Shown: one piece after another, positions 1 through 64,000 of the stretch
Layout: the number at the start of each line of letters is the position of its first letter
Position numbering within the stretch: position 1 is the stretch's first letter
From: Chryseobacterium sp.
GTDB taxonomy: Bacteria > Bacteroidota > Bacteroidia > Flavobacteriales > Weeksellaceae
Assembly (NCBI GenBank): GCA_031286615.1
Contig: JAITUA010000007.1
Span: forward strand, 234,701-298,700
Length of the DNA stretch: 64,000 bases
Direction: 5' to 3'
Position numbers and translations under genes: made by a program
Notes under the pieces: model-generated
The model's database searches: none
What the model was told of the DNA's origin: nothing
What the model saw: only the letters and a program-made list of their open reading frames with translations

Positions 1-1
1 T

Positions 2-1549
2 GAGTTGGGATTATTTGAAAATCCTTACGTTTCACTCAAAGAAATTGAAGAATTAAAAAAGCTGAATCATAAACCTCTGGCAGAAAAAACAGCTGCAGAA
101 TCTTTCGTTTTGCTTCAGAATAATAATCAGACGCTTCCCGTTCCCGGAAATATTAAAAAAATTCTTGTAGTAGGAACAGATGCTGTTGATGCAAGATTAG
201 GCGGTTATTCAGGCCCCGGAAACAAAAAAGTAAATATTGTTGACGGAATTAAAAATTGCATCAGAGATAAAAATATTGAAGTCGTTTATTCAAAAGGAAT
301 TGATTGGAATGTAAAGGATTTTACCACAATTTCCAATGAGTATTTATCCTCTGAAAACAAGAAAGGACTAAAAGGGACTTACTTCTCTAATACCGATTTA
401 AAAGGAAATCCGGTCTTCGAAAAACAGGATGAACAGCTCAATTTCAAATGGACCTTATATTCACCCGATCCTCAAAAACTTCAACCGGATCAATACAGTA
501 TTCGCTGGACAGGAAAACTTGAAGCTCCGGATTCAGGGAAGTACCAGTTGGGATTACGCGGAAATGACGGCTTTAGATTATATCTTGATGGAAAATTAGC
601 CATTGACCAATGGGAAAAATTAAGCTATTCCACCAAAACAATTGATATAGATTTTGTAAAAGGAAAAAAATACGACATTACCATTGAGTTTCATGAAAAC
701 CGTGGAGAAGCCAATCTTGAACTGATCTGGAACTATGGACTTCATAATTACACGAAAGATTATCAGGAAGCCTTAAATCTCGCTCAGAACACAGACTATA
801 TCATTATTGCAGCCGGGATTCATGAAGGCGAATTTCAGGACCGTTCTTCACTAAGTCTGCCGGGAAATCAGGAAGCATTTATTCAGGAAATTTCAAAATT
901 AAAAAAACCTGTAACAGTAGTTTTAGTGGGAGGGTCCGCTATAAAAACAACCGCCTGGAAAGATAAAGTAGGAGCCATTTTGGATGTTTGGTATCCGGGA
1001 GAAGAAGGAGGGAATGCTATAGCAAAAACGCTTTTCGGGGCTGAAAATCCGTCCGGAAAATTACCCATAACCTTTCCGGTTGAAGAAGGCCAGCTTCCTT
1101 TGACGTATAATCATCATCCAACAGGAAGAGGAAATGATTATCATGATCTGAGTGGCGAACCATTGTATCCTTTTGGATTTGGTTTAAGTTATACCACCTT
1201 TGAAATCTCCGGTTTACAGCTGAATAAAGCCAAATATTCAGAAAATGAAGCCATTATAGCTACAGTCACTGTAAAAAATACAGGATCAAAAGCAGGAAGT
1301 GAAGTCGTACAGCTATACGTAAAAGACTTATTGGCAACCGTTTCAAGACCGGTTATTGAGCTCAAAGGATTTCAGAAAGTAGAATTGCAGCCTGGAGAAT
1401 CAAAATCTGTCACCATTGAAGTTCCCATAAAACAACTACAGTTTCTGAATGAAAAAATGGAATGGGCTGTAGAAAAAGGAACCTACAGAATTATGGTAGG
1501 TAATTCATCCAAAAATCTTCCTTTAAAACAAAATATTGAAATTTTATAA
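2..1549 (+). CDS. Glycoside hydrolase family 3 (beta-glucosidase type), 5'-truncated by window edge
   Basis: C-terminal part of a GH3 enzyme, expected to release terminal beta-linked sugars from glycans, probably in the periplasm. The frame is open to the left edge and begins inside a family motif (ELGLFENPYV), so the TTG at 5 is not the start; the N-terminal barrel with the Asp nucleophile and any signal peptide lie outside the window. Visible are the start of the alpha/beta sandwich (AAESFVLLQN, about residue 30), a PA14-like carbohydrate-binding insertion at about 125-245 (LYLDGKLAIDQW, GEANLELIW), the resumed sandwich with EGEFQDRSSLSLPG, where the acid/base Glu is expected, and a fibronectin III-like tail from about 405 to the end. 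The PA14 insertion places it with the long GH3 subgroup. Substrate cannot be read from this part. A hairpin terminator follows. Confidence 0.93.
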   Translation, partial: ELGLFENPYVSLKEIEELKKLNHKPLAEKTAAESFVLLQNNNQTLPVPGNIKKILVVGTDAVDARLGGYSGPGNKKVNIVDGIKNCIRDKNIEVVYSKGIDWNVKDFTTISNEYLSSENKKGLKGTYFSNTDLKGNPVFEKQDEQLNFKWTLYSPDPQKLQPDQYSIRWTGKLEAPDSGKYQLGLRGNDGFRLYLDGKLAIDQWEKLSYSTKTIDIDFVKGKKYDITIEFHENRGEANLELIWNYGLHNYTKDYQEALNLAQNTDYIIIAAGIHEGEFQDRSSLSLPGNQEAFIQEISKLKKPVTVVLVGGSAIKTTAWKDKVGAILDVWYPGEEGGNAIAKTLFGAENPSGKLPITFPVEEGQLPLTYNHHPTGRGNDYHDLSGEPLYPFGFGLSYTTFEISGLQLNKAKYSENEAIIATVTVKNTGSKAGSEVVQLYVKDLLATVSRPVIELKGFQKVELQPGESKSVTIEVPIKQLQFLNEKMEWAVEKGTYRIMVGNSSKNLPLKQNIEIL

Positions 1550-1557
1550 AACAAAAA

Positions 1558-1577
1558 AGAGCAGAATTTTCTGCTCT
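1558..1577. terminator. Bidirectional intrinsic terminator between convergent genes
   Basis: AGAGCAGAA pairs with TTCTGCTCT across a 2-nt loop, flanked by A-runs on the left and T-runs on the right, so it can serve both the GH3 gene and the converging secreted-protein gene. Confidence 0.8.
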
Positions 1578-1602
1578 TTTTACATATACTTTTTGAAGAT
1601 AT

Positions 1603-2484
1603 TTAGTATTTTCTGGCTAATAGAACGTTCAATAAGAATGTTCCGGTCCAGTTACTGTTATTGGACCCGTTATTTCCAATGAAATCTATACGGGCTACAG
1701 ATACAGTAAGTCTGGTTCTTCCTGCAGTACCGTTATTGGCAAGGCTTACAAAAGATGCTGTAAATACATCCGGGAAACTTGAGTTATTTCCTGCCGTAAG
1801 AATTGGGTACATATTGGCAACGTTGAACGGAGTACCCTGATATTCATAAACCAAGGTCATTCTGCTGGCATTGGCATAAGTGGCAGTATGAGCATTATCT
1901 ACTGATGTTTTGCTAATGATCCACCATCTGTCGTTTGTTGCTCCTGTATCATAACCCGGATTCGTATGGTTGGTCCAGTCGGCAACAGGTGCCGTACCAA
2001 GTCTGTGAGGAGGAATGAGAACCTGTGTTCCATAGATTTCCACATTGCTTGGCTTAGGTAGAACTGTAAAGGACAAATCCCATGTTCCGCCAGTAGTATT
2101 ACCGTTATTCACTACTTCAGCATAGGCTCCGATAGGAATCACAAAAGAAGCAACAGGAGTGTTGTCAATTCTTAATGTATTACCGCTGGAAGCCTGAAGT
2201 GTGATATTATTCGGCGAAATGTTTTTAATCTTATAAATTCTCCCCGTAAAACTTGTTGTTCCGGTTCCGATGACAGGAAGGGTAAATGTAGCATCGGCTG
2301 TTCCATTATAAGTAATATAATGGTCGGTAGTCTGAATATTATAAGTTGTGGTTGTGACTTCACTATAGCCAGCTCTTAAAGAACCATTTACAGCAAGGGT
2401 ACTGTTAGGAGTTGTTGTGTTAATGCCTACTTGTGCAGTTAAGGGAAGAGCTCCAAATAAAAGGATCAAAATGTATTTTTTCAT
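1603..2484 (-). CDS. Secreted protein of unknown function (QVGINTTTP type)
   Basis: 293 residues. A clear signal peptide (MKKYILILLFGALPLTA) is followed by QVGINTTTPNSTLAVNGSLR, a mature N-terminus seen in many Flavobacteriia surface or secreted proteins. The rest is rich in Thr, Asn and Gly with beta-type alternation and no recognisable catalytic motif. The C-terminus (FLLNVLLARKY) does not look like a standard type IX secretion sorting domain. It stands alone and converges on the GH3 gene. Function not recognised; a surface or structural protein is a guess from composition. Confidence 0.8.
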   Translation of the reverse strand: MKKYILILLFGALPLTAQVGINTTTPNSTLAVNGSLRAGYSEVTTTTYNIQTTDHYITYNGTADATFTLPVIGTGTTSFTGRIYKIKNISPNNITLQASSGNTLRIDNTPVASFVIPIGAYAEVVNNGNTTGGTWDLSFTVLPKPSNVEIYGTQVLIPPHRLGTAPVADWTNHTNPGYDTGATNDRWWIISKTSVDNAHTATYANASRMTLVYEYQGTPFNVANMYPILTAGNNSSFPDVFTASFVSLANNGTAGRTRLTVSVARIDFIGNNGSNNSNWTGTFLLNVLLARKY

Positions 2485-2606
2485 GTGTTGGAAAATTTGG
2501 TTTCGATCAAATATAGAAAAAAAATAACGAAAAGTTAAATAAAACTTAATAAATTTATATTATTAGTTAAATCACTACCTAAGAATGCAATAACTTTTGA
2601 AAAATA

Positions 2607-2993
2607 TTAAACCAATCTGCATGGAACTTCCAAATCTTCAGTAAGATAATAGCTGCAGCAAAGGCGATGGTAACCATCTGCAATGATCAGTTCATTTTCA
2701 CCTCTTACAAGCAGTATAGGAGAAAGTTTTTTATTTTTTTCTACTTTTTTCAGATTTTCTTTTACATGAATATTCGTCTCAGGAAGCAGAGCGAGTTTGC
2801 TGGCTCTTAAAATATCTTTTGATTTTTTTGTAATTGTAGGGGCTGCTTTTAATTTTTCAACCACTTTTCTGGCTTTATCCGGTTCAAAAAGCAATTCCAG
2901 ATAATCCTGGGCTGCAGGAAAATCGTGGACTTCAGGTTCTTTCATCCAGATACTGTCTTTGGTTAGATTACCCTTTTTTACAGACGTTTTCAT
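2607..2993 (-). CDS. Small ParB-like (ParB/sulfiredoxin fold) protein
   Basis: 128 residues, no signal peptide. The C-terminal third has SPILLVRGENELIIADGYHRL, resembling the core of the ParB/Srx fold in which a conserved G-x-H-R segment binds or cleaves nucleotide; here it reads DGYHRLC. The N-terminal half is charged and helical. It lacks the helix-turn-helix and dimer domains of chromosomal ParB, and no parA or parS is nearby, so a partitioning role is unlikely. It could be a stand-alone ParB-fold nucleotide-binding or nuclease protein. Family assignment is by motif only. Confidence 0.72.
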   Translation of the reverse strand: MKTSVKKGNLTKDSIWMKEPEVHDFPAAQDYLELLFEPDKARKVVEKLKAAPTITKKSKDILRASKLALLPETNIHVKENLKKVEKNKKLSPILLVRGENELIIADGYHRLCCSYYLTEDLEVPCRLV

Positions 2994-3184
2994 ACATATT
3001 TATTTAAAGATAAATGTATGAAAAACAGATCGTTATTAACAACCATTATTTCATATGAAGTAATGATTTACAATATGGATTTTATCTTCCACAAAAAAAT
3101 ATTGGTATGATATATGCAAGATTTATCATGAACCGGAATGAATTTAATTTAAGGCTATAAAATGGATTGAAATCATTCAAAAAT

Positions 3185-3457
3185 ATGAACATTATGGAAA
3201 AGTTATTAATTTCAGCACTATTAGTATTAGGTTTATCTATGAATGTTTCTGCCCAGAAACGTCCGCCAGCTCCTCCACATCCATCAAAAACGGAATTGGT
3301 GAATGTTAAAATGCAAGAACTTACCAAAAAATACAATACTGAGAAAAAGCTCATTCTTAATCATCCGCTTGCAACCAAACAGATGAAGAGAGATCAGATG
3401 AAGGCTTTAAATAAAAGATATGAGACCGAAAAACGATTGCTTAGAGAGGCGAAATAA
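3185..3457 (+). CDS. Small secreted basic protein, unknown function
   Basis: About 90 residues. The first ATG is at 3185, and 3194 (MEKLLISALL) is an equally good start; the open frame reaches back to a TTG at 3167 that would spoil the signal peptide. The signal peptide ends near MNVSAQ, followed by a short Pro-rich linker (KRPPAPPHPSK) and a Lys/Glu-rich helical segment with two similar stretches (KKYNTEKKLILNHP and KRYETEKRLLREAK). No known domain. It has its own promoter region and terminator, so it is probably monocistronic. Confidence 0.7.
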   Translation: MNIMEKLLISALLVLGLSMNVSAQKRPPAPPHPSKTELVNVKMQELTKKYNTEKKLILNHPLATKQMKRDQMKALNKRYETEKRLLREAK

Positions 3458-3545
3458 TGCTTAATTTTTGCAGTTATTAAAATTGGAAAAGTCAGTTTTT
3501 ATATTTTGAATTTTGATAAATTTTCAATGTAGAGTAAAATTTATT

Positions 3546-3574
3546 GAAAGAGAATGCGTTTTGTGTTCTCTTTC
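3546..3574 (+). terminator. Intrinsic terminator after small secreted protein gene
   Basis: GAAAGAGAA pairs with TTCTCTTTC (9-bp stem, 11-nt loop), followed by TTTATTTAAA. Confidence 0.7.
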
Positions 3575-3684
3575 TTTATTTAAAATTGAATAAAATAGCC
3601 TTGTTGATGCATTTTAAGATCAGTTTTCAGAAACATAAAACATCCAATATTTTTCCTTAAATTCGCATAAAAATTTTTAAAGTA

Positions 3685-5073
3685 ATGAATTACGATATTA
3701 TTGTCATTGGAAGTGGTCCTGGTGGATATGTTACTGCGATCAGAGCAGCGCAATTAGGTTTCAAAACCGCAATTATCGAGAAAGAAAATTTAGGAGGAAT
3801 CTGCCTTAACTGGGGATGTATTCCAACTAAAGCTTTATTGAAATCTGCTCAGGTTTTTCATTATATCAACCATGCTGAAGATTATGGTTTGAATAAAGTG
3901 GAGGCTAGCTTTGAATTCCCGAATGTGATTCAGAGAAGCCGTGGTGTTGCCAGCAAAATGAGCAAAGGAATCGAATTCTTGATGAAAAAGAATAAGATTG
4001 ACGTAATTCTTGGTACTGCAAAAGTACAGAAAGGTAAAAAAGTTTCTGTGACAGATAAGGAAGGAAAAGTAACTGAATATACAGGGACTCATATCATTAT
4101 TGCTACAGGAGCTCGTTCAAGAGAATTACCAAACTTACCACAAGATGGTAAAAAAGTAATCGGATACAGACAGGCATTATCTCTTCCTGAGCAGCCGAAA
4201 TCTATGATTGTTGTAGGTTCCGGAGCTATCGGGGTAGAATTTGCTGACTTCTATAACACAATGGGAACAAAAGTAACTGTTGTTGAATTTATGCCAAACA
4301 TCGTTCCTGTAGAAGATGAAGAAATCTCTAAGCACTTAGAGAAATCTCTGAAGAAAACAGGAATAGAGATTATGACAAACGCTTCTGTAGAAAGTGTTGA
4401 TACAAGCGGAGAAGGTGTAAAAGCGACTGTAAAAACAGCTAACGGAAACATCACTCTTGAAGCTGATATCTTATTATCTGCTGTAGGAATTGCTGCTAAT
4501 ATCGAGAACATCGGTTTAGAAGAAGTAGGAATCCAGACAGATAAAGGAAGAGTATTGGTAAACGAATGGTATGAAACTTCAGCACCAGGTTACTATGCAA
4601 TCGGAGATATCATCCCAACTCAGGCTTTGGCTCACGTTGCCTCTGCAGAAGGAATCACTTGTGTTGAGAAAATCAAAGGTATGCACGTTGAAAAAATCGA
4701 CTATGGCAATATCCCTGGATGTACTTACTGCCACCCTGAAGTAGCTTCTGTAGGTCTTACTGAAAAGCAGGCTAAAGAAAAAGGATACGAAATCAAAGTT
4801 GGTAAATTCCCTCTTTCTGCAAGTGGTAAAGCTACTGCAAACGGAAACACAGACGGATTTATCAAAGTGATTTTCGATGCTAAATATGGTGAGTGGTTAG
4901 GATGCCACATGATTGGTGAAGGAGTAACGGATATGGTTGCTGAAGCTGTAGTAGCTAGAAAACTGGAAACTACAGGTCACGAGATTATCAAATCTATTCA
5001 CCCGCACCCAACAGTTTCTGAAGCAATTATGGAAGCTGCTGCTGCTGCTTACGGTGAAGTGATTCACATTTAA
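3685..5073 (+). CDS. lpdA: Dihydrolipoyl dehydrogenase
   Basis: 462 residues, the normal length for the E3 subunit, a FAD enzyme that reoxidises lipoyl groups of 2-oxoacid dehydrogenase complexes (and glycine cleavage) with NAD+, in the cytoplasm. Seen: N-terminal FAD fold GSGPGGYVTAIRAAQLG, the redox disulfide in GGICLNWGCIPTKALLKSA, the NAD-binding fold VVGSGAIGVEFADFY, the second FAD motif YAIGDI, and the C-terminal dimer domain with the catalytic HPHPTVSEAIMEA His-Glu pair. The genes for E1 and E2 subunits are not adjacent, so it may be shared between complexes. Monocistronic, with a terminator downstream. Codon choice is more regular than in neighbours, as expected for a highly expressed gene. 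Confidence 0.97.
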   Translation: MNYDIIVIGSGPGGYVTAIRAAQLGFKTAIIEKENLGGICLNWGCIPTKALLKSAQVFHYINHAEDYGLNKVEASFEFPNVIQRSRGVASKMSKGIEFLMKKNKIDVILGTAKVQKGKKVSVTDKEGKVTEYTGTHIIIATGARSRELPNLPQDGKKVIGYRQALSLPEQPKSMIVVGSGAIGVEFADFYNTMGTKVTVVEFMPNIVPVEDEEISKHLEKSLKKTGIEIMTNASVESVDTSGEGVKATVKTANGNITLEADILLSAVGIAANIENIGLEEVGIQTDKGRVLVNEWYETSAPGYYAIGDIIPTQALAHVASAEGITCVEKIKGMHVEKIDYGNIPGCTYCHPEVASVGLTEKQAKEKGYEIKVGKFPLSASGKATANGNTDGFIKVIFDAKYGEWLGCHMIGEGVTDMVAEAVVARKLETTGHEIIKSIHPHPTVSEAIMEAAAAAYGEVIHI

Positions 5074-5100
5074 TCTGAAATATACAGAAATCTATAATAT

Positions 5101-5128
5101 AAAAGCCTGGAGAAATCCGGGCTTTTTT
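5101..5128 (+). terminator. Intrinsic terminator after lpdA
   Basis: AAAAGCCTGG pairs with CCGGGCTTTT around a 6-nt loop (one T-G wobble), ending in a run of six T. Confidence 0.85.
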
Positions 5129-5290
5129 CATATGAATATTTAAAATTCTGAACTTGAAATTTAAAATTTCCAATATTTTTTTTGTTATTTATTTTTTGCA
5201 ATTAGAATGATTTTATTAAAATAATTTTAAAATTAGCATATTTATAAAAATTAACTCAATTATTTCAGGCTGTTTCCTTACATTTATTCT

Positions 5291-6091
5291 ATGAATTTTG
5301 AGAGAGTAGGACTTGTTTTATCAGGCGGCGGTACCAAGGGAATCGCTCATGCAGGAGTATTAAAATTCTTACAGGAAAAAGGGGTTGAAGTAGATATCCT
5401 TTCCTGCTGTAGTGCGGGGTCTATTGTAGGATGTCTTCATGCCATCGGGAAAACTCCCGAAGAAATCCTGGAATTTTTCAATTCCGTATATTTTTTCAAC
5501 TGGAAACATTTTACATTCAATCAGCCGGGACTGGTTTCTTCAGTGATTTTCAGGAACTATCTGAAGCCTATCTTCCATGACATGAAATTGGGTGATCTTG
5601 ATATTGAAGTGAAAATTGTGGCCACAGAACTGGTTTCCGGAACCCAAAAGATTTTTGACAAAGATTTTGAGATTGTGGACGCCATCATTGCCTCATGTTC
5701 CATTCCCGGAATAACAACTCCTTATATTATTGGCGAGGAAATGTACTGTGATGGAGGGGTACTGAACAACTTTCCGGCAGATATCATCAGAGACGATTGT
5801 GATAAACTGATCGGGGTATTTGTATCTCCACCCAATGAAGCTAAAATCAAAGATCTGAACTCCATTAAAGCAATAGTTTCCCGCTCATATGACCTTCTTT
5901 CTTACCGAATTGAAAAGATTAAATTTGATTACTGCGACTGGTTTATTTCCTCCCAAAAACTAGCGGCTTACGGAACTTTTGAACGAGGTAAAGACAGACT
6001 GGAGCAGATTTTTAATATTGGCTATAAAGCAGCTAAAGAAAGCTATGAAACCAGTGATTTTTTTGAAGAATTAAAAAAGTCCGGAACATAA
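5291..6091 (+). CDS. Patatin-like phospholipase (RssA-like)
   Basis: 266 residues, cytoplasmic type without signal peptide. Patatin family proteins hydrolyse acyl esters of phospholipids with a Ser-Asp dyad. Seen: the oxyanion-hole loop SGGGTKGIAHAG at the N-terminus, the nucleophile Ser in SCCSAGSIVG, and the dyad Asp in YCDGGVLNNFPAD. The nucleophile elbow is normally G-x-S-x-G; here the first Gly is Cys (C-C-S-A-G). Both catalytic residues are present, so activity remains plausible. A terminator follows; it appears monocistronic. Physiological substrate unknown. Confidence 0.9.
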   Translation: MNFERVGLVLSGGGTKGIAHAGVLKFLQEKGVEVDILSCCSAGSIVGCLHAIGKTPEEILEFFNSVYFFNWKHFTFNQPGLVSSVIFRNYLKPIFHDMKLGDLDIEVKIVATELVSGTQKIFDKDFEIVDAIIASCSIPGITTPYIIGEEMYCDGGVLNNFPADIIRDDCDKLIGVFVSPPNEAKIKDLNSIKAIVSRSYDLLSYRIEKIKFDYCDWFISSQKLAAYGTFERGKDRLEQIFNIGYKAAKESYETSDFFEELKKSGT

Positions 6092-6118
6092 AAAATCCCG
6101 CATCAAGGCAGGATTTTT
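6092..6118 (+). terminator. Intrinsic terminator after patatin-like gene
   Basis: Imperfect stem AAAATCCCGC / GCAGGATTTT followed by a T-run. Confidence 0.75.
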
Positions 6119-6168
6119 TTATTTTATAGTAAAGAAGATGAACTTAGGTTCTTAATGAATATTCCATC

Positions 6169-6606
6169 TTAATTTTTGACTACATACCCGTCCTGACGTA
6201 CAATTTCATTATCATTGGCATCGTTTACGACCAGCGTATAAGGTGCTTTTTTCGGAGAATCGGTAAGGTAATTTCTCCATATCTGATAGCTGTGCCCTTC
6301 ATTGCTGAAGGAAATATAATAATTTCCTCCGGTACCATCAGGAATCATTTCTCCATCGCTGATAATCATACTTGGTTTAGCTGTGATCTTTGCATTGGCA
6401 TTCCAGGATTGGTAAAGATACTTACCGTTTGGCTGTTTGTCGATTCTGATCTTGAACTTTTTAGTTTTAATAATGACCGTTTTAGGTACCTGTTGAAGAG
6501 CAGATGAAGTTACAGAAACCTCTGTTTTCGGAGTTGGAACTTCTTTGGCATAAGCGAAAGAAAACTGTGCTAAGCAGAAAGTCCCTAATAAAAGTTTTTT
6601 AATCAT
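6169..6606 (-). CDS. Secreted protein of unknown function
   Basis: About 145 residues from the ATG at 6606 (MIKKLLLGTFCLAQFSFAYA signal peptide). The open frame extends to 6654, but that would put 16 extra residues before the signal peptide, so 6606 is preferred. The mature part carries a short linker and a beta-rich domain (KTKKFKIRIDKQPNGKYLY, GGNYYISFSNEGHSYQIW). No catalytic motif or known family recognised. Converges on the patatin-like gene. Confidence 0.75.
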   Translation of the reverse strand: MIKKLLLGTFCLAQFSFAYAKEVPTPKTEVSVTSSALQQVPKTVIIKTKKFKIRIDKQPNGKYLYQSWNANAKITAKPSMIISDGEMIPDGTGGNYYISFSNEGHSYQIWRNYLTDSPKKAPYTLVVNDANDNEIVRQDGYVVKN

Positions 6607-6948
6607 TTTCTTATATTTTGTAGTGATATTAAGCCACAACAAATTTAGAGCCATTTTTCAATATTTAAGAAGATCTGAGGATGTTGAAAAAGAGATTTTT
6701 AGGTTTCTGAAGGAAACAAAAACTGCCTATTTCTGAAACAACTGAATACTTTTTTTTCTGTACATTTGCACTATCAAAGGATTTCATTCATTTATTATCA
6801 AAATAAAACTAATTAACTTTAAGTTTTTCTATTAAAAGTATTAGAAATCATCTTGCGATTTTTAATACTTCTCCTCTTGTAACTTCTAAAAGCTAGAGCT
6901 TTTATTTTAAATTATGGTTATTTGGATTCAGAAAATAGAACGCTGTGA
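6607..6948. other. Gene-free interval with one hairpin
   Basis: No coding signal. It contains a 14-bp stem (6836-6849 with 6857-6870, 7-nt loop, one G-T wobble) without a strong T-run on either side. Read on the minus strand it sits about 80 bp after the stop of the membrane-protein gene and may be a weak terminator. Nothing else was seen. Confidence 0.4.
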
Positions 6949-7434
6949 TTATTTAAAGATTTCTTTAAACTCATCAATATATGATAACTTTTCATATCCT
7001 AAATACTTGAAATTTCCTTGAATGTAATTTTTTATATTAAAATAATTTTTATGATAGAATTGCGATATTTTTACAACTTTCTTTCCAGCTGTGTATAAAT
7101 AAAGATATTCGTAAGTTCCTCCTTTACCAGTTAAATGACTATATTTCCAACCCTCAATTTCAGAAGTTTTATAAGTTTTAGTTAAAATTCCAAAAAATCT
7201 TTTTACAACAATTTCATTTTTGTTGATCGCTACATTGATACATTTTGTTCTTAGTTCTCCAAATAGTATAAAAAATGTGAAAATAAGTATACTTGGAATA
7301 AATATTCTTGGAAATAATGGTGTGTTATAATTTTTTGTAATAAAGATCCCAGGGATAACAGATATAATAAGATATAAAAAAGGAATTAACAATAAAGGTG
7401 GTAAAAACGCTTTAAAAGTAAATTTGGTCTTCAA
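6949..7434 (-). CDS. Small membrane protein, two TM segments, possible PH-like domain
   Basis: About 161 residues if translation begins at the TTG at 7434, just after the ABC ATPase stop and close behind an AGGAG sequence (short spacing). The frame is open back to 7530 inside the ABC gene, but that part is only the second frame of the ABC coding sequence. Two transmembrane segments (PPLLLIPFLYLIISVIPGIFI and FPRIFIPSILIFTFFILFG) precede a soluble tail with INKNEIVVKRFFGILTKTYK, reminiscent of bacterial PH-like membrane domains. It lies 10 bp downstream of the ATPase gene and may be co-transcribed, but it is too small to be the permease. Function not recognised. Confidence 0.65.
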   Translation of the reverse strand: MKTKFTFKAFLPPLLLIPFLYLIISVIPGIFITKNYNTPLFPRIFIPSILIFTFFILFGELRTKCINVAINKNEIVVKRFFGILTKTYKTSEIEGWKYSHLTGKGGTYEYLYLYTAGKKVVKISQFYHKNYFNIKNYIQGNFKYLGYEKLSYIDEFKEIFK

Positions 7435-7444
7435 TACTCCTAAT

Positions 7445-8164
7445 TTAATTTTCGAACTTAGTCTCAAAATTCTGTGTATAACTTGCAAACGCCTCTTCCA
7501 GGCTTTCAAATTTACCTTTGAACTCATCAATAGGACAGTCCTGAAGGATATTTCCTTTATGAATAAGAATAACTCTTGAGCAAAGTGCCTCTACTTCCTG
7601 CATGATGTGGGTAGAAAGTAAAACGGTTTTCTGTTGGCCGATTTGTTTTACCACATTACGGATTTCAATGATTTGATTGGGATCCAAACCATTGGTAGGT
7701 TCATCCAGAATCAATAAGTCCGGCTGGTGAATAATAGCCTGTGCCAATCCTACACGTTGTTTGTAGCCTTTTGAAAGCTGCCCAATCTTTTTGGATTTTT
7801 CAGGAGTAATTCCTACCAGTTCTATCACCTCATCTACTCTGGATTCAGGGATTTTGTGGATATTAGCAACAAACTGAAGGTATTCTTTTACGTACATCTC
7901 CAGATAAAGCGGGTTATTTTCAGGAAGAAAGCCTATTTTCTTTTTGCTTTCAATCTCATGGTCTGAGATGTTCATCCCATTGAAAATGATTTCTCCCTGG
8001 TCAATTTTCAGTGCTCCGACAATAGATTTCATCAGGGTAGATTTTCCGGCACCGTTCGGGCCAAGAAGACCAATGATCTCATTTTTATCAATTGAAATGT
8101 TGATATTGTCAAGGGCAGTCTGCTCACCAAATTTTTTGGTTAAATTGATTATCTGAAGCGGCAT
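7445..8164 (-). CDS. ABC transporter ATP-binding protein
   Basis: 239-residue ATPase subunit that would power an ABC permease at the inner membrane. Seen: Walker A GPNGAGKST, Q-loop region IGFLPENNPL, signature LSKGYKQR (a variant with K in place of the second G of LSGGQ, common in exporter-type ATPases), Walker B LLILDEPTNGLD and the switch His in LLSTHIMQE. The pattern places it with the CcmA/GldA/NatA exporter-type ATPases. Full-length GldA is longer (about 300 residues), so I do not call gliding motility from this. No permease gene is adjacent. Confidence 0.9.
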   Translation of the reverse strand: MPLQIINLTKKFGEQTALDNINISIDKNEIIGLLGPNGAGKSTLMKSIVGALKIDQGEIIFNGMNISDHEIESKKKIGFLPENNPLYLEMYVKEYLQFVANIHKIPESRVDEVIELVGITPEKSKKIGQLSKGYKQRVGLAQAIIHQPDLLILDEPTNGLDPNQIIEIRNVVKQIGQQKTVLLSTHIMQEVEALCSRVILIHKGNILQDCPIDEFKGKFESLEEAFASYTQNFETKFEN

Positions 8165-8199
8165 AAGTTTTAATGTCTTTCTGCAAAAATAAAATAAAA

Positions 8200-8223
8200 A
8201 AACTCATCCGATAGAATGAGTTT
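8200..8223 (-). terminator. Intrinsic terminator for the 8245-8805 gene
   Basis: AAACTCAT pairs with ATGAGTTT around an 8-nt loop; on the minus strand the stem is followed by TTTTTTATTTT. Confidence 0.75.
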
Positions 8224-8244
8224 CGCAATATTTATAAAATATAC

Positions 8245-8805
8245 TTATTTTCTTGATTTTTTCTTAGCTCCGCCCGTTGTGGGAGTAGCAGTAGAAGCGG
8301 TGTTGACAGCCCCTTTATTGGCCGTTGGGTTTACAGTTGCAGGCTTTTCATACATTGCATACTTTCCGTTGGTTCTCCCAAAGATTTTCTCCACCTGCTT
8401 TTGAGTTAAAAACTGTGTTTTTCCTATATATTTTCGGTTCTTGTTGATCACCTGAATAAACTGTACGGTTGGCTGGCCATAGTTCTTTTCATAATGAAGC
8501 TCAATGATGTCATTAGGCAGTTCCAGGATGATATTCTCACCAGGAGCAGAGATAAACCCGTCCATAATAAGTTTATATAATCCGGTAACATCACCATTAA
8601 GGTTATGAAATGAAAAAGATCGGATTGTATTCAGGTTGCTGGTATTCAGATCCTGGTAGTTGACTGTAAATTTATCTTCCTTTTTATAGAGACCAACGGA
8701 ATTATCTTTACCAATTTCCACCAAACTTTCATTCTTCAACACTTTAATCTGTGAGAAAACAGAAATACCGAACATACATGTAATAAGTAGAATTATTTTT
8801 CTCAT
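8245..8805 (-). CDS. Secreted protein of unknown function with basic C-terminal tail
   Basis: 186 residues. Signal peptide MRKIILLITCMFGISVFSQ, then a beta-rich domain of about 135 residues, then a low-complexity Thr/Ala/Asn-rich tail (residues about 155-180) ending in KKKSRK. No known catalytic motif. It precedes the ABC ATPase gene on the same strand but is separated from it by a terminator, so it is probably its own unit. Confidence 0.75.
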   Translation of the reverse strand: MRKIILLITCMFGISVFSQIKVLKNESLVEIGKDNSVGLYKKEDKFTVNYQDLNTSNLNTIRSFSFHNLNGDVTGLYKLIMDGFISAPGENIILELPNDIIELHYEKNYGQPTVQFIQVINKNRKYIGKTQFLTQKQVEKIFGRTNGKYAMYEKPATVNPTANKGAVNTASTATPTTGGAKKKSRK

Positions 8806-9188
8806 AAATTGAATTTTAATGTTTTATAAAATTTGGTGTACATAAAATTAGTAATAAAAAGGCTAAAAAGCAATTTTATTTGCTAAAGCAAAAATAACAT
8901 TTTTTTTTAATATTTCTACGAGATGATCTACTGATGCTGTAGATTTCATTGTTTGTGTAAGTGTTTGTTAATTAATAGTTTGAGTCTTTTTTGTGAAAGT
9001 GAGGTCAATTTGATTTAAAGTTGATTAATAATTCTTAATTTGATGTAATGTATTGAAATACAGCTTGAAAATCACTCAATCAGATCAGGATAAAAGCTAA
9101 TTTAAAATAAATGTTAAAAAATGCTATTATAGATTTAATTCTAAAAAAATAAGCAGAAAACAGGGCAGTGGAATTTTAGGAAATAAGT
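8806..9188. other. Gene-free A+T-rich interval
   Basis: 383 bp of low-complexity A+T-rich sequence without open frames of useful length, stable hairpins or recognisable repeats. Nothing supportable seen. Confidence 0.5.
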
Positions 9189-9371
9189 TTATAACAGTTT
9201 ATTTCTGGAAACAGAAGAGATTAATGCATCAAATTCCTGTTTATAACTTCTTCCAACAGGAATCTTATGATTGTTGACAATGATTTCATTATTATTGAAT
9301 GCCGTCATAAAAGCAGAATTAATGATAAAAGATCTGTGAATTCTCACAAAACCTTTACCGAGAAAATGCAT
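9189..9371 (-). pseudogene. LytTR DNA-binding domain remnant
   Basis: 60 codons (MHFLGKGFVRIHRSFIINSAFM through VGRSYKQEF) match the C-terminal half of a LytTR DNA-binding domain: the F-x-R-I-H-R-S-F-I-I-N strand and the later I-P-V-G-R-S-Y motif are diagnostic. The receiver domain and first half of LytTR are missing. Upstream, the frame runs straight into the dispersed repeat at 9374-9462 and meets a stop at 9396-9398. It is best read as the 3' remnant of a LytTR response-regulator gene interrupted or deleted at the repeat. No partner histidine kinase is present. Confidence 0.75.
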
Positions 9372-9373
9372 TA

Positions 9374-9462
9374 GGAGCTTTATCCTGCTATCCGCTCATA
9401 CTCCTCGCACCTTGCTGAATCCATTGCCTGCTGTGGGGTAACCGCTGCTATCAGGGCTAGGG
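9374..9462. repeat. Dispersed intergenic repeat at the break point of the LytTR gene
   Basis: About 90 bp, more G+C-rich than its surroundings. Read on the minus strand it begins CCCTAGCCCTGATAGCAGCG and ends GCGGATAGCAGGATAAAGCT. This layout resembles, from memory, a short repeat common between genes in Flavobacteriia genomes. GATAGCAG occurs near both ends in the same orientation. No transposase is encoded. Confidence 0.6.
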
Positions 9463-9587
9463 ATGGTTTGAATTATAAATTATGAGTTATGAATTGTGAC
9501 GGGAAAAAATCTGCTTTAGCCAAAGCCTATAAAAAAGAAGCCTACCTTTCGATAGACTTCTTATGAAAACAAGATTAAAATATGGAT

Positions 9588-11057
9588 TTATTCTTTCTTA
9601 ATATCCGGAACCGCCAAAGGAGCCTGATCCCAGCCACCGCCTAAAGCTCTGTATACCGCAACACTCGCTTTAAGCTGATTTACTTTCTTTTCCACCAGCT
9701 CAAACTTTGATTCCAGTGCATCACGCTGAGTCAGCAAAACTTCCATATAATCAGCACGGGCATATTTGAACAGGTCGTTGGAAATATCAATCGACTTGGT
9801 TAAAGCATCCACTTCCTTCGATTTGATGTTCACACTACTTTCCAGATTATGGATTTTGGACAGCTGATTCGCAACTTCAATATAAGCTCCCAAAACTGTC
9901 TGCTCATAATGATACACCGCCTGAATCTGTTTCGCATTGGCATTGTAATAAGCCGCTTTAATCGCTCTCCTGTTAATCAATGGAGCGGTAAGTTCTCCTG
10001 CAAGAGAAAATAAAAACGACTGAGGCTTGATGATATACAAAGGATTAAAAGCCTGTAACCCAACTCCTGCAGAAAGATCAAGGGAAGGGTAGAACCTTGC
10101 TTTAGCTACTTTAATGTCAAGTTTAGCAGCCGCAAGTTCGTACTCAGCCTGTTTAATATCCGGACGGTTTTCAAGAAGTTCAGAAGGAATTCCGCCATAT
10201 ACAGCCTGAGGAACAACAGAATCAAATGAATTCTGACTTCTTTCTACATGCTGAGGAAATCTTCCTACAAGGAAATTGATTCTGTTTTCCGTTTCAACAA
10301 TTTTTTGCTGGATATCATACTGCATTCCCTGGGTTTTCAAAACCTGAGCTTCAAACCTCTGTACCGCCAGTTCATTGGAACGGGCATTCTTTTTTAAATC
10401 CCTGATAATTTCCAATGCATCATTCTGAATCTTAATATTTTGATTTAAAATAACAAGCTCATTATCCATGGCCAGTAATTCATAATAGGAATCGGCAATT
10501 TCTGAGATCAGATGGGTAATCATGAAGTTTTTTCCTTCAATGCTGGCAAGATATCGCTGTACCTGAGCTTTGGTTGCATTATGAAGTTTTCCCCAGATAT
10601 CTGTTTCCCATTTCGCCTGTGCACCAACACCAAAGTCGAACAAAGGTTCAGGCATTTCCCTGTCCGGTTCTATTTCCGTATTGGCTTCCATAGCACCAAT
10701 ATTGGTATAACGGCTCACCTTATCTACTCCTGCGCCGGCTTTTAAACCTACAGATGGAAGATATTCACCTTTTCGGGCTTTAATTTCATTTTTAGACATT
10801 TCAATTTCCCGAAGAACAATATTCAGTTCCTGATTGTTCTGAAGGGCCTGGCTGATCAATTCCTGAAGCTGAGGGTCGCTGAAATATTCATTCCATTTCA
10901 TTTTTCCGGTATTGATGCTGTCATTTTCTCCTGAACCATATTTTTCAGGAACAGTTTTATTCTCAGTTCGTTGTGCTATTTCTATAGGTTTACAGGCAGT
11001 AAGACTTAATAAGACGACTGCCAGACCTGCATATTGATATATTTTTCTTTTATTCAT
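9588..11057 (-). CDS. RND efflux outer-membrane factor lipoprotein (NodT/TolC family)
   Basis: 489 residues. Forms the outer-membrane exit duct of the tripartite pump encoded just upstream. Signal peptide with lipobox LSLTAC (lipidated Cys about residue 22), then two TolC-like repeats; family hallmarks are MKWNEYFSDPQLQELISQAL, the ELLENRPDIKQAEYELAAA segment and the long helices between them. The start overlaps the end of the pump gene by 8 bp (11050-11057), indicating translational coupling. Last gene of the operon. Confidence 0.95.
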   Translation of the reverse strand: MNKRKIYQYAGLAVVLLSLTACKPIEIAQRTENKTVPEKYGSGENDSINTGKMKWNEYFSDPQLQELISQALQNNQELNIVLREIEMSKNEIKARKGEYLPSVGLKAGAGVDKVSRYTNIGAMEANTEIEPDREMPEPLFDFGVGAQAKWETDIWGKLHNATKAQVQRYLASIEGKNFMITHLISEIADSYYELLAMDNELVILNQNIKIQNDALEIIRDLKKNARSNELAVQRFEAQVLKTQGMQYDIQQKIVETENRINFLVGRFPQHVERSQNSFDSVVPQAVYGGIPSELLENRPDIKQAEYELAAAKLDIKVAKARFYPSLDLSAGVGLQAFNPLYIIKPQSFLFSLAGELTAPLINRRAIKAAYYNANAKQIQAVYHYEQTVLGAYIEVANQLSKIHNLESSVNIKSKEVDALTKSIDISNDLFKYARADYMEVLLTQRDALESKFELVEKKVNQLKASVAVYRALGGGWDQAPLAVPDIKKE

Positions 11058-14000
11058 AATGGATCATGTCTTCGCTTAATGGAGATTCATCTTCGTCTTT
11101 GATCATTTTTTTACCGTCAGACCATTTGGCAAATATGTAGTAAAGCCCCGGGATCACAATAACTCCGAATAGAGTTCCTATCAGCATTCCTCCCAATGAG
11201 GAAGCTCCGATGGTATGATTTCCAATGGCTCCGGCACCTCTTGCAAAAACAAGCGGAACCAAACCTGCAATAAAGGCAAATGAAGTCATCAGGATCGGTC
11301 TGAAACGGGCTTTGGCTCCTTCCACTGCTGCTTCCAGAATAGAATCACCTGCCTGACGTCTTTTCACCGCAAATTCTACAATAAGAACTGCGTTTTTCCC
11401 TAATAATCCGATAATCATAATCAGTCCTACCTGTGCATAGATGTCATTTTCCAGTCCCATTGCTTTTAATAATAAGAAAGATCCGAAAACTCCCACCGGA
11501 AGTGAACAAAGTACAGCAAACGGAATAAGGAAACTTTCATACTGAGCTGCCAGAACCAGATACACAAACACAAGAACAACAAGGAATACATAAATGGCCT
11601 CATTACCACGCTGAGCTTCATCATAAGACAATCCTTCCCACGCTACTTTATATCCGTGAGGAAGTGTTTTTGCCGCAGTTTCATTGATTGCCTGAATGGC
11701 ATCTGCTGTAGTATATCCTGCAGCCGGAAGACCACGGATGGCAGCAGAGTTGTACATATTATAGCGGGTAATTTCGTTAGGTCCCTGAGTCTTTTTCATG
11801 GTCATAAATGCAGAATAAGGAACCATTTCATCACGGTCATTTTTCACATACAGATTCATAATATCTGTTGGAAGCCTTCTGAACTCAGGAGATGACTGTA
11901 CATATACTTTAAAGAACTGCCCGAAACGGATAAAGCCCTGCTCATAGGTACTACCGATCAGAATGTTGAGGTTATCCATTGCTTTTCCGATGGAAACTCC
12001 TTTCTGCATCGCAGCATTATTGTCAAATACCAATTCATACTGAGGATAATTGGCGGCGAAGAAGGTAAATGTTCCCGAAAGTTCTTTACGTTTTTTAAGC
12101 TGTGCGATAAAGTCTTTATTAGCCTTATCAAATTCCTGATAATCGGTTGTTCTGTTCATATCCAGCAACCTCATAGAGAAACCTCCCGAAGATCCGAATC
12201 CCGGTACAGCGGGTGGTTCAAAGAATTCAATAGTTGCTCCCAGATCCTTTGACTTTTCTTCAAGCTCCTCCATGATTTCTTTCACCGAATGTTCACGGTC
12301 GTTCCAGCTTTTAAGATTAATCAGACAGGTACCGGCATTAGATCCGCGTCCTTCCGTCATAATTTCATATCCTGCCAGTGATGATACAGATTCTACACCA
12401 TCTACACCCATACAGAGTTTCTGCAAGGTTCGGGAAACTTTATTGGTCTGCTCCAGAGTAGAACCCGGAGGAGTCTGAATAATAGCATAGATGGTTCCCT
12501 GGTCTTCATTTGGAATAAATCCGCCAGGAAGTACTTTATTGATGATAAAAATTCCGGCACAGAAAGCAATCAGAATTCCCCATGTCACCACTTTTCGGTT
12601 CACAATCTTTCTAAGGAATGAAGCGTATTTGCCTGTCACTTTATCAAAACCGCTGTTGAAAGCATCTAAAGATTTTGTGAAGATATTAGATTTTTTAGGC
12701 TTTCCATGGTTGTTCTTTAAAAGCATTGCTGCTAAAACGGGAGTCAGGGTAAGTGCTACCACAGCCGAAATAACAATAGAACTGGCCATGGTAATAGAAA
12801 ACTGACGATAGAAAGTACCTACAGGCCCTGTCATAAACGAAATCGGAATAAATACAGCTACCATTACGGCAGTAATTGCAATAATAGCTCCGGCAATTTC
12901 ACCCATTACTTCTTTTACCGCTTTATAAGGCGAGATGTCGCTTTCCTCCATTTTGGCGTGAACGGCTTCAATAACAACAATAGCGTTATCAACAACGATT
13001 CCGATTGCCAACACCAATGCAAAAAGGGTAACAAGATTAATCGTTAATCCGAAAAACTGAATGACGAAGAAAGTCCCGATCAAAGAAACCGGTACAGCAA
13101 TAATTGGAATCAGGGTAGAACGCCAGTCGCCAAGGAAAATAAAAACGACAATGGCAACCAGGATAAATGCATCTCTTAACGTATGCATTACCTGCTCAAT
13201 AGAAGCATCAAGGAACTGCGAAACGTCATAACTGATCTTGTAATCAACACCGGGAGGGAAATTTCCTTTCATTTCTGCCAGCTTTGCTTTTACATCTCTG
13301 ATCACGTCATTGGCATTACTTCCGTAGTTTTGTTTCAAAACGATAGAGGCAGAAGGATGACCGTCAAGATTGGAATAAATATCAAAAAATTCACTTCCCA
13401 GCTCTACTTTGGCAATATCTTTCAGTTTTACATTTTCTCCTTCAGCATTAGAACGTACAATGATATTTTCATATTCTTCCGGCTTATTGTACTGTCCTTT
13501 ATAAGTCAGTACATATTCCAGTGACTGGGCTGCAATACCGGAACTTTGCCCGATTCTTCCCGGACGTCCGATAATACTTTGCTCGCCAATGGCCTTCATC
13601 ACCTCATCTACAGAGATAGAATAGGCACGCATACGGTCAGGATTCAGCCAGATACGCATTGCATATCTTCGGCTTCCCAGAATCTGAGATTTGGCAATCC
13701 CGTGAATACGGTTGATTTCCGGAATGATATTCACCATAGAGTAGTTATACAGGAACTTTTCATCCATGCTTTTATTGGTACTGTAAAGGTTCACGTACAT
13801 TAACATACTCGGCTGAATCGGGTTTACTACAACTCCCTCTTTCTGTACAAGTTCCGGCAATAAAGGCATTACCTGATCCACTCTGGTTTTTACCAGAACT
13901 ACTGCTTCGTTCGGATCGGTTCCGGGATCAAAGACTACGTTTACGGTAGCTTCTCCGGCACTTGTAGCATCGGTAGTGATATAACGCATCCCCTGAACAC

Positions 14001-14211
14001 CATTGATGGCATTCTCAATCGTAATCAAAGATGATTTTACCAGTACGTCTGCACTCGCACCCGGATAGGCGATAGACACAGCTACTGTGGTAGGGGCAAT
14101 TTTAGGAAACTGCTCGGTAGGAAGTTGTTTCATTGCGATACCTCCCATAAACAGAATAACAACCGATATTACGATAGCGAAAACCGGTCGGTGTATTACT
14201 TTTTTAAACAT
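11050..14211 (-). CDS. RND efflux pump, HAE1 family (AcrB-like permease)
   Basis: 1053 residues, normal length. Inner-membrane proton-driven pump with 12 TM helices and two large periplasmic loops. Seen: N-terminal MFKKVIHRPVFAIVISVVI, TM4 proton-relay region IGIVVDNAIVVIEAV and the TM10 Lys in GLLGKNAVLIVEFA. AcrB carries Asp-Asp in TM4; here the pair is Asp-Asn, a variant that also occurs in other RND subgroups. The gene lies 15 bp after the adaptor gene and overlaps the outer-membrane factor gene. Substrates cannot be predicted; multidrug, dye or bile-salt export is typical. Confidence 0.96.
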   Translation of the reverse strand: MFKKVIHRPVFAIVISVVILFMGGIAMKQLPTEQFPKIAPTTVAVSIAYPGASADVLVKSSLITIENAINGVQGMRYITTDATSAGEATVNVVFDPGTDPNEAVVLVKTRVDQVMPLLPELVQKEGVVVNPIQPSMLMYVNLYSTNKSMDEKFLYNYSMVNIIPEINRIHGIAKSQILGSRRYAMRIWLNPDRMRAYSISVDEVMKAIGEQSIIGRPGRIGQSSGIAAQSLEYVLTYKGQYNKPEEYENIIVRSNAEGENVKLKDIAKVELGSEFFDIYSNLDGHPSASIVLKQNYGSNANDVIRDVKAKLAEMKGNFPPGVDYKISYDVSQFLDASIEQVMHTLRDAFILVAIVVFIFLGDWRSTLIPIIAVPVSLIGTFFVIQFFGLTINLVTLFALVLAIGIVVDNAIVVIEAVHAKMEESDISPYKAVKEVMGEIAGAIIAITAVMVAVFIPISFMTGPVGTFYRQFSITMASSIVISAVVALTLTPVLAAMLLKNNHGKPKKSNIFTKSLDAFNSGFDKVTGKYASFLRKIVNRKVVTWGILIAFCAGIFIINKVLPGGFIPNEDQGTIYAIIQTPPGSTLEQTNKVSRTLQKLCMGVDGVESVSSLAGYEIMTEGRGSNAGTCLINLKSWNDREHSVKEIMEELEEKSKDLGATIEFFEPPAVPGFGSSGGFSMRLLDMNRTTDYQEFDKANKDFIAQLKKRKELSGTFTFFAANYPQYELVFDNNAAMQKGVSIGKAMDNLNILIGSTYEQGFIRFGQFFKVYVQSSPEFRRLPTDIMNLYVKNDRDEMVPYSAFMTMKKTQGPNEITRYNMYNSAAIRGLPAAGYTTADAIQAINETAAKTLPHGYKVAWEGLSYDEAQRGNEAIYVFLVVLVFVYLVLAAQYESFLIPFAVLCSLPVGVFGSFLLLKAMGLENDIYAQVGLIMIIGLLGKNAVLIVEFAVKRRQAGDSILEAAVEGAKARFRPILMTSFAFIAGLVPLVFARGAGAIGNHTIGASSLGGMLIGTLFGVIVIPGLYYIFAKWSDGKKMIKDEDESPLSEDMIHYE

Positions 14212-14226
14212 AATGCTGTTTTTGGG

Positions 14227-15312
14227 TTATTCGGCGTACAGATCCAGGTTCGACATCACTTTATCAGGCTTTTGATATTTTGAACCTATCTTTTGGTTTT
14301 CCTGTACCATTCTAAGACCTTCCAGAAGAATTTTGTCATCCTTTGCAAGCCCGGAAGCAACTACATAAATGTGTGGTAATTCAGCAGCTACTTTTATTTC
14401 TCTTGCATGTACCTTACTGTCTTTGCCAATCACATAGACATATTTCTTTTCCAGCTCTTCAAAAGTAGCTTTCTGAGGAATCATCATTGCATTGGCATAG
14501 GGTGAAGTAATGACAATGTTTCCGGTTTCTCCGTATCTCAACAGTCCTTTAGGATTTGGAAATGTTGCTCTGTAGGCAATATTTCCTGTTTCGTTGTCAA
14601 AATCAGATTCTATGGTTTGTACAATACCGTCTTGTGTGAATTCTTTGCCATTGGCCATTCTCAGGCGGACATGCATGGGATTACTATCCTTTTTTGCATC
14701 CATTTGATTAAGGTATTCAGCTTCCGGAACATTGAAATAAACCCACATTTTGCTGTTGTCGGAAAGCTCAGTTACCAGTTCTCCTTCATCCACAAGGCTT
14801 CCTTTTCTAACATGTAATTTTCCTACAATTCCGGTAAAAGGAGCACGAATTTCTGTGAATTTTAAATGCGTATTCATTGAAGCAAGTTCAGCCTGTGCTT
14901 TTTCATATTTCGCTTTAGCCATAGCCATTTCCTGTGGAGCAACAATATTTTTGTCGGAAAGATTTTTGGTATTCTGATATTCAATCTGCGCATATTTGGA
15001 TTCTGCTTTTGCGCGGTTTACATCAGATTCATAAAGATTAGGCATGATTTTGAACAGCAGCTGTCCCTTCTGAACGAGTTGTCCTTCATCCACATAAATA
15101 GACTGTATGTATCCTCTTTCCTGGGCACGAAGCTCAATATGATTGATAGAACGGATTTGCGCAACATAATCTTTGTTGACTAAAGTATCTTTTATTAGCG
15201 GGCTTGTAACGTTGAATGACGCTGCTTCTGTTTTTTCTGTTTTTTCAGATTGGCAGCCTGCAAACAAGAAAATAAGGCACAGGTTGATATACATGAGACT
15301 TTTCTTGACCAT
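14227..15312 (-). CDS. RND efflux periplasmic adaptor (membrane fusion protein), lipoprotein
   Basis: 361 residues. Links the RND pump to the outer-membrane duct. Signal peptide with lipobox LFAGC (lipidated Cys at residue 20), then a split barrel/lipoyl motif (RAQERGYIQSIYVDEGQLV, PFTGIVGKLHVRKGSLVDEG) flanking an alpha-hairpin at about 95-145, a beta-barrel and a membrane-proximal domain. First gene of the three-gene operon. No TetR/AcrR-type repressor sits next to it, so control must come from elsewhere. Confidence 0.94.
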   Translation of the reverse strand: MVKKSLMYINLCLIFLFAGCQSEKTEKTEAASFNVTSPLIKDTLVNKDYVAQIRSINHIELRAQERGYIQSIYVDEGQLVQKGQLLFKIMPNLYESDVNRAKAESKYAQIEYQNTKNLSDKNIVAPQEMAMAKAKYEKAQAELASMNTHLKFTEIRAPFTGIVGKLHVRKGSLVDEGELVTELSDNSKMWVYFNVPEAEYLNQMDAKKDSNPMHVRLRMANGKEFTQDGIVQTIESDFDNETGNIAYRATFPNPKGLLRYGETGNIVITSPYANAMMIPQKATFEELEKKYVYVIGKDSKVHAREIKVAAELPHIYVVASGLAKDDKILLEGLRMVQENQKIGSKYQKPDKVMSNLDLYAE

Positions 15313-15416
15313 GATAATATATTGTTTTATAATAATTTATAATTGAAAAAATAGAGTTACCTGCTCTCAAACAAAATTTGAAAGCATATAAGAATTTTCG
15401 AAAAAATATTATAAAA

Positions 15417-15875
15417 TCACAGTCTGATGACCCTGTATTGAATATACAGATCATCATATAAAAGCTTTAAATGCTCTGATTGAGCGAGTGAAACAGCAAT
15501 TTGTCTGTCGTGAAATGTAGTGACGAAGCCGGAGATCAGATGCCAGAAGCCATCTTTAAAAAGTGCCAGAAGTTCTGTAGAGCCCGATGTTTCTACATTG
15601 TCATCATTCTCGTTTTCGTTTTCAGAAAGATTAGCTCTGATTTTGTTGTAGAGGGGATGGCTGACATGATAAGCATCATTGGCTTCCTGGTTTTTAAGAA
15701 ACGCAAAAGATTTTTCGATGCTTTTTTTCTGGTGAACAAGAAGGTCAGAGGTGAAATGAAGATCAGAAGGAGTATCAGTTGAGATATACTGCTGGATTTG
15801 CCCATAATACCAACCTAAAACGGTAAGCAAAGCAAACAACAAGCTGTACAAATATTGATAAAATCTTTTCCGCAT
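15417..15875 (-). CDS. Membrane-anchored protein of unknown function
   Basis: 152 residues: one N-terminal TM segment (YLYSLLFALLTVLGWYYGQI) then a mostly helical soluble part with an acidic Asn/Glu patch (SENENENDDN, about residues 84-93). No known domain. It lies 104 bp upstream of the efflux operon on the same strand, so it could be co-transcribed or just adjacent. A role with the pump is not supported beyond position. Confidence 0.65.
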   Translation of the reverse strand: MRKRFYQYLYSLLFALLTVLGWYYGQIQQYISTDTPSDLHFTSDLLVHQKKSIEKSFAFLKNQEANDAYHVSHPLYNKIRANLSENENENDDNVETSGSTELLALFKDGFWHLISGFVTTFHDRQIAVSLAQSEHLKLLYDDLYIQYRVIRL

Positions 15876-16068
15876 CCCAGAGGCAAAGGTAGGTAAACTT
15901 CAAAATAAGTGCAACCGTTCTGGATTAAAAAAGTGTTAAAAAGAGCTTGTTTATTGAAAAAAATATATCTATTTCACAAATTGTCTTTTTTGGCTAAGAA
16001 GAAGATAGATCCGGCGAAATCTTCTTTACGTACATTTCGGAATTTTACACCAACAAAAAATTAAAGAA

Positions 16069-16980
16069 ATGAATATTGTTTTAACAGGTTCCATCGGGAA
16101 CATCGGAAAACCACTTACAAAAGAACTTGTACAAAAAGGCCACTCAGTAACAGTGATCAGTAGTAATGAAGAAAGAATAACTGCTATAGAAGAGTTGGGT
16201 GCAAAAGCCGCTATAGGCAGTATGTTTGATGAAGAATTTCTCACCGAAACATTTACAGGAGCAGACATTGTTTATTTAATGGAAACAATGGAAGCTGCAG
16301 GAGACATGTTTGATAAAAGTATAGATTTTATCGGAAAGATAAGTGAAATCGGTCACTATTACAAAACTGCTGTGGAACGGTCTGGAGTGAAGAAAATTGT
16401 CCATCTCAGCAGTATTGGTGCCCATACGGATAAAGGGACTGGGATTATTGTCTTTCATCATCATGTAGAACAGATTTTAAAACAATTACCGGATGATGTT
16501 GCGATTAAATTCATTCGTCCTGTTGGTATTTATTTCAATATGTTTTCGTTCATCTCTACGATAAAAAACAAAGGTGCGATTGTTTCCAATTGGGGAGGTG
16601 ATAAGAAGGAGCCTTGGGTTTCTCCATTGGATATTGCAGATGCTGTAGCTGAAGAAATTGAAAAACCATTTGATGGAAGAACAGTACGTTATGTGGCCAG
16701 TGATGAGGTTTCGCCTAATGAAATTGCAAAAGCCCTGGGAGAATCAATTGGTATGGCAGGTCTGCAATGGAAAGTGATTTCAGATAAGGAATTATTGGAA
16801 AACTGGCTTCACATTGGTTTCAATGAGCAGGTAGCTAAAGGTTTTGTAGAAACACAGGCAAGTCAGGGAAGCGGAATTTTGTATGAAGATTACTATCAGC
16901 ATCAGCCTGTCTTGGGGAAAATAAAACTGGCAGATTTTGCAAAGGAATTTGCTGTTGCTTACCACAATGAGGAGGTGTGA
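16069..16980 (+). CDS. NmrA-like NAD(P)-binding protein
   Basis: 303 residues. Atypical short-chain dehydrogenase fold that binds NAD(P)(H) as a sensor or reductase. Seen: N-terminal nucleotide-binding loop LTGSIGNIGKPLTKEL, beta-2 end VISSNEERI and a C-terminal substrate-lobe segment (VRYVASDEVSPNEIAKALG). The Tyr-x-x-x-Lys of classical SDRs is not obvious. It lies directly upstream of an AraC-family gene, a pairing repeated at 31.0-32.9 kb with a classical SDR. Likely cytoplasmic; substrate unknown. Confidence 0.87.
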   Translation: MNIVLTGSIGNIGKPLTKELVQKGHSVTVISSNEERITAIEELGAKAAIGSMFDEEFLTETFTGADIVYLMETMEAAGDMFDKSIDFIGKISEIGHYYKTAVERSGVKKIVHLSSIGAHTDKGTGIIVFHHHVEQILKQLPDDVAIKFIRPVGIYFNMFSFISTIKNKGAIVSNWGGDKKEPWVSPLDIADAVAEEIEKPFDGRTVRYVASDEVSPNEIAKALGESIGMAGLQWKVISDKELLENWLHIGFNEQVAKGFVETQASQGSGILYEDYYQHQPVLGKIKLADFAKEFAVAYHNEEV

Positions 16981-16987
16981 AATATTG

Positions 16988-17083
16988 AACCACAAAAGTC
17001 ACAAAAGCTTTAAATAAGTGAGTTTTAAAGGATATTCTTGCGTAAAGTAAGAAAATATAAGTTTTAAAATCTTCGATTTTTTA
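16988..17083 (+). repeat. Dispersed intergenic repeat, copy 1
   Basis: Begins AACCACAAAAGTCACAAAAG and ends AAAATCTTCGATTTTT. A second copy in opposite orientation lies at 33445-33544, similar along its whole length with a few substitutions and small indels. Non-coding. It sits between the NmrA-like gene and the AraC gene and may affect the transcript there. Confidence 0.8.
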
Positions 17084-17152
17084 TAAGTTAACCGCAAAAA
17101 TCTGTGTTCTTATGGTTTAATAACTTGTAAAACAATTTGTAATTTTATAGAT

Positions 17153-18073
17153 ATGGAAAGACGGGTTACAAAAAGAATAAAAACCATTACAGAATTTCAC
17201 CGTTCAAGAGGATTGCCGCCTCCTGAGCATCCGCTCATTAGTGTGATTGATTATAAAGATGTTAAACGCCCTGCGGATATCGGAGAAGTTAATTGGATGT
17301 TGGATTTTTACCAGATTTCTTTGAAAATAGGAATGAACGGAAAACTTAAATATGGCCAGCAGGAATATGATTTTGATGAAGGAACTTTGTTTTTCATTTC
17401 CCCGAATCAGATTTTCAGAATTGAATCAGATTCCGGTCTGAAGGAGAAGCAATCCGGGTGGATGCTGTTGATTCACCCTGATTTTCTGTGGAACACTTCG
17501 CTGGCAAAAACCATAAAACAGTATGATTTTTTCGACTATTCTGTGAATGAAGCTTTGTTTCTTTCCAAAAAAGAAGAGCTTACAATCAACAGAATTATAG
17601 AAAATATTGAACAGGAATATCATGCGGCGATTGATAAATTCAGCCAGAATATTATCATCTCTCATATTGAAACATTGCTCAATTATTCCGAAAGATTTTA
17701 TGAAAGGCAGTTTATCACCAGAAAAATAACCAATCATACCATTCTGAACCGTTTAGAAACTTTATTGGCAGATTATTTTAATGATAATGATCTGGTGTCA
17801 AAAGGATTGCCCACAGTTCAGTTTACAGCCAAAGAACTTGGAATTTCACCCAATTATCTTAGCCGGCTGTTAACCACTCTCACCGGACAAAGTACCCAGC
17901 AGTTTATTCATGATAAGTTGATTGAAAAGGCAAAAGAAAAGCTTTCTACAACAGAGCTTTCAGTAAGTGAGATTGCTTATGAATTGGGGTTTGAGCATCC
18001 GCAGTCTTTTACAAAACTGTTTAAGAATAAAACCCGGCTTTCTCCGCTGGAGTTCAGAACTTCTTTTCAGTAG
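17153..18073 (+). CDS. AraC-family transcriptional regulator (paralogue of 31936-32856)
   Basis: 306 residues. N-terminal cupin-type sensing domain (about 30-180) and C-terminal double helix-turn-helix (about 205-300: ELGISPNYLSRLLTTLTGQS, VSEIAYELGFEHPQSFTKLF). It likely senses a small ligand and controls the adjacent NmrA-like gene, by analogy with the SDR/AraC pair at 31-33 kb. The two AraC proteins have equal length and share long segments (QFITRK, HDKLI..AKE.LSTT.LSVSE.AY.LGFEH.QSF), so they are recent paralogues. A possible -7 element (TAATTTTA) lies very close to the ATG. Confidence 0.92.
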   Translation: MERRVTKRIKTITEFHRSRGLPPPEHPLISVIDYKDVKRPADIGEVNWMLDFYQISLKIGMNGKLKYGQQEYDFDEGTLFFISPNQIFRIESDSGLKEKQSGWMLLIHPDFLWNTSLAKTIKQYDFFDYSVNEALFLSKKEELTINRIIENIEQEYHAAIDKFSQNIIISHIETLLNYSERFYERQFITRKITNHTILNRLETLLADYFNDNDLVSKGLPTVQFTAKELGISPNYLSRLLTTLTGQSTQQFIHDKLIEKAKEKLSTTELSVSEIAYELGFEHPQSFTKLFKNKTRLSPLEFRTSFQ

Positions 18074-18092
18074 AATATAAAAAAAGATTCAG

Positions 18093-18120
18093 ACAGCATT
18101 ATTGTTATCAATGATGCTGT
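18093..18120. terminator. Bidirectional hairpin between convergent regulators
   Basis: ACAGCATTATT pairs with AATGATGCTGT. The stem overlaps the last codons of the GlxA-type gene and serves both converging genes. T-runs are weak on the plus strand; the minus strand continues GAATCTTTTTTT. Confidence 0.55.
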
Positions 18121-19112
18121 TTGGCTGTAATACCTGTTTTATTGTACTTGTTCCGGTATTCAATAGGAGATAAGCCTGTAATTCTGCGGAATATTTCCCG
18201 AAACGCTTTCACATCAGAATACCCTGTTTCATACATTACTTCATTAATGGTCTTCCGGGAAATTTCCAGTTCTTTTTTCGCAGATTCTATTTTTACCCTT
18301 TGTTGATATTCAAGAGGCGTATTGCCAGTTGCTTTTATAAATCTGCGGTCAAAACTTCGTCTTCCGACTGTAAATTTTCTGGAAAGCTCTTCCATGGATA
18401 TTTTTTCAGAGAAATTCTTTTCAATGTATTCCTGGGCCTGAATAACCATTTCATCACCATGCGATTTCTGTCCGTTAAAAATGATGAAATCCGACTGCGT
18501 TTCCCTGTCAATATCAATTTGAAATATCTTGGAGCAATAAATAGCCGTTTGCCTGTCGTAATATTTTTCAACCAGATAAAGAAGAAGATTTAAGAAAGAA
18601 TAGCCTCCGCCATTCGTATAGATTCCATGTTCATCCGTAATGATTTTTTCTGCTCTTACATTTACTTTGGGAAACAGCTTTTTAAAATTGGCAACCGTAT
18701 TCCAGTGGATAGAACAGCTTTTTGAATCCAGAAGCCCTGTAGAAGCCAATATATAAGCTCCTGTACACATGCTGGCTACATCCGCCCCGTTTTTATATTG
18801 GTCTGATATCCAATGGACAAGTGCTGTGTTTTGATCTTCTATTTTTGTGAAGTTCGGAGCAATGGCAGGGATGACAATCAGATCGGTTTTCCGGATGGCT
18901 GCAATATTTTTTTGCGGGATCACTGTAAGTAAGCCATTTACAAAATCAGAATGCTCAGAAACTCCTGCAAGTTCGATGGTGAAAACCATATCTTTATTAT
19001 TGTGGCTGTAATACCTGTTGGCTTCCGTAAAAATATGGTAGGTACCTATAATGCAGGATAATGTATTGGGTGCTGTCTGCGCATCGGGAACTAATATGGT
19101 TAAATGTTTCAT
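18108..19112 (-). CDS. GlxA-family transcriptional regulator (DJ-1/PfpI + AraC HTH)
   Basis: 334 residues. An N-terminal DJ-1/PfpI-like domain (about 1-190) keeps the nucleophile-elbow segment ASMCTGAYILASTGLLD, as in GlxA/FtrA regulators where it senses a ligand rather than hydrolysing. A C-terminal AraC double HTH (about 235-325) includes LSRKFTVGRRSFDRRF and EVMYETGYSDVKAFREIF. Transcribed divergently from the AHSA1-domain gene at 19332, its most likely target. Upstream 19113-19331 holds the promoter region of both genes. Confidence 0.92.
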   Translation of the reverse strand: MKHLTILVPDAQTAPNTLSCIIGTYHIFTEANRYYSHNNKDMVFTIELAGVSEHSDFVNGLLTVIPQKNIAAIRKTDLIVIPAIAPNFTKIEDQNTALVHWISDQYKNGADVASMCTGAYILASTGLLDSKSCSIHWNTVANFKKLFPKVNVRAEKIITDEHGIYTNGGGYSFLNLLLYLVEKYYDRQTAIYCSKIFQIDIDRETQSDFIIFNGQKSHGDEMVIQAQEYIEKNFSEKISMEELSRKFTVGRRSFDRRFIKATGNTPLEYQQRVKIESAKKELEISRKTINEVMYETGYSDVKAFREIFRRITGLSPIEYRNKYNKTGITAKQHH

Positions 19113-19226
19113 ATCGCAAAATTTAAAGGTGAATAAATTGTGCCGGTTGTAACCTCATCTGTATCATACAAATATAAAAAAATAAGATGTCCGGATCAAC
19201 CTCTTATAATGTCTATTTTACACCCC

Positions 19227-19255
19227 TTGCAGGTCTTTCTATGTTCTTACCTTTG
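19227..19255 (+). promoter_or_regulatory. Bacteroidota-type promoter for the SRPBCC gene
   Basis: TTG at 19227-19229, 18-nt spacer, then TACCTTTG at 19248-19255, matching the TTG / TANNTTTG consensus. Predicted start of transcription is about 70 nt before the ATG. Confidence 0.55.
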
Positions 19256-19331
19256 AATAAGTAAATAAAATGATACAATCTGAAAAGATGGTAGAAAAGA
19301 AAAAATAAACACTAAAAAACAAAATAATATT

Positions 19332-20249
19332 ATGAAATCACAGGATTTTACAACAAGTATTACCGTTGATGCTGCACCAAAGCAGGTATTTGATGCCATT
19401 AATAATGTGCGGGGCTGGTGGTCTGAAAATATTGAAGGATCTACCTCTGTGCTAAACAGTGAATTTGCCTATCATTATCGTGATGTTCACCGATGCAGAA
19501 TAAAAATTACAGAAATGCAGCCCAATACCAGAGTAGTGTGGCATGTTCTGGATAATGATTTTAATTTCATTGAAGATAAAACGGAATGGGTAAACACTCA
19601 TATCATATTTGACATCCATGAAAAAGAGGGAAAAACAGAACTGACATTTACTCATCAGGGGCTGGTTCCTGAAGGTGAATGTTACGAAGTCTGTCATGAC
19701 GCCTGGACGCATTATATCCAGGATAGTCTGAAATCCCTTATCACCACAGGACAGGGTAAAGCAACTCCCAAAGAAGATTTTATACCATCTGATCATCAGG
19801 AAGTAAATACAGATACAAAAAGCATTTATCATAGGTTGCTCATTACCGTACCGGTGGAAAAAGTATATGAAGCTATCACTATCCAGGAAGGATTAGCCGG
19901 ATGGTGGACGCCGGATACGGAAGCAAAAGCTGAAATAGGCAGTATCCTGAGATTTGGGTTTGGTCCTGATTATTTTAAAAATATGGAAGTTGTTGATCTG
20001 AAGCCTTATAGTCTTGTGAAGTGGCGCTGTATCAAGGGATTTGAAGACTGGGTGGGTACTACACTTACTTTTGAGCTGGAACCACATAAGAAAGGATGTA
20101 TTTTATTATTCCATCATGATGGCTGGAAATCATATAATTCAGAATTTGCATCCTGCAGCTTTGACTGGGCCTTATTTTTCAGAAGCCTGAAATCTCTTTG
20201 CGAAACAGGAAAAGGCTTTCCATATCCGGAATTTGATAAAATAAATTAA
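19332..20249 (+). CDS. SRPBCC/AHSA1-domain protein with two tandem domains
   Basis: 305 residues consisting of two START-like hydrophobic-cavity domains, about 1-140 and 165-300. Each starts with the typical first strand and helix (SITVDAAPKQVFDAINNVRGWW; LLITVPVEKVYEAITIQEGLAGWW) and continues with the curved sheet. Such proteins bind hydrophobic ligands or act as chaperone-like factors; no enzyme activity can be assigned. Divergent from a GlxA-type regulator that probably controls it. The tandem arrangement is less usual than the single-domain form. Confidence 0.88.
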   Translation: MKSQDFTTSITVDAAPKQVFDAINNVRGWWSENIEGSTSVLNSEFAYHYRDVHRCRIKITEMQPNTRVVWHVLDNDFNFIEDKTEWVNTHIIFDIHEKEGKTELTFTHQGLVPEGECYEVCHDAWTHYIQDSLKSLITTGQGKATPKEDFIPSDHQEVNTDTKSIYHRLLITVPVEKVYEAITIQEGLAGWWTPDTEAKAEIGSILRFGFGPDYFKNMEVVDLKPYSLVKWRCIKGFEDWVGTTLTFELEPHKKGCILLFHHDGWKSYNSEFASCSFDWALFFRSLKSLCETGKGFPYPEFDKIN

Positions 20250-20467
20250 TACAGAACATCTGAAATAGATAACTCTTATAATTTTAATAAAAAAATAAAA
20301 AAATAAGATTGTTTTACAGAGAAGACAGCCTTTTTTATAAGATTGTTTTTGTAACTCAGTGAATTGCATTTACAATAGACTTAGAAAAATGGTTTCTGAA
20401 ATTTAAAAAATTGATATCTCTCATCATTCTTAATGAAATTGGTGTTCTTTTACAGGAAAATTAATTA

Positions 20468-20475
20468 TATTTTTG
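20468..20475 (+). promoter_or_regulatory. Candidate -7 element (TATTTTTG) upstream of adenosine deaminase-like gene
   Basis: TATTTTTG fits TANNTTTG. No good -33 TTTG at the usual 18-21 bp spacing was found, so this is weak. Confidence 0.3.
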
Positions 20476-20548
20476 GTAATTATTTATCTGCACAATTCTT
20501 TATCAGGAGCGATAAAGCATAACGATTGTAAAAAACCACGCCAATATT

Positions 20549-22057
20549 ATGATGAAAAAATACCTTACTTATATAGCACTTTTGGGAGCACCTTTATTTT
20601 GGGGACAAAATAAAGGGACCGAAACATCTGCTTACCAGCAAAACTGGAAATCGTTAGAGAAGGAAAATGAAGATATAGCATTTGATGCTGATATAAAACT
20701 GTCTGATGCTGAAACAGCTTTGGATAAAAAGATATTTCAGGTCCGTAAGCAATTTCTGAGTGATACAGAATCCAAAAAAATATCTTTATACAACAGCTCT
20801 TTTTATGAAATAAGACCATTAATAGAAAGTAGTAAGCTGTATGAAATGCTGCAGACCATGCCGAAAGGAGGTTTGCTGCACACCCACAGCGGAGGGATTA
20901 CGGAGGTGGAATGGATTATTTCGGCTGCGAGGAAATATCAGGAATGCTACGTTTACGATCAGAAAGATAATGATCAGTTTATTTTCGGACAGCTGGCTTT
21001 TTTCGAGAAAGGAAAAGTTCCGAACGGATTTGTCAGTCTTGATAAAAAACTCAATTCAAACCCGGGTTTTGAAAAAGAACTGCAAGATCTTCTTACTCTG
21101 AAACGTGATAATCTATGTTCTTACACAGATTATTGGATTGAATTTGAAAAACGTTTCAAGCGTATCAATCTGCTGCTTCCTTATCGTCCTTTCTTTAAAG
21201 AGTATTATTTGAAAGGCTTTCAGGATTTGATCAAAGATAAAGTACAGCACGTAGAAATCAGATATATTTTTGATGAGCTTTATGATTTCAAGCACGGGAA
21301 ATACCCTTTGAATACTTCCATCACAGATCTGCAGGATATTCTTAAAGAAGTACACAAGTCTGATCCGCAGTTCACTCTGAAACTGATTTATTCAAGCTTT
21401 AAATTCCTGGATAATGAAAATATAGGAAAACAGCTGGAAACAGCATTTCAGATGAAGAAAGAATTCCCGGATATGATCTCAGGTTTTGACCTTGTAGCAG
21501 ATGAAGCTGCAGGACATAACATCAATTTTTTTGAGAAAAACTGGGCAAAACTGAATGAGCTTAACAAAAAGTATGGGGTAGAAATGCCTCTTTTTCTTCA
21601 CGCCGGAGAAAGTAATTCAGCTCTGAATAAAAATGTTCTGGATGTCGCTCTATTAAACAACAAAAGAATTGGTCACGGACTGAATCTTATTTATTTTCCA
21701 AAAACAATGGAGCAGATCAGAAAACAGAATAAACTGGTTGAAGTAAGCCCCATCAGCAATCAGGTTCTGGGGTATGTAAGTGACATGAGAAACCACCCGG
21801 CCAGAGTATTATTAAGCAACGGAATACAATGTTCCATCAGCAGTGATGATCCTTCCGTGTATGGATATACAGGCCTTAGTTACGATTTTTGGGTAGCACT
21901 GGTATATTGGGAACTGAATGTAAAAGCATTGAAAAAGCTGGTTTTCAATTCCATTAATTATTCTTCTCTGAATGAAAATGAGAAAAAGAAATCGTTAACT
22001 TATTTGACCCAGCAGTGGAATGATTTTGTCCAAAAAACAAATCAGAAATTGAACTAG
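20549..22057 (+). CDS. Secreted adenosine deaminase-like protein (ADGF/CECR1 type)
   Basis: 502 residues. The signal peptide (about 1-19) and length fit secreted adenosine deaminase growth-factor type enzymes rather than the roughly 340-residue cytoplasmic Add. Zinc-site and catalytic motifs are present: H111-x-H113 in GGLLHTHSGG, the His of FLHAGES with the catalytic Glu region, RIGHGLNL, and the metal-binding Asp in SSDDPSVYG. Expected reaction: adenosine to inosine plus ammonia in the periplasm or outside, probably for nucleoside scavenging. Monocistronic with a strong terminator. Confidence 0.92.
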   Translation: MMKKYLTYIALLGAPLFWGQNKGTETSAYQQNWKSLEKENEDIAFDADIKLSDAETALDKKIFQVRKQFLSDTESKKISLYNSSFYEIRPLIESSKLYEMLQTMPKGGLLHTHSGGITEVEWIISAARKYQECYVYDQKDNDQFIFGQLAFFEKGKVPNGFVSLDKKLNSNPGFEKELQDLLTLKRDNLCSYTDYWIEFEKRFKRINLLLPYRPFFKEYYLKGFQDLIKDKVQHVEIRYIFDELYDFKHGKYPLNTSITDLQDILKEVHKSDPQFTLKLIYSSFKFLDNENIGKQLETAFQMKKEFPDMISGFDLVADEAAGHNINFFEKNWAKLNELNKKYGVEMPLFLHAGESNSALNKNVLDVALLNNKRIGHGLNLIYFPKTMEQIRKQNKLVEVSPISNQVLGYVSDMRNHPARVLLSNGIQCSISSDDPSVYGYTGLSYDFWVALVYWELNVKALKKLVFNSINYSSLNENEKKKSLTYLTQQWNDFVQKTNQKLN

Positions 22058-22073
22058 CCTGGGTTTTCCTGAA

Positions 22074-22116
22074 AAAATAAAATCGCATTATTAAGTCAAT
22101 AATGCGATTTTATTTT
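22074..22116. terminator. Bidirectional intrinsic terminator, perfect 19-bp stem
   Basis: 22074-22092 pairs perfectly with 22098-22116 around the 5-nt loop AAGTC; A-run before and T-run after. It separates the convergent deaminase and HTH_42 genes. Confidence 0.92.
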
Positions 22117-22132
22117 AATTAATCATTAAAAG

Positions 22133-23344
22133 TTACTTTTTAAACTTTGATCTGGATAATTCTTTTTTGACCATAGAACCTAATTTTGAAGGACTTACTT
22201 TGGTCAGTACTAGCGATTCACAGCCATTGAAGACCGCAAAACGTTTTACAGTTTCTACAAAAGGGGTAAGCCATATTTCAGGAGCTATAGTATTGTTTTC
22301 AATATGTAAATGGATGAGCTCAAACTTTTTTTCCTTTCTGTGCGCTTTACAATCCACTCTTCCGATAAACTGATCTCCAAACAGGATGGGCAGACAGAAA
22401 TAACCGAACTGTCTTTTTTCTTTTGGAGTATAACATTCCAACCGGAAATCAAAATCAAAAATCTGCTTGATCCGGTCACGGTGAATAATGGAATTATCAA
22501 ACGGTGACAGCAGCCATACATTGGAAGCGGTCGGGACAAAGCTTTTTTCCAGCAGATCATTTTGAACAAAAACGGAATTTCCTCCATCCACCTTGATTTT
22601 CGAGATTCTATCTTCTTCCAGCATATTCTCTAATACTTCATTCACATTCTTCTTCAGATCATTTCCGCTCCGAAGATGGGTAATCTGCTTTACCGTAGTA
22701 AATCCATAAGCACGCAGATTAGTTGTTACCAGGTATTCTGCCAGCTCAAGTGGAGTAGGTTCTGTGGTATTAATGGAAGCGGGTAAAACCCTTTCGGCCA
22801 GATCATATGTTTTCTGCATACCGGAACGTCCGCTGATCATGAGATTTCCCTGCATGAAAAGTCTTTCAAGAGCGAGTTTGGCAGGCTTCCAGTTCCACCA
22901 GGTTCCGGCTTTATGACTTTCATTTTCAAAATCTCTTGCCCGTTTAGGACCTTCGTTGCGGATGGTGTCTGTGACATATTCCATTACTTTTGGATCTGCA
23001 TTGTAGTAGCGGGATTCTCCACGTTTGATAGTCAGCATTTGAGGTAAAACATACCGGAAATCCTTCATCGGAAGATAAGACGCTGCGTGAAACCAATATT
23101 CAAATACCTGACGTTCTTCTACCAATTCATCCAGATAATCTGCCTTAAAGTCCGGAATTCTCGTCCATAGTGTATGATGATGGGCACGCTCTACCATAGA
23201 TAAAGTATCAATCTGTATATATCCCAGATGTTCTAAAGCATCAAGAACCGCATCTTTTCCGGTTCCGAAAGGAGTATTTTGTGTTAATCCCTGACTATCT
23301 AATGTTGCAAGCTTTAGGTGCTCCAATGCCAACTTCTTTTCCAT
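22133..23344 (-). CDS. HTH_42 / YcaQ-AlkZ-like DNA glycosylase family protein
   Basis: 403 residues, the usual length for the winged-helix HTH_42 family that includes YcaQ and AlkZ, glycosylases that unhook alkylated bases and interstrand crosslinks. Seen: near residue 38 the segment LGYIQIDTLSMVERAHHHTLWTR, which holds the Q-x-D version of the family's Q-x-(Q/D) motif, and several winged-helix segments after it. It therefore probably acts in alkylation repair. No neighbouring repair gene. Convergent with the deaminase gene. Confidence 0.87.
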   Translation of the reverse strand: MEKKLALEHLKLATLDSQGLTQNTPFGTGKDAVLDALEHLGYIQIDTLSMVERAHHHTLWTRIPDFKADYLDELVEERQVFEYWFHAASYLPMKDFRYVLPQMLTIKRGESRYYNADPKVMEYVTDTIRNEGPKRARDFENESHKAGTWWNWKPAKLALERLFMQGNLMISGRSGMQKTYDLAERVLPASINTTEPTPLELAEYLVTTNLRAYGFTTVKQITHLRSGNDLKKNVNEVLENMLEEDRISKIKVDGGNSVFVQNDLLEKSFVPTASNVWLLSPFDNSIIHRDRIKQIFDFDFRLECYTPKEKRQFGYFCLPILFGDQFIGRVDCKAHRKEKKFELIHLHIENNTIAPEIWLTPFVETVKRFAVFNGCESLVLTKVSPSKLGSMVKKELSRSKFKK

Positions 23345-23467
23345 ATCCGAAAAACAGGTTTGAGATGTTTTTTCAAATATAATGATTTGCTACAAAACGG
23401 ATCAGTAACAGCTTAGTAGAACGGAATATTTTTTCCCGGAATGATATTTCTTTTTATGTAAATAAAA

Positions 23468-23498
23468 CTCCGGCAAATATCGAAGATATTTGCCGGAG
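23468..23498 (-). terminator. Intrinsic terminator, perfect 14-bp stem
   Basis: CTCCGGCAAATATC pairs with GATATTTGCCGGAG over a GAA loop. On the minus strand it is followed by TTTTATTT, closing the hydrolase-MDR operon. Confidence 0.9.
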
Positions 23499-23503
23499 AT
23501 TAT

Positions 23504-24466
23504 TCATAATGACAATACGATTTTTCCTAATAAAGGTCTTTCCCGTTTAGAATTTTCTATTCTCTGATGGGCTTTTTGAACCTCTTCAATAGGGTAGATG
23601 CTGTCTATAACTGGTTTTATCTGTCCGGTTTCAATTAACCGGGTAATATGATGGAGCTCGTCCCTGCTTTGTCTGGTAAAAACAAAATGATAGGTCGCAT
23701 TTTTTTCCCAGGCGTGGATAAGGTTCTGTGGCTGGGCAATATCAACCAACGTTACGACAGTTCCATAATCAGCTAAGGCAAGCGGGCTGTCTGAAAGCGT
23801 ACTTCCTCCAACTGTATCAATAATCACATCAACACCTTTTCCGTTGGTGTAAGACTGTATTTTTTCAACCCAGTTTTCTTTGTGATGGTCAATAATTACA
23901 TCCGCTCCCAAATGCTGAAGTTTTTCATGTAAACTGCTCTGTCCGGTCGTGTAAACATAAGCACCTAGTGAATGAGCTAACTGTATGGCGAGTGAGCCTA
24001 CACCTCCTGCACCTCCAAGGATGAGAATGTGGTCTCCTTTTTTTAATTGAGCCCTTACCACGATCATTTCCCATACTGTTCCTCCAATAAGCGGAATGGC
24101 TGCTGCTTCCTCATAGCTAAGATTAGCAGGCATTCTTGATAATGAGGATTCATCGGTAACGTGGTATTCAGAATAGCTGCCGGGACCACCAAAACGAGGA
24201 GAATAATAGACTTTATCACCAGGTTTCCATTTTTTTACGGCTTCACCTACTGCGATAACATCACCGGAAATATCGTGACCAGTTGTGAGAGGTAATTCAA
24301 AGTGTGATGCATAGTCTCCGCGTCTTACCTGATAATCCAGAGGGTTTACCGAAGTTGCTCTCACTTTCACCAATACCTGAGAAGGCTCAGTTATAAAAGG
24401 AGCGGGGCTTTCCGTTACCTCCAGTACTTCAGGCCCGCCATAGTTTTTAATAACAATTGTTTTCAT
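23504..24466 (-). CDS. NADP-dependent MDR-family oxidoreductase (quinone-reductase type)
   Basis: 320 residues; zinc-free medium-chain dehydrogenase/reductase. N-terminal GroES-like part with RATSVNPLDYQVRRGDY and a Rossmann fold with ILGGAGGVGSLAIQLA; the zinc-ligand cysteines of alcohol dehydrogenases are absent. Likely an NADPH-dependent reductase of quinones or enones in the cytoplasm. It follows the alpha/beta hydrolase gene after 45 bp on the same strand, so the two probably form an operon under the divergent LysR regulator. Confidence 0.93.
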   Translation of the reverse strand: MKTIVIKNYGGPEVLEVTESPAPFITEPSQVLVKVRATSVNPLDYQVRRGDYASHFELPLTTGHDISGDVIAVGEAVKKWKPGDKVYYSPRFGGPGSYSEYHVTDESSLSRMPANLSYEEAAAIPLIGGTVWEMIVVRAQLKKGDHILILGGAGGVGSLAIQLAHSLGAYVYTTGQSSLHEKLQHLGADVIIDHHKENWVEKIQSYTNGKGVDVIIDTVGGSTLSDSPLALADYGTVVTLVDIAQPQNLIHAWEKNATYHFVFTRQSRDELHHITRLIETGQIKPVIDSIYPIEEVQKAHQRIENSKRERPLLGKIVLSL

Positions 24467-24511
24467 GCAATAATTTCGCTTACTATTTTAATCGTTTAAA
24501 ACTTACATTGA

Positions 24512-25489
24512 CTATTGAGGCAGTGTTCCCATAAATTCAAATATCTCAGCACCTATTTCTTCAGCGTTTGTTTCAAGGGCGAAGTGTCCGGTGTCATAAA
24601 ATTTTAATTTTGCGTCCGGCAGATCCTTTTTATAAGCTTCAGCTCCTGCAGGAAGGAAATAAGGATCTTTATTTCCCCAAACCAATAATACTTTCGGTTG
24701 ATGTTTTCTGAAATATTCATGGAATTTAGGATACAAAGCAACATTGGTTCTGTAGTCTCTTACTAAGTCCAGCTGGATTTCTATATTCCCCGGTCTGTCA
24801 AGGAATTTCTGATCAAGTGTGTAGGATTCCGGTGCAATGAGAGAAGGATCGGAAACGCCATGGTAGTATTGAAAAACAGTTGCTTCCTTAGACACAAAAT
24901 CTTTCAGAGCAAGGCGGTTGGCTTGTGAAGGATCTTTCCAGTATTTCTGTATAGGATTCCATTCTTTGCTTAATCCTTCTTCATAGGCATTTCCGTTTTG
25001 AGAAACAATTCCCGTGATCTTTTCAGGATTGTTCATGGCAAGGCGCAATCCTACCGGAGCCCCATAATCAAAGATATACACCGCAAAACGTTTCATTCCA
25101 AGTTTGTCAACAAATGCCTGTATAGTTCCTGCAAGATTATCAAAGGTGTAAGAGAACTGCTGATGATCCGGAGCATCAGAATACCCAAAACCAGGAAGAT
25201 CCGGAGCGATAACATGGTATTTTTTACTCAGTATGGGAATCAGGTTTCTGAACATATGTGACGATGTAGGATATCCGTGAAGGAGAAGAATCGTAGGAGC
25301 GTTGGCAGGTCCCGCTTCTCTGTAAAACAGATTTAAATCATTGATCTTGATGTTGCGGTAGTGAATAGGGTAGTTTTCCATAATGCGATTGTTTACAAAT
25401 GATTTTTGATTAGACTGGGCCATTGTCATAGTGCTCATCAATAAGCCAAATGACAGGCCCGCAATTAATTGTTTAGAAATTATTTTCAT
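24512..25489 (-). CDS. Exported alpha/beta hydrolase, haloalkane dehalogenase / epoxide hydrolase-like
   Basis: 325 residues. Signal peptide (about 1-24, ending MTMAQ), then an alpha/beta-hydrolase fold: oxyanion loop LLLHGYPTSSHMF, nucleophile elbow YIFDYGAPVG with Asp (about 141) instead of Ser, and the catalytic His in YDTGHFALET. An Asp nucleophile is typical of haloalkane dehalogenases and epoxide hydrolases, so ester hydrolysis is less likely. First gene of the hydrolase-MDR pair; divergent from the LysR gene, whose operator-like dyad lies in the 93-bp gap. Confidence 0.9.
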   Translation of the reverse strand: MKIISKQLIAGLSFGLLMSTMTMAQSNQKSFVNNRIMENYPIHYRNIKINDLNLFYREAGPANAPTILLLHGYPTSSHMFRNLIPILSKKYHVIAPDLPGFGYSDAPDHQQFSYTFDNLAGTIQAFVDKLGMKRFAVYIFDYGAPVGLRLAMNNPEKITGIVSQNGNAYEEGLSKEWNPIQKYWKDPSQANRLALKDFVSKEATVFQYYHGVSDPSLIAPESYTLDQKFLDRPGNIEIQLDLVRDYRTNVALYPKFHEYFRKHQPKVLLVWGNKDPYFLPAGAEAYKKDLPDAKLKFYDTGHFALETNAEEIGAEIFEFMGTLPQ

Positions 25490-25524
25490 TGAATTTTTTT
25501 GATATTCAAAATTAATACGGATAT

Positions 25525-25555
25525 TTGATTACTGGAAACGATTAATTATAATCAA
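25525..25555. promoter_or_regulatory. Candidate LysR operator between divergent genes
   Basis: TTGATTA (25525-25531) and TAATCAA (25549-25555) form an inverted repeat, with a second dyad GATTA-ATTA-TAATC (25540-25553) inside it. Position between the hydrolase and lysR-type genes fits the usual LysR binding arrangement. Confidence 0.5.
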
Positions 25556-25582
25556 TACAATCACTTTTAATGATTAATTGAA

Positions 25583-26449
25583 ATGAATATAAACGATTTG
25601 AAAATATTTGAAGCCGTAGCAGAAAGTGGCAGTTTTACTAAAGCTGCTTCCATGATGTTTACCGTTCAGTCCAATGTTACGGCAAGAATAAAAAGTCTTG
25701 AAGATGAGTTGGATGCTAAACTTTTCTCACGTACCTCCCGAAAGGTTGAGCTTACTTCCGAAGGCATGATCCTGATGCAGTATTCTAAGCAGATTCAGCA
25801 TTTGGTGGAAGAAGCAAAAAATAATATCCGGAGCGGAGAAAATATCAGGGGATGTCTGAAAATAGGCTGTATAGAGACAACAATGGCATTGAAAGTACCT
25901 GAAATTCTCAATACTTTCGATGAAAAATATCCCGGCATTGAGCTGGATTTTAAATCAGATACAAGAGATTCTGTACTTTCCGGAGTTCTGGATTACAGGC
26001 TGGATGCCGCTTTTGTTTCCGCTCCGGTGAATGCCAAAGGACTGGAGAAAATCTGTATTAAAGAAGAACAGCTTGTCATTCTTGCCTCATCAAAAGGCCC
26101 GAATCTGCAGACACTCATTGCGAATGAACCATTGAAGATTGTCGTATTTGATGAAGGCTGTATTTTCAGGGAAAGATTAGAATCATGGTTAAGCCATAAA
26201 GGAATTCTGAACTATAAAAGTACCACCCTGAATTCTATTGAGGGCGTAATCAACTTCGTGGAAGCAGGTTTGGGAATCAGTATTCTGCCGGAAGAAATTG
26301 TCTCCAAATATTACGCAGGAAGAGACATTAAGACCTATGGACTGAATAAACAGCTGGGAACCATGAATACCATTCTTGTTTTCAGAAAAGACGGTCCCCA
26401 GTCGAGGGCTTTACAGTGCTTTATTGAGATGCATGCACAACTAATATAA
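25583..26449 (+). CDS. LysR-family transcriptional regulator
   Basis: 288 residues. N-terminal winged HTH (LKIFEAVAESGSFTKAASMMFTVQSNVTARIKSLE region, residues 4-60) and a C-terminal periplasmic-binding-protein-like effector domain (about 90-285). Divergent from the exported hydrolase and MDR reductase genes, which it probably controls in response to a small effector. Its end abuts the converging serine hydrolase gene (4-bp gap). Confidence 0.94.
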   Translation: MNINDLKIFEAVAESGSFTKAASMMFTVQSNVTARIKSLEDELDAKLFSRTSRKVELTSEGMILMQYSKQIQHLVEEAKNNIRSGENIRGCLKIGCIETTMALKVPEILNTFDEKYPGIELDFKSDTRDSVLSGVLDYRLDAAFVSAPVNAKGLEKICIKEEQLVILASSKGPNLQTLIANEPLKIVVFDEGCIFRERLESWLSHKGILNYKSTTLNSIEGVINFVEAGLGISILPEEIVSKYYAGRDIKTYGLNKQLGTMNTILVFRKDGPQSRALQCFIEMHAQLI

Positions 26450-26453
26450 TCTG

Positions 26454-27518
26454 TTACAATTTGTTTTTTATTTCAGGAAGCGTAATTTCTTTGTTATAAA
26501 GCAGATTAACCACATTTTTTATGAAGTCCTCCTTTTTAATCCGTTCTCCATTGGTATCATAAGCGATGGAGAGATCTGCCTCTTTGTTATAGATGAGAAT
26601 GGCGTGTGATCCTAACGTATCGCCGCCATGACCGTAAAATGTAATGCCGTCAAAGTCCCAGATTGCCATTCCTCTTCCCCAGCTTTCCTTTCCCAATACA
26701 GGTTCCATCAGTTTCAGCGTTTCTTTTTTCAGAATGGCATTACGGAATAAGCTGTTGATGAAAATATTCAGATCATAAGGTGTTGACGAGATATCACCTA
26801 CGCCAATTACATTCAGAAAGTCTATTTCCTCTTTCAACATACTCCAGGAATTGTTTTCATAACGGTAAGGCAGGAATATGTTTTTTTGATGGGCTTTGAA
26901 AGGGGTTAAATTTTTTAATTGGAGAGGTTTTACAATTTCTGACTGAACGATCTTGTAAAATGATTTTTCATATTTTTTTTCGAGAATTTTCGTTAAAAGA
27001 TAATAAGCAGAGTTAGAATATGCCACCTTTTCACCAGGCTCAAAACTCTTACCCTGTTTGACGATCAGATCTATAATCTCTTTGTCACTTACTTTATCAG
27101 TTACCCATACTTTTCCATCCTTCACTACGTAGCTTCCCAGTCCGCTGGTATGTCCTAACAGATTTTTGATGGTAATTTTATCAGAATTGGGAATTTCCGG
27201 ATAAAACTCAGAAAGCTGAGTATTGAGATTCAGTTTATTTTCTTCAATTAACCTGAAAATTAAAACGGCTGTAATCATTTTGGTCACAGAGCCTACCTGA
27301 TATTTAGTATCCTTATTATAAGTTAATTCCGGTATGTTTTTTTGTCCGAAGCTTTTAGAATAAACCTCTTTACCATTTTTAAAAATCGACAAACTGCCCA
27401 CTCCCAGATTATTATTTTCAATATAGCTGAAGTATTGATCTAGTTTTTCCGGGTTGATGGTTTGTGAAAAAAAATAATTGGAAATAAGAAGAAGCAGGAA
27501 TGCAATTTTAATGTTCAT
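26454..27518 (-). CDS. Exported serine hydrolase, beta-lactamase/PBP4* family
   Basis: About 354 residues from the ATG at 27518 (MNIKIAFLLLLISNYFFSQ signal peptide); the frame opens at 27542 but the extra eight residues would precede the signal. Seen: the Ser-x-x-Lys motif in GSVTKMI, the Tyr-x-Asn motif in YSNSAYY, and HGGDT in place of the third KTG-like box. Class C-like esterase or D-aminopeptidase activity in the periplasm is likely; antibiotic resistance cannot be inferred. Confidence 0.9.
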   Translation of the reverse strand: MNIKIAFLLLLISNYFFSQTINPEKLDQYFSYIENNNLGVGSLSIFKNGKEVYSKSFGQKNIPELTYNKDTKYQVGSVTKMITAVLIFRLIEENKLNLNTQLSEFYPEIPNSDKITIKNLLGHTSGLGSYVVKDGKVWVTDKVSDKEIIDLIVKQGKSFEPGEKVAYSNSAYYLLTKILEKKYEKSFYKIVQSEIVKPLQLKNLTPFKAHQKNIFLPYRYENNSWSMLKEEIDFLNVIGVGDISSTPYDLNIFINSLFRNAILKKETLKLMEPVLGKESWGRGMAIWDFDGITFYGHGGDTLGSHAILIYNKEADLSIAYDTNGERIKKEDFIKNVVNLLYNKEITLPEIKNKL

Positions 27519-27633
27519 GATTAGTTTTTGTGGGTTAGTCATTCATAAAACAACAGGATGGGTAAGAATATTACATCGTATGATACTTTTGTCTTCCAAT
27601 ATACCTTGTGGAAGGGCTTTAATTATATTGCGA

Positions 27634-28101
27634 TTATTTCTGTTGAGAGAGATAGTCTGCAAACTGCTTATTCAGTGCTTCACATTCGTGCTGTAAAATT
27701 CCTGTTTCTATTTCAGGTTTGTGTCCCCATTTCGGAATAGTTTCTGTTTCAAGGATTTTAAATTCCGAAGACTGTCCGCCCACCAAAGGAACGGAAATTC
27801 CGAACACAATTTTTGCAATTTTATGATGTCTGATGAGGTAGGAGCACATGATGCACGGCTCGTGTGTAGAGAACATTACAGACTGATCCAGCATATTCCT
27901 GTAGCCATTTTCCAGCGCATCTTTTACCGCCAGAATTTCAGCATGCTGTGTAATGTCGCCGCTTGATTTTCCGGATTCAATGCCTCTGCCGATAATCTTA
28001 TCTTTATAAACCAATAAAGAGCCTACCGGAGGATTTCCCTTTTCTAATGCCTGTTTGGCGAGTTCAATGCATTGAAGCATATATTCATTGTAATTGTTCA
28101 T
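27634..28101 (-). CDS. Nucleoside/nucleobase deaminase (cytidine deaminase-like zinc fold)
   Basis: 155 residues, with the HAE zinc and catalytic motif (residues 53-55) and PCIMC (82-86). This is the TadA/guanine-deaminase type of cytidine-deaminase-like fold. Possible substrates are guanine, cytosine or similar bases; tRNA adenosine deamination by a TadA homologue is possible but TadA usually has a different C-terminal helix. It follows an AraC-family gene with a 12-bp gap, so they form a two-gene operon. Confidence 0.88.
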   Translation of the reverse strand: MNNYNEYMLQCIELAKQALEKGNPPVGSLLVYKDKIIGRGIESGKSSGDITQHAEILAVKDALENGYRNMLDQSVMFSTHEPCIMCSYLIRHHKIAKIVFGISVPLVGGQSSEFKILETETIPKWGHKPEIETGILQHECEALNKQFADYLSQQK

Positions 28102-28113
28102 AGTTATTTTTGA

Positions 28114-28998
28114 TTAAGATTCGCAGCCTCTGTTGAACCCGATGGTATTTCTGTACATCTGAGGGGAGATATCCGTTTTATTTTTAAAAAGCCTGCTGAA
28201 ATAATATTCATCCTCATAGCCCAGTTCATAAGCTATTTCTTTGATCGTTTTGTCCGTAAGATACAATTCTCTCTTGGCTTCAATAATGATTCTCTCCATG
28301 ATCAGATCAGAAAGGGTTTTATTAAAATGATTTTTTGTAATCCTTGCGAGTGAAGCCGGGGTTTGGTTCAGCAAATCTGCATAATCACTGGCAGAATGTT
28401 TCGTCCGGAAATGATCTTCTATCGCATTTTTAAGATTCTGAATAAGAAACTGCTGCTTGATATGAGCCGTTCCCGAATCCTGAACTGTCTGTTGTTCCAG
28501 TTTTATCCTTGTAGCGGTTACCAGCAGGATTTTAAGATAAGAAACCAAAACCTCATCTTTCCTGAAGGCATCTGCTTTTAACTCATTGGCAATTCCGCTG
28601 ATCAGATTCAAAACAGAACTTTTACTGAATTCATCCAGGCAGATAAAAGGCTGCTGATACACATTGTTGAATAAAATACCGTTAGCTGCAATTTCCTTAT
28701 GATGCCTGTAAATACAGAAAAAGTCATGATGAAACTGGATCGCAATTCCCATAATAGGTTGTACAGAATGAAGCATAAAAGGCTGGTAAGGATACAGTGC
28801 AAACAGCGTATTTTCTTTGAACGAATAATCCGAAAGATCTACGGTAGCTACGCCTTCTCCAGCAGTAATAAGTATCAGCGTAAAATAATTATTGCGCTGG
28901 ATATGATCAAAATAACTGTTGTTATCAAACTCAAATAGTTTGAACGCCAGATTTCCATTCTGCTGATTGATGAGCGTATATACAGACTGTGATAACAT
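28114..28998 (-). CDS. AraC-family transcriptional regulator
   Basis: 294 residues. N-terminal cupin-like sensing domain (about 15-110) and C-terminal double HTH (about 190-290: SADYADLLNQTPASLARITK and IKEIAYELGYEDEYYFSRLF). Upstream partner of the nucleoside deaminase gene, 12 bp apart, so it may control that operon. It is not closely similar to the two paralogous AraC proteins nearby. Confidence 0.92.
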   Translation of the reverse strand: MLSQSVYTLINQQNGNLAFKLFEFDNNSYFDHIQRNNYFTLILITAGEGVATVDLSDYSFKENTLFALYPYQPFMLHSVQPIMGIAIQFHHDFFCIYRHHKEIAANGILFNNVYQQPFICLDEFSKSSVLNLISGIANELKADAFRKDEVLVSYLKILLVTATRIKLEQQTVQDSGTAHIKQQFLIQNLKNAIEDHFRTKHSASDYADLLNQTPASLARITKNHFNKTLSDLIMERIIIEAKRELYLTDKTIKEIAYELGYEDEYYFSRLFKNKTDISPQMYRNTIGFNRGCES

Positions 28999-29136
28999 GA
29001 TCTATGCAATTTAATTAATATTTTTTAACAAAGGAAGAAGAAAAGTTCTTGACATAGCAATCCGTGTTTTACTGGAAAAAATCCTTGTCGAGATTCTAAA
29101 CCTTGACAAGGATATATAAATAACAATTGAAAGCTG

Positions 29137-29502
29137 TTAGAAAATCAAAATATCATATCCGTCATTTCTGAGACTTAGGAAACTTGGCAGCCCCGGAGTT
29201 CCCGGTACTTCATTTTCGTTGAGTAGCTCATATCCGGAAACCTCAGTTCCAAATACGGCAACGCAGCCTTTTGAAAGACCGTGAACATAGTCTTTTACTT
29301 CACTGTAAAGTCCATGTATAGGATGATCTGCTTTTTCAAGCTGTTCCGGCCATCTGATCCCCGTACCCTGGAAAATGATTTTCACCTCTTCACCTGCATG
29401 TTTGAACTCGTATGCAGATGCCAAAGCATTAAACACTCTTCCCATAGCTTCTTCTGAACCGGTTTTAGGATCAGAAAGAATAATAATTGCTGTTTTTTTC
29501 AT
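29137..29502 (-). CDS. DsrE-family protein
   Basis: 121 residues; small alpha/beta protein with AIIILSDPKTGSEEAMGRVFNAL at the N-terminus and KGCVAVFGTEVSGYE where DsrE/DsrF proteins carry the active cysteine. Only one Cys (GCVAVFG) is visible. Sulfur-relay functions belong to the family, but no sulfur-metabolism gene is adjacent, so the role is open. Confidence 0.8.
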   Translation of the reverse strand: MKKTAIIILSDPKTGSEEAMGRVFNALASAYEFKHAGEEVKIIFQGTGIRWPEQLEKADHPIHGLYSEVKDYVHGLSKGCVAVFGTEVSGYELLNENEVPGTPGLPSFLSLRNDGYDILIF

Positions 29503-29652
29503 TTTGAAAATTTTATTTACTCTGCAAAGATGTGGGAATAACGGGCGCTAAAGAATGGATGATTTTTACTTTGTAATGGAGATTTTTGCAAGCTTAAAAA
29601 CCATTGTTGCTTCCGGACGATTTCCGGTCTGCAAGGCTTATTGAAAAAATAT

Positions 29653-29678
29653 AGCGAACCTTCATATGAAAGTTCGCT
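29653..29678 (-). terminator. Intrinsic terminator after the OYE-family gene
   Basis: AGCGAAC pairs with GTTCGCT with an inner CATATG palindrome; on the minus strand it is followed by ATATTTTTTC. Confidence 0.75.
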
Positions 29679-29706
29679 TTACAGGAATCAACAGGAAAAA
29701 GAAAGA

Positions 29707-30792
29707 TTACGATCCTGGTTTTACAAAGGTCTGCCAGCCTCTCATGGTTTCAATGAAGCGTTCGCTGAGCCCGCCTTCACGAAGAAAATCTGCGGTCACA
29801 GGAAGCTGTGGGCTGTCATACAATGGGTTGGCTTTTACCTGAAGCGGGAAATCCCGTTGCAGAATTCCGGCTCTTGCAATCAGGACAAAATCACAGCCTT
29901 CATCCAGCAGTTCTCCTGCACGCTGTGCACTCATTATTTTTCCGGCTGCTCCCAAACGTACTCCTTTACGCGGAAGTTCTGTGAAAACACTGAGCATCGT
30001 TTTCCCCTGAAATGTCCCTTCCCGTACCAGCTGTGCAGAATCCCAAAGTGCCAGATCAAGATAATCAATCAGTTCTTTGTCAAAAATTTCAGCGGTGATT
30101 TCCCGCAGTTCCTCCAAACGCAGTCCATACCGCTCAATAGACAAACGCCAGCCAATCTGGAAATCTGGTCCGCAGGCTTTGCGAATTCCTTCAATAACTT
30201 CAAGGGTGAAACGGGCACGATTCTCTATGCTGCCTCCGTATTGGTCCGTCCGGTCGTTGAGATTAGGAGACAGAAACTCCGAAAGAATCCATCCGAAAGC
30301 TCCATGAACAGATACTCCATCAAATCCTGCAAGCTGAGCCCTTCTGGCTGCTTCAATAAAACTGTCACGGATTCGGCCCACTTCTTCGGTGGTGATGGCT
30401 TTGATGTCCGGTATTGTTTTACCTGATGCAGGAGCAGGTATTCCTCCTACAGACGGTTTTGCCCTGTGTCCGGCGTGGTGCAGCTGTACAGCAGATAAAG
30501 CACCTCCTTCACGAATTGCTGTGGCCATTTGCGTTAAGCCCGGCAGGTGTTTGTCACTGTGAATTCCCAGCTGGCGTTCAAAAGCGATGGCTCCTGCTTC
30601 TACAGTGGAGGCACTGGTTTGGATCAAGCCGTAACCGCCCTGTGCAAGCTGTTCCATCCAGCGTTGGTCGTATAGGGATGCTGTACCATCATAATCACTT
30701 TGCTGACTCGTTAAAGGGGCCAGCATAAAACGGTTTCTCATGGCAGGACCATGGAGAAAGGTAAGGGGTTTGAATAAATCTGAAACAGACAT
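29707..30792 (-). CDS. Old yellow enzyme family NADH:flavin oxidoreductase
   Basis: 361 residues. FMN TIM-barrel reductase of activated alkenes. Seen: RNRFMLAPLTSQQSDYDG, the QLHHAGHRAKPS loop, GVSVHGAFGWILSEFL with the following N-x-R-x-D-x-Y-G-G-S-I-E-N-R-A-R-F motif, and the phosphate-binding end VLIARAGIL. Transcribed divergently from the SDR gene at 31044 across a 251-bp region containing a direct repeat, suggesting shared control. Substrate unknown. Confidence 0.94.
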   Translation of the reverse strand: MSVSDLFKPLTFLHGPAMRNRFMLAPLTSQQSDYDGTASLYDQRWMEQLAQGGYGLIQTSASTVEAGAIAFERQLGIHSDKHLPGLTQMATAIREGGALSAVQLHHAGHRAKPSVGGIPAPASGKTIPDIKAITTEEVGRIRDSFIEAARRAQLAGFDGVSVHGAFGWILSEFLSPNLNDRTDQYGGSIENRARFTLEVIEGIRKACGPDFQIGWRLSIERYGLRLEELREITAEIFDKELIDYLDLALWDSAQLVREGTFQGKTMLSVFTELPRKGVRLGAAGKIMSAQRAGELLDEGCDFVLIARAGILQRDFPLQVKANPLYDSPQLPVTADFLREGGLSERFIETMRGWQTFVKPGS

Positions 30793-30957
30793 TTTATTTA
30801 CATTTTAAGGTTTTACTTCTCTATTTTGTCTGTTGCAAAGTTGCGTCTATTACTTACCGCCGGAAATGGATGATTTTAATGATATGATGGATGTTTTTTC
30901 AGCTTTCTGTCTGGCAGTCTCATCTTTTGTGATTTTGCTTCAACTTAAAGATCCTCA

Positions 30958-30990
30958 ATTCGCCTACAAAGGTCTGCGATTCGCCTACAA
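30958..30990. promoter_or_regulatory. Candidate AraC-type operator: 12-bp direct repeat with 21-bp period
   Basis: ATTCGCCTACAA occurs at 30958-30969 and again at 30979-30990. The 21-bp spacing (two helical turns) is typical of AraC-family half-sites, and the second copy ends where a -33 element would lie for the -7 box at 31010-31017. Confidence 0.55.
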
Positions 30991-31009
30991 TTTCAGGAGA
31001 CAGGCTTTA

Positions 31010-31017
31010 TAATTTTG
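31010..31017 (+). promoter_or_regulatory. Promoter -7 element (TAATTTTG) for the SDR gene
   Basis: TAATTTTG matches TANNTTTG, 26 nt before the ATG. There is no good TTTG at -33; the direct repeat occupies that position, as expected for an activator-dependent promoter. Confidence 0.5.
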
Positions 31018-31043
31018 CTTTATCAAAAAAACATTTTAAAATT

Positions 31044-31874
31044 ATGATACAGCAAAATAGAATCTGGTTTATAACCGGAGCATCAAGAGGTTTCGGGCGC
31101 ATCTGGACAGAAGCAGCGTTGGAACGTGGTGACAAAGTGGTAGCCACTGCAAGAAAACTGGAAAGTATAGCCGATTTTAAAGAGAAATACGGTGATAACG
31201 TACTTACTTTAGCATTGGATGTTACCCAGCCTGAGCAGGTAAAAGAAGCCGTACATACAGCCTACCAGCATTTCGGGAAGCTGGATATCGTACTGAACAA
31301 TGCCGGATATTCGCTGGTAGGAACGATAGAAGAGGCAGGTGCGGATGAAATCCGTGCTTTATATGAAACCAATATTCTGGGCCCTGTAAGTGTCATTCAG
31401 GCGGTACTCCCAATCATGAGAGAGCAGGGATACGGGCATATTCTGGGGACATCAAGCAATCTCGGACACGTTACATTGCCAATCATTGGGTATTACAGTT
31501 CTTCCAAATGGGCTTTTGAAGCTATTCATGAGAGTCTTGCAGAAGAGATTAAGCAATTCGGGATCAAAGTGACGATTATAGAACCGGGAGCGTATGCTAC
31601 GGAATTTGGAAGTCAGGACTCACTGAAATTTTCTCAGAACATGGAGGTGTACAATGACTTTAAGACAGAATTTATAAAGACCATCCAGTCTTATGAGAAG
31701 GGAGATCCTAATGCGACACCAGAAGCGCTCTTCAAAATGGTAGATGCTGAAAATCCGCCGTTGCGTTTTCATCTGGGAAGTCATAATCTTCCTTTGGTAA
31801 AGTCTGTATATGCAGAAAGAATCAATCTCTGGGAAGCCTGGGACGAAGTTTCCAGCGCAGCGCAGGGATCATAA
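31044..31874 (+). CDS. Short-chain dehydrogenase/reductase
   Basis: 276 residues. Classical SDR: cofactor loop ITGASRGFGRIW, NNAG in LDIVLNNAGYS, active-site Tyr-x-x-x-Lys in YYSSSKWAFEA and the catalytic Ser just before it (GTSSNLG). NAD(P)-dependent oxidoreductase of unknown substrate. Followed by a paralogous AraC regulator (61-bp gap with a hairpin), matching the NmrA/AraC arrangement at 16-18 kb. Confidence 0.94.
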   Translation: MIQQNRIWFITGASRGFGRIWTEAALERGDKVVATARKLESIADFKEKYGDNVLTLALDVTQPEQVKEAVHTAYQHFGKLDIVLNNAGYSLVGTIEEAGADEIRALYETNILGPVSVIQAVLPIMREQGYGHILGTSSNLGHVTLPIIGYYSSSKWAFEAIHESLAEEIKQFGIKVTIIEPGAYATEFGSQDSLKFSQNMEVYNDFKTEFIKTIQSYEKGDPNATPEALFKMVDAENPPLRFHLGSHNLPLVKSVYAERINLWEAWDEVSSAAQGS

Positions 31875-31882
31875 CAAACAGT

Positions 31883-31914
31883 AAAAACCGGTTATAAAAT
31901 GATAGCCGGTTTTT
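31883..31914 (+). terminator. Intrinsic terminator between SDR and AraC genes
   Basis: AAAAACCGG pairs with CCGGTTTTT around an A+T-rich loop; a T-run ends the hairpin. It suggests the AraC gene has its own promoter. Confidence 0.75.
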
Positions 31915-31935
31915 CGTACCTTTAAAATACCATTT

Positions 31936-32856
31936 ATGAAAAAGACAGATCAAACTCCGTTCAAATTTGAATCGTTATCAGAAGCCAGCCGGTTTTTCGG
32001 ACTGCCAACACCCAAGCATCCTCTCATTAGCTTAATGAATGGGGCGCACAATCTGGTGGCAACAGATAAATTGTCTCAAAAACATGTGTTGAGTTTCTAT
32101 AAAATATCCTATAAACCCAAACTGGACGGCAGAATAGAGTACGGGCAAGGCTACTACGATTTTAATGAAGGTGGACTGCTCTTTGCAGCACCCGGCCAGG
32201 TGATAGGAGGGAACGGAAACAGTGATACGGTCTGTTCACAATATTCTCTGCTCATTCATCCTGACTTCTTTCTGGGATATCCCATCGCGAGAAAGATCAG
32301 ACAATATGGTTTTTTCTCCTATTCTACGAAAGAAACCCTGCACCTTTCTGAGGAAGAGAAAAATACGGTACTTTCTATCTTTAATTTTATTGAATCTGAA
32401 CTCAACAGCCGTATTGACGATTTCAGCCATGATGTGATGATCTCTCAGATAGAACTGCTCCTTAACTATGCCAACCGTTTTTATAAACGCCAGTTTATCA
32501 CCCGTAAAGCAAGCAGCAGCAGCCTTCTGCAAAAATTTGAAGATTTGCTTGACGGATATTTTAAAGATGAAATGTCTCTTAATAAAGGAATACCCACGGT
32601 AAGTTATTTTGCAGAAAACCTCCATCTTTCACCCAGCTATTTAAGTGATATGCTGCGTTCCTTAACGGGGCAGAGTACCCAGCAGCATATTCATGACAAA
32701 CTGATCAGCCAGGCCAAAGAAATGCTTTCCACCACCAGCCTGTCTGTAAGTGAAGTAGCATATGCACTGGGGTTTGAGCATTCCCAGTCGTTCAGTAATT
32801 TATTTAAAACAAAAACCAAGCTTTCTCCTTTGGAATTCAGGAAATCTTTCAATTAA
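31936..32856 (+). CDS. AraC-family transcriptional regulator (paralogue of 17153-18073)
   Basis: 306 residues, same length and layout as the AraC protein at 17153: cupin-type N-terminal domain and a double HTH (LHLSPSYLSDMLRSLTGQST, VSEVAYALGFEHSQSFSNLF). Shared motifs include RFYKRQFITRK and KTKLSPLEFRKSF. It likely controls the upstream SDR gene and perhaps the divergent OYE gene; the 21-bp direct repeat at 30958-30990 is its best candidate operator. Confidence 0.92.
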   Translation: MKKTDQTPFKFESLSEASRFFGLPTPKHPLISLMNGAHNLVATDKLSQKHVLSFYKISYKPKLDGRIEYGQGYYDFNEGGLLFAAPGQVIGGNGNSDTVCSQYSLLIHPDFFLGYPIARKIRQYGFFSYSTKETLHLSEEEKNTVLSIFNFIESELNSRIDDFSHDVMISQIELLLNYANRFYKRQFITRKASSSSLLQKFEDLLDGYFKDEMSLNKGIPTVSYFAENLHLSPSYLSDMLRSLTGQSTQQHIHDKLISQAKEMLSTTSLSVSEVAYALGFEHSQSFSNLFKTKTKLSPLEFRKSFN

Positions 32857-32876
32857 TCCTTGCGATATAGGCAGCA

Positions 32877-33365
32877 TTAACGATCGAGTCTGTAAATAAA
32901 TTCTTCGATCTCGGTTTGTCTTGCATTGGCAAAGCCTTTATCTGTACCGATTTTGATAAAACCACAGTTTTCCAGCACCTTTTGCGAACCCAGATTATCA
33001 AAAGCTACCCGTCCGAAAATAGGTCTTGTGGTTTCAAGGGTGAGAAAATCTTTCAGTGCTGTTGTGGCAACACCTTTTCCCCAGAAAGGCTTATCAATCC
33101 AATAGGTGATTTCTGCATCCCCTTCCATGATAAATTTGGCAATGCTTCCGGCGATCTCATTACCTGCCATAATTGTCTGATTATTAACGGTAGGATCATC
33201 CAGCAATTTTGTGAATTTTGCTAAATAAGCTTCTTTATCAGTGAAATCTCTTGACATAAAGGCTGCCAGATGTCTGGCTTCAGGGTCAAGCTGAAATTCA
33301 AAAAGAATATCCAGATCAGCTATTGTGGTTGGTCTGAGTTGTATTTCGTAACTCCTGTTTTTCAT
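32877..33365 (-). CDS. GNAT-family N-acetyltransferase
   Basis: About 162 residues from the ATG at 33365 (MKNRSYEIQLRPTTIADLD); the frame reaches 33392 but the extra nine residues are not typical. The acetyl-CoA-binding motif is visible as YWIDKPFWGKGVATTALKDF, followed by FDNLGSQKVLENCGFIKIG, typical of RimJ/RimL-type GNATs. Substrate unknown. Confidence 0.88.
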   Translation of the reverse strand: MKNRSYEIQLRPTTIADLDILFEFQLDPEARHLAAFMSRDFTDKEAYLAKFTKLLDDPTVNNQTIMAGNEIAGSIAKFIMEGDAEITYWIDKPFWGKGVATTALKDFLTLETTRPIFGRVAFDNLGSQKVLENCGFIKIGTDKGFANARQTEIEEFIYRLDR

Positions 33366-33444
33366 GTTAATGGTGTGTTGGTTGATCTTCAAATATAAAA
33401 CTTATTTAAGCTTTCCGCACAGTAGCCTAATCTTTAAATCTGAG

Positions 33445-33544
33445 AAAAATCGGAGATTTTAAAATCTTATGTGTCCTTACTCTACGCAAGAAATATCCTT
33501 TAAAATTCACTTAAGTATTTAAAACTTTTGTGACTTTTGTGGTT
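33445..33544 (-). repeat. Dispersed intergenic repeat, copy 2 (inverted relative to copy 1)
   Basis: On the minus strand it reads AACCACAAAAGTCACAAAAG onward, like the copy at 16988-17083. It directly borders the 22-bp tandem array. Non-coding. Confidence 0.8.
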
Positions 33545-33554
33545 TTATTTAACC

Positions 33555-34012
33555 TTTACCCCTTCAGAAGTCCCTCGAGCCACTTATACAAGGGGCTAGA
33601 CCCTCTTTGATAACGGTCTCGAGCCCCTTATGTAACCCCCTATACTCCCTTACCCAAGGGGGTAGATCCCCTTACTTAAGAGGATAGAGCCACTTACTCA
33701 AGGGGGGAGAGGCTGTTCCGAAGTCCCTGGAGAGGGTATGATAAGTGGTTAGAGCCCCTTAGATAACTGTCGGAAGGCGGTTTATATGTTCTAAGACACA
33801 CTTATATCATTGTCAATATACACTTATCTAAGTGTCTGTAGACAGTTCTTTAAGTGGTCAGAGTGACTAAAGAAGAAGCTGAAGATAGTTCTGTAAGTGG
33901 TTCCGGACACTTGGGTAGTGGTGCAGATTATTTTTGAAGGTGGTGCAGACAGTTTGGAAAGTACTTTCGGATACTTGTGGAAATGTCCGGAGGCTCTTTG
34001 AAAGTGCTTTCA
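33555..34012. repeat. Degenerate 22-bp tandem repeat array, about 21 units
   Basis: The stretch divides into units that are mostly 22 bp (range 20-23). Clear unit starts include 33577, 33599, 33621, 33643, 33665, 33687, 33795, 33817, 33926, 33948 and 33970. The left half keeps units such as GAGCCACTTATACAAGGGG and GATCCCCTTACTTAAGAGG; the right half drifts to GACAGTTTGGAAAGTAC-type units. Each well-kept unit is an imperfect palindrome, CNCTTA-NN-TAAGNG, best seen as CACTTATCTAAGTG at 33821-33834. The period is not a multiple of three and no open frame runs through it, so it is not a protein repeat. Confidence 0.85.
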
Positions 34013-34062
34013 GCCTTTGTATTTGAATTCTATGTTTTTATGAAAGCGCTGAACCAGCCTGA

Positions 34063-34743
34063 TTAATAATATTCAAATACTCTTTCTGTTTTTTTTTGTA
34101 TTGCTCCCTGATCATCTGTTAATACTTCATAAATGGAGTTGGCTTGCGAATCAAGTTTTACGTTTTTATAAATGAGCTTAAATTTTTTTTGCTTAGTGGC
34201 ATCTTCAAGAAGGGTTTCACTTCTCATTTCATTGATGTAAGTGTAGAAAATAGTGCTGTTAACTGGGGTTTCAAAGAAATTTCCGGTTTCTTCTGTTTTT
34301 ATAAGACGGTTATTTTTGTCAAAATAAAACAGCTTGCCAAGGGATATATTGTGAACAGAATCTTTTGAAACTCTTTTGTACAGAGAATCCGAAACTTTTT
34401 CAAAATAGCCTGTAGTTTCTATCTTCTTATTTCCAGGATTAAAGGCTTCAAAATAGCGTTTGGCCTTGTCCTTAGAATTGTAGGTGATGATCTTATTGAT
34501 AGACCTTTCATGAGAAGGTCCGCTTCCGATAGCATTATAATATTCTATTTTTGTCAGAAAACCCTCTTTGTCATAATAGGAAATGTTTTTATAGATGTTC
34601 TCCGGTGAATAAGTGACGGTCTCTGTGATGGTTTTGGGATGCCCGAAATAGTTAGAAAACTTCAGGTCATTAATGATAGATTTTTCCTGACCACTTACAA
34701 GAGCATATAACAGAATAAACAGATAGCTAAGTTTTGTTTTCAT
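34063..34743 (-). CDS. Secreted protein of unknown function
   Basis: About 226 residues from the ATG at 34743, which gives a good signal peptide (MKTKLSYLFILLYALVSGQ). The frame is open to 34848, adding 35 residues that look like untranslated leader. The mature part has strand-rich repeats of the type YFDKNNRLIKTEE and YYDKEGFLTKIEYY, reminiscent of the beta-strand repeats of YD/RHS-like or MORN-like secreted proteins. No catalytic motif. Lies just left of the A+T-rich two-gene island. Confidence 0.7.
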   Translation of the reverse strand: MKTKLSYLFILLYALVSGQEKSIINDLKFSNYFGHPKTITETVTYSPENIYKNISYYDKEGFLTKIEYYNAIGSGPSHERSINKIITYNSKDKAKRYFEAFNPGNKKIETTGYFEKVSDSLYKRVSKDSVHNISLGKLFYFDKNNRLIKTEETGNFFETPVNSTIFYTYINEMRSETLLEDATKQKKFKLIYKNVKLDSQANSIYEVLTDDQGAIQKKTERVFEYY

Positions 34744-35089
34744 ATGGTAAGTGTTGGGTGTTCTATAATTTCCGCTGAGTCTCAAATATAGGGAACTCTC
34801 TTTAATATTGATAAAGAGAATAAGTTTTTGTTTGAAAAAGAATCTCATTGTTGACTATAGATACTGCAGTGCAATAGATTGTTTCTGATGAAAAGGACTT
34901 TTAGATTATGTTGTTTTGGAATGTTTGAGTTATAATACTAAAATGACAAGAAAGGATTCGTTTGGAAACCAGGAGCGAATGTGAAATTCACAAAGCTTAT
35001 TTACTACTATATTTATTTTATAGCGGAAAATTGGTCTTGATAATAGTAATGGTCAGTGTATTTTTTTATATTTGTTAAAATAAAAACTA
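34744..35089. other. Intergenic interval before the HEPN/ATPase island
   Basis: Contains the leader of the secreted-protein gene and a candidate -7 element for the island (TATATTTG at 35067-35074). No gene, hairpin or attachment-site-like repeat seen. Confidence 0.4.
35067..35074 (+). promoter_or_regulatory. Candidate -7 element (TATATTTG) of the HEPN/ATPase operon
   Basis: TATATTTG fits TANNTTTG 15 nt before the ATG. A -33 TTTG at correct spacing is not evident. Confidence 0.35.
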
Positions 35090-35530
35090 ATGATTATTCC
35101 TGATACGTGGACTTCAAAAACATTTAAAAGAGCAGCACAAAGACATTATATTACTTGTAGTCACTTGCTTGAAAAAATTGAATATACACAAAAAGATAAA
35201 CAACCACATGTAATTACAAATATATATTATCTAAGTGGTTATATCTTGGAATGTATATTGAAATATTATATTTTAGAGCAAAATCATTTTAAAGGAAAAC
35301 TCACTATTAATGATTTAGAATCAATGAAATTAAAGACACATAATATCAATGATTTATGGACCAGAATAGGATATGGTTTCCCTAAAAAAGACTTTAAATG
35401 GTCGGATATTAGCAAAAAATGGGATGTAATGGTTCGATATGATTGTAATATTATTGATGCAAATGAATTAAAAGAACATTTTGAAGATACTGTAAAACCC
35501 ATTTATTTAAAAATACAAGAACAATATTAA
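35090..35530 (+). CDS. HEPN-like domain protein, first gene of candidate conflict module
   Basis: 146 residues, all-helical. FKRAAQRHYITCSHLLEKI followed by NIYYLSGYILECILKYYIL (residues 44-62) closely resembles the core helices of HEPN-type proteins (A-x-R-H-Y and Y-L-x-G-Y-x-L-E-x-x-L-K), and WDVMVRY near residue 111 fits the later W-x-x-x-x-R-Y element. The classical HEPN RNase motif R-x(4-6)-H is not seen after that Arg; the only R-x4-H (RAAQRH) is in the first helix, so nuclease activity is uncertain. It ends 2 bp before the ATPase gene, so the two are co-translated. Codon use is very A+T-rich, unlike the neighbours. Confidence 0.75.
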   Translation: MIIPDTWTSKTFKRAAQRHYITCSHLLEKIEYTQKDKQPHVITNIYYLSGYILECILKYYILEQNHFKGKLTINDLESMKLKTHNINDLWTRIGYGFPKKDFKWSDISKKWDVMVRYDCNIIDANELKEHFEDTVKPIYLKIQEQY

Positions 35531-35532
35531 TT

Positions 35533-38418
35533 ATGATATCAATCCTAAATAAATGTAATGAGATTAAATTATATTTAGAAAATCAAGCCAAAGAAAATAT
35601 TGACTTTAAGATTTATTTACGTACAAATGAAAATTTATATGTTTATATATTAGTTAAGAATTTTGTTGATAAGTTGGAAATTGAAAAAAAAATAATTGAA
35701 ATTTTTTCTGACGCTGAAGTTAATTTTCTTTCTCAAGAGTTGTTACAAAATGATGAGTTTTTCACAGATATATTTAGTAAGGATGAAATAATTCACTTAG
35801 AAAATGGACGAAGACGATTCACTTCTTTACTAAATAAAGAGGATGAGGAGCAATTAACAACATGTCCTGTAATTACTTTTTATAGTTATAAAGGTGGTAT
35901 GGGAAGATCCACTACATTAGCGGCTTTTGCAACCCATCTTGCAATAAATGAGGCTAAAAAGGTAGTTATTGTCGATTGTGATTTTGAAGCTCCTGGATTT
36001 ACTAATTTTTTTCTAACTAATCCTCGTGAGACAAATCAAAGACAAGGCTTTGTAGAATATTTTTTTGATAAAGAAAATGGGTTTAGTGATAAACACAAAT
36101 TAGAAAATTATACATGGAAGGTTGATGCACGCTTTTCAGGGCTAGGTTCCATACATATAATGCCTGCTGGGAATCTTAATACAACAATAAATGAAGATGA
36201 TTATTTTAAAAGTGACTTAAATCATTATATTGAAGGACTTTCTCGAATTGATTTTACAAATGAAAAATATATTATTAAAAAGTTTAAAGATATTTTAGAA
36301 GACTTGAATGATTCATTAAAGCCAGATATAATTCTTATTGATTCCCGAACCGGATTTAGCGATATGTTAGGAATTGCTGCATTTAAATTATCAAAAATGG
36401 TTCTAGGCTTTTTTAGGAATGATGCTCAATCATTACCTGGTCTACATTTTTTTATTGAGAATTTAATTGAAAATGAGAAGTTAGAACCATGTTTGATAAA
36501 CTCAATATTACCTGAGTCACTAAGTCTAAAAAAACAATTGTTTAAGTCTTTTGAAGATGATGTACAAAATATAATTTCACAACAAGCTCCAGAATCAGAA
36601 TTAAGTTTTAGCTGTTTTCCAATATCGAGAAATCAAAACTTAGAATTATTAGGTAGTACATCAGAAAATGTTTTTGACTTTATTGATATTATTAAAGAAA
36701 ATGAAATCAAAGATTTCAAAGAATTATTTGAGTATCTTACTTCTAGAATACCTTATAAAGATAAAATTGATAATAATGATATCTTTAACCCTGTTGTGAA
36801 TTCATCCACTAAAGATTTGCATTTGGTAGAAAATTATGACGAAAATAAAACTATCAAAGTTAAAACTAAAGAAGAAATTGATAATTTAAGCGAAGATGCC
36901 AAGGTAGAATATATAAGAGATGTTAAAGAAAAGATTTTACGTGAGACTTCTCGAAAAATAGATGCTACAAGTTTATATGCTGAAAACATGTCAATTGAAG
37001 AACAGTTTGAAAATCAACAATTTTTTTATAGAAATTGTATGAATGATATTTTCAATATCGATAAACCGTTTATATTGGGTAGTAAAGGTACTGGTAAATC
37101 CTATATATATAATGCTTTACAAAGCAAGATAATTGTTAAAAAACTACAAACAATTGCTAATATTGAAGACGACTTTTCATTTATTTATACTATTGACAAA
37201 AAAGATAGAATATTTAAAGTAAATCGTTTTAATAAAAGTGCCAGTATAGGTTTTTATTATAGATTCTGGCTTATTTATACATGGCAAATAATCCTTAAGG
37301 AATTAAACGTTTTGGATTTAAGTTTTAAAAGTTCAATTGATAGTTTTGATATCCGAGATGATGAAACTACTTTGAAAATTTTAAGTGATAAAATAAATGA
37401 TACAGATTATATAATTTTGATCGAAAAAGAATTTAATGAATTAGATAAATTTTTACTAAATGGGAAAGATGTTGGTAAGAAATTTTTAGTTATTCTTTAT
37501 GACCAATTAGATGAAATTGTTCATCCATCCTTATGGAATGATTGGATACCTTCCCTTATCGATTTTTGGCGTAATAAAAAATATAGTAGAATATTTGGTA
37601 AGGTTTTTATACGTAGAGATTTGTTTAATGGCTTATATGGTCTTACAAATGTTAATGACATTGAAAATCAAGCAATAAATATTGAATGGTCACAAGAGGA
37701 AATGTTCTCTTATTTTTTCAAAATTGTTTTTTCTAACGGTATGTCGGAGTATTTTTGGATAATGATGTATTTGTATAATGATTATCATTATGAACTTATT
37801 AAAAAAAATAGACAGAAATATAATAAACTTGAGCAGACTGCATTAGAAGAATACTTATTGAGACCTCTTGCTACTACTTTTTTTGGTAAAGAAGTTGATG
37901 CAGAAGGAAGTAGTAGAATGGGGGAAAGTTATGATTGGTTTTATAAAAACTTGAGAAATGGTGATGATACTATAAGTTTGAGGCCATTTATTGACCTTTT
38001 AAAATTTTCAATAGATAAATGGAAAGATAAGAAGTATCTTCAAGAAGAAGGGCTTAAACCAATTTTATTTCAAAAATATTATACTGATCGAGATGTTAGG
38101 AAAGAAGCGGTTGATAGACATTTTAAAGATATAGTTCAAAATCAAATTGGTAACAAACCAATAGAATATTTATTTGAGTATATAGATAATCACAAAGAGT
38201 TCCAATTTATAACTATCCGTAAAGATAAATTCTATAGACTTTTCAAAGAAGTACTAGAAGAATATAAAGATCGTGAAGAAATGAAAGATATTAATCCAAA
38301 AAAAATGGAAGAGCTTTTAATTACTAACGGTATAATTAAAAAGGAAAATTATGGCAGGGGTGATGAGTACAGATTTCCATTTCTTTATAAATATAGATTA
38401 GGTCTTAGAGGGAGGTAA
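35533..38418 (+). CDS. Two-ATPase protein: KGGxGR-type ParA/MinD ATPase fused to a second P-loop domain
   Basis: 961 residues, cytoplasmic. After a 110-residue N-terminal region comes a SIMIBI ATPase with deviant Walker A YSYKGGMGRSTT (residues 117-128), VIVDCDFEAPG (145-155) and the Asp of IILIDSRTGFSD (266-277). From about 485 a second P-loop module starts, with Walker A GSKGTGKS (516-523) and Walker B-like FLVILYDQLDE (651-661), then FIRRDLF, resembling Sll1717-type P-loop ATPases. The C-terminus is helical. The KGGVGR variant of ParA-like ATPases is known from putative conflict systems (recalled). With the HEPN-like gene 2 bp upstream and strongly A+T-rich codons, this looks like a horizontally acquired defence module; function is inferred. 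A strong terminator closes it. Confidence 0.85.
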   Translation: MISILNKCNEIKLYLENQAKENIDFKIYLRTNENLYVYILVKNFVDKLEIEKKIIEIFSDAEVNFLSQELLQNDEFFTDIFSKDEIIHLENGRRRFTSLLNKEDEEQLTTCPVITFYSYKGGMGRSTTLAAFATHLAINEAKKVVIVDCDFEAPGFTNFFLTNPRETNQRQGFVEYFFDKENGFSDKHKLENYTWKVDARFSGLGSIHIMPAGNLNTTINEDDYFKSDLNHYIEGLSRIDFTNEKYIIKKFKDILEDLNDSLKPDIILIDSRTGFSDMLGIAAFKLSKMVLGFFRNDAQSLPGLHFFIENLIENEKLEPCLINSILPESLSLKKQLFKSFEDDVQNIISQQAPESELSFSCFPISRNQNLELLGSTSENVFDFIDIIKENEIKDFKELFEYLTSRIPYKDKIDNNDIFNPVVNSSTKDLHLVENYDENKTIKVKTKEEIDNLSEDAKVEYIRDVKEKILRETSRKIDATSLYAENMSIEEQFENQQFFYRNCMNDIFNIDKPFILGSKGTGKSYIYNALQSKIIVKKLQTIANIEDDFSFIYTIDKKDRIFKVNRFNKSASIGFYYRFWLIYTWQIILKELNVLDLSFKSSIDSFDIRDDETTLKILSDKINDTDYIILIEKEFNELDKFLLNGKDVGKKFLVILYDQLDEIVHPSLWNDWIPSLIDFWRNKKYSRIFGKVFIRRDLFNGLYGLTNVNDIENQAINIEWSQEEMFSYFFKIVFSNGMSEYFWIMMYLYNDYHYELIKKNRQKYNKLEQTALEEYLLRPLATTFFGKEVDAEGSSRMGESYDWFYKNLRNGDDTISLRPFIDLLKFSIDKWKDKKYLQEEGLKPILFQKYYTDRDVRKEAVDRHFKDIVQNQIGNKPIEYLFEYIDNHKEFQFITIRKDKFYRLFKEVLEEYKDREEMKDINPKKMEELLITNGIIKKENYGRGDEYRFPFLYKYRLGLRGR

Positions 38419-38469
38419 TCTAATATTTCTTATTAAAATTGCTTTTTATTTAATCCTTTTTTGAACAAC

Positions 38470-38499
38470 AATAAATCCTGATGAAAATCAGGATTTATT
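38470..38499. terminator. Bidirectional intrinsic terminator at the end of the ATPase gene
   Basis: AATAAATCCTGA pairs perfectly with TCAGGATTTATT around a 6-nt loop; the stem overlaps the stop codon of the converging XRE-type gene. Confidence 0.85.
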
Positions 38500-38728
38500 C
38501 ATTTATAAGTTTAAAGAAATCAGATAAACTAATTTTTCGTGCTTCACATATTTTAAAAAGTGTTTCAATAGGGATTCTATAAGTTTTTTCACTTTTTATT
38601 TTTCTAATGGTGCTTTCTTCCACACCATGATTTTTTGCAAAAGAAGTTTGTGACTTGCCTTCCTGAAGCCAAGGTATCAACCATTTCTTTGTAATGTATG
38701 GACAAATTTTCTCGTTTATATCTGTCAT
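38495..38728 (-). CDS. XRE-type helix-turn-helix protein
   Basis: 77 residues. A Cro/CI-type HTH lies at about 15-70 (GKSQTSFAKNHGVEESTIRKIK, then IPIETLFKICEARKISLSDFF). It is divergent from the 38761 gene with only 32 bp between start codons, so it probably regulates that gene and itself. It converges on the HEPN/ATPase island through a shared terminator and might belong to it, but nothing else supports that. Confidence 0.83.
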   Translation of the reverse strand: MTDINEKICPYITKKWLIPWLQEGKSQTSFAKNHGVEESTIRKIKSEKTYRIPIETLFKICEARKISLSDFFKLINE

Positions 38729-38760
38729 AGAAACAAATCACGTAATAAAAAAATACAAAC

Positions 38761-39282
38761 ATGAAAAAGACAAGCACACATTTTGAACCTCAGCTTTGGA
38801 AAGGCGGTAAGAAGCGCTCCGGGTTACAGCTGATGGAGAACTTTTACCAGTTCAATGATCTGGTAACCTCTAAAGAGAAGTTAAACAACATTATGAGTTA
38901 TGCTGTAAAGCGAAATAGCTGGATGAATGAAGATCCGGCGGTAGTTTTTCAGTTTCATCAGGCGGTGCAGTCGTTTGTGCGTGCGTGCTACCTCATCTAT
39001 TTAGAAGGAAAGAAATGGGTTGCAGATCCTCCGCTGGAAAATCCTTCTCCATGGGTTCTCGGCTTGCTTTCGGAGAAAGAATACCAAAATCCAGTGCTGG
39101 TTTTTAAAAAAGCATTCAAAGAATACAGTGTCAAAGAGTTTGATTATTTTATGTCCGGGATTGTCTATTTCTCAATGGGCATGTATGAAAATCTGCCAGA
39201 AAGGAATATTGTCAATCCGTACATTCATCTGATAAAAATGCTGGATGCGGGGCATCTTATGCTGGAAAGGAGAGGGAGGTAG
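38761..39282 (+). CDS. Conserved-looking protein of unknown function
   Basis: 173 residues, no signal peptide, mostly helical with a distinctive start (STHFEPQLWKGGKKRSGLQLMENFYQ). No known domain recognised. Base composition matches the chromosome rather than the A+T-rich island next door. Divergent from the XRE-type gene, which may control it. Confidence 0.7.
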   Translation: MKKTSTHFEPQLWKGGKKRSGLQLMENFYQFNDLVTSKEKLNNIMSYAVKRNSWMNEDPAVVFQFHQAVQSFVRACYLIYLEGKKWVADPPLENPSPWVLGLLSEKEYQNPVLVFKKAFKEYSVKEFDYFMSGIVYFSMGMYENLPERNIVNPYIHLIKMLDAGHLMLERRGR

Positions 39283-39290
39283 GAGCTGGG

Positions 39291-39597
39291 AGCGGGAAGC
39301 TGGAAGAAGGAAGGTAGTTTGAGTCGTGGTGACGTATGGTTGGTATATAAAAATATGAATTTCAACGCTGTCATTCTGAATACAGACTAAAAGTCTGCGA
39401 ACATAGTTCAGGAATGTAATGAAGAATCTCATGTATTTCCAGGGAGATTCTTCCTTCGTCAGAATGACAGTGCGCTGTGAGAAATTGAAACAGGAGATTG
39501 AACGTAGCCAATGACAAAAACGAAAGTTATTATCCCTTAAAAAAGACAAACAGTTATTTTTATAACTATCATAACTTCCAGCCTCCAGCTTCCCGCT
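39291..39597. repeat. Composite MITE-like element with three nested inverted repeats
   Basis: Outer arms AGCGGGAAGCTGGA (39291-39304) and TCCAGCTTCCCGCT (39584-39597), 14 bp perfect. Middle arms CTGTCATTCTGA (39368-39379) and TCAGAATGACAG (39459-39470), 12 bp perfect. Inner arms GAAGAATCTC (39421-39430) and GAGATTCTTC (39444-39453), 10 bp perfect. No coding capacity. Confidence 0.8.
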
Positions 39598-39604
39598 TCA
39601 AAAC

Positions 39605-39639
39605 AAAAAAGCCTCTCAAGATCATTGAAAGGCTTTTTT
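39605..39639 (-). terminator. Intrinsic terminator of the MG2/plug protein gene
   Basis: AAAAAAGCCT pairs with AGGCTTTTTT around a partly paired loop; the T-run on the minus strand follows the stop at 39642. Confidence 0.85.
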
Positions 39640-39641
39640 TA

Positions 39642-42041
39642 TTATTTTAAAATCTGCTGATCAAAAAGAAGATGGTCGTCTTCATCAAAGCTTATAATCA
39701 GTACTTTATATTGTTTTGCGCTGTCATTATTGAAGAATTTAATTCTTGGCGGAACATAATCGCTGTCAAATAAATTCGGGTTCCAGTAAAGGGTTTCTCT
39801 GGTATCGTTTTCAATTTTTTGCGGAGCGTCATCATCTATCATTTCAATAGGAAACTCTGAAGGTTTATCATATCCTTTGATGATGGCTGAGTTGTTCTTT
39901 GGAGCTTCTTTTTCATTAGTTTTAGATTTCATATTGCCCTTCATGGTGTAGATGGCTACGGCATCGCCTATTAATCCTGATCCCTTGATAATTTTTACCA
40001 TTGCGATATTATTTACAGGAAGGGATGAAATCATCGAACCGTCAGTAAGCACCTCATCTAAATACAGCTTAGCCTGCTGACCACGGATGTAGGGCATATT
40101 TACTCCTGAACTATTTCTTTGAAACGTTAAACCGGCAGCTTTTCCCTGCAGCCAGTCTAATATATTAGTATATCCGGAGGTATGCTGATCTTCATTCACA
40201 AAATCAAATACAGTAGAATTTACAGAACTGAACATTCCGCTGGAGAGCTGTTTATCTAATTCCTGTTTCGGATCTTTCTTTTTTCCTACTAATGCTACTT
40301 CCTGAATCTGGATATCATCATTATTCTCAATTTTTTTATTGTTTTTTTGAGTATTGATAGCTCTGGCGATTGCAGGAGGAAGAGTTTTGTTTTTAGCAGA
40401 TTTTACCAATGTATATTTTGTAGTCGGGAAGTTACCTTTGAATTCTGAAGGATTTATCAGCGGTTCTACAGTGACAAATAAATTATCATTACCAGATTCT
40501 TTATTTTCTGAATTGACGAATAATGAAACATTTATGGGTTCATCATTGTTAAGATTATGTAAATAGATATAGCCGTTTTGATCTGTTTTAAATTGATTGA
40601 AAGCAGGTTCGTTTTTACCTAACTGCAATACTAAATTTACATCAGAGTTGATAAGTAGAGCGTTGTTCTTAATAGGTTTTATTCTGTAAGAAAGATATTG
40701 CTGAGATTGGGTTTTAATGGTGGGTGCGGTTCCGCTGAGTACAGAATTCCAGTTGAATCTCTTCCAGTTTTCGGAGATAAGAAGTGCGTCCAGAGCTTCA
40801 GTATTGGCATTCTTAGAAAAATATTGTGCGGGGCTGTCTATTTTTGAAGTAAAATCACCCGTTAACCAAAGTGCGCTCAGAATATTTTCTTCATCAGGAG
40901 TTTGGGTGCCGTCATCTTCACTTACCACAACAGTATAATTTTTGAAATAAGATTCCGGAGAAAGATCAATACTGTTGAAAGACCTTGGAGTCTGTTTTAA
41001 ACTCTGGCCTATAATTTCTGCTTTTTCAATTTTTAAATCACCAGGCTTTATAAAGCAAAGCCTTTGAGCCACGGGATTGTCCTGCTCATCAAAAACTACC
41101 AGTTGTAAAACACCATTGGCTCCGTTGCTGATTTTTGTAGGAATAAGACTTGATACTTCATTGGTTAAATGGTTGATATTCGCTCTGTAAGCAAGATGGT
41201 TATTGATAAGTCCTACAATTTTATACCCCTGAAGCTGTTGTTTTAGGTTAACGCCTTTTAAGGTATATTTTATTCCTTCCTTGGAGCTGTGAATTTCTAC
41301 ATTCAGACCGCTGTCTGCAACCTGTGGCAGGTCTATTGTCTGGCTTTTTCCTGCATTATCCTGAATGACAGCCTGGTATTTTTTTCCTGATGCCGGAGTC
41401 ATTGTAAAGGAAGCTACATTTTTATCAAAAGATTTAAAGGTAGTGACAGGAACTTTTGGATTTTGTGCATCAATTATTTTTCCGGTCCAGTTTTCCGGTA
41501 AAGAAGAATTACCGGATAATCTTACCGCAAACTTGGTAGGCATCCCGTTGATGAAAGTTCCGCCTTCCGGAAAGGCTTTTGCAGACCACTCGGGATTTTT
41601 AGAGACTACTAATGATTCTGTGGAATTCGGGTTGTAAACAGGAAGTGCTTTAACAATCTGAAAATCTTCATTAAAATTGGTCATGTAAGGCGTATAAGCT
41701 CTCACAAAATACACCTGTTCGGGAAGGTCTTCTTTCAGTTGAAAATCTCCGCTGCCTTCACCATTAGTAAGAAGTACTGTTTTCCAGTCTATTAATTTTT
41801 TATCAGAATTGTACAATTCTACAAATAGAGTAGTGGATAATGTAGAACGGTTATATCCGTCAAATACAAAGCTTTTGAACCATATTTTGTCACCAGCGGC
41901 ATATTGTGATTTGTCGGTAAGTAAGTATACTTTCTCCTGCTCATAATTATCCTCAAGATTGGTAATTGCTTTTTCTAATTTGGTTTGTGCCAGTACGGGT
42001 GTTACCATTGAAATAAGCAAAACACAGAATATATTTTTCAT
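39642..42041 (-). CDS. MG2-domain protein with C-terminal TonB-plug-like domain
   Basis: 799 residues. Signal peptide (1-18, ending VLAQ), an MG2/macroglobulin-like N-terminus with the typical EKVYLLTDKSQYAAGDKIWF, several Ig-like segments, and near residue 650-735 a plug-like domain (ILDWLQGKAAGLTF, MPYIRGQQAKLYLDEVLTDG, MVKIIKGSG). No TonB-dependent beta barrel follows. Such proteins are common in Bacteroidota, where they probably sit on the periplasmic or surface side and help outer-membrane assembly or transport; the exact role is unknown. Monocistronic. Confidence 0.85.
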   Translation of the reverse strand: MKNIFCVLLISMVTPVLAQTKLEKAITNLEDNYEQEKVYLLTDKSQYAAGDKIWFKSFVFDGYNRSTLSTTLFVELYNSDKKLIDWKTVLLTNGEGSGDFQLKEDLPEQVYFVRAYTPYMTNFNEDFQIVKALPVYNPNSTESLVVSKNPEWSAKAFPEGGTFINGMPTKFAVRLSGNSSLPENWTGKIIDAQNPKVPVTTFKSFDKNVASFTMTPASGKKYQAVIQDNAGKSQTIDLPQVADSGLNVEIHSSKEGIKYTLKGVNLKQQLQGYKIVGLINNHLAYRANINHLTNEVSSLIPTKISNGANGVLQLVVFDEQDNPVAQRLCFIKPGDLKIEKAEIIGQSLKQTPRSFNSIDLSPESYFKNYTVVVSEDDGTQTPDEENILSALWLTGDFTSKIDSPAQYFSKNANTEALDALLISENWKRFNWNSVLSGTAPTIKTQSQQYLSYRIKPIKNNALLINSDVNLVLQLGKNEPAFNQFKTDQNGYIYLHNLNNDEPINVSLFVNSENKESGNDNLFVTVEPLINPSEFKGNFPTTKYTLVKSAKNKTLPPAIARAINTQKNNKKIENNDDIQIQEVALVGKKKDPKQELDKQLSSGMFSSVNSTVFDFVNEDQHTSGYTNILDWLQGKAAGLTFQRNSSGVNMPYIRGQQAKLYLDEVLTDGSMISSLPVNNIAMVKIIKGSGLIGDAVAIYTMKGNMKSKTNEKEAPKNNSAIIKGYDKPSEFPIEMIDDDAPQKIENDTRETLYWNPNLFDSDYVPPRIKFFNNDSAKQYKVLIISFDEDDHLLFDQQILK

Positions 42042-42391
42042 AGAAATCTCAGCGCATTTTAATTCTGGGCTAATTTAATCATTTAAAGACTTCGGAAAAG
42101 GTTAAAAACTTATAATTATCCAAATTGAAAAGGATTTTTTTCAGATTTTGATACGAAGGTTTTTAATTACAGAACTGTTGCTGTTTTTTTGAAAAATAAT
42201 ACTGGTAAAATGGTCTGATTCAAGAAAAATATTCGGTATTTTATCAATAAGATGAGATGTGGTACATTAAAATCGTAAATAAAGTCTATCTTTAATTAGA
42301 TGAATTGGAGAAGCTTATAGATACACGGAAAGTAATTCCGGTGTCGGCAAGATAGTTGTACTCAATGAACCACCAAAACAAAATATAAACT
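42042..42391. other. Intergenic region between the MG2/plug gene and the egt operon
   Basis: 350 bp. The only promoter-like element seen is TATCTTTA at 42287-42294 (one mismatch to TANNTTTG), about 100 nt before egtD. No riboswitch-like fold was recognised by eye. Confidence 0.35.
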
Positions 42392-43372
42392 ATGAATGTA
42401 CAGTTAAAACAGGATTGTCATTTTAAAAATGATGGTGCCGATAATTTCGGTTCGGACGTTTTAAAAGGACTGTCCTCTCATCCGAAAAAATTATCTTCAA
42501 AATATTTTTACGACAAAACAGGCGACCGTCTCTTCCAGCAGATTATGGCCATGCCGGAGTATTATCTTACCAATTGTGAGCTGGATATATTTCAGAATAA
42601 AACAGAGGAGCTTGCAAAAGCGATTTCCAATATCAATGAATCTTTTGATTTGATAGAATTAGGAGCAGGCGATGCGATGAAATCATCTTATCTTCTTAAA
42701 AATTTAGTAGAGAAAGGAACAGATTTTACCTATATGCCTATTGATATTTCAGGAAATATTCTTTCTGTTTTACAGGAAAATCTGAAGAAAAAACTGCCCG
42801 AACTGGAAATTTTACCCTTGGAAGGAGAGTATTTTGATATGCTTGACAAAGCCACAGGGATTTCTAAAAGGAAAAAAGTAGTCCTTTTTTTAGGCGGAAA
42901 TATTGGGAATATGGAAAGTGAGGAAGCCAGACATTTCTGCAATGAAGTGAAAAGAAAACTGAATGCCGGAGACTTGTTTCTCGTAGGTTTTGACCTGAAG
43001 AAAAACCCAAACACTATTCTTGCAGCTTATAACGATCCTGCGGGAATTACAGCTTCTTTCAATCTTAATCTTCTGACAAGAATCAACCGGGAACTGAAAG
43101 CTGATTTCAAGCTGGAAAATTTTCAGCATTATCAAAATTATGATCCTATTTCAGGAGCCTGCAGAAGTTTTTTGGTAAGCCTTTGTGATCAGGAAGTGCA
43201 TGTAGGAAGCCATTTGTTTTCTTTTAAAAAAGATGAACTGATTGATATGGAGATCTCCCAGAAATTTTCTGAACAGGATATCAAAAAACTGGCTGGGGAC
43301 GCAGGATTTCATATTCTTGTTGAGATTAAAGATACTAAAAACTGGTTCGTAGATTCTATCTGGATGGTATAA
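42392..43372 (+). CDS. egtD: L-histidine N-alpha-methyltransferase EgtD
   Basis: 326 residues, normal length. Trimethylates histidine to hercynine with three SAM, the first step of ergothioneine synthesis. Seen: the SSKYFYDKTGDRLFQQIMAM segment and PEYYLTNCE that mark EgtD, the SAM loop LIELGAGDAMKSSYLL, and VVLFLGGNIGNME. First gene of a five-gene operon; the EgtB gene begins 16 bp later. Confidence 0.95.
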   Translation: MNVQLKQDCHFKNDGADNFGSDVLKGLSSHPKKLSSKYFYDKTGDRLFQQIMAMPEYYLTNCELDIFQNKTEELAKAISNINESFDLIELGAGDAMKSSYLLKNLVEKGTDFTYMPIDISGNILSVLQENLKKKLPELEILPLEGEYFDMLDKATGISKRKKVVLFLGGNIGNMESEEARHFCNEVKRKLNAGDLFLVGFDLKKNPNTILAAYNDPAGITASFNLNLLTRINRELKADFKLENFQHYQNYDPISGACRSFLVSLCDQEVHVGSHLFSFKKDELIDMEISQKFSEQDIKKLAGDAGFHILVEIKDTKNWFVDSIWMV

Positions 43373-43388
43373 TTTAAAATGATTTTTT

Positions 43389-44579
43389 ATGAAAAAAGAT
43401 GCATTACTTGTAAAAGCAAATCCTCATAAAAACTGGACAAAAAAATACTCTGAAATCAGAAATCATTCCGTTGAGATTTGCAGTCCTTTGGAAATTGAAG
43501 ACTATGTGGTTCAGCCTATAGTAGATGTAAGTCCTCCGAAATGGCATTTGGGCCACACAACCTGGTTTTTTGAAACCTTTATTTTACAGCCCAATTTTCC
43601 GGGTTATGAAGTTTTTGATCCCCAGTATAATTTTGTATTCAATAGTTATTACGAAACGATCGGGGCCCGCGTTATCCGTACTGACAGAGGGAATCTGAGC
43701 CGTCCGTCTGTTTCAGATGTTTTTAAATACCGTGAATATGTAGATCAAAAGATGGATGAATTTCTCCAGAACGGATATCTTACAGAATCGCTGGAATCTC
43801 TGTTGGAATTAGGGTTAAACCACGAACAGCAACACCAGGAATTATTATTGACAGATATCAAATACATTTTAGGTCATAATCCTTTATTTCCTGCTTACAA
43901 AAAGGAAAATATTTCAAAAAATGAAACTGTTGTAAACTCAGAAATGATAAGCTTTTCAGAAGGAATTTATGAAATAGGTTTTAAAGGAGAAGACTTTTGT
44001 TTTGATAATGAGCTGGGAAGACACAAAGTATACCTGAATGATTTTAAAATTTGCAGTCAGTTAGTGACCAATAAAGAATATTTAGAATTTATTGAAGCGG
44101 GAGGCTATGAGGATTTCAGACACTGGCATGCCGAAGGTTGGGATTGGGTGAAGCAAAATAATGCAAAATCCCCCTTATACTGGCATTTCATTGATGGGAA
44201 ATGGATGAATTATACTTTGCACGGTTTAGAAGAAATTGACCTTGATGAAGCCGTTTGCCATATCAGTTTTTTTGAAGCATCCGCATTGGCTTCATGGAAA
44301 GGAAAACGCCTGCCCACCGAAGCTGAATGGGAAGCTGCATCAGAATATTTTGACTGGGGAAAAAGCTGGGAATGGACCAATTCCGCTTATCTTCCATATC
44401 CGGGATATAAAAAAGAAGCAGGAGCCGTAGGGGAATATAATGGGAAATTTATGGTGAATCAAATGGTTCTTCGCGGTGCTTCAGTGGCCACTCCGCCCGG
44501 ACACAGCAGAAATACATACCGTAATTTTTTCCAGACCCATTTACAGTGGCAGTTTACCGGAATCAGACTTGCACAATAA
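43389..44579 (+). CDS. egtB: Ergothioneine biosynthesis sulfoxide synthase EgtB
   Basis: 396 residues. Iron(II) enzyme that joins hercynine to a thiol compound using oxygen. DinB-like N-terminal domain with metal ligands His56 (WHLGHTTWFFETF) and the H-x3-H-x-E motif NHEQQHQE (His145, His149), then a formylglycine-enzyme-type C-terminal domain (LPTEAEWEAA, VLRGASVATPPGHSRNTYRNFF). No EgtA or EgtC gene is present, so direct use of cysteine rather than gamma-glutamylcysteine is likely, but the cosubstrate cannot be read from sequence with certainty. The next gene starts 8 bp after its stop. Confidence 0.93.
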   Translation: MKKDALLVKANPHKNWTKKYSEIRNHSVEICSPLEIEDYVVQPIVDVSPPKWHLGHTTWFFETFILQPNFPGYEVFDPQYNFVFNSYYETIGARVIRTDRGNLSRPSVSDVFKYREYVDQKMDEFLQNGYLTESLESLLELGLNHEQQHQELLLTDIKYILGHNPLFPAYKKENISKNETVVNSEMISFSEGIYEIGFKGEDFCFDNELGRHKVYLNDFKICSQLVTNKEYLEFIEAGGYEDFRHWHAEGWDWVKQNNAKSPLYWHFIDGKWMNYTLHGLEEIDLDEAVCHISFFEASALASWKGKRLPTEAEWEAASEYFDWGKSWEWTNSAYLPYPGYKKEAGAVGEYNGKFMVNQMVLRGASVATPPGHSRNTYRNFFQTHLQWQFTGIRLAQ

Positions 44580-44587
44580 TTTTGCCT

Positions 44588-45508
44588 ATGATTACAGTTG
44601 AATCGGTTTCAAAAAGTTTTAACGGGAAAAAAGCCGTTGATGCTATTTCTTTTCAGGCCAATGATAAAGAAATTTTGGTGCTTTTAGGAACAAGCGGCTG
44701 CGGAAAAACAACCATGCTGAAGATGATAAACCGTCTCGTTGACGTAGATTCCGGAACTATTTTGATTGATGGTAAAAATATTCAGTCACAAAAAGTGGAA
44801 GAGGTGTGTATGGGAATCGGATTTGTTATGCAGCATTCCGGATTATTTCCCCATTACACCATACAACAGAACATAGCAGTCATTCCTGAATTATTGAAAT
44901 GGGACAAAAAAAAGACAGCCAGAAGAACTCTTGAATTATTGCATAAACTTCATCTTTCAGAAGAGGTACTTACAAGATTTCCAAACGAATTAAGCGGCGG
45001 ACAGCAGCAAAGAGTAGGAATTGCCCGTGCTTTGATTGCAGATTCATCTGTTTTGCTGATGGACGAACCGTTCGGAGCATTAGATAATATTACTAAAACC
45101 GATATTCATTCAGAATTCAAATCGCTGGAAGAACTTAAAAATAAGACGATTATTCTGGTTACCCACGATGTTCAGGAAGCATTTGATTTAGGCCATAAAA
45201 TCTGCCTGATGGATCAAGGAAGAATTATTCAGACGGGAACTCCGAAAGAAATGCTGTATCAACCTAAAAATGATTTTGTTAAAAATTTCTTTGCCAAAAA
45301 CCGGCTTTTACTGGAATATAAAGTGGCCAGACTGAAAGATCTGACCTCTCTGATTGAAGGCCGCCGTTTCTATGAAGAGCTTCATTTTTCAGAAAATTCA
45401 AATGTATGGGATACTTTGCAGCAGTTGAGTGCAGATACTTTGCTTTCCGAAGATTATGAAACTCTGGTGAAAGCTTTTAATGAATACCGAAAACTTCAGG
45501 CTGTATGA
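44588..45508 (+). CDS. ABC transporter ATPase, EgtV/OpuCA-like
   Basis: About 306 residues from the ATG at 44588, placed 8 bp after egtB; the frame is open back into egtB (44546) but those 14 residues are out of family. Walker A GTSGCGKTT, signature LSGGQQQRVGIARAL, Walker B VLLMDEPFGALD and switch THDVQEAFDLG place it in the betaine/choline/ergothioneine (OpuC/EgtV) group. The C-terminal 70 residues do not show the CBS pair of OpuCA. Stop and next start overlap (ATGA), so expression is coupled to the permease fusion. Confidence 0.93.
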   Translation: MITVESVSKSFNGKKAVDAISFQANDKEILVLLGTSGCGKTTMLKMINRLVDVDSGTILIDGKNIQSQKVEEVCMGIGFVMQHSGLFPHYTIQQNIAVIPELLKWDKKKTARRTLELLHKLHLSEEVLTRFPNELSGGQQQRVGIARALIADSSVLLMDEPFGALDNITKTDIHSEFKSLEELKNKTIILVTHDVQEAFDLGHKICLMDQGRIIQTGTPKEMLYQPKNDFVKNFFAKNRLLLEYKVARLKDLTSLIEGRRFYEELHFSENSNVWDTLQQLSADTLLSEDYETLVKAFNEYRKLQAV

Positions 45509-47070
45509 GTGAGCAAAGTTTTTGGCAGTTTATCACAGAGCAGCATGAGAAACTGCTTACTCAGGTTGTACAGCATCTGGGACTTACTTTTTTGTCTCTG
45601 TTTCTGGCGATTATTATTGGAGTACCTTTAGGGATTCTTATTGCCCGGAAAAGAAAATTATCAGGTTCTGTTTTGGGAATTGCAGGAATTTTACAAACGA
45701 TTCCCAGTATTGCTTTGCTCGGTTTTATGATTCCTGCTTTCGGGATTGGGGCAACTCCGGCTATTGTAGCATTGCTGATCTACGCGCTTTTACCCATCAT
45801 CAGAAATACTTACACCGGAATAGCGGAAGTAGATCCGGCGGTAACTGAAGCTGCAAAAGCAATGGGAATGAATAGAAGACAGTTGCTTTTCAAAGTTCAG
45901 CTTCCTTTGGCAATGCCTGTCATTATTGCAGGAATCAGAACAGCGGCGGTTATTAATGTTGGGGTGGCTACTTTGGCTTCATTTGTGGCAGCAGGAGGTT
46001 TGGGTGAATTTATTTTTGGCGGAATTTCCCTTAATAATACCAATATGATTCTAGCTGGTGCAATTCCGGCAGCGTTATTGGCTGTTCTTTTAGATCAGAC
46101 CATCGCAGTTTTACAGAGATTAAGTTATCAGTCAGTAAAGAAATTAAAATATATTGTTCCGGTTGTTTTGGCGATTGTTGGGATCGTTTATTTTTTGGTT
46201 TCCGCTTCAAACCATAAGCTTAAGGCAGGTTTTACACCTGAATTTATGGGAAGGCAGGACGGTGATCTGGGGCTTCGTTCGGTATACGGGCTTGATGTAC
46301 AGCCTCTGGTGGTAAGTGATGCCATTATGTACAAAGCAGCTTACGAAAAAGAATTGGACCTCATCAGCGGATATTCTACAGATGGGAGGATCAAAGCTTT
46401 TGATTTGTACGTTCTGGAGGATGACAAGAAGATTTTTCCTCCCTATTTTGCTGCTCCGGTGATCAAAACAAAAACTCTGGAAAAGTTTCCCGAACTGGAA
46501 AAAACTTTGAATCTTTTAGCAGGTAAATTCAATGATTCAATCATGACAGATTTGAATTATAAAGCTGATTATCTTAAACAAACTCCTGAGAAAATTGCTA
46601 AAGATTTTTTAGTAAGAACAAACCTATATAAAAATCCACGCAAAGGAAATTCCCAAACCATAAAAATCGGGTCAAAAATTTTTGGTGAACAGTATATTCT
46701 TGCCGAAATTTACAAAATGCTCATTGAAGGCTATACCGATTATAAAGTGGAAACAAAAACAGGGCTTGGCGGAACGAAAATCTGCTTTGATGCTCTGATG
46801 AATGATGCGATTGATTTTTATCCTGAATATACGGGAACCGGGCTGCTGGTTTTGCTGAAACCTTCGGCAAAAACGATAGAAGAAGTCTCTAAGAGTCCGG
46901 AAAAAACATTGGATTATGTCAATCTGGAATTTCAGAAACAATACGGAATTGAATGGCTGAAACCACTCGGTTTTAATAATGCGTATGCTTTGATGATGCG
47001 AAGGAAACAGGCGAATGAACTTAAAATTAAAAATATTTCAGACCTGAAAAATTATCTGGATTCAAATTAA
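45505..47070 (+). CDS. ABC permease fused to a substrate-binding domain with swapped halves (EgtU-like)
   Basis: 521 residues. Residues 1-235 are an OpuCB-type permease (LQTIPSIALLGFMIPAFGIG, AAKAMGMNRRQLLFKVQLPLAMPVI). The rest is an osmoprotectant/ergothioneine-type binding domain facing the periplasm. In known fusions such as pneumococcal EgtU the order is KIGSK..E-half, then the half with LKAGF..EF..R.DG..GL..YGL and YSTD..I. Here the order is reversed: residues 238-375 hold LKAGFTPEFMGRQDGDLGL, GYSTDGRIKAFDLYVLEDD and FPPYFAAPV; residues 384-518 hold TIKIGSKIFGEQYILAEIY, YPEYTGTGLL and LKPLGFNNAYAL, ending at ISDLKNYL. So the binding domain is circularly permuted. Context with egtD and egtB suggests ergothioneine as ligand; betaine or choline are alternatives. 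Confidence 0.9.
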   Translation: MSEQSFWQFITEQHEKLLTQVVQHLGLTFLSLFLAIIIGVPLGILIARKRKLSGSVLGIAGILQTIPSIALLGFMIPAFGIGATPAIVALLIYALLPIIRNTYTGIAEVDPAVTEAAKAMGMNRRQLLFKVQLPLAMPVIIAGIRTAAVINVGVATLASFVAAGGLGEFIFGGISLNNTNMILAGAIPAALLAVLLDQTIAVLQRLSYQSVKKLKYIVPVVLAIVGIVYFLVSASNHKLKAGFTPEFMGRQDGDLGLRSVYGLDVQPLVVSDAIMYKAAYEKELDLISGYSTDGRIKAFDLYVLEDDKKIFPPYFAAPVIKTKTLEKFPELEKTLNLLAGKFNDSIMTDLNYKADYLKQTPEKIAKDFLVRTNLYKNPRKGNSQTIKIGSKIFGEQYILAEIYKMLIEGYTDYKVETKTGLGGTKICFDALMNDAIDFYPEYTGTGLLVLLKPSAKTIEEVSKSPEKTLDYVNLEFQKQYGIEWLKPLGFNNAYALMMRRKQANELKIKNISDLKNYLDSN

Positions 47071-47081
47071 TAATCTTAAAC

Positions 47082-48239
47082 ATGAAGTACAATTTCGACG
47101 AAATCATAGAAAGGAGAGGAAGTCATTCCGTAAAATGGGACTGGGCAAAGGCAGACATTTTACCTATGTGGGTTGCTGATATGGATTTTAAAACTGCTCC
47201 GGAAGTGATTCAGGCTATCTCTGAGAAGGTTTCTCACGGTGTTTACGGATATGGTACTATTCCTAAAAGTTTTCATCAGTCTGTTATCGATTGGTGGGAA
47301 ACAAATCATCATTTTACGATAGAAAAAGACTGGCTTTTACCTGCAACGGGCATTCTTCCGTCACTTTCGGCGATCGTTCGTACTTTTGTAAAGCCTGATG
47401 AAAATATTATTTTGCAGACTCCTGTTTACAATCATTTTTTTACCATTTTAGAAAATTACGGCTGTCATGTTGTTTGTAATGATCTGAAATATGAAGCAGG
47501 AAATTACACCATCGATTTTGATGATCTTGAAGAGAAAGCTTCTGATCCGAAAACTAAACTTTTGCTGTTCTGCAATCCTCATAACCCGGTGGGGAAAGTC
47601 TGGACAAGAGAAGATCTGGAGAAAATAGCTGATATTTGTTCGCGGAACAACGTGATGGTAGTTTCTGATGAGATTCATTCTGATTTGATTTTTAATAACC
47701 GTCAGCACATTCCGTTTGTTTCGGTAGCACAGCATTATGAGCTTCAGTCAGTTACTTGTGGTTCGCCATGTAAGACTTTCAATTTCTCAGGGTTGCCAAT
47801 ATCGTATCTGATTTCTCAGGACAAAAATATACTAGAACAGACCGGCAAAATGCTGGAACTTCAGGAAAACAGCTATCCTAATCCAATTGCCATGGAAGCC
47901 TTGATTGCTGCCTACACAAAAGGACATGAATGGATGGATGAACTGAAAGACTATCTGTATCAGAATTTCATATTTCTGAAGAGTTTTTGCAGTGAACATC
48001 TGCCTGAAATCAAAGTGACTCCTTTGGAGGCTACTTATCTTGTTTGGCTGGATTGTCGCGCATTCGGTAAAACTTCTGATGAATTGTCAAAAATTCTTTT
48101 GATGGACGGCAAAGTGTGGCTTAATTCGGGGACGATGTATGGTCAAAATGGGGAAGGTTTTATGAGAATCAATATCGGTTGTCCAAGGCAGCTCCTGGCA
48201 GAAGGGCTGGAACGATTGAAAAAAGCTTTGAAAGAATAA
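47082..48239 (+). CDS. MalY/PatB-type PLP-dependent C-S lyase, candidate EgtE equivalent
   Basis: 385 residues. Fold-type I aminotransferase-like C-S beta-lyase: NPHNPVGKVWTREDLE, VVSDEIHSDLIF and the PLP Lys (about 231) in CKTFNFSGLPISYLI. Family members cleave cystathionine or cysteine conjugates to thiol, pyruvate and ammonia. It begins 11 bp after the EgtU-like gene and ends the egt operon. The last step of ergothioneine synthesis needs such a lyase for hercynylcysteine sulfoxide; in mycobacteria that is the different PLP enzyme EgtE, absent here. So it is a candidate replacement, by inference. Confidence 0.9.
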   Translation: MKYNFDEIIERRGSHSVKWDWAKADILPMWVADMDFKTAPEVIQAISEKVSHGVYGYGTIPKSFHQSVIDWWETNHHFTIEKDWLLPATGILPSLSAIVRTFVKPDENIILQTPVYNHFFTILENYGCHVVCNDLKYEAGNYTIDFDDLEEKASDPKTKLLLFCNPHNPVGKVWTREDLEKIADICSRNNVMVVSDEIHSDLIFNNRQHIPFVSVAQHYELQSVTCGSPCKTFNFSGLPISYLISQDKNILEQTGKMLELQENSYPNPIAMEALIAAYTKGHEWMDELKDYLYQNFIFLKSFCSEHLPEIKVTPLEATYLVWLDCRAFGKTSDELSKILLMDGKVWLNSGTMYGQNGEGFMRINIGCPRQLLAEGLERLKKALKE

Positions 48240-48735
48240 AACGGAAAGCCATGAAAAATGGTAACCGCAATTAATAATATAAAAAATAAGCGTCAATTTT
48301 TACGAATTGGCGCTTATTGTATTTGGATCATTTTGTTATTTGTTTAATGGTATAGAGTATGAGAATTGTGAGTTGCAGTGTATCATGGTGTGTTGAAAAA
48401 TACATACAGTAAGTGTGAGTTAAGTGTAAAATGTGCTGTGAATTAAAATTTTAGACAGAAAAAAATAATCAATATTGAGTGAAAAAAGTGTGTTGAAAGA
48501 ATATTTTTATTATTTTTATAAAATAAACTAATACATGTAAATAAATGAAAATTATTCACGTATAAATATTTATTTAAATATAATACATTAAAAATACCCC
48601 TATTTTATTTTAATAATATAATAAATCTTGTCCATTGATAAGGTTGTCTTTCTATGCACTAAAGACAATGTATCATTAAAAATAAATACGGATAGAATTA
48701 AACTTTAACCATACACTTAAAACCAAATTATTCTC
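48240..48735. other. Gene-free A+T-rich interval after the egt operon
   Basis: 496 bp. A terminator at 48285-48318, then very A+T-rich sequence with two copies of GTGTGTTGAAA (about 48388 and 48489). No open frame with coding character and no clear promoter for the amidohydrolase gene. Confidence 0.45.
48285..48318 (+). terminator. Intrinsic terminator of the egt operon
   Basis: AATAAGCGTCAATT pairs with AATTGGCGCTTATT (one T-G wobble), loop of about 6 nt, with flanking A/T-runs. Confidence 0.85.
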
Positions 48736-50646
48736 ATGGAAAAACAACACAATCACACGCATGGCTGCACCCATTGCTCTTGCCACAATCCTGTTTTAGA
48801 TGTTCTTAAAGAAGAACTTTTCAGTGCAGAAAATCTAACGAAGATCAATCCCGGTTCCGGAAAAGCTACCCACGAAAAACCACAAACACTGATGGTAAGC
48901 GGAGGTACTATTCTGCCAATGATTGGTGGTTCCACCGGTACCATTGAAGCTATTGGATTTGCAGATGGAAAGGTAGTTGTAACAGGTACAACAGATCAGG
49001 TAGAAAGCTATATGAATGATAAGCATTCAGGGTTTCAGAGAAAAGAATTAACCGGTACTCAAACTTTACTTCCCGGACTGATTGAGCCCCATGTTCATAT
49101 GATTCCTACGGCAATGATGACCGGCTGGCTGGATTTGAGCCCTTTTGACGGACAGAATTTAAAAGCGATATATGATTTGACTTCTGTTGGGGCCATCATC
49201 AACGGGCATATTCCTAAAATTCCGGGAGCAGTTATTTTAGGAAGAGGATTGGATCCGTCATTGATGCCTTTTAAGGAAACTGATGGGAAAAAGGAATTGA
49301 TAACGATTGATAATGTCATCCTTGATACGATTAATCATGATACTCCTATGATGCTGTTAAGTGCCTCTATGCATACCCTTTATCTGAATACTAAAGCATT
49401 AGAGTATGTATTTGATCATAATCCGGATATAAAGAGCGAGTATAAAACTGTTGACAGGTATATCAGTGAAACGAAAGGTCAGCTGCAGGAAGGTTTGCAG
49501 ATGACTCCGGCATTGAAGACTATAAAACTGCAGATCATTGCGATGAGCATAGAGATCAACCGTTATCTTACGGAGCTTTTTCACACGGCGAATTCAAGAG
49601 GAGTTACTTTTATGTATGATGCCGGACTGAATAAGGGCTCGGTAACACTTTTAACCAAATATTTTGAGACTCATCCTGAAGTGGTAAGAACGGGTGGGGC
49701 ACATCTTTGCTCTAATCAGGAAGATGTAGATAAACTGGATCATTATAAAGAACCGGAACATTATAAACCTGTATATTATGGGCATATTAAAGTGGTTTCG
49801 GATGGTTCAAACCAGGGATTAACCGGATATCAGAGTGCTCCATACCTATGCAATCCTGCAGATAATACAGGGGTATTTAATTTTCCGCAGACAGGGATTC
49901 CTGCCAATACAATTCCGCCAAGTTATAATACACTGATCAATTCTGTGGTGGCGGTAAAAGGCTGGCCGCTGATGGTTCATGCTAATGGCGATCAGGCGGT
50001 AACTTTTGCTATCAATGCGTATCAACGTACTCTGGCTCAATATAAAGGTCCTGAACTTCGTAACCGTATAGAACATTGTTCTCTTCTGACAGCGGATCAG
50101 ATTACTAATATGCTCCAGATGGGAGTTTCACCAAGTTTCCTTATCGGACACGTAGGGTATTGGGGATATGCTTTTAAGGAAGTAATATTCGGTGAAAAGG
50201 CACAAATGCTTGATCTTTGCGGTTCAACGCTTGCTGCCGGAATGAGAATTACCCTTCACAGTGATAATGAGGTGAGCCCGTTAGGTCCTTTGAGAATGAT
50301 GGAGCAATCGATTACCAGAATCATGGAAAAGAATCCAAAGGATATTGAAGTTTTAAACGGTGCGGAACGTATTACTCCTGAACAGGCTTTGATTGCGGTG
50401 ACTTATGATGCTGCATGGCAGTGTTACGCAGACAAGTGGGTAGGATCGCTGGATAATGGATATTTTGCTGATTTCGTTATATTGGAACAGAACCCTCTTT
50501 CACTAAATACTCCTTCACTACAATACATGAAAATGCGGGATATTCCGGTATTGGAAACCTGGGTAGGCGGTGTTTGTGTATATACCTTTGATGAGAATAG
50601 AAAGACAGAGACCGAAAAAGATATGATTTTTTCAGGCAAACAATAA
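48736..50646 (+). CDS. YtcJ-like amidohydrolase with His/Cys-rich N-terminal leader
   Basis: 636 residues. Metal-dependent amidohydrolase of the TIM-barrel superfamily: first metal motif LLPGLIEPHVHM, later LMVHANGDQAV and the conserved Asp region in LHSDNEVSPLGPL. The first 17 residues (HNHTHGCTHCSCH) are crowded with His and Cys, an unusual metal-binding-type leader ahead of the catalytic domain. No signal peptide. Substrate unknown; amide or cyclic-imide bonds are typical. Confidence 0.9.
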   Translation: MEKQHNHTHGCTHCSCHNPVLDVLKEELFSAENLTKINPGSGKATHEKPQTLMVSGGTILPMIGGSTGTIEAIGFADGKVVVTGTTDQVESYMNDKHSGFQRKELTGTQTLLPGLIEPHVHMIPTAMMTGWLDLSPFDGQNLKAIYDLTSVGAIINGHIPKIPGAVILGRGLDPSLMPFKETDGKKELITIDNVILDTINHDTPMMLLSASMHTLYLNTKALEYVFDHNPDIKSEYKTVDRYISETKGQLQEGLQMTPALKTIKLQIIAMSIEINRYLTELFHTANSRGVTFMYDAGLNKGSVTLLTKYFETHPEVVRTGGAHLCSNQEDVDKLDHYKEPEHYKPVYYGHIKVVSDGSNQGLTGYQSAPYLCNPADNTGVFNFPQTGIPANTIPPSYNTLINSVVAVKGWPLMVHANGDQAVTFAINAYQRTLAQYKGPELRNRIEHCSLLTADQITNMLQMGVSPSFLIGHVGYWGYAFKEVIFGEKAQMLDLCGSTLAAGMRITLHSDNEVSPLGPLRMMEQSITRIMEKNPKDIEVLNGAERITPEQALIAVTYDAAWQCYADKWVGSLDNGYFADFVILEQNPLSLNTPSLQYMKMRDIPVLETWVGGVCVYTFDENRKTETEKDMIFSGKQ

Positions 50647-50686
50647 TGAGTTCTGAATGAAATTAAATAATTGCTGATCAAATATC

Positions 50687-50715
50687 AATCAGAGCAGATC
50701 ATTTCTGTTCTGATT
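50687..50715 (+). terminator. Intrinsic terminator after amidohydrolase gene
   Basis: AATCAGAGCAGA pairs with TCTGTTCTGATT (one G-T wobble), followed by TTTTATTTTTATT. Confidence 0.85.
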
Positions 50716-50765
50716 TTATTTTTATTGATAAATATTTATGGGAGAGAAGATGCTTATTGGTGCAA

Positions 50766-50798
50766 AATAAAACCACAACTTCTTGTTGTGGTTTTATT
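50766..50798 (-). terminator. Intrinsic terminator of the minus-strand eCIS cargo operon
   Basis: AATAAAACCACAAC pairs perfectly with GTTGTGGTTTTATT around TTCTT, just beyond the stop of the 50809 gene on the minus strand. Confidence 0.88.
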
Positions 50799-50808
50799 GT
50801 TATTTGCG

Positions 50809-51156
50809 TTAAGGAATGTAATGATAAGTGCCTTCAAAAAATAAGATATACCTTCCGGGCTGAAATTCCCCATATGAAAACAGATAGATTATATCATCCT
50901 TTTTAAGATAATGAATTTCCAATCCCTCTTCAGATACATATTTTTCAATAAAACTGTTTCTTACATTAAATTCACTTTCTCTGACGATGGTATCAAAACT
51001 TTCATCATCTATTTCTTTTTTTAAATCTCTTAATGGACTGTTGTAAAAATCAATCAATTTGATTTTTTGATTTTCAATTTCAAAAATTTCTTTTAGGCAT
51101 TCTTGTTCATCGCCATCAAATAATTTTTGTCTGGTTATTTCGTTTTTTCTGATCAT
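50809..51156 (-). CDS. Small protein of unknown function, last gene of the eCIS cargo operon
   Basis: 115 residues, acidic, no signal peptide or known domain (ends GEFQPGRYILFFEGTYHYIP). It follows the HEAT-like protein gene by 67 bp and is closed by a strong terminator. Position in a toxin operon makes a chaperone, adaptor or second immunity protein possible, but the sequence itself gives no function. Confidence 0.65.
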   Translation of the reverse strand: MIRKNEITRQKLFDGDEQECLKEIFEIENQKIKLIDFYNSPLRDLKKEIDDESFDTIVRESEFNVRNSFIEKYVSEEGLEIHYLKKDDIIYLFSYGEFQPGRYILFFEGTYHYIP

Positions 51157-51223
51157 ATTTTTTTAGTTTAGATTTAATATATTGATTTACTAAAGGATAT
51201 GTTCTTTAAGCTTCAATTTAAAA

Positions 51224-51739
51224 TTATTGTGCTTCTGAAATCAATTTTTCTATTAACTTCCAATCTACATTTTCATCAAAATGATCCCAATCTGAAATTT
51301 GGTTTGGTCTGCTTTCAGGGGTTAAAGGAGATACATAAAATATACATCGGTAAGCTGTTTCCCTAATATTAACTTCGGTGTTTTTATTTTCGAGAATTGA
51401 ATAAAGGGTTTTCATAACTGATGCTTTATTCTGTTTACGATATGTGTTTGCCCAGCTTATCAGGGCATCTGATCTTACGTCGTCATCTTTATCATATGAA
51501 AACATTTCCCATGCTTTATCTCTAAATTCTTCCATTCCCCAATAAAAGCACAAAACTCTGATGGCTGCACTGCGTGCTTGTTCGCTGGGATCGTCACATA
51601 TTTTTACAATAATATTCTTTAACTGATTTTTTTCCTGAGGTGTCCAAGAATATTTTTTTCCGCAATCTATTAGTAAATCATATAATTCGTTTCCGTCTGA
51701 TTCATTTTCAAGTAATTGCTGCATTTCTTTTACATTCAT
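51224..51739 (-). CDS. HEAT-like repeat protein, candidate immunity protein for the TNT cargo
   Basis: 171 residues of helical repeats (QARSAAIRVLCFYWGMEEFRDKAW, DDVRSDALISWANTYRKQN, VNIRETAYRCIFYV) typical of HEAT/armadillo-like scaffolds, with an acidic overall charge. Starts 11 bp after the stop of the TNT-domain cargo gene, the usual place of an immunity or cognate-binding protein. Known TNT antitoxins have other folds, so the immunity role is inference. The protein could also be a loading adaptor for the injection system. Confidence 0.75.
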   Translation of the reverse strand: MNVKEMQQLLENESDGNELYDLLIDCGKKYSWTPQEKNQLKNIIVKICDDPSEQARSAAIRVLCFYWGMEEFRDKAWEMFSYDKDDDVRSDALISWANTYRKQNKASVMKTLYSILENKNTEVNIRETAYRCIFYVSPLTPESRPNQISDWDHFDENVDWKLIEKLISEAQ

Positions 51740-51750
51740 GATATTTGTAA

Positions 51751-54700
51751 TTAATTTTTTATTGTTTTATTTACTTCTTCTTTTAACTTACTTAAATCTT
51801 TTAGTAATTCTTCAAATTCTTCATAGTTTAATGGATTTTTGGACATTTGGCTTTTTAAAGCTTTCGTAGCATTTATAATACTGTTCATTGCTTGTTCATT
51901 TTCAGCTATATGATCGTAAGGAACTCCATTTGAATCTAAAATTTGCTCTCCTCTTTTCTCTTTAATTACAGCAGCTAAATCATCTGGTGTTAGATTTTTT
52001 TTAATACTGTTTCGAGCTTTTTCAAGCTTTCTCTTTAAATCCTGTAGATGATGAGAAAAATCTAAATTCCTCCATTTCTTTAAGAAATTATTTCTATAGT
52101 TCTGCCAATCAATTAATCTTTGTAGTTCTTCAGGAGTAAGGGGAGGCTTGTTTTTTCCTGTTGAAGTCAATTGATCTTCCGGATATCCTGTAGTTTTTAC
52201 TTTTGTAACCTCAACTACCTCTTCCTTGTTATTGATTGGTGCACTTTCTTCTTTTACTAGCTTTTCTTCCTCATTTTTATTACCTCTTATTTTTTTTCCT
52301 TTAATCGATCTTGCTTTAGCTAAATTAGTGTTTTTTGATGTTTTACTGATAGGTTTTATATATCCTTCTTTTATTAAATCGTTGATAGATACCGGCAGTT
52401 CATACTGAATACCTCCGCCTTTTTCTCCAAACCAAGGGATAATTTCTCCTTCACTGACCTGAGGTATATCTTTTAATACTTTATATCTTGTGTATGGTTT
52501 ACTATCTGTTCCTTTAGATAAAGCTCTGTCTGTATAAGGAGTACCATCTTTTCCTGCAAAGGTTCCTCTATCCTGGAAAACTCCATTTTCATCAATCCAT
52601 CCACCATATCTGTCAAAAATACTTCCTTCTTTTAAGGTAACTTCTATGGTACTTGTTGCTCCCCGGTTCGGAGGCCAGTTTCCATTGAGATTTTTGTCCG
52701 TAAACAATTGTTCTAATTGTTTCCAGTTTTTATTTTTAAATAAATCGTATGCCTGTTTTGCTATTTCATCAGATGGGAAACCACCCTCAACGGATTTTAA
52801 GAATTGATTAAAATCAGGTTGTTTATAAGTATTTTCTAGAGCGTGTACTGCTGGTTTATTGCCAGCTGTAATTTTTGGTGATTTTCCACCTGTTAAATTC
52901 TCAGGCGTATCAATAAATTCACTATGCTGCTCCGGATTGTAAGGTTTTTTTGATGTTTGCTTAGATGTTTGTCTTTTTACTTTTGGCAGCTTCTCTAATT
53001 CTCCTCCTTTTAAATTTTTACTGCTTAGCATCAACAATCCTGCAGTTAATGTCAATTGCCCTAAAATTTTAACGATAGCATCTATTTTCTCTCCTGTAGT
53101 AAGGTTTTTATTATCATGAATATCTTGTATGCTCTCCAAACCTTCGGAGGTAATCATTACTGCTGCAGTGCCATTAAGAGCAAAATCAGTTAGAATGATA
53201 TAACGCATCCCTGTTGATGATATTTTGATAACAGAAGATACCTTAGCGATGCTGGATAATGAGCCTGCCATTCCTAAAAAGCTGGAGGCAATCATAATAA
53301 CATCCAAAGCCAGTGTTTCGTTGGTAAGTGTTCCTTTTTCTACCTTATCTATAATGCCGGCTGTTCCGGAAGTGGCACCCGCAGCACCTGCAGCTATAAA
53401 TAAGTAAGGAGCAATAGGAGCTGCCGGTGTAAATGTGGCTACCAATCCGGCTACTGCCAATCCTAAGGAAGCCCAGCCCGCTCCGGTAGAAAGTGATTCC
53501 ATGAACGACGCTCCGTCAGTAGTGAAATTCCCTTTTAGAGTAGGATAGCCCAATGTATTGGACGGAATTTGATAAGCAAGAATACCATCCGGATACGTAT
53601 TTTTACTGTCAAATTCTTCAAATAAATCTTTTAAATTATTTCCTTCATAAGTACGCTGATGCTGTACACCTGGGGTAAGGTCTGTTAATACATAATTGCC
53701 CGGATTCTTTTTGCTTTTTCCTATAAATAAATTGAGTGAAAGCGTTTCTGTAGTTTCCTCATTGATGGCTACTGCATTAATAGCTAATGCTGTTTTGGGA
53801 GCAATGGTATTAAAGCTGTTGTCAATGTTTTTCTTATATTCTTGTATATTTTTTAGAGTCTGATAATCATCCTTTGGTAAGATAACCTGTCGATAAGATG
53901 CTTCCTGCCCTGTTAGGTTATTATTTTTGTCTAATACCAGACAATGAATAGTATAAACTCCTGTGAGTGAATTTACAAAAGTAGCTGTTGCCTGCGCAGA
54001 ATTCATATTCCAGCCATCCCGGCCAAAGTATTCTCCTCTTTTATAACCGTAGACATCGGCATTTTTAGCATATTCTACTCCCATCTCTTTTGGGGTATTG
54101 ATTTCTGCGAACCAGAAATAATGATGATCTTTAGGAATAGATTGTCCTTTAATCGAATAATACAAATGTGGAATATGATTAGGATAAACACTTCCAACTT
54201 CTTCAGGGTTTTTAGATTCGGATTTAATATAGAAATTCGGATTGCTTTTCTGTTCTTTGGATGCTCCTTTTGAAAGATTGAACTCAATAAAGGCTACCTG
54301 CTGTCTGAAATCTGAATAATTTTGAATTTTATTCTTTTTTAAGTCACCGGCTGCTGCCTCTTCAAGGGTTTTAACCTGATATTCTTTGGTATGAGCTCTG
54401 AATTCTTTTGTTATGGTGTTTTCTATGATAAATACAAAAGTATAGTTCCCCGGCTTATGTGTATTAATAGAAAATTGGCTGATGACTGTTCCATCTTGTC
54501 TGAATGTTTTAGTATCCTTTCTAAAAGGGTATTCAAACAGGTTGTACACTCTGTCATCATTCTTGATCAATACTTTTCGGACAACTTCCGGAACTTTAGG
54601 TTTGCTTCCCTCAGCATACATAACAGGGTTTTCATATTGATAGGTACAATCAAATTCTATAGGCTGTCCTTCTATTGCATATTGTGTTTTAGGCTTAATC

Positions 54701-55476
54701 CATGATCCTTTACCTGTGACAACAACTTCCTGTAACAGCTCGCCTTCGGGGTGTGCCGGCTCTGGCTCCAGTGCTGGTTGTGGCTCTTCATAGTTTGCGT
54801 ATAATAACCGTATAGCTTTAAATAAGTCTTTATTGCCCAATTCTTCATATAGATCCTGTACTAATCCTACTTTTCTTTTCGGTTTGTATGTTGTGTCATA
54901 ATATTGAATAAGCTCGTATCTATCTTCATAAGAAAGTTTTTCTAAAGCTGTAAAAACTTTATCCTCATCAGTTCCTGCAAAAATCCCTAAGGTTCTGTGT
55001 TCAAAGGCTTCGTAGAGCATTCTCGCACGTTCAGAAACAGGAAGCCCAACTTCTTTCTGACTGTTTAAGAAATTCAATGCTTCATTCATTTTCAGCAAGG
55101 TTTCTCTGTTAACAGTGCCGGAAGCATTAATATTATTCTTGCGTTGAAAATTAATGATCCCTGTCTTTGTTTCATTCCAGAAAAGATTTTTATTTTCAGG
55201 TGTTTTATGCCCTAATTTATTAAGCGCATTATGAAGTGTTGAAACATGCTGCCCTTTATCAAATAATTGAATGACAGATGCATTTTTTTCTACTTTACTG
55301 AATGCCTTGTTTCTGAAAGGATCGTATGTTATTTGGGTAACTTCTGTTTTTGCGAGAGATATTTTGCTGTCCTGATCGGTGATCTGCTCAGACTTTTCCT
55401 TATCCTCTTTATTATTGTTTTTTTGCTTATCGAACCTGCCGGCCCTGGGCGCAAATGTTTTCTTGTGTCTGCTCAT
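51751..55476 (-). CDS. eCIS cargo protein with peptidoglycan-binding, annexin-like and TNT NAD-glycohydrolase-like domains
   Basis: 1241 residues. Domains in order: basic linker (1-65); peptidoglycan-binding domain (about 67-133, LHNALNKLGH..TKTGIINFQRKNN); annexin-like repeat (about 150-226, AGTDEDKVFTALEKLSYEDRY and YDTTYKP); beta-rich region (247-650); Gly/Ala-rich hydrophobic helices (about 660-760, GWASLGLAVAGLVATFTPAA); then TNT (about 930-1043), with NWPPNRG, IFDRYGGW, TDRALSKG and IIPWFGEKGGGIQYELP, including the conserved Arg, Arg and Gln of the family. A helical C-terminal tail of about 200 residues follows, with GVPYDHIAENEQAMNSI faintly like toxin domain Ntox28. TNT domains destroy NAD+. 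The gene lies downstream of an eCIS-type AAA+ ATPase, so it is a likely injected payload. Confidence 0.88.
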   Translation of the reverse strand: MSRHKKTFAPRAGRFDKQKNNNKEDKEKSEQITDQDSKISLAKTEVTQITYDPFRNKAFSKVEKNASVIQLFDKGQHVSTLHNALNKLGHKTPENKNLFWNETKTGIINFQRKNNINASGTVNRETLLKMNEALNFLNSQKEVGLPVSERARMLYEAFEHRTLGIFAGTDEDKVFTALEKLSYEDRYELIQYYDTTYKPKRKVGLVQDLYEELGNKDLFKAIRLLYANYEEPQPALEPEPAHPEGELLQEVVVTGKGSWIKPKTQYAIEGQPIEFDCTYQYENPVMYAEGSKPKVPEVVRKVLIKNDDRVYNLFEYPFRKDTKTFRQDGTVISQFSINTHKPGNYTFVFIIENTITKEFRAHTKEYQVKTLEEAAAGDLKKNKIQNYSDFRQQVAFIEFNLSKGASKEQKSNPNFYIKSESKNPEEVGSVYPNHIPHLYYSIKGQSIPKDHHYFWFAEINTPKEMGVEYAKNADVYGYKRGEYFGRDGWNMNSAQATATFVNSLTGVYTIHCLVLDKNNNLTGQEASYRQVILPKDDYQTLKNIQEYKKNIDNSFNTIAPKTALAINAVAINEETTETLSLNLFIGKSKKNPGNYVLTDLTPGVQHQRTYEGNNLKDLFEEFDSKNTYPDGILAYQIPSNTLGYPTLKGNFTTDGASFMESLSTGAGWASLGLAVAGLVATFTPAAPIAPYLFIAAGAAGATSGTAGIIDKVEKGTLTNETLALDVIMIASSFLGMAGSLSSIAKVSSVIKISSTGMRYIILTDFALNGTAAVMITSEGLESIQDIHDNKNLTTGEKIDAIVKILGQLTLTAGLLMLSSKNLKGGELEKLPKVKRQTSKQTSKKPYNPEQHSEFIDTPENLTGGKSPKITAGNKPAVHALENTYKQPDFNQFLKSVEGGFPSDEIAKQAYDLFKNKNWKQLEQLFTDKNLNGNWPPNRGATSTIEVTLKEGSIFDRYGGWIDENGVFQDRGTFAGKDGTPYTDRALSKGTDSKPYTRYKVLKDIPQVSEGEIIPWFGEKGGGIQYELPVSINDLIKEGYIKPISKTSKNTNLAKARSIKGKKIRGNKNEEEKLVKEESAPINNKEEVVEVTKVKTTGYPEDQLTSTGKNKPPLTPEELQRLIDWQNYRNNFLKKWRNLDFSHHLQDLKRKLEKARNSIKKNLTPDDLAAVIKEKRGEQILDSNGVPYDHIAENEQAMNSIINATKALKSQMSKNPLNYEEFEELLKDLSKLKEEVNKTIKN

Positions 55477-55513
55477 GGTATTGGTTATTAGATGAGTTTT
55501 TTATTATGCTGTG

Positions 55514-56965
55514 CTAAGGATTTTGTACAAACGGGCTGAGACGGGATTGATTTTTTCCAAAAGCCTTTTCGTTTTCTATCATTAGATAAGTGCTTATTAA
55601 TGAGTAAGTAATATGAGTTTCATTGCGGTCATGTAATGCCATCGCTGCATTTTTCATAATGTTTCGGATATTAGCACCGGTATAAGCGTACTCTTTGGTT
55701 AAATGTTTTAAAAGCTCTTCGCTTTCAAAAGTTATATTTTGGGGTAAATAATGCTCCCAAAGGGCTTTTCTTGTTGTTTCTGTCGGTCGTATTACATTTA
55801 CAGAGACATCGATACGGCGCTTGAAGGCATCATCCATGTTGTTTTCAAAATTGGAAGCGAGAATTGTTAATCCGTCAAATTTTTCTATTCGCTGCAATAA
55901 ATAGGAGACTTCCTGGTTGGCGTAGCGGTCATGAGCATCTTTTACATCAGAACGTTTTCCAAATAAAGCATCAGCTTCATCGAAAAACAGCATACAGTTT
56001 TTACCCTGCAGCCTGTTGAATAACACTTCAAGATTTTTCTCAGTTTCACCAATGTATTTGCTTACTACCTGGGAGAGGTCTACATGATACATATCAATAC
56101 CATATGCATTAGCAAGAATACCGGCCAGCATCGTTTTTCCCGTTCCCGGTGTCCCGTAGAACAAAGCAATGAAACCGGGTTTAAAGCTGTGTTCATTAGT
56201 TTTGAAAAAACCGTTTTCCAATGCTTTAATATAATGTCCGATGGGTTTTATCTGTTCTCTCACGTTATCTTCTAAAATAATATCGTCCATGGTGAGATCA
56301 GATTTGTAAAGCCTGCCCGGAAAGTAAGAACCGTGATCCAGTTGTGGTTTCTGACCTGATAAAAAATAATTGAGATAAGCGGTATCTAATTCAATCTTTC
56401 CATGAATAAACTCTGTTGAAGAACGGTTGTAAATAATATCATTTTTCAACAGGACACTGCCATTGATGAGTTGTGCACCATATTCTGACCACAGTGATAG
56501 ATCTTTACCTGCCAGCAAAAAAAGTGCGGTTTGAAAAGTGGGTTTAAAGCTGCGGCTGATTTTATCATATTCACCACCTGCCTCAATAGCAAATGCATTA
56601 CTGCTTTCTTCTATCTGTACAAATGTTTTCAGGACGGACGGATAATGAGCCGAAGCAATCCCCAGCGCTAAGATTATTCTGTCTGCAACGGTAAGCTGAT
56701 GGATATTTACCGTAACCGAATAAGGAGATTTATCGTCTGATTTTGGAGGTTCAGGTATTTCATAACTAACATTCAACTCTGTTTCATCTTCCAGAAACAA
56801 TTCTTTGCATCGTTTTTCAATAAGGGATTGCAGCCATTTCATTTCTTCATTTAAAGAATGATGATTTACAGTATCGGCTTGAAATAAGGGATTGATTATT
56901 TCCGTTTTTTCATTAACTTTTGTTTTTATTAATGACGGGTCTTCATGGTTAATAGGAGATTTCAT
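55514..56965 (-). CDS. eCIS-associated AAA+ ATPase (Pvc15/Afp15-like)
   Basis: 483 residues. The C-terminal half is a single AAA+ module: Walker A GTPGTGKT, Walker B LFFDEADALFGKR, sensor 1 ILASNFENN, arginine-finger region FKRRID. The N-terminal 230 residues are specific and mixed alpha/beta. This domain plan fits ATPases of AFP/PVC-type contractile injection systems, thought to help assembly or cargo loading. Located between the tape-measure-type gene (105-bp gap with a hairpin) and the cargo gene (37-bp gap). Confidence 0.88.
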   Translation of the reverse strand: MKSPINHEDPSLIKTKVNEKTEIINPLFQADTVNHHSLNEEMKWLQSLIEKRCKELFLEDETELNVSYEIPEPPKSDDKSPYSVTVNIHQLTVADRIILALGIASAHYPSVLKTFVQIEESSNAFAIEAGGEYDKISRSFKPTFQTALFLLAGKDLSLWSEYGAQLINGSVLLKNDIIYNRSSTEFIHGKIELDTAYLNYFLSGQKPQLDHGSYFPGRLYKSDLTMDDIILEDNVREQIKPIGHYIKALENGFFKTNEHSFKPGFIALFYGTPGTGKTMLAGILANAYGIDMYHVDLSQVVSKYIGETEKNLEVLFNRLQGKNCMLFFDEADALFGKRSDVKDAHDRYANQEVSYLLQRIEKFDGLTILASNFENNMDDAFKRRIDVSVNVIRPTETTRKALWEHYLPQNITFESEELLKHLTKEYAYTGANIRNIMKNAAMALHDRNETHITYSLISTYLMIENEKAFGKNQSRLSPFVQNP

Positions 56966-57002
56966 AATCTTATTTTGAATTAATAGGGTTGCAATGAGGA
57001 TA

Positions 57003-57023
57003 TTGCTGATGTAAAATCAGCAA
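57003..57023 (-). other. Intercistronic hairpin between tape-measure and ATPase genes
   Basis: TTGCTGAT pairs with ATCAGCAA around a 5-nt loop in the 105-bp gap. There is no T-run on the minus strand, so it is more likely an RNA-processing or stability element than a terminator. Confidence 0.4.
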
Positions 57024-57070
57024 CTTTAGAGATTGGAAAGTTTCAGAATATTAGAAAATGTAACCTGTTA

Positions 57071-58513
57071 TTACCAGTTTACAAATATGAATTTTTTCTG
57101 CCAGGGGAGCTTCACGAGACCAATTCCCCATGAAAGCTTTTCAAGAAGAATATCTTGTGTTTTTCGTTCTACAGTAAGCGTGTAATCAGCGTCATTGATA
57201 ATTAATTTCCCTGGTCGCTGGAAAAACTCGTTCTGTAATAATGCCACAGATGATTTTCTCATGGGAGCCCAGTTGTGCTGTACACTTTCTATTACATTTT
57301 TAGCTTGCGTTTTATGCTTACGTGAAAGTTTAATATGTCTGTTAATCGGTTGATGCATTGGAATATTACACAGGAACTTTTCAAAAATCATGTCGTATTC
57401 AGGAGCATTTGTTTTTCCGGTTGCGATATAATGCAATAGATGGGCACACAATTCCGGATCCGTGAGCTGTTGGGTTTTAGGATCAATGAGCTCACAATGT
57501 TCAAACAGAGTTCTGATAAATGGATGGATCAAAATAAGCCCTGCATTCTGAATATATTGTCCCTCATCCTGGATTATACTTTCCTGAATTATTTCATTTT
57601 TTTCATGAAGGGTTTCTATTGAGGTTTCTACATTTTCAGGTTGATCTGCTGCATCCGTTTTGAGGCTTTCAGAAATTTCGTTTTCTGTAATAAAAGGGAA
57701 TATCTTAACTATTGTTTTCCTGTTTTGATGATTGCTTTTTGTTATTGATAAGTCAATCTGTTTTTTTATTGAAATTTCTTGTAAAAGATACTCCCTGAAA
57801 TGGTTACCAGATGTATTCAAATACTCCGATATTACCTTGAATATCAAACGCCATATCGCAATTCTGTCTGTATGATCCAGTTTCGATAGATGACGTATTG
57901 TATCAGTCTCCAGGTTGATTTTCAATTCCTTATTTTTCAAAATCGCCAGGCATAATTGTGCAATTTGTTCATCGGAAAGCTGATTGATTATTCGGTTTCG
58001 GACATTTTCTTTTGATAAAGCAGGTACGATGCTTTTTTGAAAGCTTCCGGACGAAATAATGCTGTCAAAAACCGTTGATTCCAAAATAGCCATGCTATTG
58101 CTCTGCGAATTCCACCAAGGCATAGTTCCTTTTTCTAAAAAATAGAGGAAAGCCTTGATGCCCTTTTCCTGATCATCTACCAGATAAGCTTTAGTATCAT
58201 TTTTTGTTTCCTGGGAAGAAGTTTCAATGGGCTTGGTAATTTCTGACAGTTCTTCTTTAAAGAGTTCAGCTATTTTATCTTTTAACTCAATATTTAATGC
58301 GCTGCTTTTTACTTCTACATTTAACTCTAAACGGGGAATCTGCAGGGTATGACCGGCTAATTTATATTCTAAAGCTTTGATATGATTTTCAATTTCCGGA
58401 AAAACATCAATAGATAAAAAACTATTAATATCATCTTTTATACTCAATGCTTTTGCTTTGTTGTTTACGGTAATTTCAACAAAAACTTTCTGAATGATAT
58501 GATCTTGCTTCAC
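57071..58513 (-). CDS. Contractile injection system tape-measure-type protein
   Basis: 480 residues, mostly helical. N-terminus MKQDHIIQKVFVEITVNNKAKAL and C-terminus LSWGIGLVKLPWQKKFIFVNW match proteins annotated as tape-measure-type components in Bacteroidota eCIS clusters (recalled family). In AFP/PVC particles this protein runs through or caps the tube and helps set length; the name is by family and position rather than direct evidence. Second gene of the minus-strand operon. Confidence 0.82.
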   Translation of the reverse strand: MKQDHIIQKVFVEITVNNKAKALSIKDDINSFLSIDVFPEIENHIKALEYKLAGHTLQIPRLELNVEVKSSALNIELKDKIAELFKEELSEITKPIETSSQETKNDTKAYLVDDQEKGIKAFLYFLEKGTMPWWNSQSNSMAILESTVFDSIISSGSFQKSIVPALSKENVRNRIINQLSDEQIAQLCLAILKNKELKINLETDTIRHLSKLDHTDRIAIWRLIFKVISEYLNTSGNHFREYLLQEISIKKQIDLSITKSNHQNRKTIVKIFPFITENEISESLKTDAADQPENVETSIETLHEKNEIIQESIIQDEGQYIQNAGLILIHPFIRTLFEHCELIDPKTQQLTDPELCAHLLHYIATGKTNAPEYDMIFEKFLCNIPMHQPINRHIKLSRKHKTQAKNVIESVQHNWAPMRKSSVALLQNEFFQRPGKLIINDADYTLTVERKTQDILLEKLSWGIGLVKLPWQKKFIFVNW

Positions 58514-58558
58514 ATTAAATAGGTTTACATTATAAAATATCGGGAATCGTCAGGTGTT

Positions 58559-58879
58559 TTACTTTTGGTCGAATTCTCCACCCCAAAAACCTGCAGGACA
58601 AAGACTAAATCTGGATCTCTGTTTAGCACTCAACCTGCATCCGCATCCTCTGATAAATCCATCTTTTGGACCGTCTACCACTTCCAGTGTATCTGGATTA
58701 AGCCATTTCATTGCGTTGCAGTTGTTGCCGTTTTTTAAAGGACATGCATTACAGATTTCTTCTCTTAAAGAGAAAATAGCTTCTTCATTTTGATTGGCTG
58801 CACCCAGTTTTGAGCGTAGTTCGTTAAAATGGCCTTCAATGATTTCATTGCGCTTGCTGAAAAGATTTTTAATATTCAT
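58559..58879 (-). CDS. Cys-rich small protein heading the minus-strand eCIS operon
   Basis: 106 residues with seven Cys (C-x2-C in ICNACPLKNGNNC, GCGC and SLCPAGFW), suggesting a zinc- or iron-sulfur-binding fold. The first 40 residues are helical. Similar Cys-rich proteins occur beside phage-tail-like genes in Bacteroidota (recalled). The ATG sits 28 nt after a candidate promoter. Possible regulator, assembly factor or particle part; not recognised further. Confidence 0.7.
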   Translation of the reverse strand: MNIKNLFSKRNEIIEGHFNELRSKLGAANQNEEAIFSLREEICNACPLKNGNNCNAMKWLNPDTLEVVDGPKDGFIRGCGCRLSAKQRSRFSLCPAGFWGGEFDQK

Positions 58880-58907
58880 ATGATTAAAGTTTTTAAAATT
58901 ATTGGGT

Positions 58908-58940
58908 CAAAATTAGAAAGAAGAGGTCCTATTTTGCGAA
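58908..58940 (-). promoter_or_regulatory. Promoter of the minus-strand eCIS operon
   Basis: On the minus strand: TTCG (58937-58940), 21-nt spacer, TAATTTTG (58908-58915); one mismatch to TTTG / TANNTTTG. It lies just upstream of the Cys-rich protein gene. Confidence 0.55.
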
Positions 58941-59391
58941 TGATAAGGCCGTTCTATTCTGTCTTTGCAGTAAAAGGCAAAATCATTTCCTGATGATGCA
59001 GGTTTGCAGTTTTTAGAAATTGTCGGTATAAAAAGACTTGTACTCTTAATCAAAAAAGCATATTGTTTTTTGGAGGCTGGTACTTCGGGCAATCAATTTT
59101 AGTATTTGATTATTTACAATTCAGAAAAATCTGGGATCACTAAAAACGACCATTTAATGGATGGATATTCTTGTGTTGAAATACGATGATTTTTAAAAAC
59201 AGAATGACACTCAATTGGCCGGAGAAAATTGGGTCATAATTCCAAAAGGGAAATCTGAGAATTAGAATTTATTTTTCTGATATTGTTTTTAATGTGTTTA
59301 TTTTCAACTGTATATATGTGTTGTTTTTAATTTTTTTCTATAAGAATGAAAATCCTATTTACTGCAAAGACTGTATTGAGACCCCAAAATA

Positions 59392-59424
59392 TTTGTCTTT
59401 TGAGGGGGCGTGATTGTATGTTTG
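59392..59424 (+). promoter_or_regulatory. Promoter of the plus-strand eCIS structural operon
   Basis: TTTG (59392-59395), 21-nt spacer, TATGTTTG (59417-59424): full match to the Bacteroidota TTTG / TANNTTTG consensus, 26 nt before the ATG at 59451. Confidence 0.7.
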
Positions 59425-59450
59425 CACCATAATAATTAAGAACAGAAATT

Positions 59451-60035
59451 ATGATTAATAAAGTATTAACAGTTTTAAAAAATCAGCTAAATGCTCCGGA
59501 TGGTTTATGGGATCCTAATGTTCCTGGCGAAATCGAAATTGCGGTTGTAGATGACATCGCAAAACAGGATGAGAACGCTGAAGGAATTAATAACAAAGTA
59601 GTAATCAGTCTGCTCAATATTGAGGAAGAATCAACATTGAAAAACAGATCAAGGTATCAGCAGGTTGTGGTAGAGAACAATCCGGTCCGATACGATAAGG
59701 AAAGTACTCCGGCTTACTTGAACTTATATGTGATGATTGCTGCCAACAGAAGTACATACAGCAAATCCTTATTGAGTATTTCAAAAGTTATTGAGGTATT
59801 TCAGGCAAAAAATGTTCTGGAGTATGTGGATCTTAAACCGGAAAATAACTTCAGTTTCAGAATTGAACTGCACTCCATTCCCTTTGAACAGCTAAGTTAC
59901 GTCTGGGGATTATTAGGCGGAAAAATAATGCCTTCTGCTTTATATAAAATCAGTGTGATAAAAATTTCGGCCAAGGATGTGGTTCCTGTTACATTAATTA
60001 ATGATGTTAATATACAAAGCATTAAAGTTGATTAA
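59451..60035 (+). CDS. DUF4255 / Pvc16-type tail terminator-like protein
   Basis: 194 residues. Matches the DUF4255 pattern by NKVVISLLNIEEESTLKNR, then NPVRYDKESTPAYLNLYVMIAANRS and VIEVFQAKNVL. In AFP/PVC-type particles the Pvc16-like protein caps the sheath/tube end. First gene of the plus-strand operon; the first sheath gene starts 47 bp later. Confidence 0.88.
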   Translation: MINKVLTVLKNQLNAPDGLWDPNVPGEIEIAVVDDIAKQDENAEGINNKVVISLLNIEEESTLKNRSRYQQVVVENNPVRYDKESTPAYLNLYVMIAANRSTYSKSLLSISKVIEVFQAKNVLEYVDLKPENNFSFRIELHSIPFEQLSYVWGLLGGKIMPSALYKISVIKISAKDVVPVTLINDVNIQSIKVD

Positions 60036-60082
60036 TCATAAAAGCAAAAACTAAAAACTAATAACCCTTTAAATTTTTAAAC

Positions 60083-61801
60083 ATGTTAAATCCAGCAACA
60101 CCAGGTGTTTCTGTTGAAGAAATTACAAAACTTCCATACTCAGTTGCATACATAGAAACAGCTATGCCAGCGTTTATTGGGTATACTGAACTACTTCCTG
60201 CCGGGTATAATGAGCCCTTCAGAATCAGTTCTCTTTTAGAATATGAACAATATTTCGGAAAAGCAAAAAAAGAAAATATCCAGCTAAAAGATGTAGAAGG
60301 CCAGGGAGCAACTATTGTAGCACCTCAGGTACAGTTTTTAATGTATTATTCACTGCAAATGTATTTTGCCAATGGCGGCGGACCGTGTTATATCATCTCC
60401 GTAGGGGATTATACCTCAGCAGAAGTACAATTATCCTCATTGGAAGCAGGACTCAATAAAATAGATCATAAAAATATTAAAGAACCGATTCTTATTATTT
60501 TCCCTGATGCCATTTCATTAACCAATGAATCTGAGTTTTATAATATTTATAATCAGGCCATTGATAAAGCAAAAGATGAGACGAAAAACAGATTTGTTAT
60601 ACTGGACACTTATTACGGTAATTCTGTCACCAAATCAAACAATCTTACCACTATTGAAGCTTTTAGAAATAATATAAGCACAACCAATCATGGAGCAGCT
60701 TACTTTCCTCACTTAAAAACCATTTTGAATTATACTTTTGATGAAACTCAAACTCCTATAATACATACCGGTTTACAAAAGGCTGGACAAGACAGTACTC
60801 TTTTTTATGCAGGTGAGACCGCTGCTTTAGATGAATTGAAAAGTCTGGCAAGTGCTGAAATCTCAACGGGAGCTGCCGATGCTTACGTCCTTGCTGATTT
60901 ATTAGATCAGGCTATTGCGATAGCAGAAGAAGTGAATGAAAATGCTGATGCAGGTGCTAAAAAAAATGCTTTAACAGCTGCCGTTTCTGAGGCGAAAATT
61001 GTGTTGGAAGCTATTTATGACGGAACAATAGATGATTTTATGATCCCTGATGATTCAGATGAAAATACCCCTGATTTTACTGGAGAGTTTACGGCATTAA
61101 AAACTGCAATTCTCGAAGTAAAAGATGAAAAAGGAGATGCAGACGGAATTACGCTTAAAAATTTGGAATTCTCTAATTCTGCATTATATAATCAGGTAAA
61201 AAAAGAAATACAGTCGTTAAAAGTTGTTTTACCGCCATCATCAGCCATAGCAGGAGCTTACGGCAGAGTAGACAGTGTAAGAGGTGTGTGGAAAGCTCCG
61301 GCAAATGTGAATATCAGCCATGTGCTTGTTCCGACAGAAAAAATTTCCGATCAGGAACAGGCTGCTTTAAACATAGACCCTTTCGGGAAATCAATCAATG
61401 CGATCAGAACTTTTACAGGAAAAGGAACCTTGATCTGGGGAGCCAGAACCCTTGAAGGGAAAGATAAAAACAGTGAAGGGAAAGATAACGAATGGAAGTA
61501 TGTACACGTACGCCGCTATCATAATATGATCAGACAAGCGATAACAGAAGCACTTGACAGGTTTATTAATGAGCCAAATATTCCACACACATGGTTAAGG
61601 GCAAAAACAATGTTGGAAAATTTTCTTAACCAGCAATGGATGGAGGGTGCATTGGCAGGCAGCACTCCGAAAGAAGCTTACGAAGTAACAGTTAAAGGAG
61701 TAGAAGGCACTACTATTATGAATGTTGATCTCAAAATAGCATTAGTGCGTCCTGCAGAGTTTATTGTTCTCAAGTTCTCGCACAAATTGCAACAATTCTA
61801 A
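60083..61801 (+). CDS. Contractile sheath protein 1 (eCIS), with inserted acidic helical segment
   Basis: 572 residues. Sheath subunit that contracts to drive the inner tube. N-terminal VEEITKLPYSVAYIETAMPAFIGYT and C-terminal domain (SSAIAGAYGRVDSVRGVWKAPAN, SINAIRTFTGKGTLIWGARTL, LRPAEFIVLKFSHKL-type end) are sheath hallmarks. Between LNYTFDE (about 235) and NLEFSNSALYNQVKKE (about 370) lies an insertion of about 130 residues, acidic and helical, absent at this place from its paralogue. Paralogous to the next gene; both keep the same frame of conserved blocks. Confidence 0.92.
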   Translation: MLNPATPGVSVEEITKLPYSVAYIETAMPAFIGYTELLPAGYNEPFRISSLLEYEQYFGKAKKENIQLKDVEGQGATIVAPQVQFLMYYSLQMYFANGGGPCYIISVGDYTSAEVQLSSLEAGLNKIDHKNIKEPILIIFPDAISLTNESEFYNIYNQAIDKAKDETKNRFVILDTYYGNSVTKSNNLTTIEAFRNNISTTNHGAAYFPHLKTILNYTFDETQTPIIHTGLQKAGQDSTLFYAGETAALDELKSLASAEISTGAADAYVLADLLDQAIAIAEEVNENADAGAKKNALTAAVSEAKIVLEAIYDGTIDDFMIPDDSDENTPDFTGEFTALKTAILEVKDEKGDADGITLKNLEFSNSALYNQVKKEIQSLKVVLPPSSAIAGAYGRVDSVRGVWKAPANVNISHVLVPTEKISDQEQAALNIDPFGKSINAIRTFTGKGTLIWGARTLEGKDKNSEGKDNEWKYVHVRRYHNMIRQAITEALDRFINEPNIPHTWLRAKTMLENFLNQQWMEGALAGSTPKEAYEVTVKGVEGTTIMNVDLKIALVRPAEFIVLKFSHKLQQF

Positions 61802-61887
61802 ACCATAAACTCAACAAATCAATCACGAATAAATACCCGAAGTTGTACTTCGAGGAATAATTAATATTAACGTAAAATTTTTTAAAA

Positions 61888-63609
61888 ATGAATTACAAAA
61901 CCCCTGGAGTTTACGTGGAGGAACAAGGAAAATTTCCGCCTTCCGTAGCGCAAGTTGAAACGGCTATCCCTGCTTTTATTGGATATACAGCGGATGGACC
62001 GAAAAATAAACCAACGAGAATTGCTTCGATGTTGGAGTATGAACAGCTTTTTGGAACAGCAAATCCGGAAACCTTTGCTGTAGCTTTCAAAGATGGTGTT
62101 GCCACAGCAATTCCAACCAAAGTAAGCGACTTTAAAATGTATTATGCCATGCAGATGTATTTTGGCAATGGTGGTGGTCCTTGCTATATTGTTTCTGTAG
62201 GAGACTATAAAAGTCCGGGAAGTGAAGGAGCTCCTACACCAGCAGAAGCTTTTTTATCTGGTCTTGAATTATTGAAAAAAGAAGATGAACCTACCCTGAT
62301 TGTTTTTCCGGACCTTCAAAGTTTAGTTCCTTCTGCTGCTGACATTGCTGCTGCTCAGGCTGTTGTTACGACAGCGTTATATGCTAAGAATATTGCTTCT
62401 GCAGCTAAAAGTATTGCAGGTGTTGTTGCAGACGCTGTAGCAGGTGCTAATGTAGATGCTGCTGTTGATGCTGCCGTTGCTAAGGCAGCTGAGTTTAATG
62501 TGGCTAATCCTACTGATTTACAGGCGGCTGGTGCTAAGGGCGGACAGGCTGTTGTAGCCGCGGTTAAGGTGGCTGCTGCTATTGCCAATGCTACTGTTGC
62601 TACTGTTAAAGCTGCTGCTCAGGCTGTTGTTACTGCTCTTGAGACAGATTTAGCTACGGCTTCAACTATGGAGGCTGATGCTCTTGCTGCCAGCAATATT
62701 GTTACTTCCAGAGCAGGAGACTCTGTTGCTGTCGGTAAAATCTACGCTTTGTACAATAAAGCTTTAGATCAGGCAGAATTATTAAAAGACAGATTCGTCA
62801 TCATGGATGTTCTTGAAGATGCGGCTGCTTTTAGAAACAAAGTAACTTCTACCGGTCTGAAATACGGTGCAGCTTACTATCCAAAACTGAAGACGGTTTT
62901 GAGCTATGATTTCAAAGATGCTGATATTTTAGTTACCGGTGCATCTGGAATCACAACGCTGGCAGATTTGAAGCCTGTTAATTCTGAACTGTATAACCAG
63001 GCTAAAACAGCAATTGAGTCTCAACAGGTGGTATTGACACCATCATCAGCTATTGCCGGAGCGTACGCCAAAGTAGACAGTACTTCCGGAGTATGGAAAT
63101 CACCAGCTAATTTAGGGCTTAGCCTGGTAGATGTACCGGCAGTAAAAATCTCCAATAAAGAACAGGAGCTGCTTAATGTAGATGCTACATCAGGAAAATC
63201 AATCAACGCAATCAGAACTTTTGCAGGAAAAGGAACATTAGTTTGGGGAGCAAGAACGTTAGACGGAAACAGTAACGAATGGAGATATATATCTGTACGT
63301 CGTTTCTTCAACATGGTAGAAGAATCTGTGAAGAAAGCTACAGAACGTTTCGTTTTTGAACCGAATACAGCCAATACATGGACTCGTGTACAGGCAATGA
63401 TCGAAAATTACCTTGATCAGCAGTGGAGAGACGGTGCATTAGCAGGAAGCAAGCCTGAAGAAGCTTATTACGTAAGCGTTGGTTTACACAAAACAATGTC
63501 AGCTCAGGACATTTTAGAAGGAAGAATGAATATCGAGATCGGTATGGCTGCAGTACGTCCAGCTGAATTTATCGTACTCAATTTTTCACACAAATTACAG
63601 GAAGCATAA
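61888..63609 (+). CDS. Contractile sheath protein 2 (eCIS), with Ala-rich insertion
   Basis: 573 residues, same fold as sheath 1: MNYKTPGVYVEEQGKFPPSV, MYFGNGGGPCYIVSVGDY, SSAIAGAYAKVDSTSGVWKS, SINAIRTFAGKGTLVWGART and RPAEFIVLNFSHKLQEA at the end. Between PDLQSLVPS (about 145) and KIYALYNKALDQ (about 285) an insertion of about 135 residues is extremely rich in Ala, Val and Asp/Thr (DAAVDAAVAKAAEFN, AAAIANATVATVKAAAQAV), with a matching low-complexity GCT-rich DNA tract. Its place differs from the insertion of sheath 1. It ends 35 bp before the tube gene. Confidence 0.92.
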   Translation: MNYKTPGVYVEEQGKFPPSVAQVETAIPAFIGYTADGPKNKPTRIASMLEYEQLFGTANPETFAVAFKDGVATAIPTKVSDFKMYYAMQMYFGNGGGPCYIVSVGDYKSPGSEGAPTPAEAFLSGLELLKKEDEPTLIVFPDLQSLVPSAADIAAAQAVVTTALYAKNIASAAKSIAGVVADAVAGANVDAAVDAAVAKAAEFNVANPTDLQAAGAKGGQAVVAAVKVAAAIANATVATVKAAAQAVVTALETDLATASTMEADALAASNIVTSRAGDSVAVGKIYALYNKALDQAELLKDRFVIMDVLEDAAAFRNKVTSTGLKYGAAYYPKLKTVLSYDFKDADILVTGASGITTLADLKPVNSELYNQAKTAIESQQVVLTPSSAIAGAYAKVDSTSGVWKSPANLGLSLVDVPAVKISNKEQELLNVDATSGKSINAIRTFAGKGTLVWGARTLDGNSNEWRYISVRRFFNMVEESVKKATERFVFEPNTANTWTRVQAMIENYLDQQWRDGALAGSKPEEAYYVSVGLHKTMSAQDILEGRMNIEIGMAAVRPAEFIVLNFSHKLQEA

Positions 63610-63644
63610 AATCAATTAAATAACAATAAAATTAAAAATAAATT

Positions 63645-64000
63645 ATGAGTACATATCCATTAGTAAAGTTTGCCTTTGAAGTAGATTGGGGCGGAACAAA
63701 AGTAGGTTTCCAGGAAGTCAGCGGTTTAAATGTTGAAGCAGCTCTAATTGAGTACAGACACGGTGCAAGCCCTGATTTTAGCAAGATTAAAATGCCTGGA
63801 ATGAAAACTTTCAGTAACATCACTTTAAAAAGAGGAACTTTCAAAACAGATAACGAATATTTCGACTGGTTCCAGAGTATTCAGCTAAGTACAGTAGAGC
63901 GCAGATCTATCACGATCTCTCTTTTAGATGAAACAGGAGCGCCTGCAGTAACCTGGAAAGTGAAAAATGCATTCCCTCTTAAATTACAGTCAACAGATCT
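63645..64000 (+). CDS. Tail tube protein (gp19/Afp1-like), cut by the window edge
   Basis: 118 codons visible from the ATG at 63645; the frame stays open to the right edge. MSTYPLVKFAFEVDWGGTKV, FQEVSGLNVEAALIEYRHG and KMPGMKTFSNITLKRG are hallmarks of phage-tail-tube-like proteins that polymerise into the inner tube of contractile systems. Order Pvc16 - sheath - sheath - tube fits an AFP/PVC-type eCIS; the remaining structural genes should follow outside the window. Confidence 0.92.
   Translation, partial: MSTYPLVKFAFEVDWGGTKVGFQEVSGLNVEAALIEYRHGASPDFSKIKMPGMKTFSNITLKRGTFKTDNEYFDWFQSIQLSTVERRSITISLLDETGAPAVTWKVKNAFPLKLQSTD

What the first reader, a model, noticed from the sequence alone, without database searches (positions are those of the whole stretch)
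45505..47070. Circularly permuted substrate-binding domain in an EgtU/OpuC-type permease fusion
Seen directly: after the permease (1-235) the segment with LKAGFTPEFMGRQDG, YSTDGRIKAFD and FPPYFAAPV comes first (238-375), and the segment with IKIGSKIFGEQ, YPEYTGTGLL and LGFNNAYAL comes second (384-518), ending at ISDLKNYL. In canonical OpuCC/EgtU fusions (recalled pneumococcal EgtU sequence) IGS/TGT/NNTYA comes first and ISDL runs directly into LKAGF..EF..R.DG. The break falls exactly at the ISDL / LKAGF join. A related domain dislocation is known for OpuAC versus ProX, but I know of none for the OpuCC/EgtU class. New termini would tether the opposite lobe to the membrane.
Basis: partly seen in the sequence, partly recalled or inferred. 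Interest (0 to 1): 0.85.

Follow-up and report, generated by a model that had tools for sequence, protein, structure and literature searches.

The report
Permuted ergothioneine-type importer in Bacteroidota
A bacterial nutrient importer has the two halves of its ligand-catching domain in swapped order, and many related bacteria share the swapped version, often beside genes that make the antioxidant ergothioneine, so it is a real and probably old rearrangement rather than an error.

Summary
The 521-aa ORF at 45505-47070 is an ABC permease fused to an EgtU/OpuC-type substrate-binding domain (SBD) whose halves stand in C-then-N order: SBD residues 2-140 align to EgtUC 138-276, and 149-280 to EgtUC 7-134. 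It is no artefact: 98 of 320 family genomes carry it in one full-length piece, as do 22 of 395 genomes phylum-wide. The SBD model is confident (pLDDT 93.7). Of the 50 PDB rows listed, only Bacillus subtilis OpuAC fits full length at rmsd about 5. OpuAC is permuted in the same loop but remote in sequence, so the permutation looks convergent. The break lies in lobe D2, so the tether moves from D1 to D2. Neighbours are egtD, egtB, the ATPase and a PatB lyase. All 98 family genomes with an intact copy have EgtB. Ergothioneine-contact residues are invariant except SpEgtU's two specificity positions (G244 is F, F293 is Y). Best reading: an importer of ergothioneine or hercynine in a permuted EgtU-like clade. 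Ligand untested. New variant of a known kind.

The parts
42392..43372 (+). egtD, histidine N-alpha-methyltransferase
   Evidence: TIGR03438 300 bits, cut-off 290.9; PF10017
43389..44579 (+). egtB, ergothioneine biosynthesis iron enzyme
   Evidence: TIGR03440 546 bits, cut-off 360
44588..45508 (+). ABC ATPase (EgtV-like). The ORF opens at 44546 (GTG); the ATG at 44588 is the likelier start (inference). Its stop overlaps the permease ATG.
   Evidence: ABC_tran; TIGR01186 proV 277 bits, below its cut-off of 326.6; no CBS domain among the Pfam matches at E up to 0.001
45505..46206 (+). permease (TMD), residues 1-234; last helix 208-234 is the likely membrane anchor of the SBD
   Evidence: BPD_transp_1 39-211; helix 208-234 in the full-length model, local pLDDT about 62-74
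46213..46635 (+). SBD first half (residues 237-377), equals the C-terminal half of canonical EgtUC (chain 138-276)
46627..46659 (+). junction linker (residues 375-385) joining the old C terminus to the old N terminus
   Evidence: gap between the two aligned halves; linkers of other members printed
46654..47058 (+). SBD second half (residues 384-518), equals the N-terminal half of canonical EgtUC (chain 7-134)
46450..46956 (+). lobe D1, now contiguous (residues about 316-484); lobe D2 is made of about 239-303 and 494-521
   Evidence: alignment plus EgtUC D1/D2 limits in PMC9732360 (passage)
47047..47070 (+). new C terminus just after ISDL, and stop
47082..48239 (+). PatB-family C-S lyase, candidate EgtE
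   Evidence: TIGR04350 439.7 bits, cut-off 340; the EgtE role is inference

Best explanation
The ORF is the permease-plus-binding-domain subunit of an ABC importer of the EgtU/OpuC kind, whose binding domain is circularly permuted: permease, then the old C-terminal half, then the old N-terminal half (shown). The permutation keeps the two-lobed fold and the ligand cage (model and residue mapping, in silico). It moves both chain ends into lobe D2, so the membrane anchor helix holds D2 through about 6 residues instead of D1, and D1 becomes one continuous stretch (inferred from the mapping). With the ATPase encoded just upstream it would import a histidine betaine, most likely ergothioneine or its precursor hercynine, into cells that also make it (inferred from neighbours, co-occurrence and pocket residues). 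It probably arose once in Bacteroidota by tandem duplication of the SBD and loss of the outer halves (inferred), in the same loop that was opened independently in B. subtilis OpuAC.
For: Permutation. Conservation: single-piece match in 98 of 320, 27 of 395, 22 of 395 genomes. Fold: SBD model pLDDT 93.7, pTM 0.89; match to B. subtilis OpuAC over 291-300 columns, rmsd 4.8-5.3, TM 0.59-0.67 by either length, but 133-140 columns to EgtUC despite 44-45% identity. Same break: OpuAC 2b4l 7-157 matches a canonical SBP's 133-282 and 169-267 its 33-130; Pfam positions of the break 113/114-115 here, 109/118 in OpuAC. Ligand: egtD, egtB, ATPase, permease, lyase in one row; EgtB within the 1.5-kb flank in 30 of 30 best family loci; 51 of 80 named loci with EgtB and/or EgtD in the locus, in differing gene orders; 98 of 98 family genomes with an intact copy have EgtB, against 48 of the other 222; 21 of 23 further permuted genomes have EgtB over cut-off. 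Pocket: K242, T275, T296, N339, Y341, E375, R379, D381, Y419 and Y443 (SpEgtU numbers) identical in 139 of 139 permuted translations. A separate glycine-betaine-type ATPase/permease/SBP set exists elsewhere in the genome. SBD tree: the 19 permuted representatives are one side of a branch, 86/94.
Against: Both SpEgtU specificity positions differ: G244 is F in 135 and Q in 4 of 139, F293 is Y in 139 of 139. PMC9732360 reports about 100-fold weaker ergothioneine binding for G244F in SpEgtUC (with lost stability) and says subclusters without these two may bind something else. 29 of 80 named loci have no EgtB/EgtD in the locus, 22 of them with full 6-kb flanks, and 2 of 23 permuted genomes lack EgtB over cut-off. 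Canonical transporters of the phylum co-occur with EgtB too (25 of 31), so EgtB does not go with the permutation as such. In the permease trees the permuted rows are not one clade (2 changes, 3, where long outgroup branches meet); holding them together is not rejected, p-AU 0.523. SBD-tree support is below the tool's star and roots are not inferred. Relatedness inflates the co-occurrence count.
Confidence: 0.75

Rival explanations
1. The permuted importer carries a general osmoprotectant (choline, glycine betaine, carnitine) and its place beside egtDB is incidental.
For: G244 and F293, the specificity positions named in PMC9732360, are not kept; 29 of 80 named loci are not linked to egt genes; PMC9732360 notes that some related transporters, with H. 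pylori as the example, have much lower ergothioneine affinity.
Against: 98 of 98 family genomes with an intact copy have EgtB; linkage in several gene orders; E375 and R379, which contact the imidazole and carboxylate, invariant in 139 of 139, whereas the 5 canonical TMD-NL-CL transporters found in the family have D375, F419 and T244; a separate glycine-betaine-type system is in the genome.
Confidence: 0.13
2. The physiological ligand is hercynine or another histidine betaine rather than ergothioneine.
For: EgtD next door makes hercynine (established pathway); F at 244 fills the site that in SpEgtUC leaves room for water around the thioimidazole (PMC9732360 passage).
Against: EgtB is also next door, so the end product is made; EgtUC proteins discriminate strongly against hercynine (PMC9732360), although those have G244.
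Confidence: 0.2
3. Assembly error, frameshift or pseudogene that only looks permuted.
For: Broken relatives exist (G096 in two pieces, G103 truncated; remnants in G001 and G012).
Against: The same order in 98 genomes of the family and across the phylum, invariant pocket, confident model.
Confidence: 0.01
4. The permuted order was inherited from B. subtilis-type OpuAC rather than arising anew in the EgtU/OpuC family.
For: Same connectivity and same loop.
Against: 44-45% identity to EgtUC over the C half against 13-15% to OpuAC; the permuted profile finds 27 EgtU/OpuC/ProX/OsmF-type PDB sequences, all in canonical order by the place of their best stretch, and not 2b4l, at E up to 1; the SBD tree places the clade among canonical EgtU/OpuC relatives (no OpuAC in that tree).
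Confidence: 0.03

Closest known systems
EgtU of Streptococcus pneumoniae (EgtUC structures 7txl, 9egi)
   Same: Both halves homologous (44-45% identity over the C half); Tyr cage and contacts to imidazole and carboxylate kept; SBD fused to the permease
   Different: Order of halves swapped; tether on D2 instead of D1; G244 and F293 not kept
Bacillus subtilis OpuAC (2b4l)
   Same: C-half then N-half order with the break in the same loop
   Different: Separate lipid-anchored protein (PMC2861598 passage) with Trp side chains at the trimethylamine (PMC9732360 passage), 13-15% identity, not fused to a permease
Lactococcus lactis OpuA (7ahd)
   Same: Permease-SBD fusion with an anchoring helix and short linker (PMC11065425 passages); first rank for the full-length model
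   Different: SBD collinear with the canonical order, so the full-length match (rmsd about 10) does not show equal SBD topology; its ATPase has CBS domains (passages), not seen here
Canonical NL-CL-TMD fusions of other Bacteroidota
   Same: F244 and Y293 in 29 of 29, cage residues the same, T275 is S in 6 of 29; 6 of 27 loci with wide flanks hold EgtB/EgtD
   Different: SBD in canonical order and placed before the permease

Membership tests
EgtU (SpEgtU type) | SBD fused to the C-terminal side of the permease | tested here: met
EgtU (SpEgtU type) | SBD of EgtU/OpuC/ProX sequence type | tested here: met
EgtU (SpEgtU type) | canonical order N half then C half | tested here: not met
EgtU (SpEgtU type) | cage residues N339, Y341, Y419, Y443 and contacts K242, T296, R379, E375 | tested here: met
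   139 of 139 permuted translations
EgtU (SpEgtU type) | specificity determinants G244 and F293 | tested here: not met
   F and Y in the window protein
EgtU (SpEgtU type) | high-affinity ergothioneine binding | not testable with these tools
   needs ITC or fluorescence titration
OpuAC (B. subtilis type) | C-half then N-half connectivity | tested here: met
OpuAC (B. subtilis type) | sequence homology to OpuAC beyond the fold | tested here: not met
   13-15% identity; 2b4l not found by the profile at E up to 1. Both do match PF04069, a broad family.
OpuA (L. lactis type) | CBS-bearing ATPase and canonical SBD | tested here: not met
Ergothioneine biosynthesis gene cluster | EgtD and EgtB over curated cut-offs | tested here: met
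Ergothioneine biosynthesis gene cluster | C-S lyase acting as EgtE | tested here: inconclusive
   PatB-family lyase adjacent, a match in the flank of 16 of 30 family loci; activity not testable

The most novel reading that the evidence does not exclude
The swap is an adaptive, convergent change of how a binding domain is held on its transporter: in Bacteroidota histidine-betaine importers and in B. subtilis OpuAC the same D2 loop became the chain ends, moving the membrane tether to the other lobe and changing docking or release, so the loop is a permutation hot spot of this SBP fold.
Probability: 0.35. Interest if true: 0.75.

Novelty: new variant of a known kind. Interest (0 to 1): 0.6.

Why it matters
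It is a natural circular permutant of a well-studied transporter domain, fused to its permease and kept in many species of a phylum, with canonical relatives in the same phylum as controls. That makes a clean question testable: does it matter which lobe of a substrate-binding domain is tethered to the membrane? It also points to import of ergothioneine, or its precursor, in bacteria that synthesise it, with the importer encoded beside the biosynthetic genes.

Tried and rejected
Rejected: assembly error or pseudogene. Rejected: the full-length Foldseek match to OpuA 7ahd as proof of equal SBD topology; phmmer showed L. lactis OpuA/OpuAC is collinear with the canonical order, so of these only B. 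subtilis OpuAC shares the permuted order. Rejected: strict membership in SpEgtU, because order, G244 and F293 fail.

Led nowhere: literature searches for a described permuted EgtU/OpuC domain (most lists were capped at 15 or 20 papers; one search returned none). The one listed paper that I opened and that bears on it is CPSARST (PMC2395249: passages and section 11), which reports circular permutation among 2b4l, 1r9l and 1sw1. ECOD (PMC6588880: passages) speaks of permutation in exporter permeases only. The library is open-access PMC, so absence there is weak. The OpuAC structure paper (Horn 2006) was seen only as a reference entry; the term 'domain dislocation' was in 0 of the 15 papers listed and is otherwise unchecked. 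A survey outside Bacteroidota was not possible beyond plasmids: of 1290 matching plasmid records I checked the order in 5, all canonical, one of them with a partial duplication. The 435 lower-ranked relatives were not seen. A search for PF00310 in the own genome found nothing; I picked that family from memory as a stand-in for EgtC, it may be the wrong one, and I draw nothing from it. Counts and the permuted/canonical split rest on handle lists copied or counted by hand.

Full report
1. What is there. The ORF at 45505-47070 (+) encodes 521 aa without stops. Residues 39-211 match the ABC permease family BPD_transp_1, and the rest matches PF04069 in two stretches in reversed profile order. Against solved structures, SBD residues 2-140 align to EgtUC chain 138-276 and 149-280 to chain 7-134, with i-Evalues 1.7e-34 and 8.1e-20 for the best chain. 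A profile of 54 permuted domains finds 29 distinct PDB sequences at E up to 1. Of these, 27 are of EgtUC, OpuCC/OpuBC, ProX or OsmF type (including engineered sensors) and have the canonical order, judged by the place of the best stretch. The other two are weak one-piece matches to L. lactis OpuA (E 0.0027 and 0.016).

2. It is conserved. The family search (320 genomes) gave 98 genomes with a single-piece match of at least 514 of 521 query residues, one of them with two copies (counted). The order-wide search gave 27 permuted and 3 canonical of 395, the phylum-wide search 22 permuted and 31 canonical of 395; these samples overlap. A search of the class of G712, which lies outside the window's class, gave 4 permuted and 35 canonical of 145, overlapping. 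The one named scan found 515 relatives and kept the best 80, which by their titles are all Bacteroidota (Chryseobacterium, Chitinophaga, Pontibacter, Dyadobacter, Hymenobacter, Pedobacter, Mucilaginibacter, Phaeodactylibacter and others). 80 of 80 are permuted, but they were ranked by likeness to a permuted query.

3. Architectures. Among 173 distinct translations carrying all three segments there were 139 permease-Chalf-Nhalf, 29 Nhalf-Chalf-permease and 5 permease-Nhalf-Chalf; they come from searches with permuted queries, so the proportions are not a census. Trees used 52 representatives (19 permuted, 28 and 5 canonical), with 4 canonical outgroups added. In the SBD tree, built with the halves put in one order, the 19 permuted rows are one side of a branch (86/94), which attaches between three canonical outgroups and the remaining canonical rows. 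In the permease trees they are not one clade, but holding them together is not rejected (p-AU 0.523). One origin is therefore the simplest reading, not proven.

4. Fold. The SBD model is confident (pLDDT 93.7, pTM 0.89). Foldseek's five best PDB matches are B. subtilis OpuAC chains over 291-300 columns at rmsd 4.8-5.3 and 13-15% identity. EgtUC at 44-45% identity matches only 133-140 columns. The other rows of the 50 listed that span about 290 columns or more have rmsd 6.9 or higher. This is what a domain with EgtU sequence but OpuAC connectivity should give. Sequence evidence agrees: a glycine-betaine-type SBP of the same genome, in canonical order by PF04069, matches OpuAC 2b4l in two swapped pieces but L. 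lactis OpuAC and OpuA in one piece. On the Pfam profile the break is 113/114-115 here and 109/118 in OpuAC, i.e. the same loop. CPSARST (PMC2395249, passages and section 11) reported circular permutation among glycine-betaine-binding proteins in 2008. The full-length model (pLDDT 81.3, pTM 0.64) has a helix at 208-234, modelled with only moderate confidence, and the first SBD strand at 241. Its best match is L. lactis OpuA, but at rmsd about 10 and with a canonical SBD, so that match is not evidence for the topology.

5. Lobes. PMC9732360 (outline, passages, section 13) gives D1 as 232-331 and 445-503, and D2 as 341-432. The break (363/367 in SpEgtU numbers) is inside D2. In the window protein D1 becomes one stretch (about 316-484) and D2 is built from both ends (about 239-303 and 494-521). 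The mapping is by alignment; the geometry is inference.

6. Ligand. Upstream lie egtD (TIGR03438) and egtB (TIGR03440), both over their cut-offs, then the ATPase whose stop overlaps the permease start. Downstream lies a PatB-family C-S lyase that could act as EgtE. EgtB is within the 1.5-kb flank in 30 of 30 best family loci, the lyase in 16 of 30. Of the 80 named loci, 51 have EgtB and/or EgtD in the locus (49 both), in at least three gene orders; of the 29 without, 22 have full 6-kb flanks. In the family, 98 of 98 genomes with an intact permuted transporter have EgtB, 48 have EgtB without it and 174 have neither (relatedness not corrected; EgtB limit 1e-60). Among 54 other genomes, EgtB is over cut-off in 21 of 23 permuted and 25 of 31 canonical, so EgtB goes with this transporter family in both orders. 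Pocket residues (SpEgtU numbers) K242, T275, T296, N339, Y341, E375, R379, D381, Y419 and Y443 are identical in 139 of 139 permuted translations, linked or not. Position 244 is F in 135 and Q in 4, position 293 is Y in all. PMC9732360 calls G244 and F293 specificity determinants, so affinity may be lower or the ligand somewhat different. Canonical Bacteroidota relatives, of which 6 of 27 loci with wide flanks hold EgtB and EgtD, have the same F244 and Y293 in 29 of 29. The genome also has a separate glycine-betaine-type ATPase, permease and SBP, which argues against a plain betaine role.

7. How it may have arisen. Tandem duplication of the SBD followed by loss of the outer halves would give this order. 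A Lacticaseibacillus paracasei plasmid carries a frame-broken partial SBD duplication of that general kind (L235); it shows that such duplications happen, not that this one did.

8. Verdict. The finding is real. The permutation is of a known kind (OpuAC) but in a family and a fused architecture for which I found no description in the searches listed in Tried and rejected. Ergothioneine or hercynine import is the best-supported function and needs a binding test.

Noticed in passing
L011:1330-1623 (genome G001) and L010:1504-2034 (genome G012): Same-genus genomes keep only the last 40-46 residues of the permuted gene: in G001 the start of the ATPase lies next to the end of the permease while egtB and the PatB lyase stay; in G012 an egtD fragment lies beside the remnant.
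   Followed up: partly
L235:1348-3500 (Lacticaseibacillus paracasei plasmid NC_022123.1): EgtU-like fusion with a partial tandem duplication of its SBD and a frame break; looks like the first step of permutation by duplication, or a dying copy.
   Followed up: partly
L067:427-2613 (genome G326): 729-aa single open frame permease-SBD-ATPase (canonical SBD order), a half-transporter in one polypeptide.
   Followed up: no
L185-L192 and L193-L219: Fusions with the SBD before the permease (N half, C half, permease) occur in other Bacteroidota lineages; 6 of the 27 loci L193-L219 hold EgtB and EgtD.
   Followed up: partly
genomes G096 (C1:4819377-4820935) and G103 (C10:525018-526040): Broken copies: G096 is split into two overlapping pieces with EgtB still present; G103 lacks most of the permease and has no EgtB match at the limit used.
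   Followed up: partly
L087 and L126 (Pontibacter silvestris); L101 and L106 (Chryseobacterium caseinilyticum): Two permuted copies in one genome; in P. silvestris one is beside egt genes and one is not, in C. caseinilyticum neither has them in the locus.
   Followed up: partly
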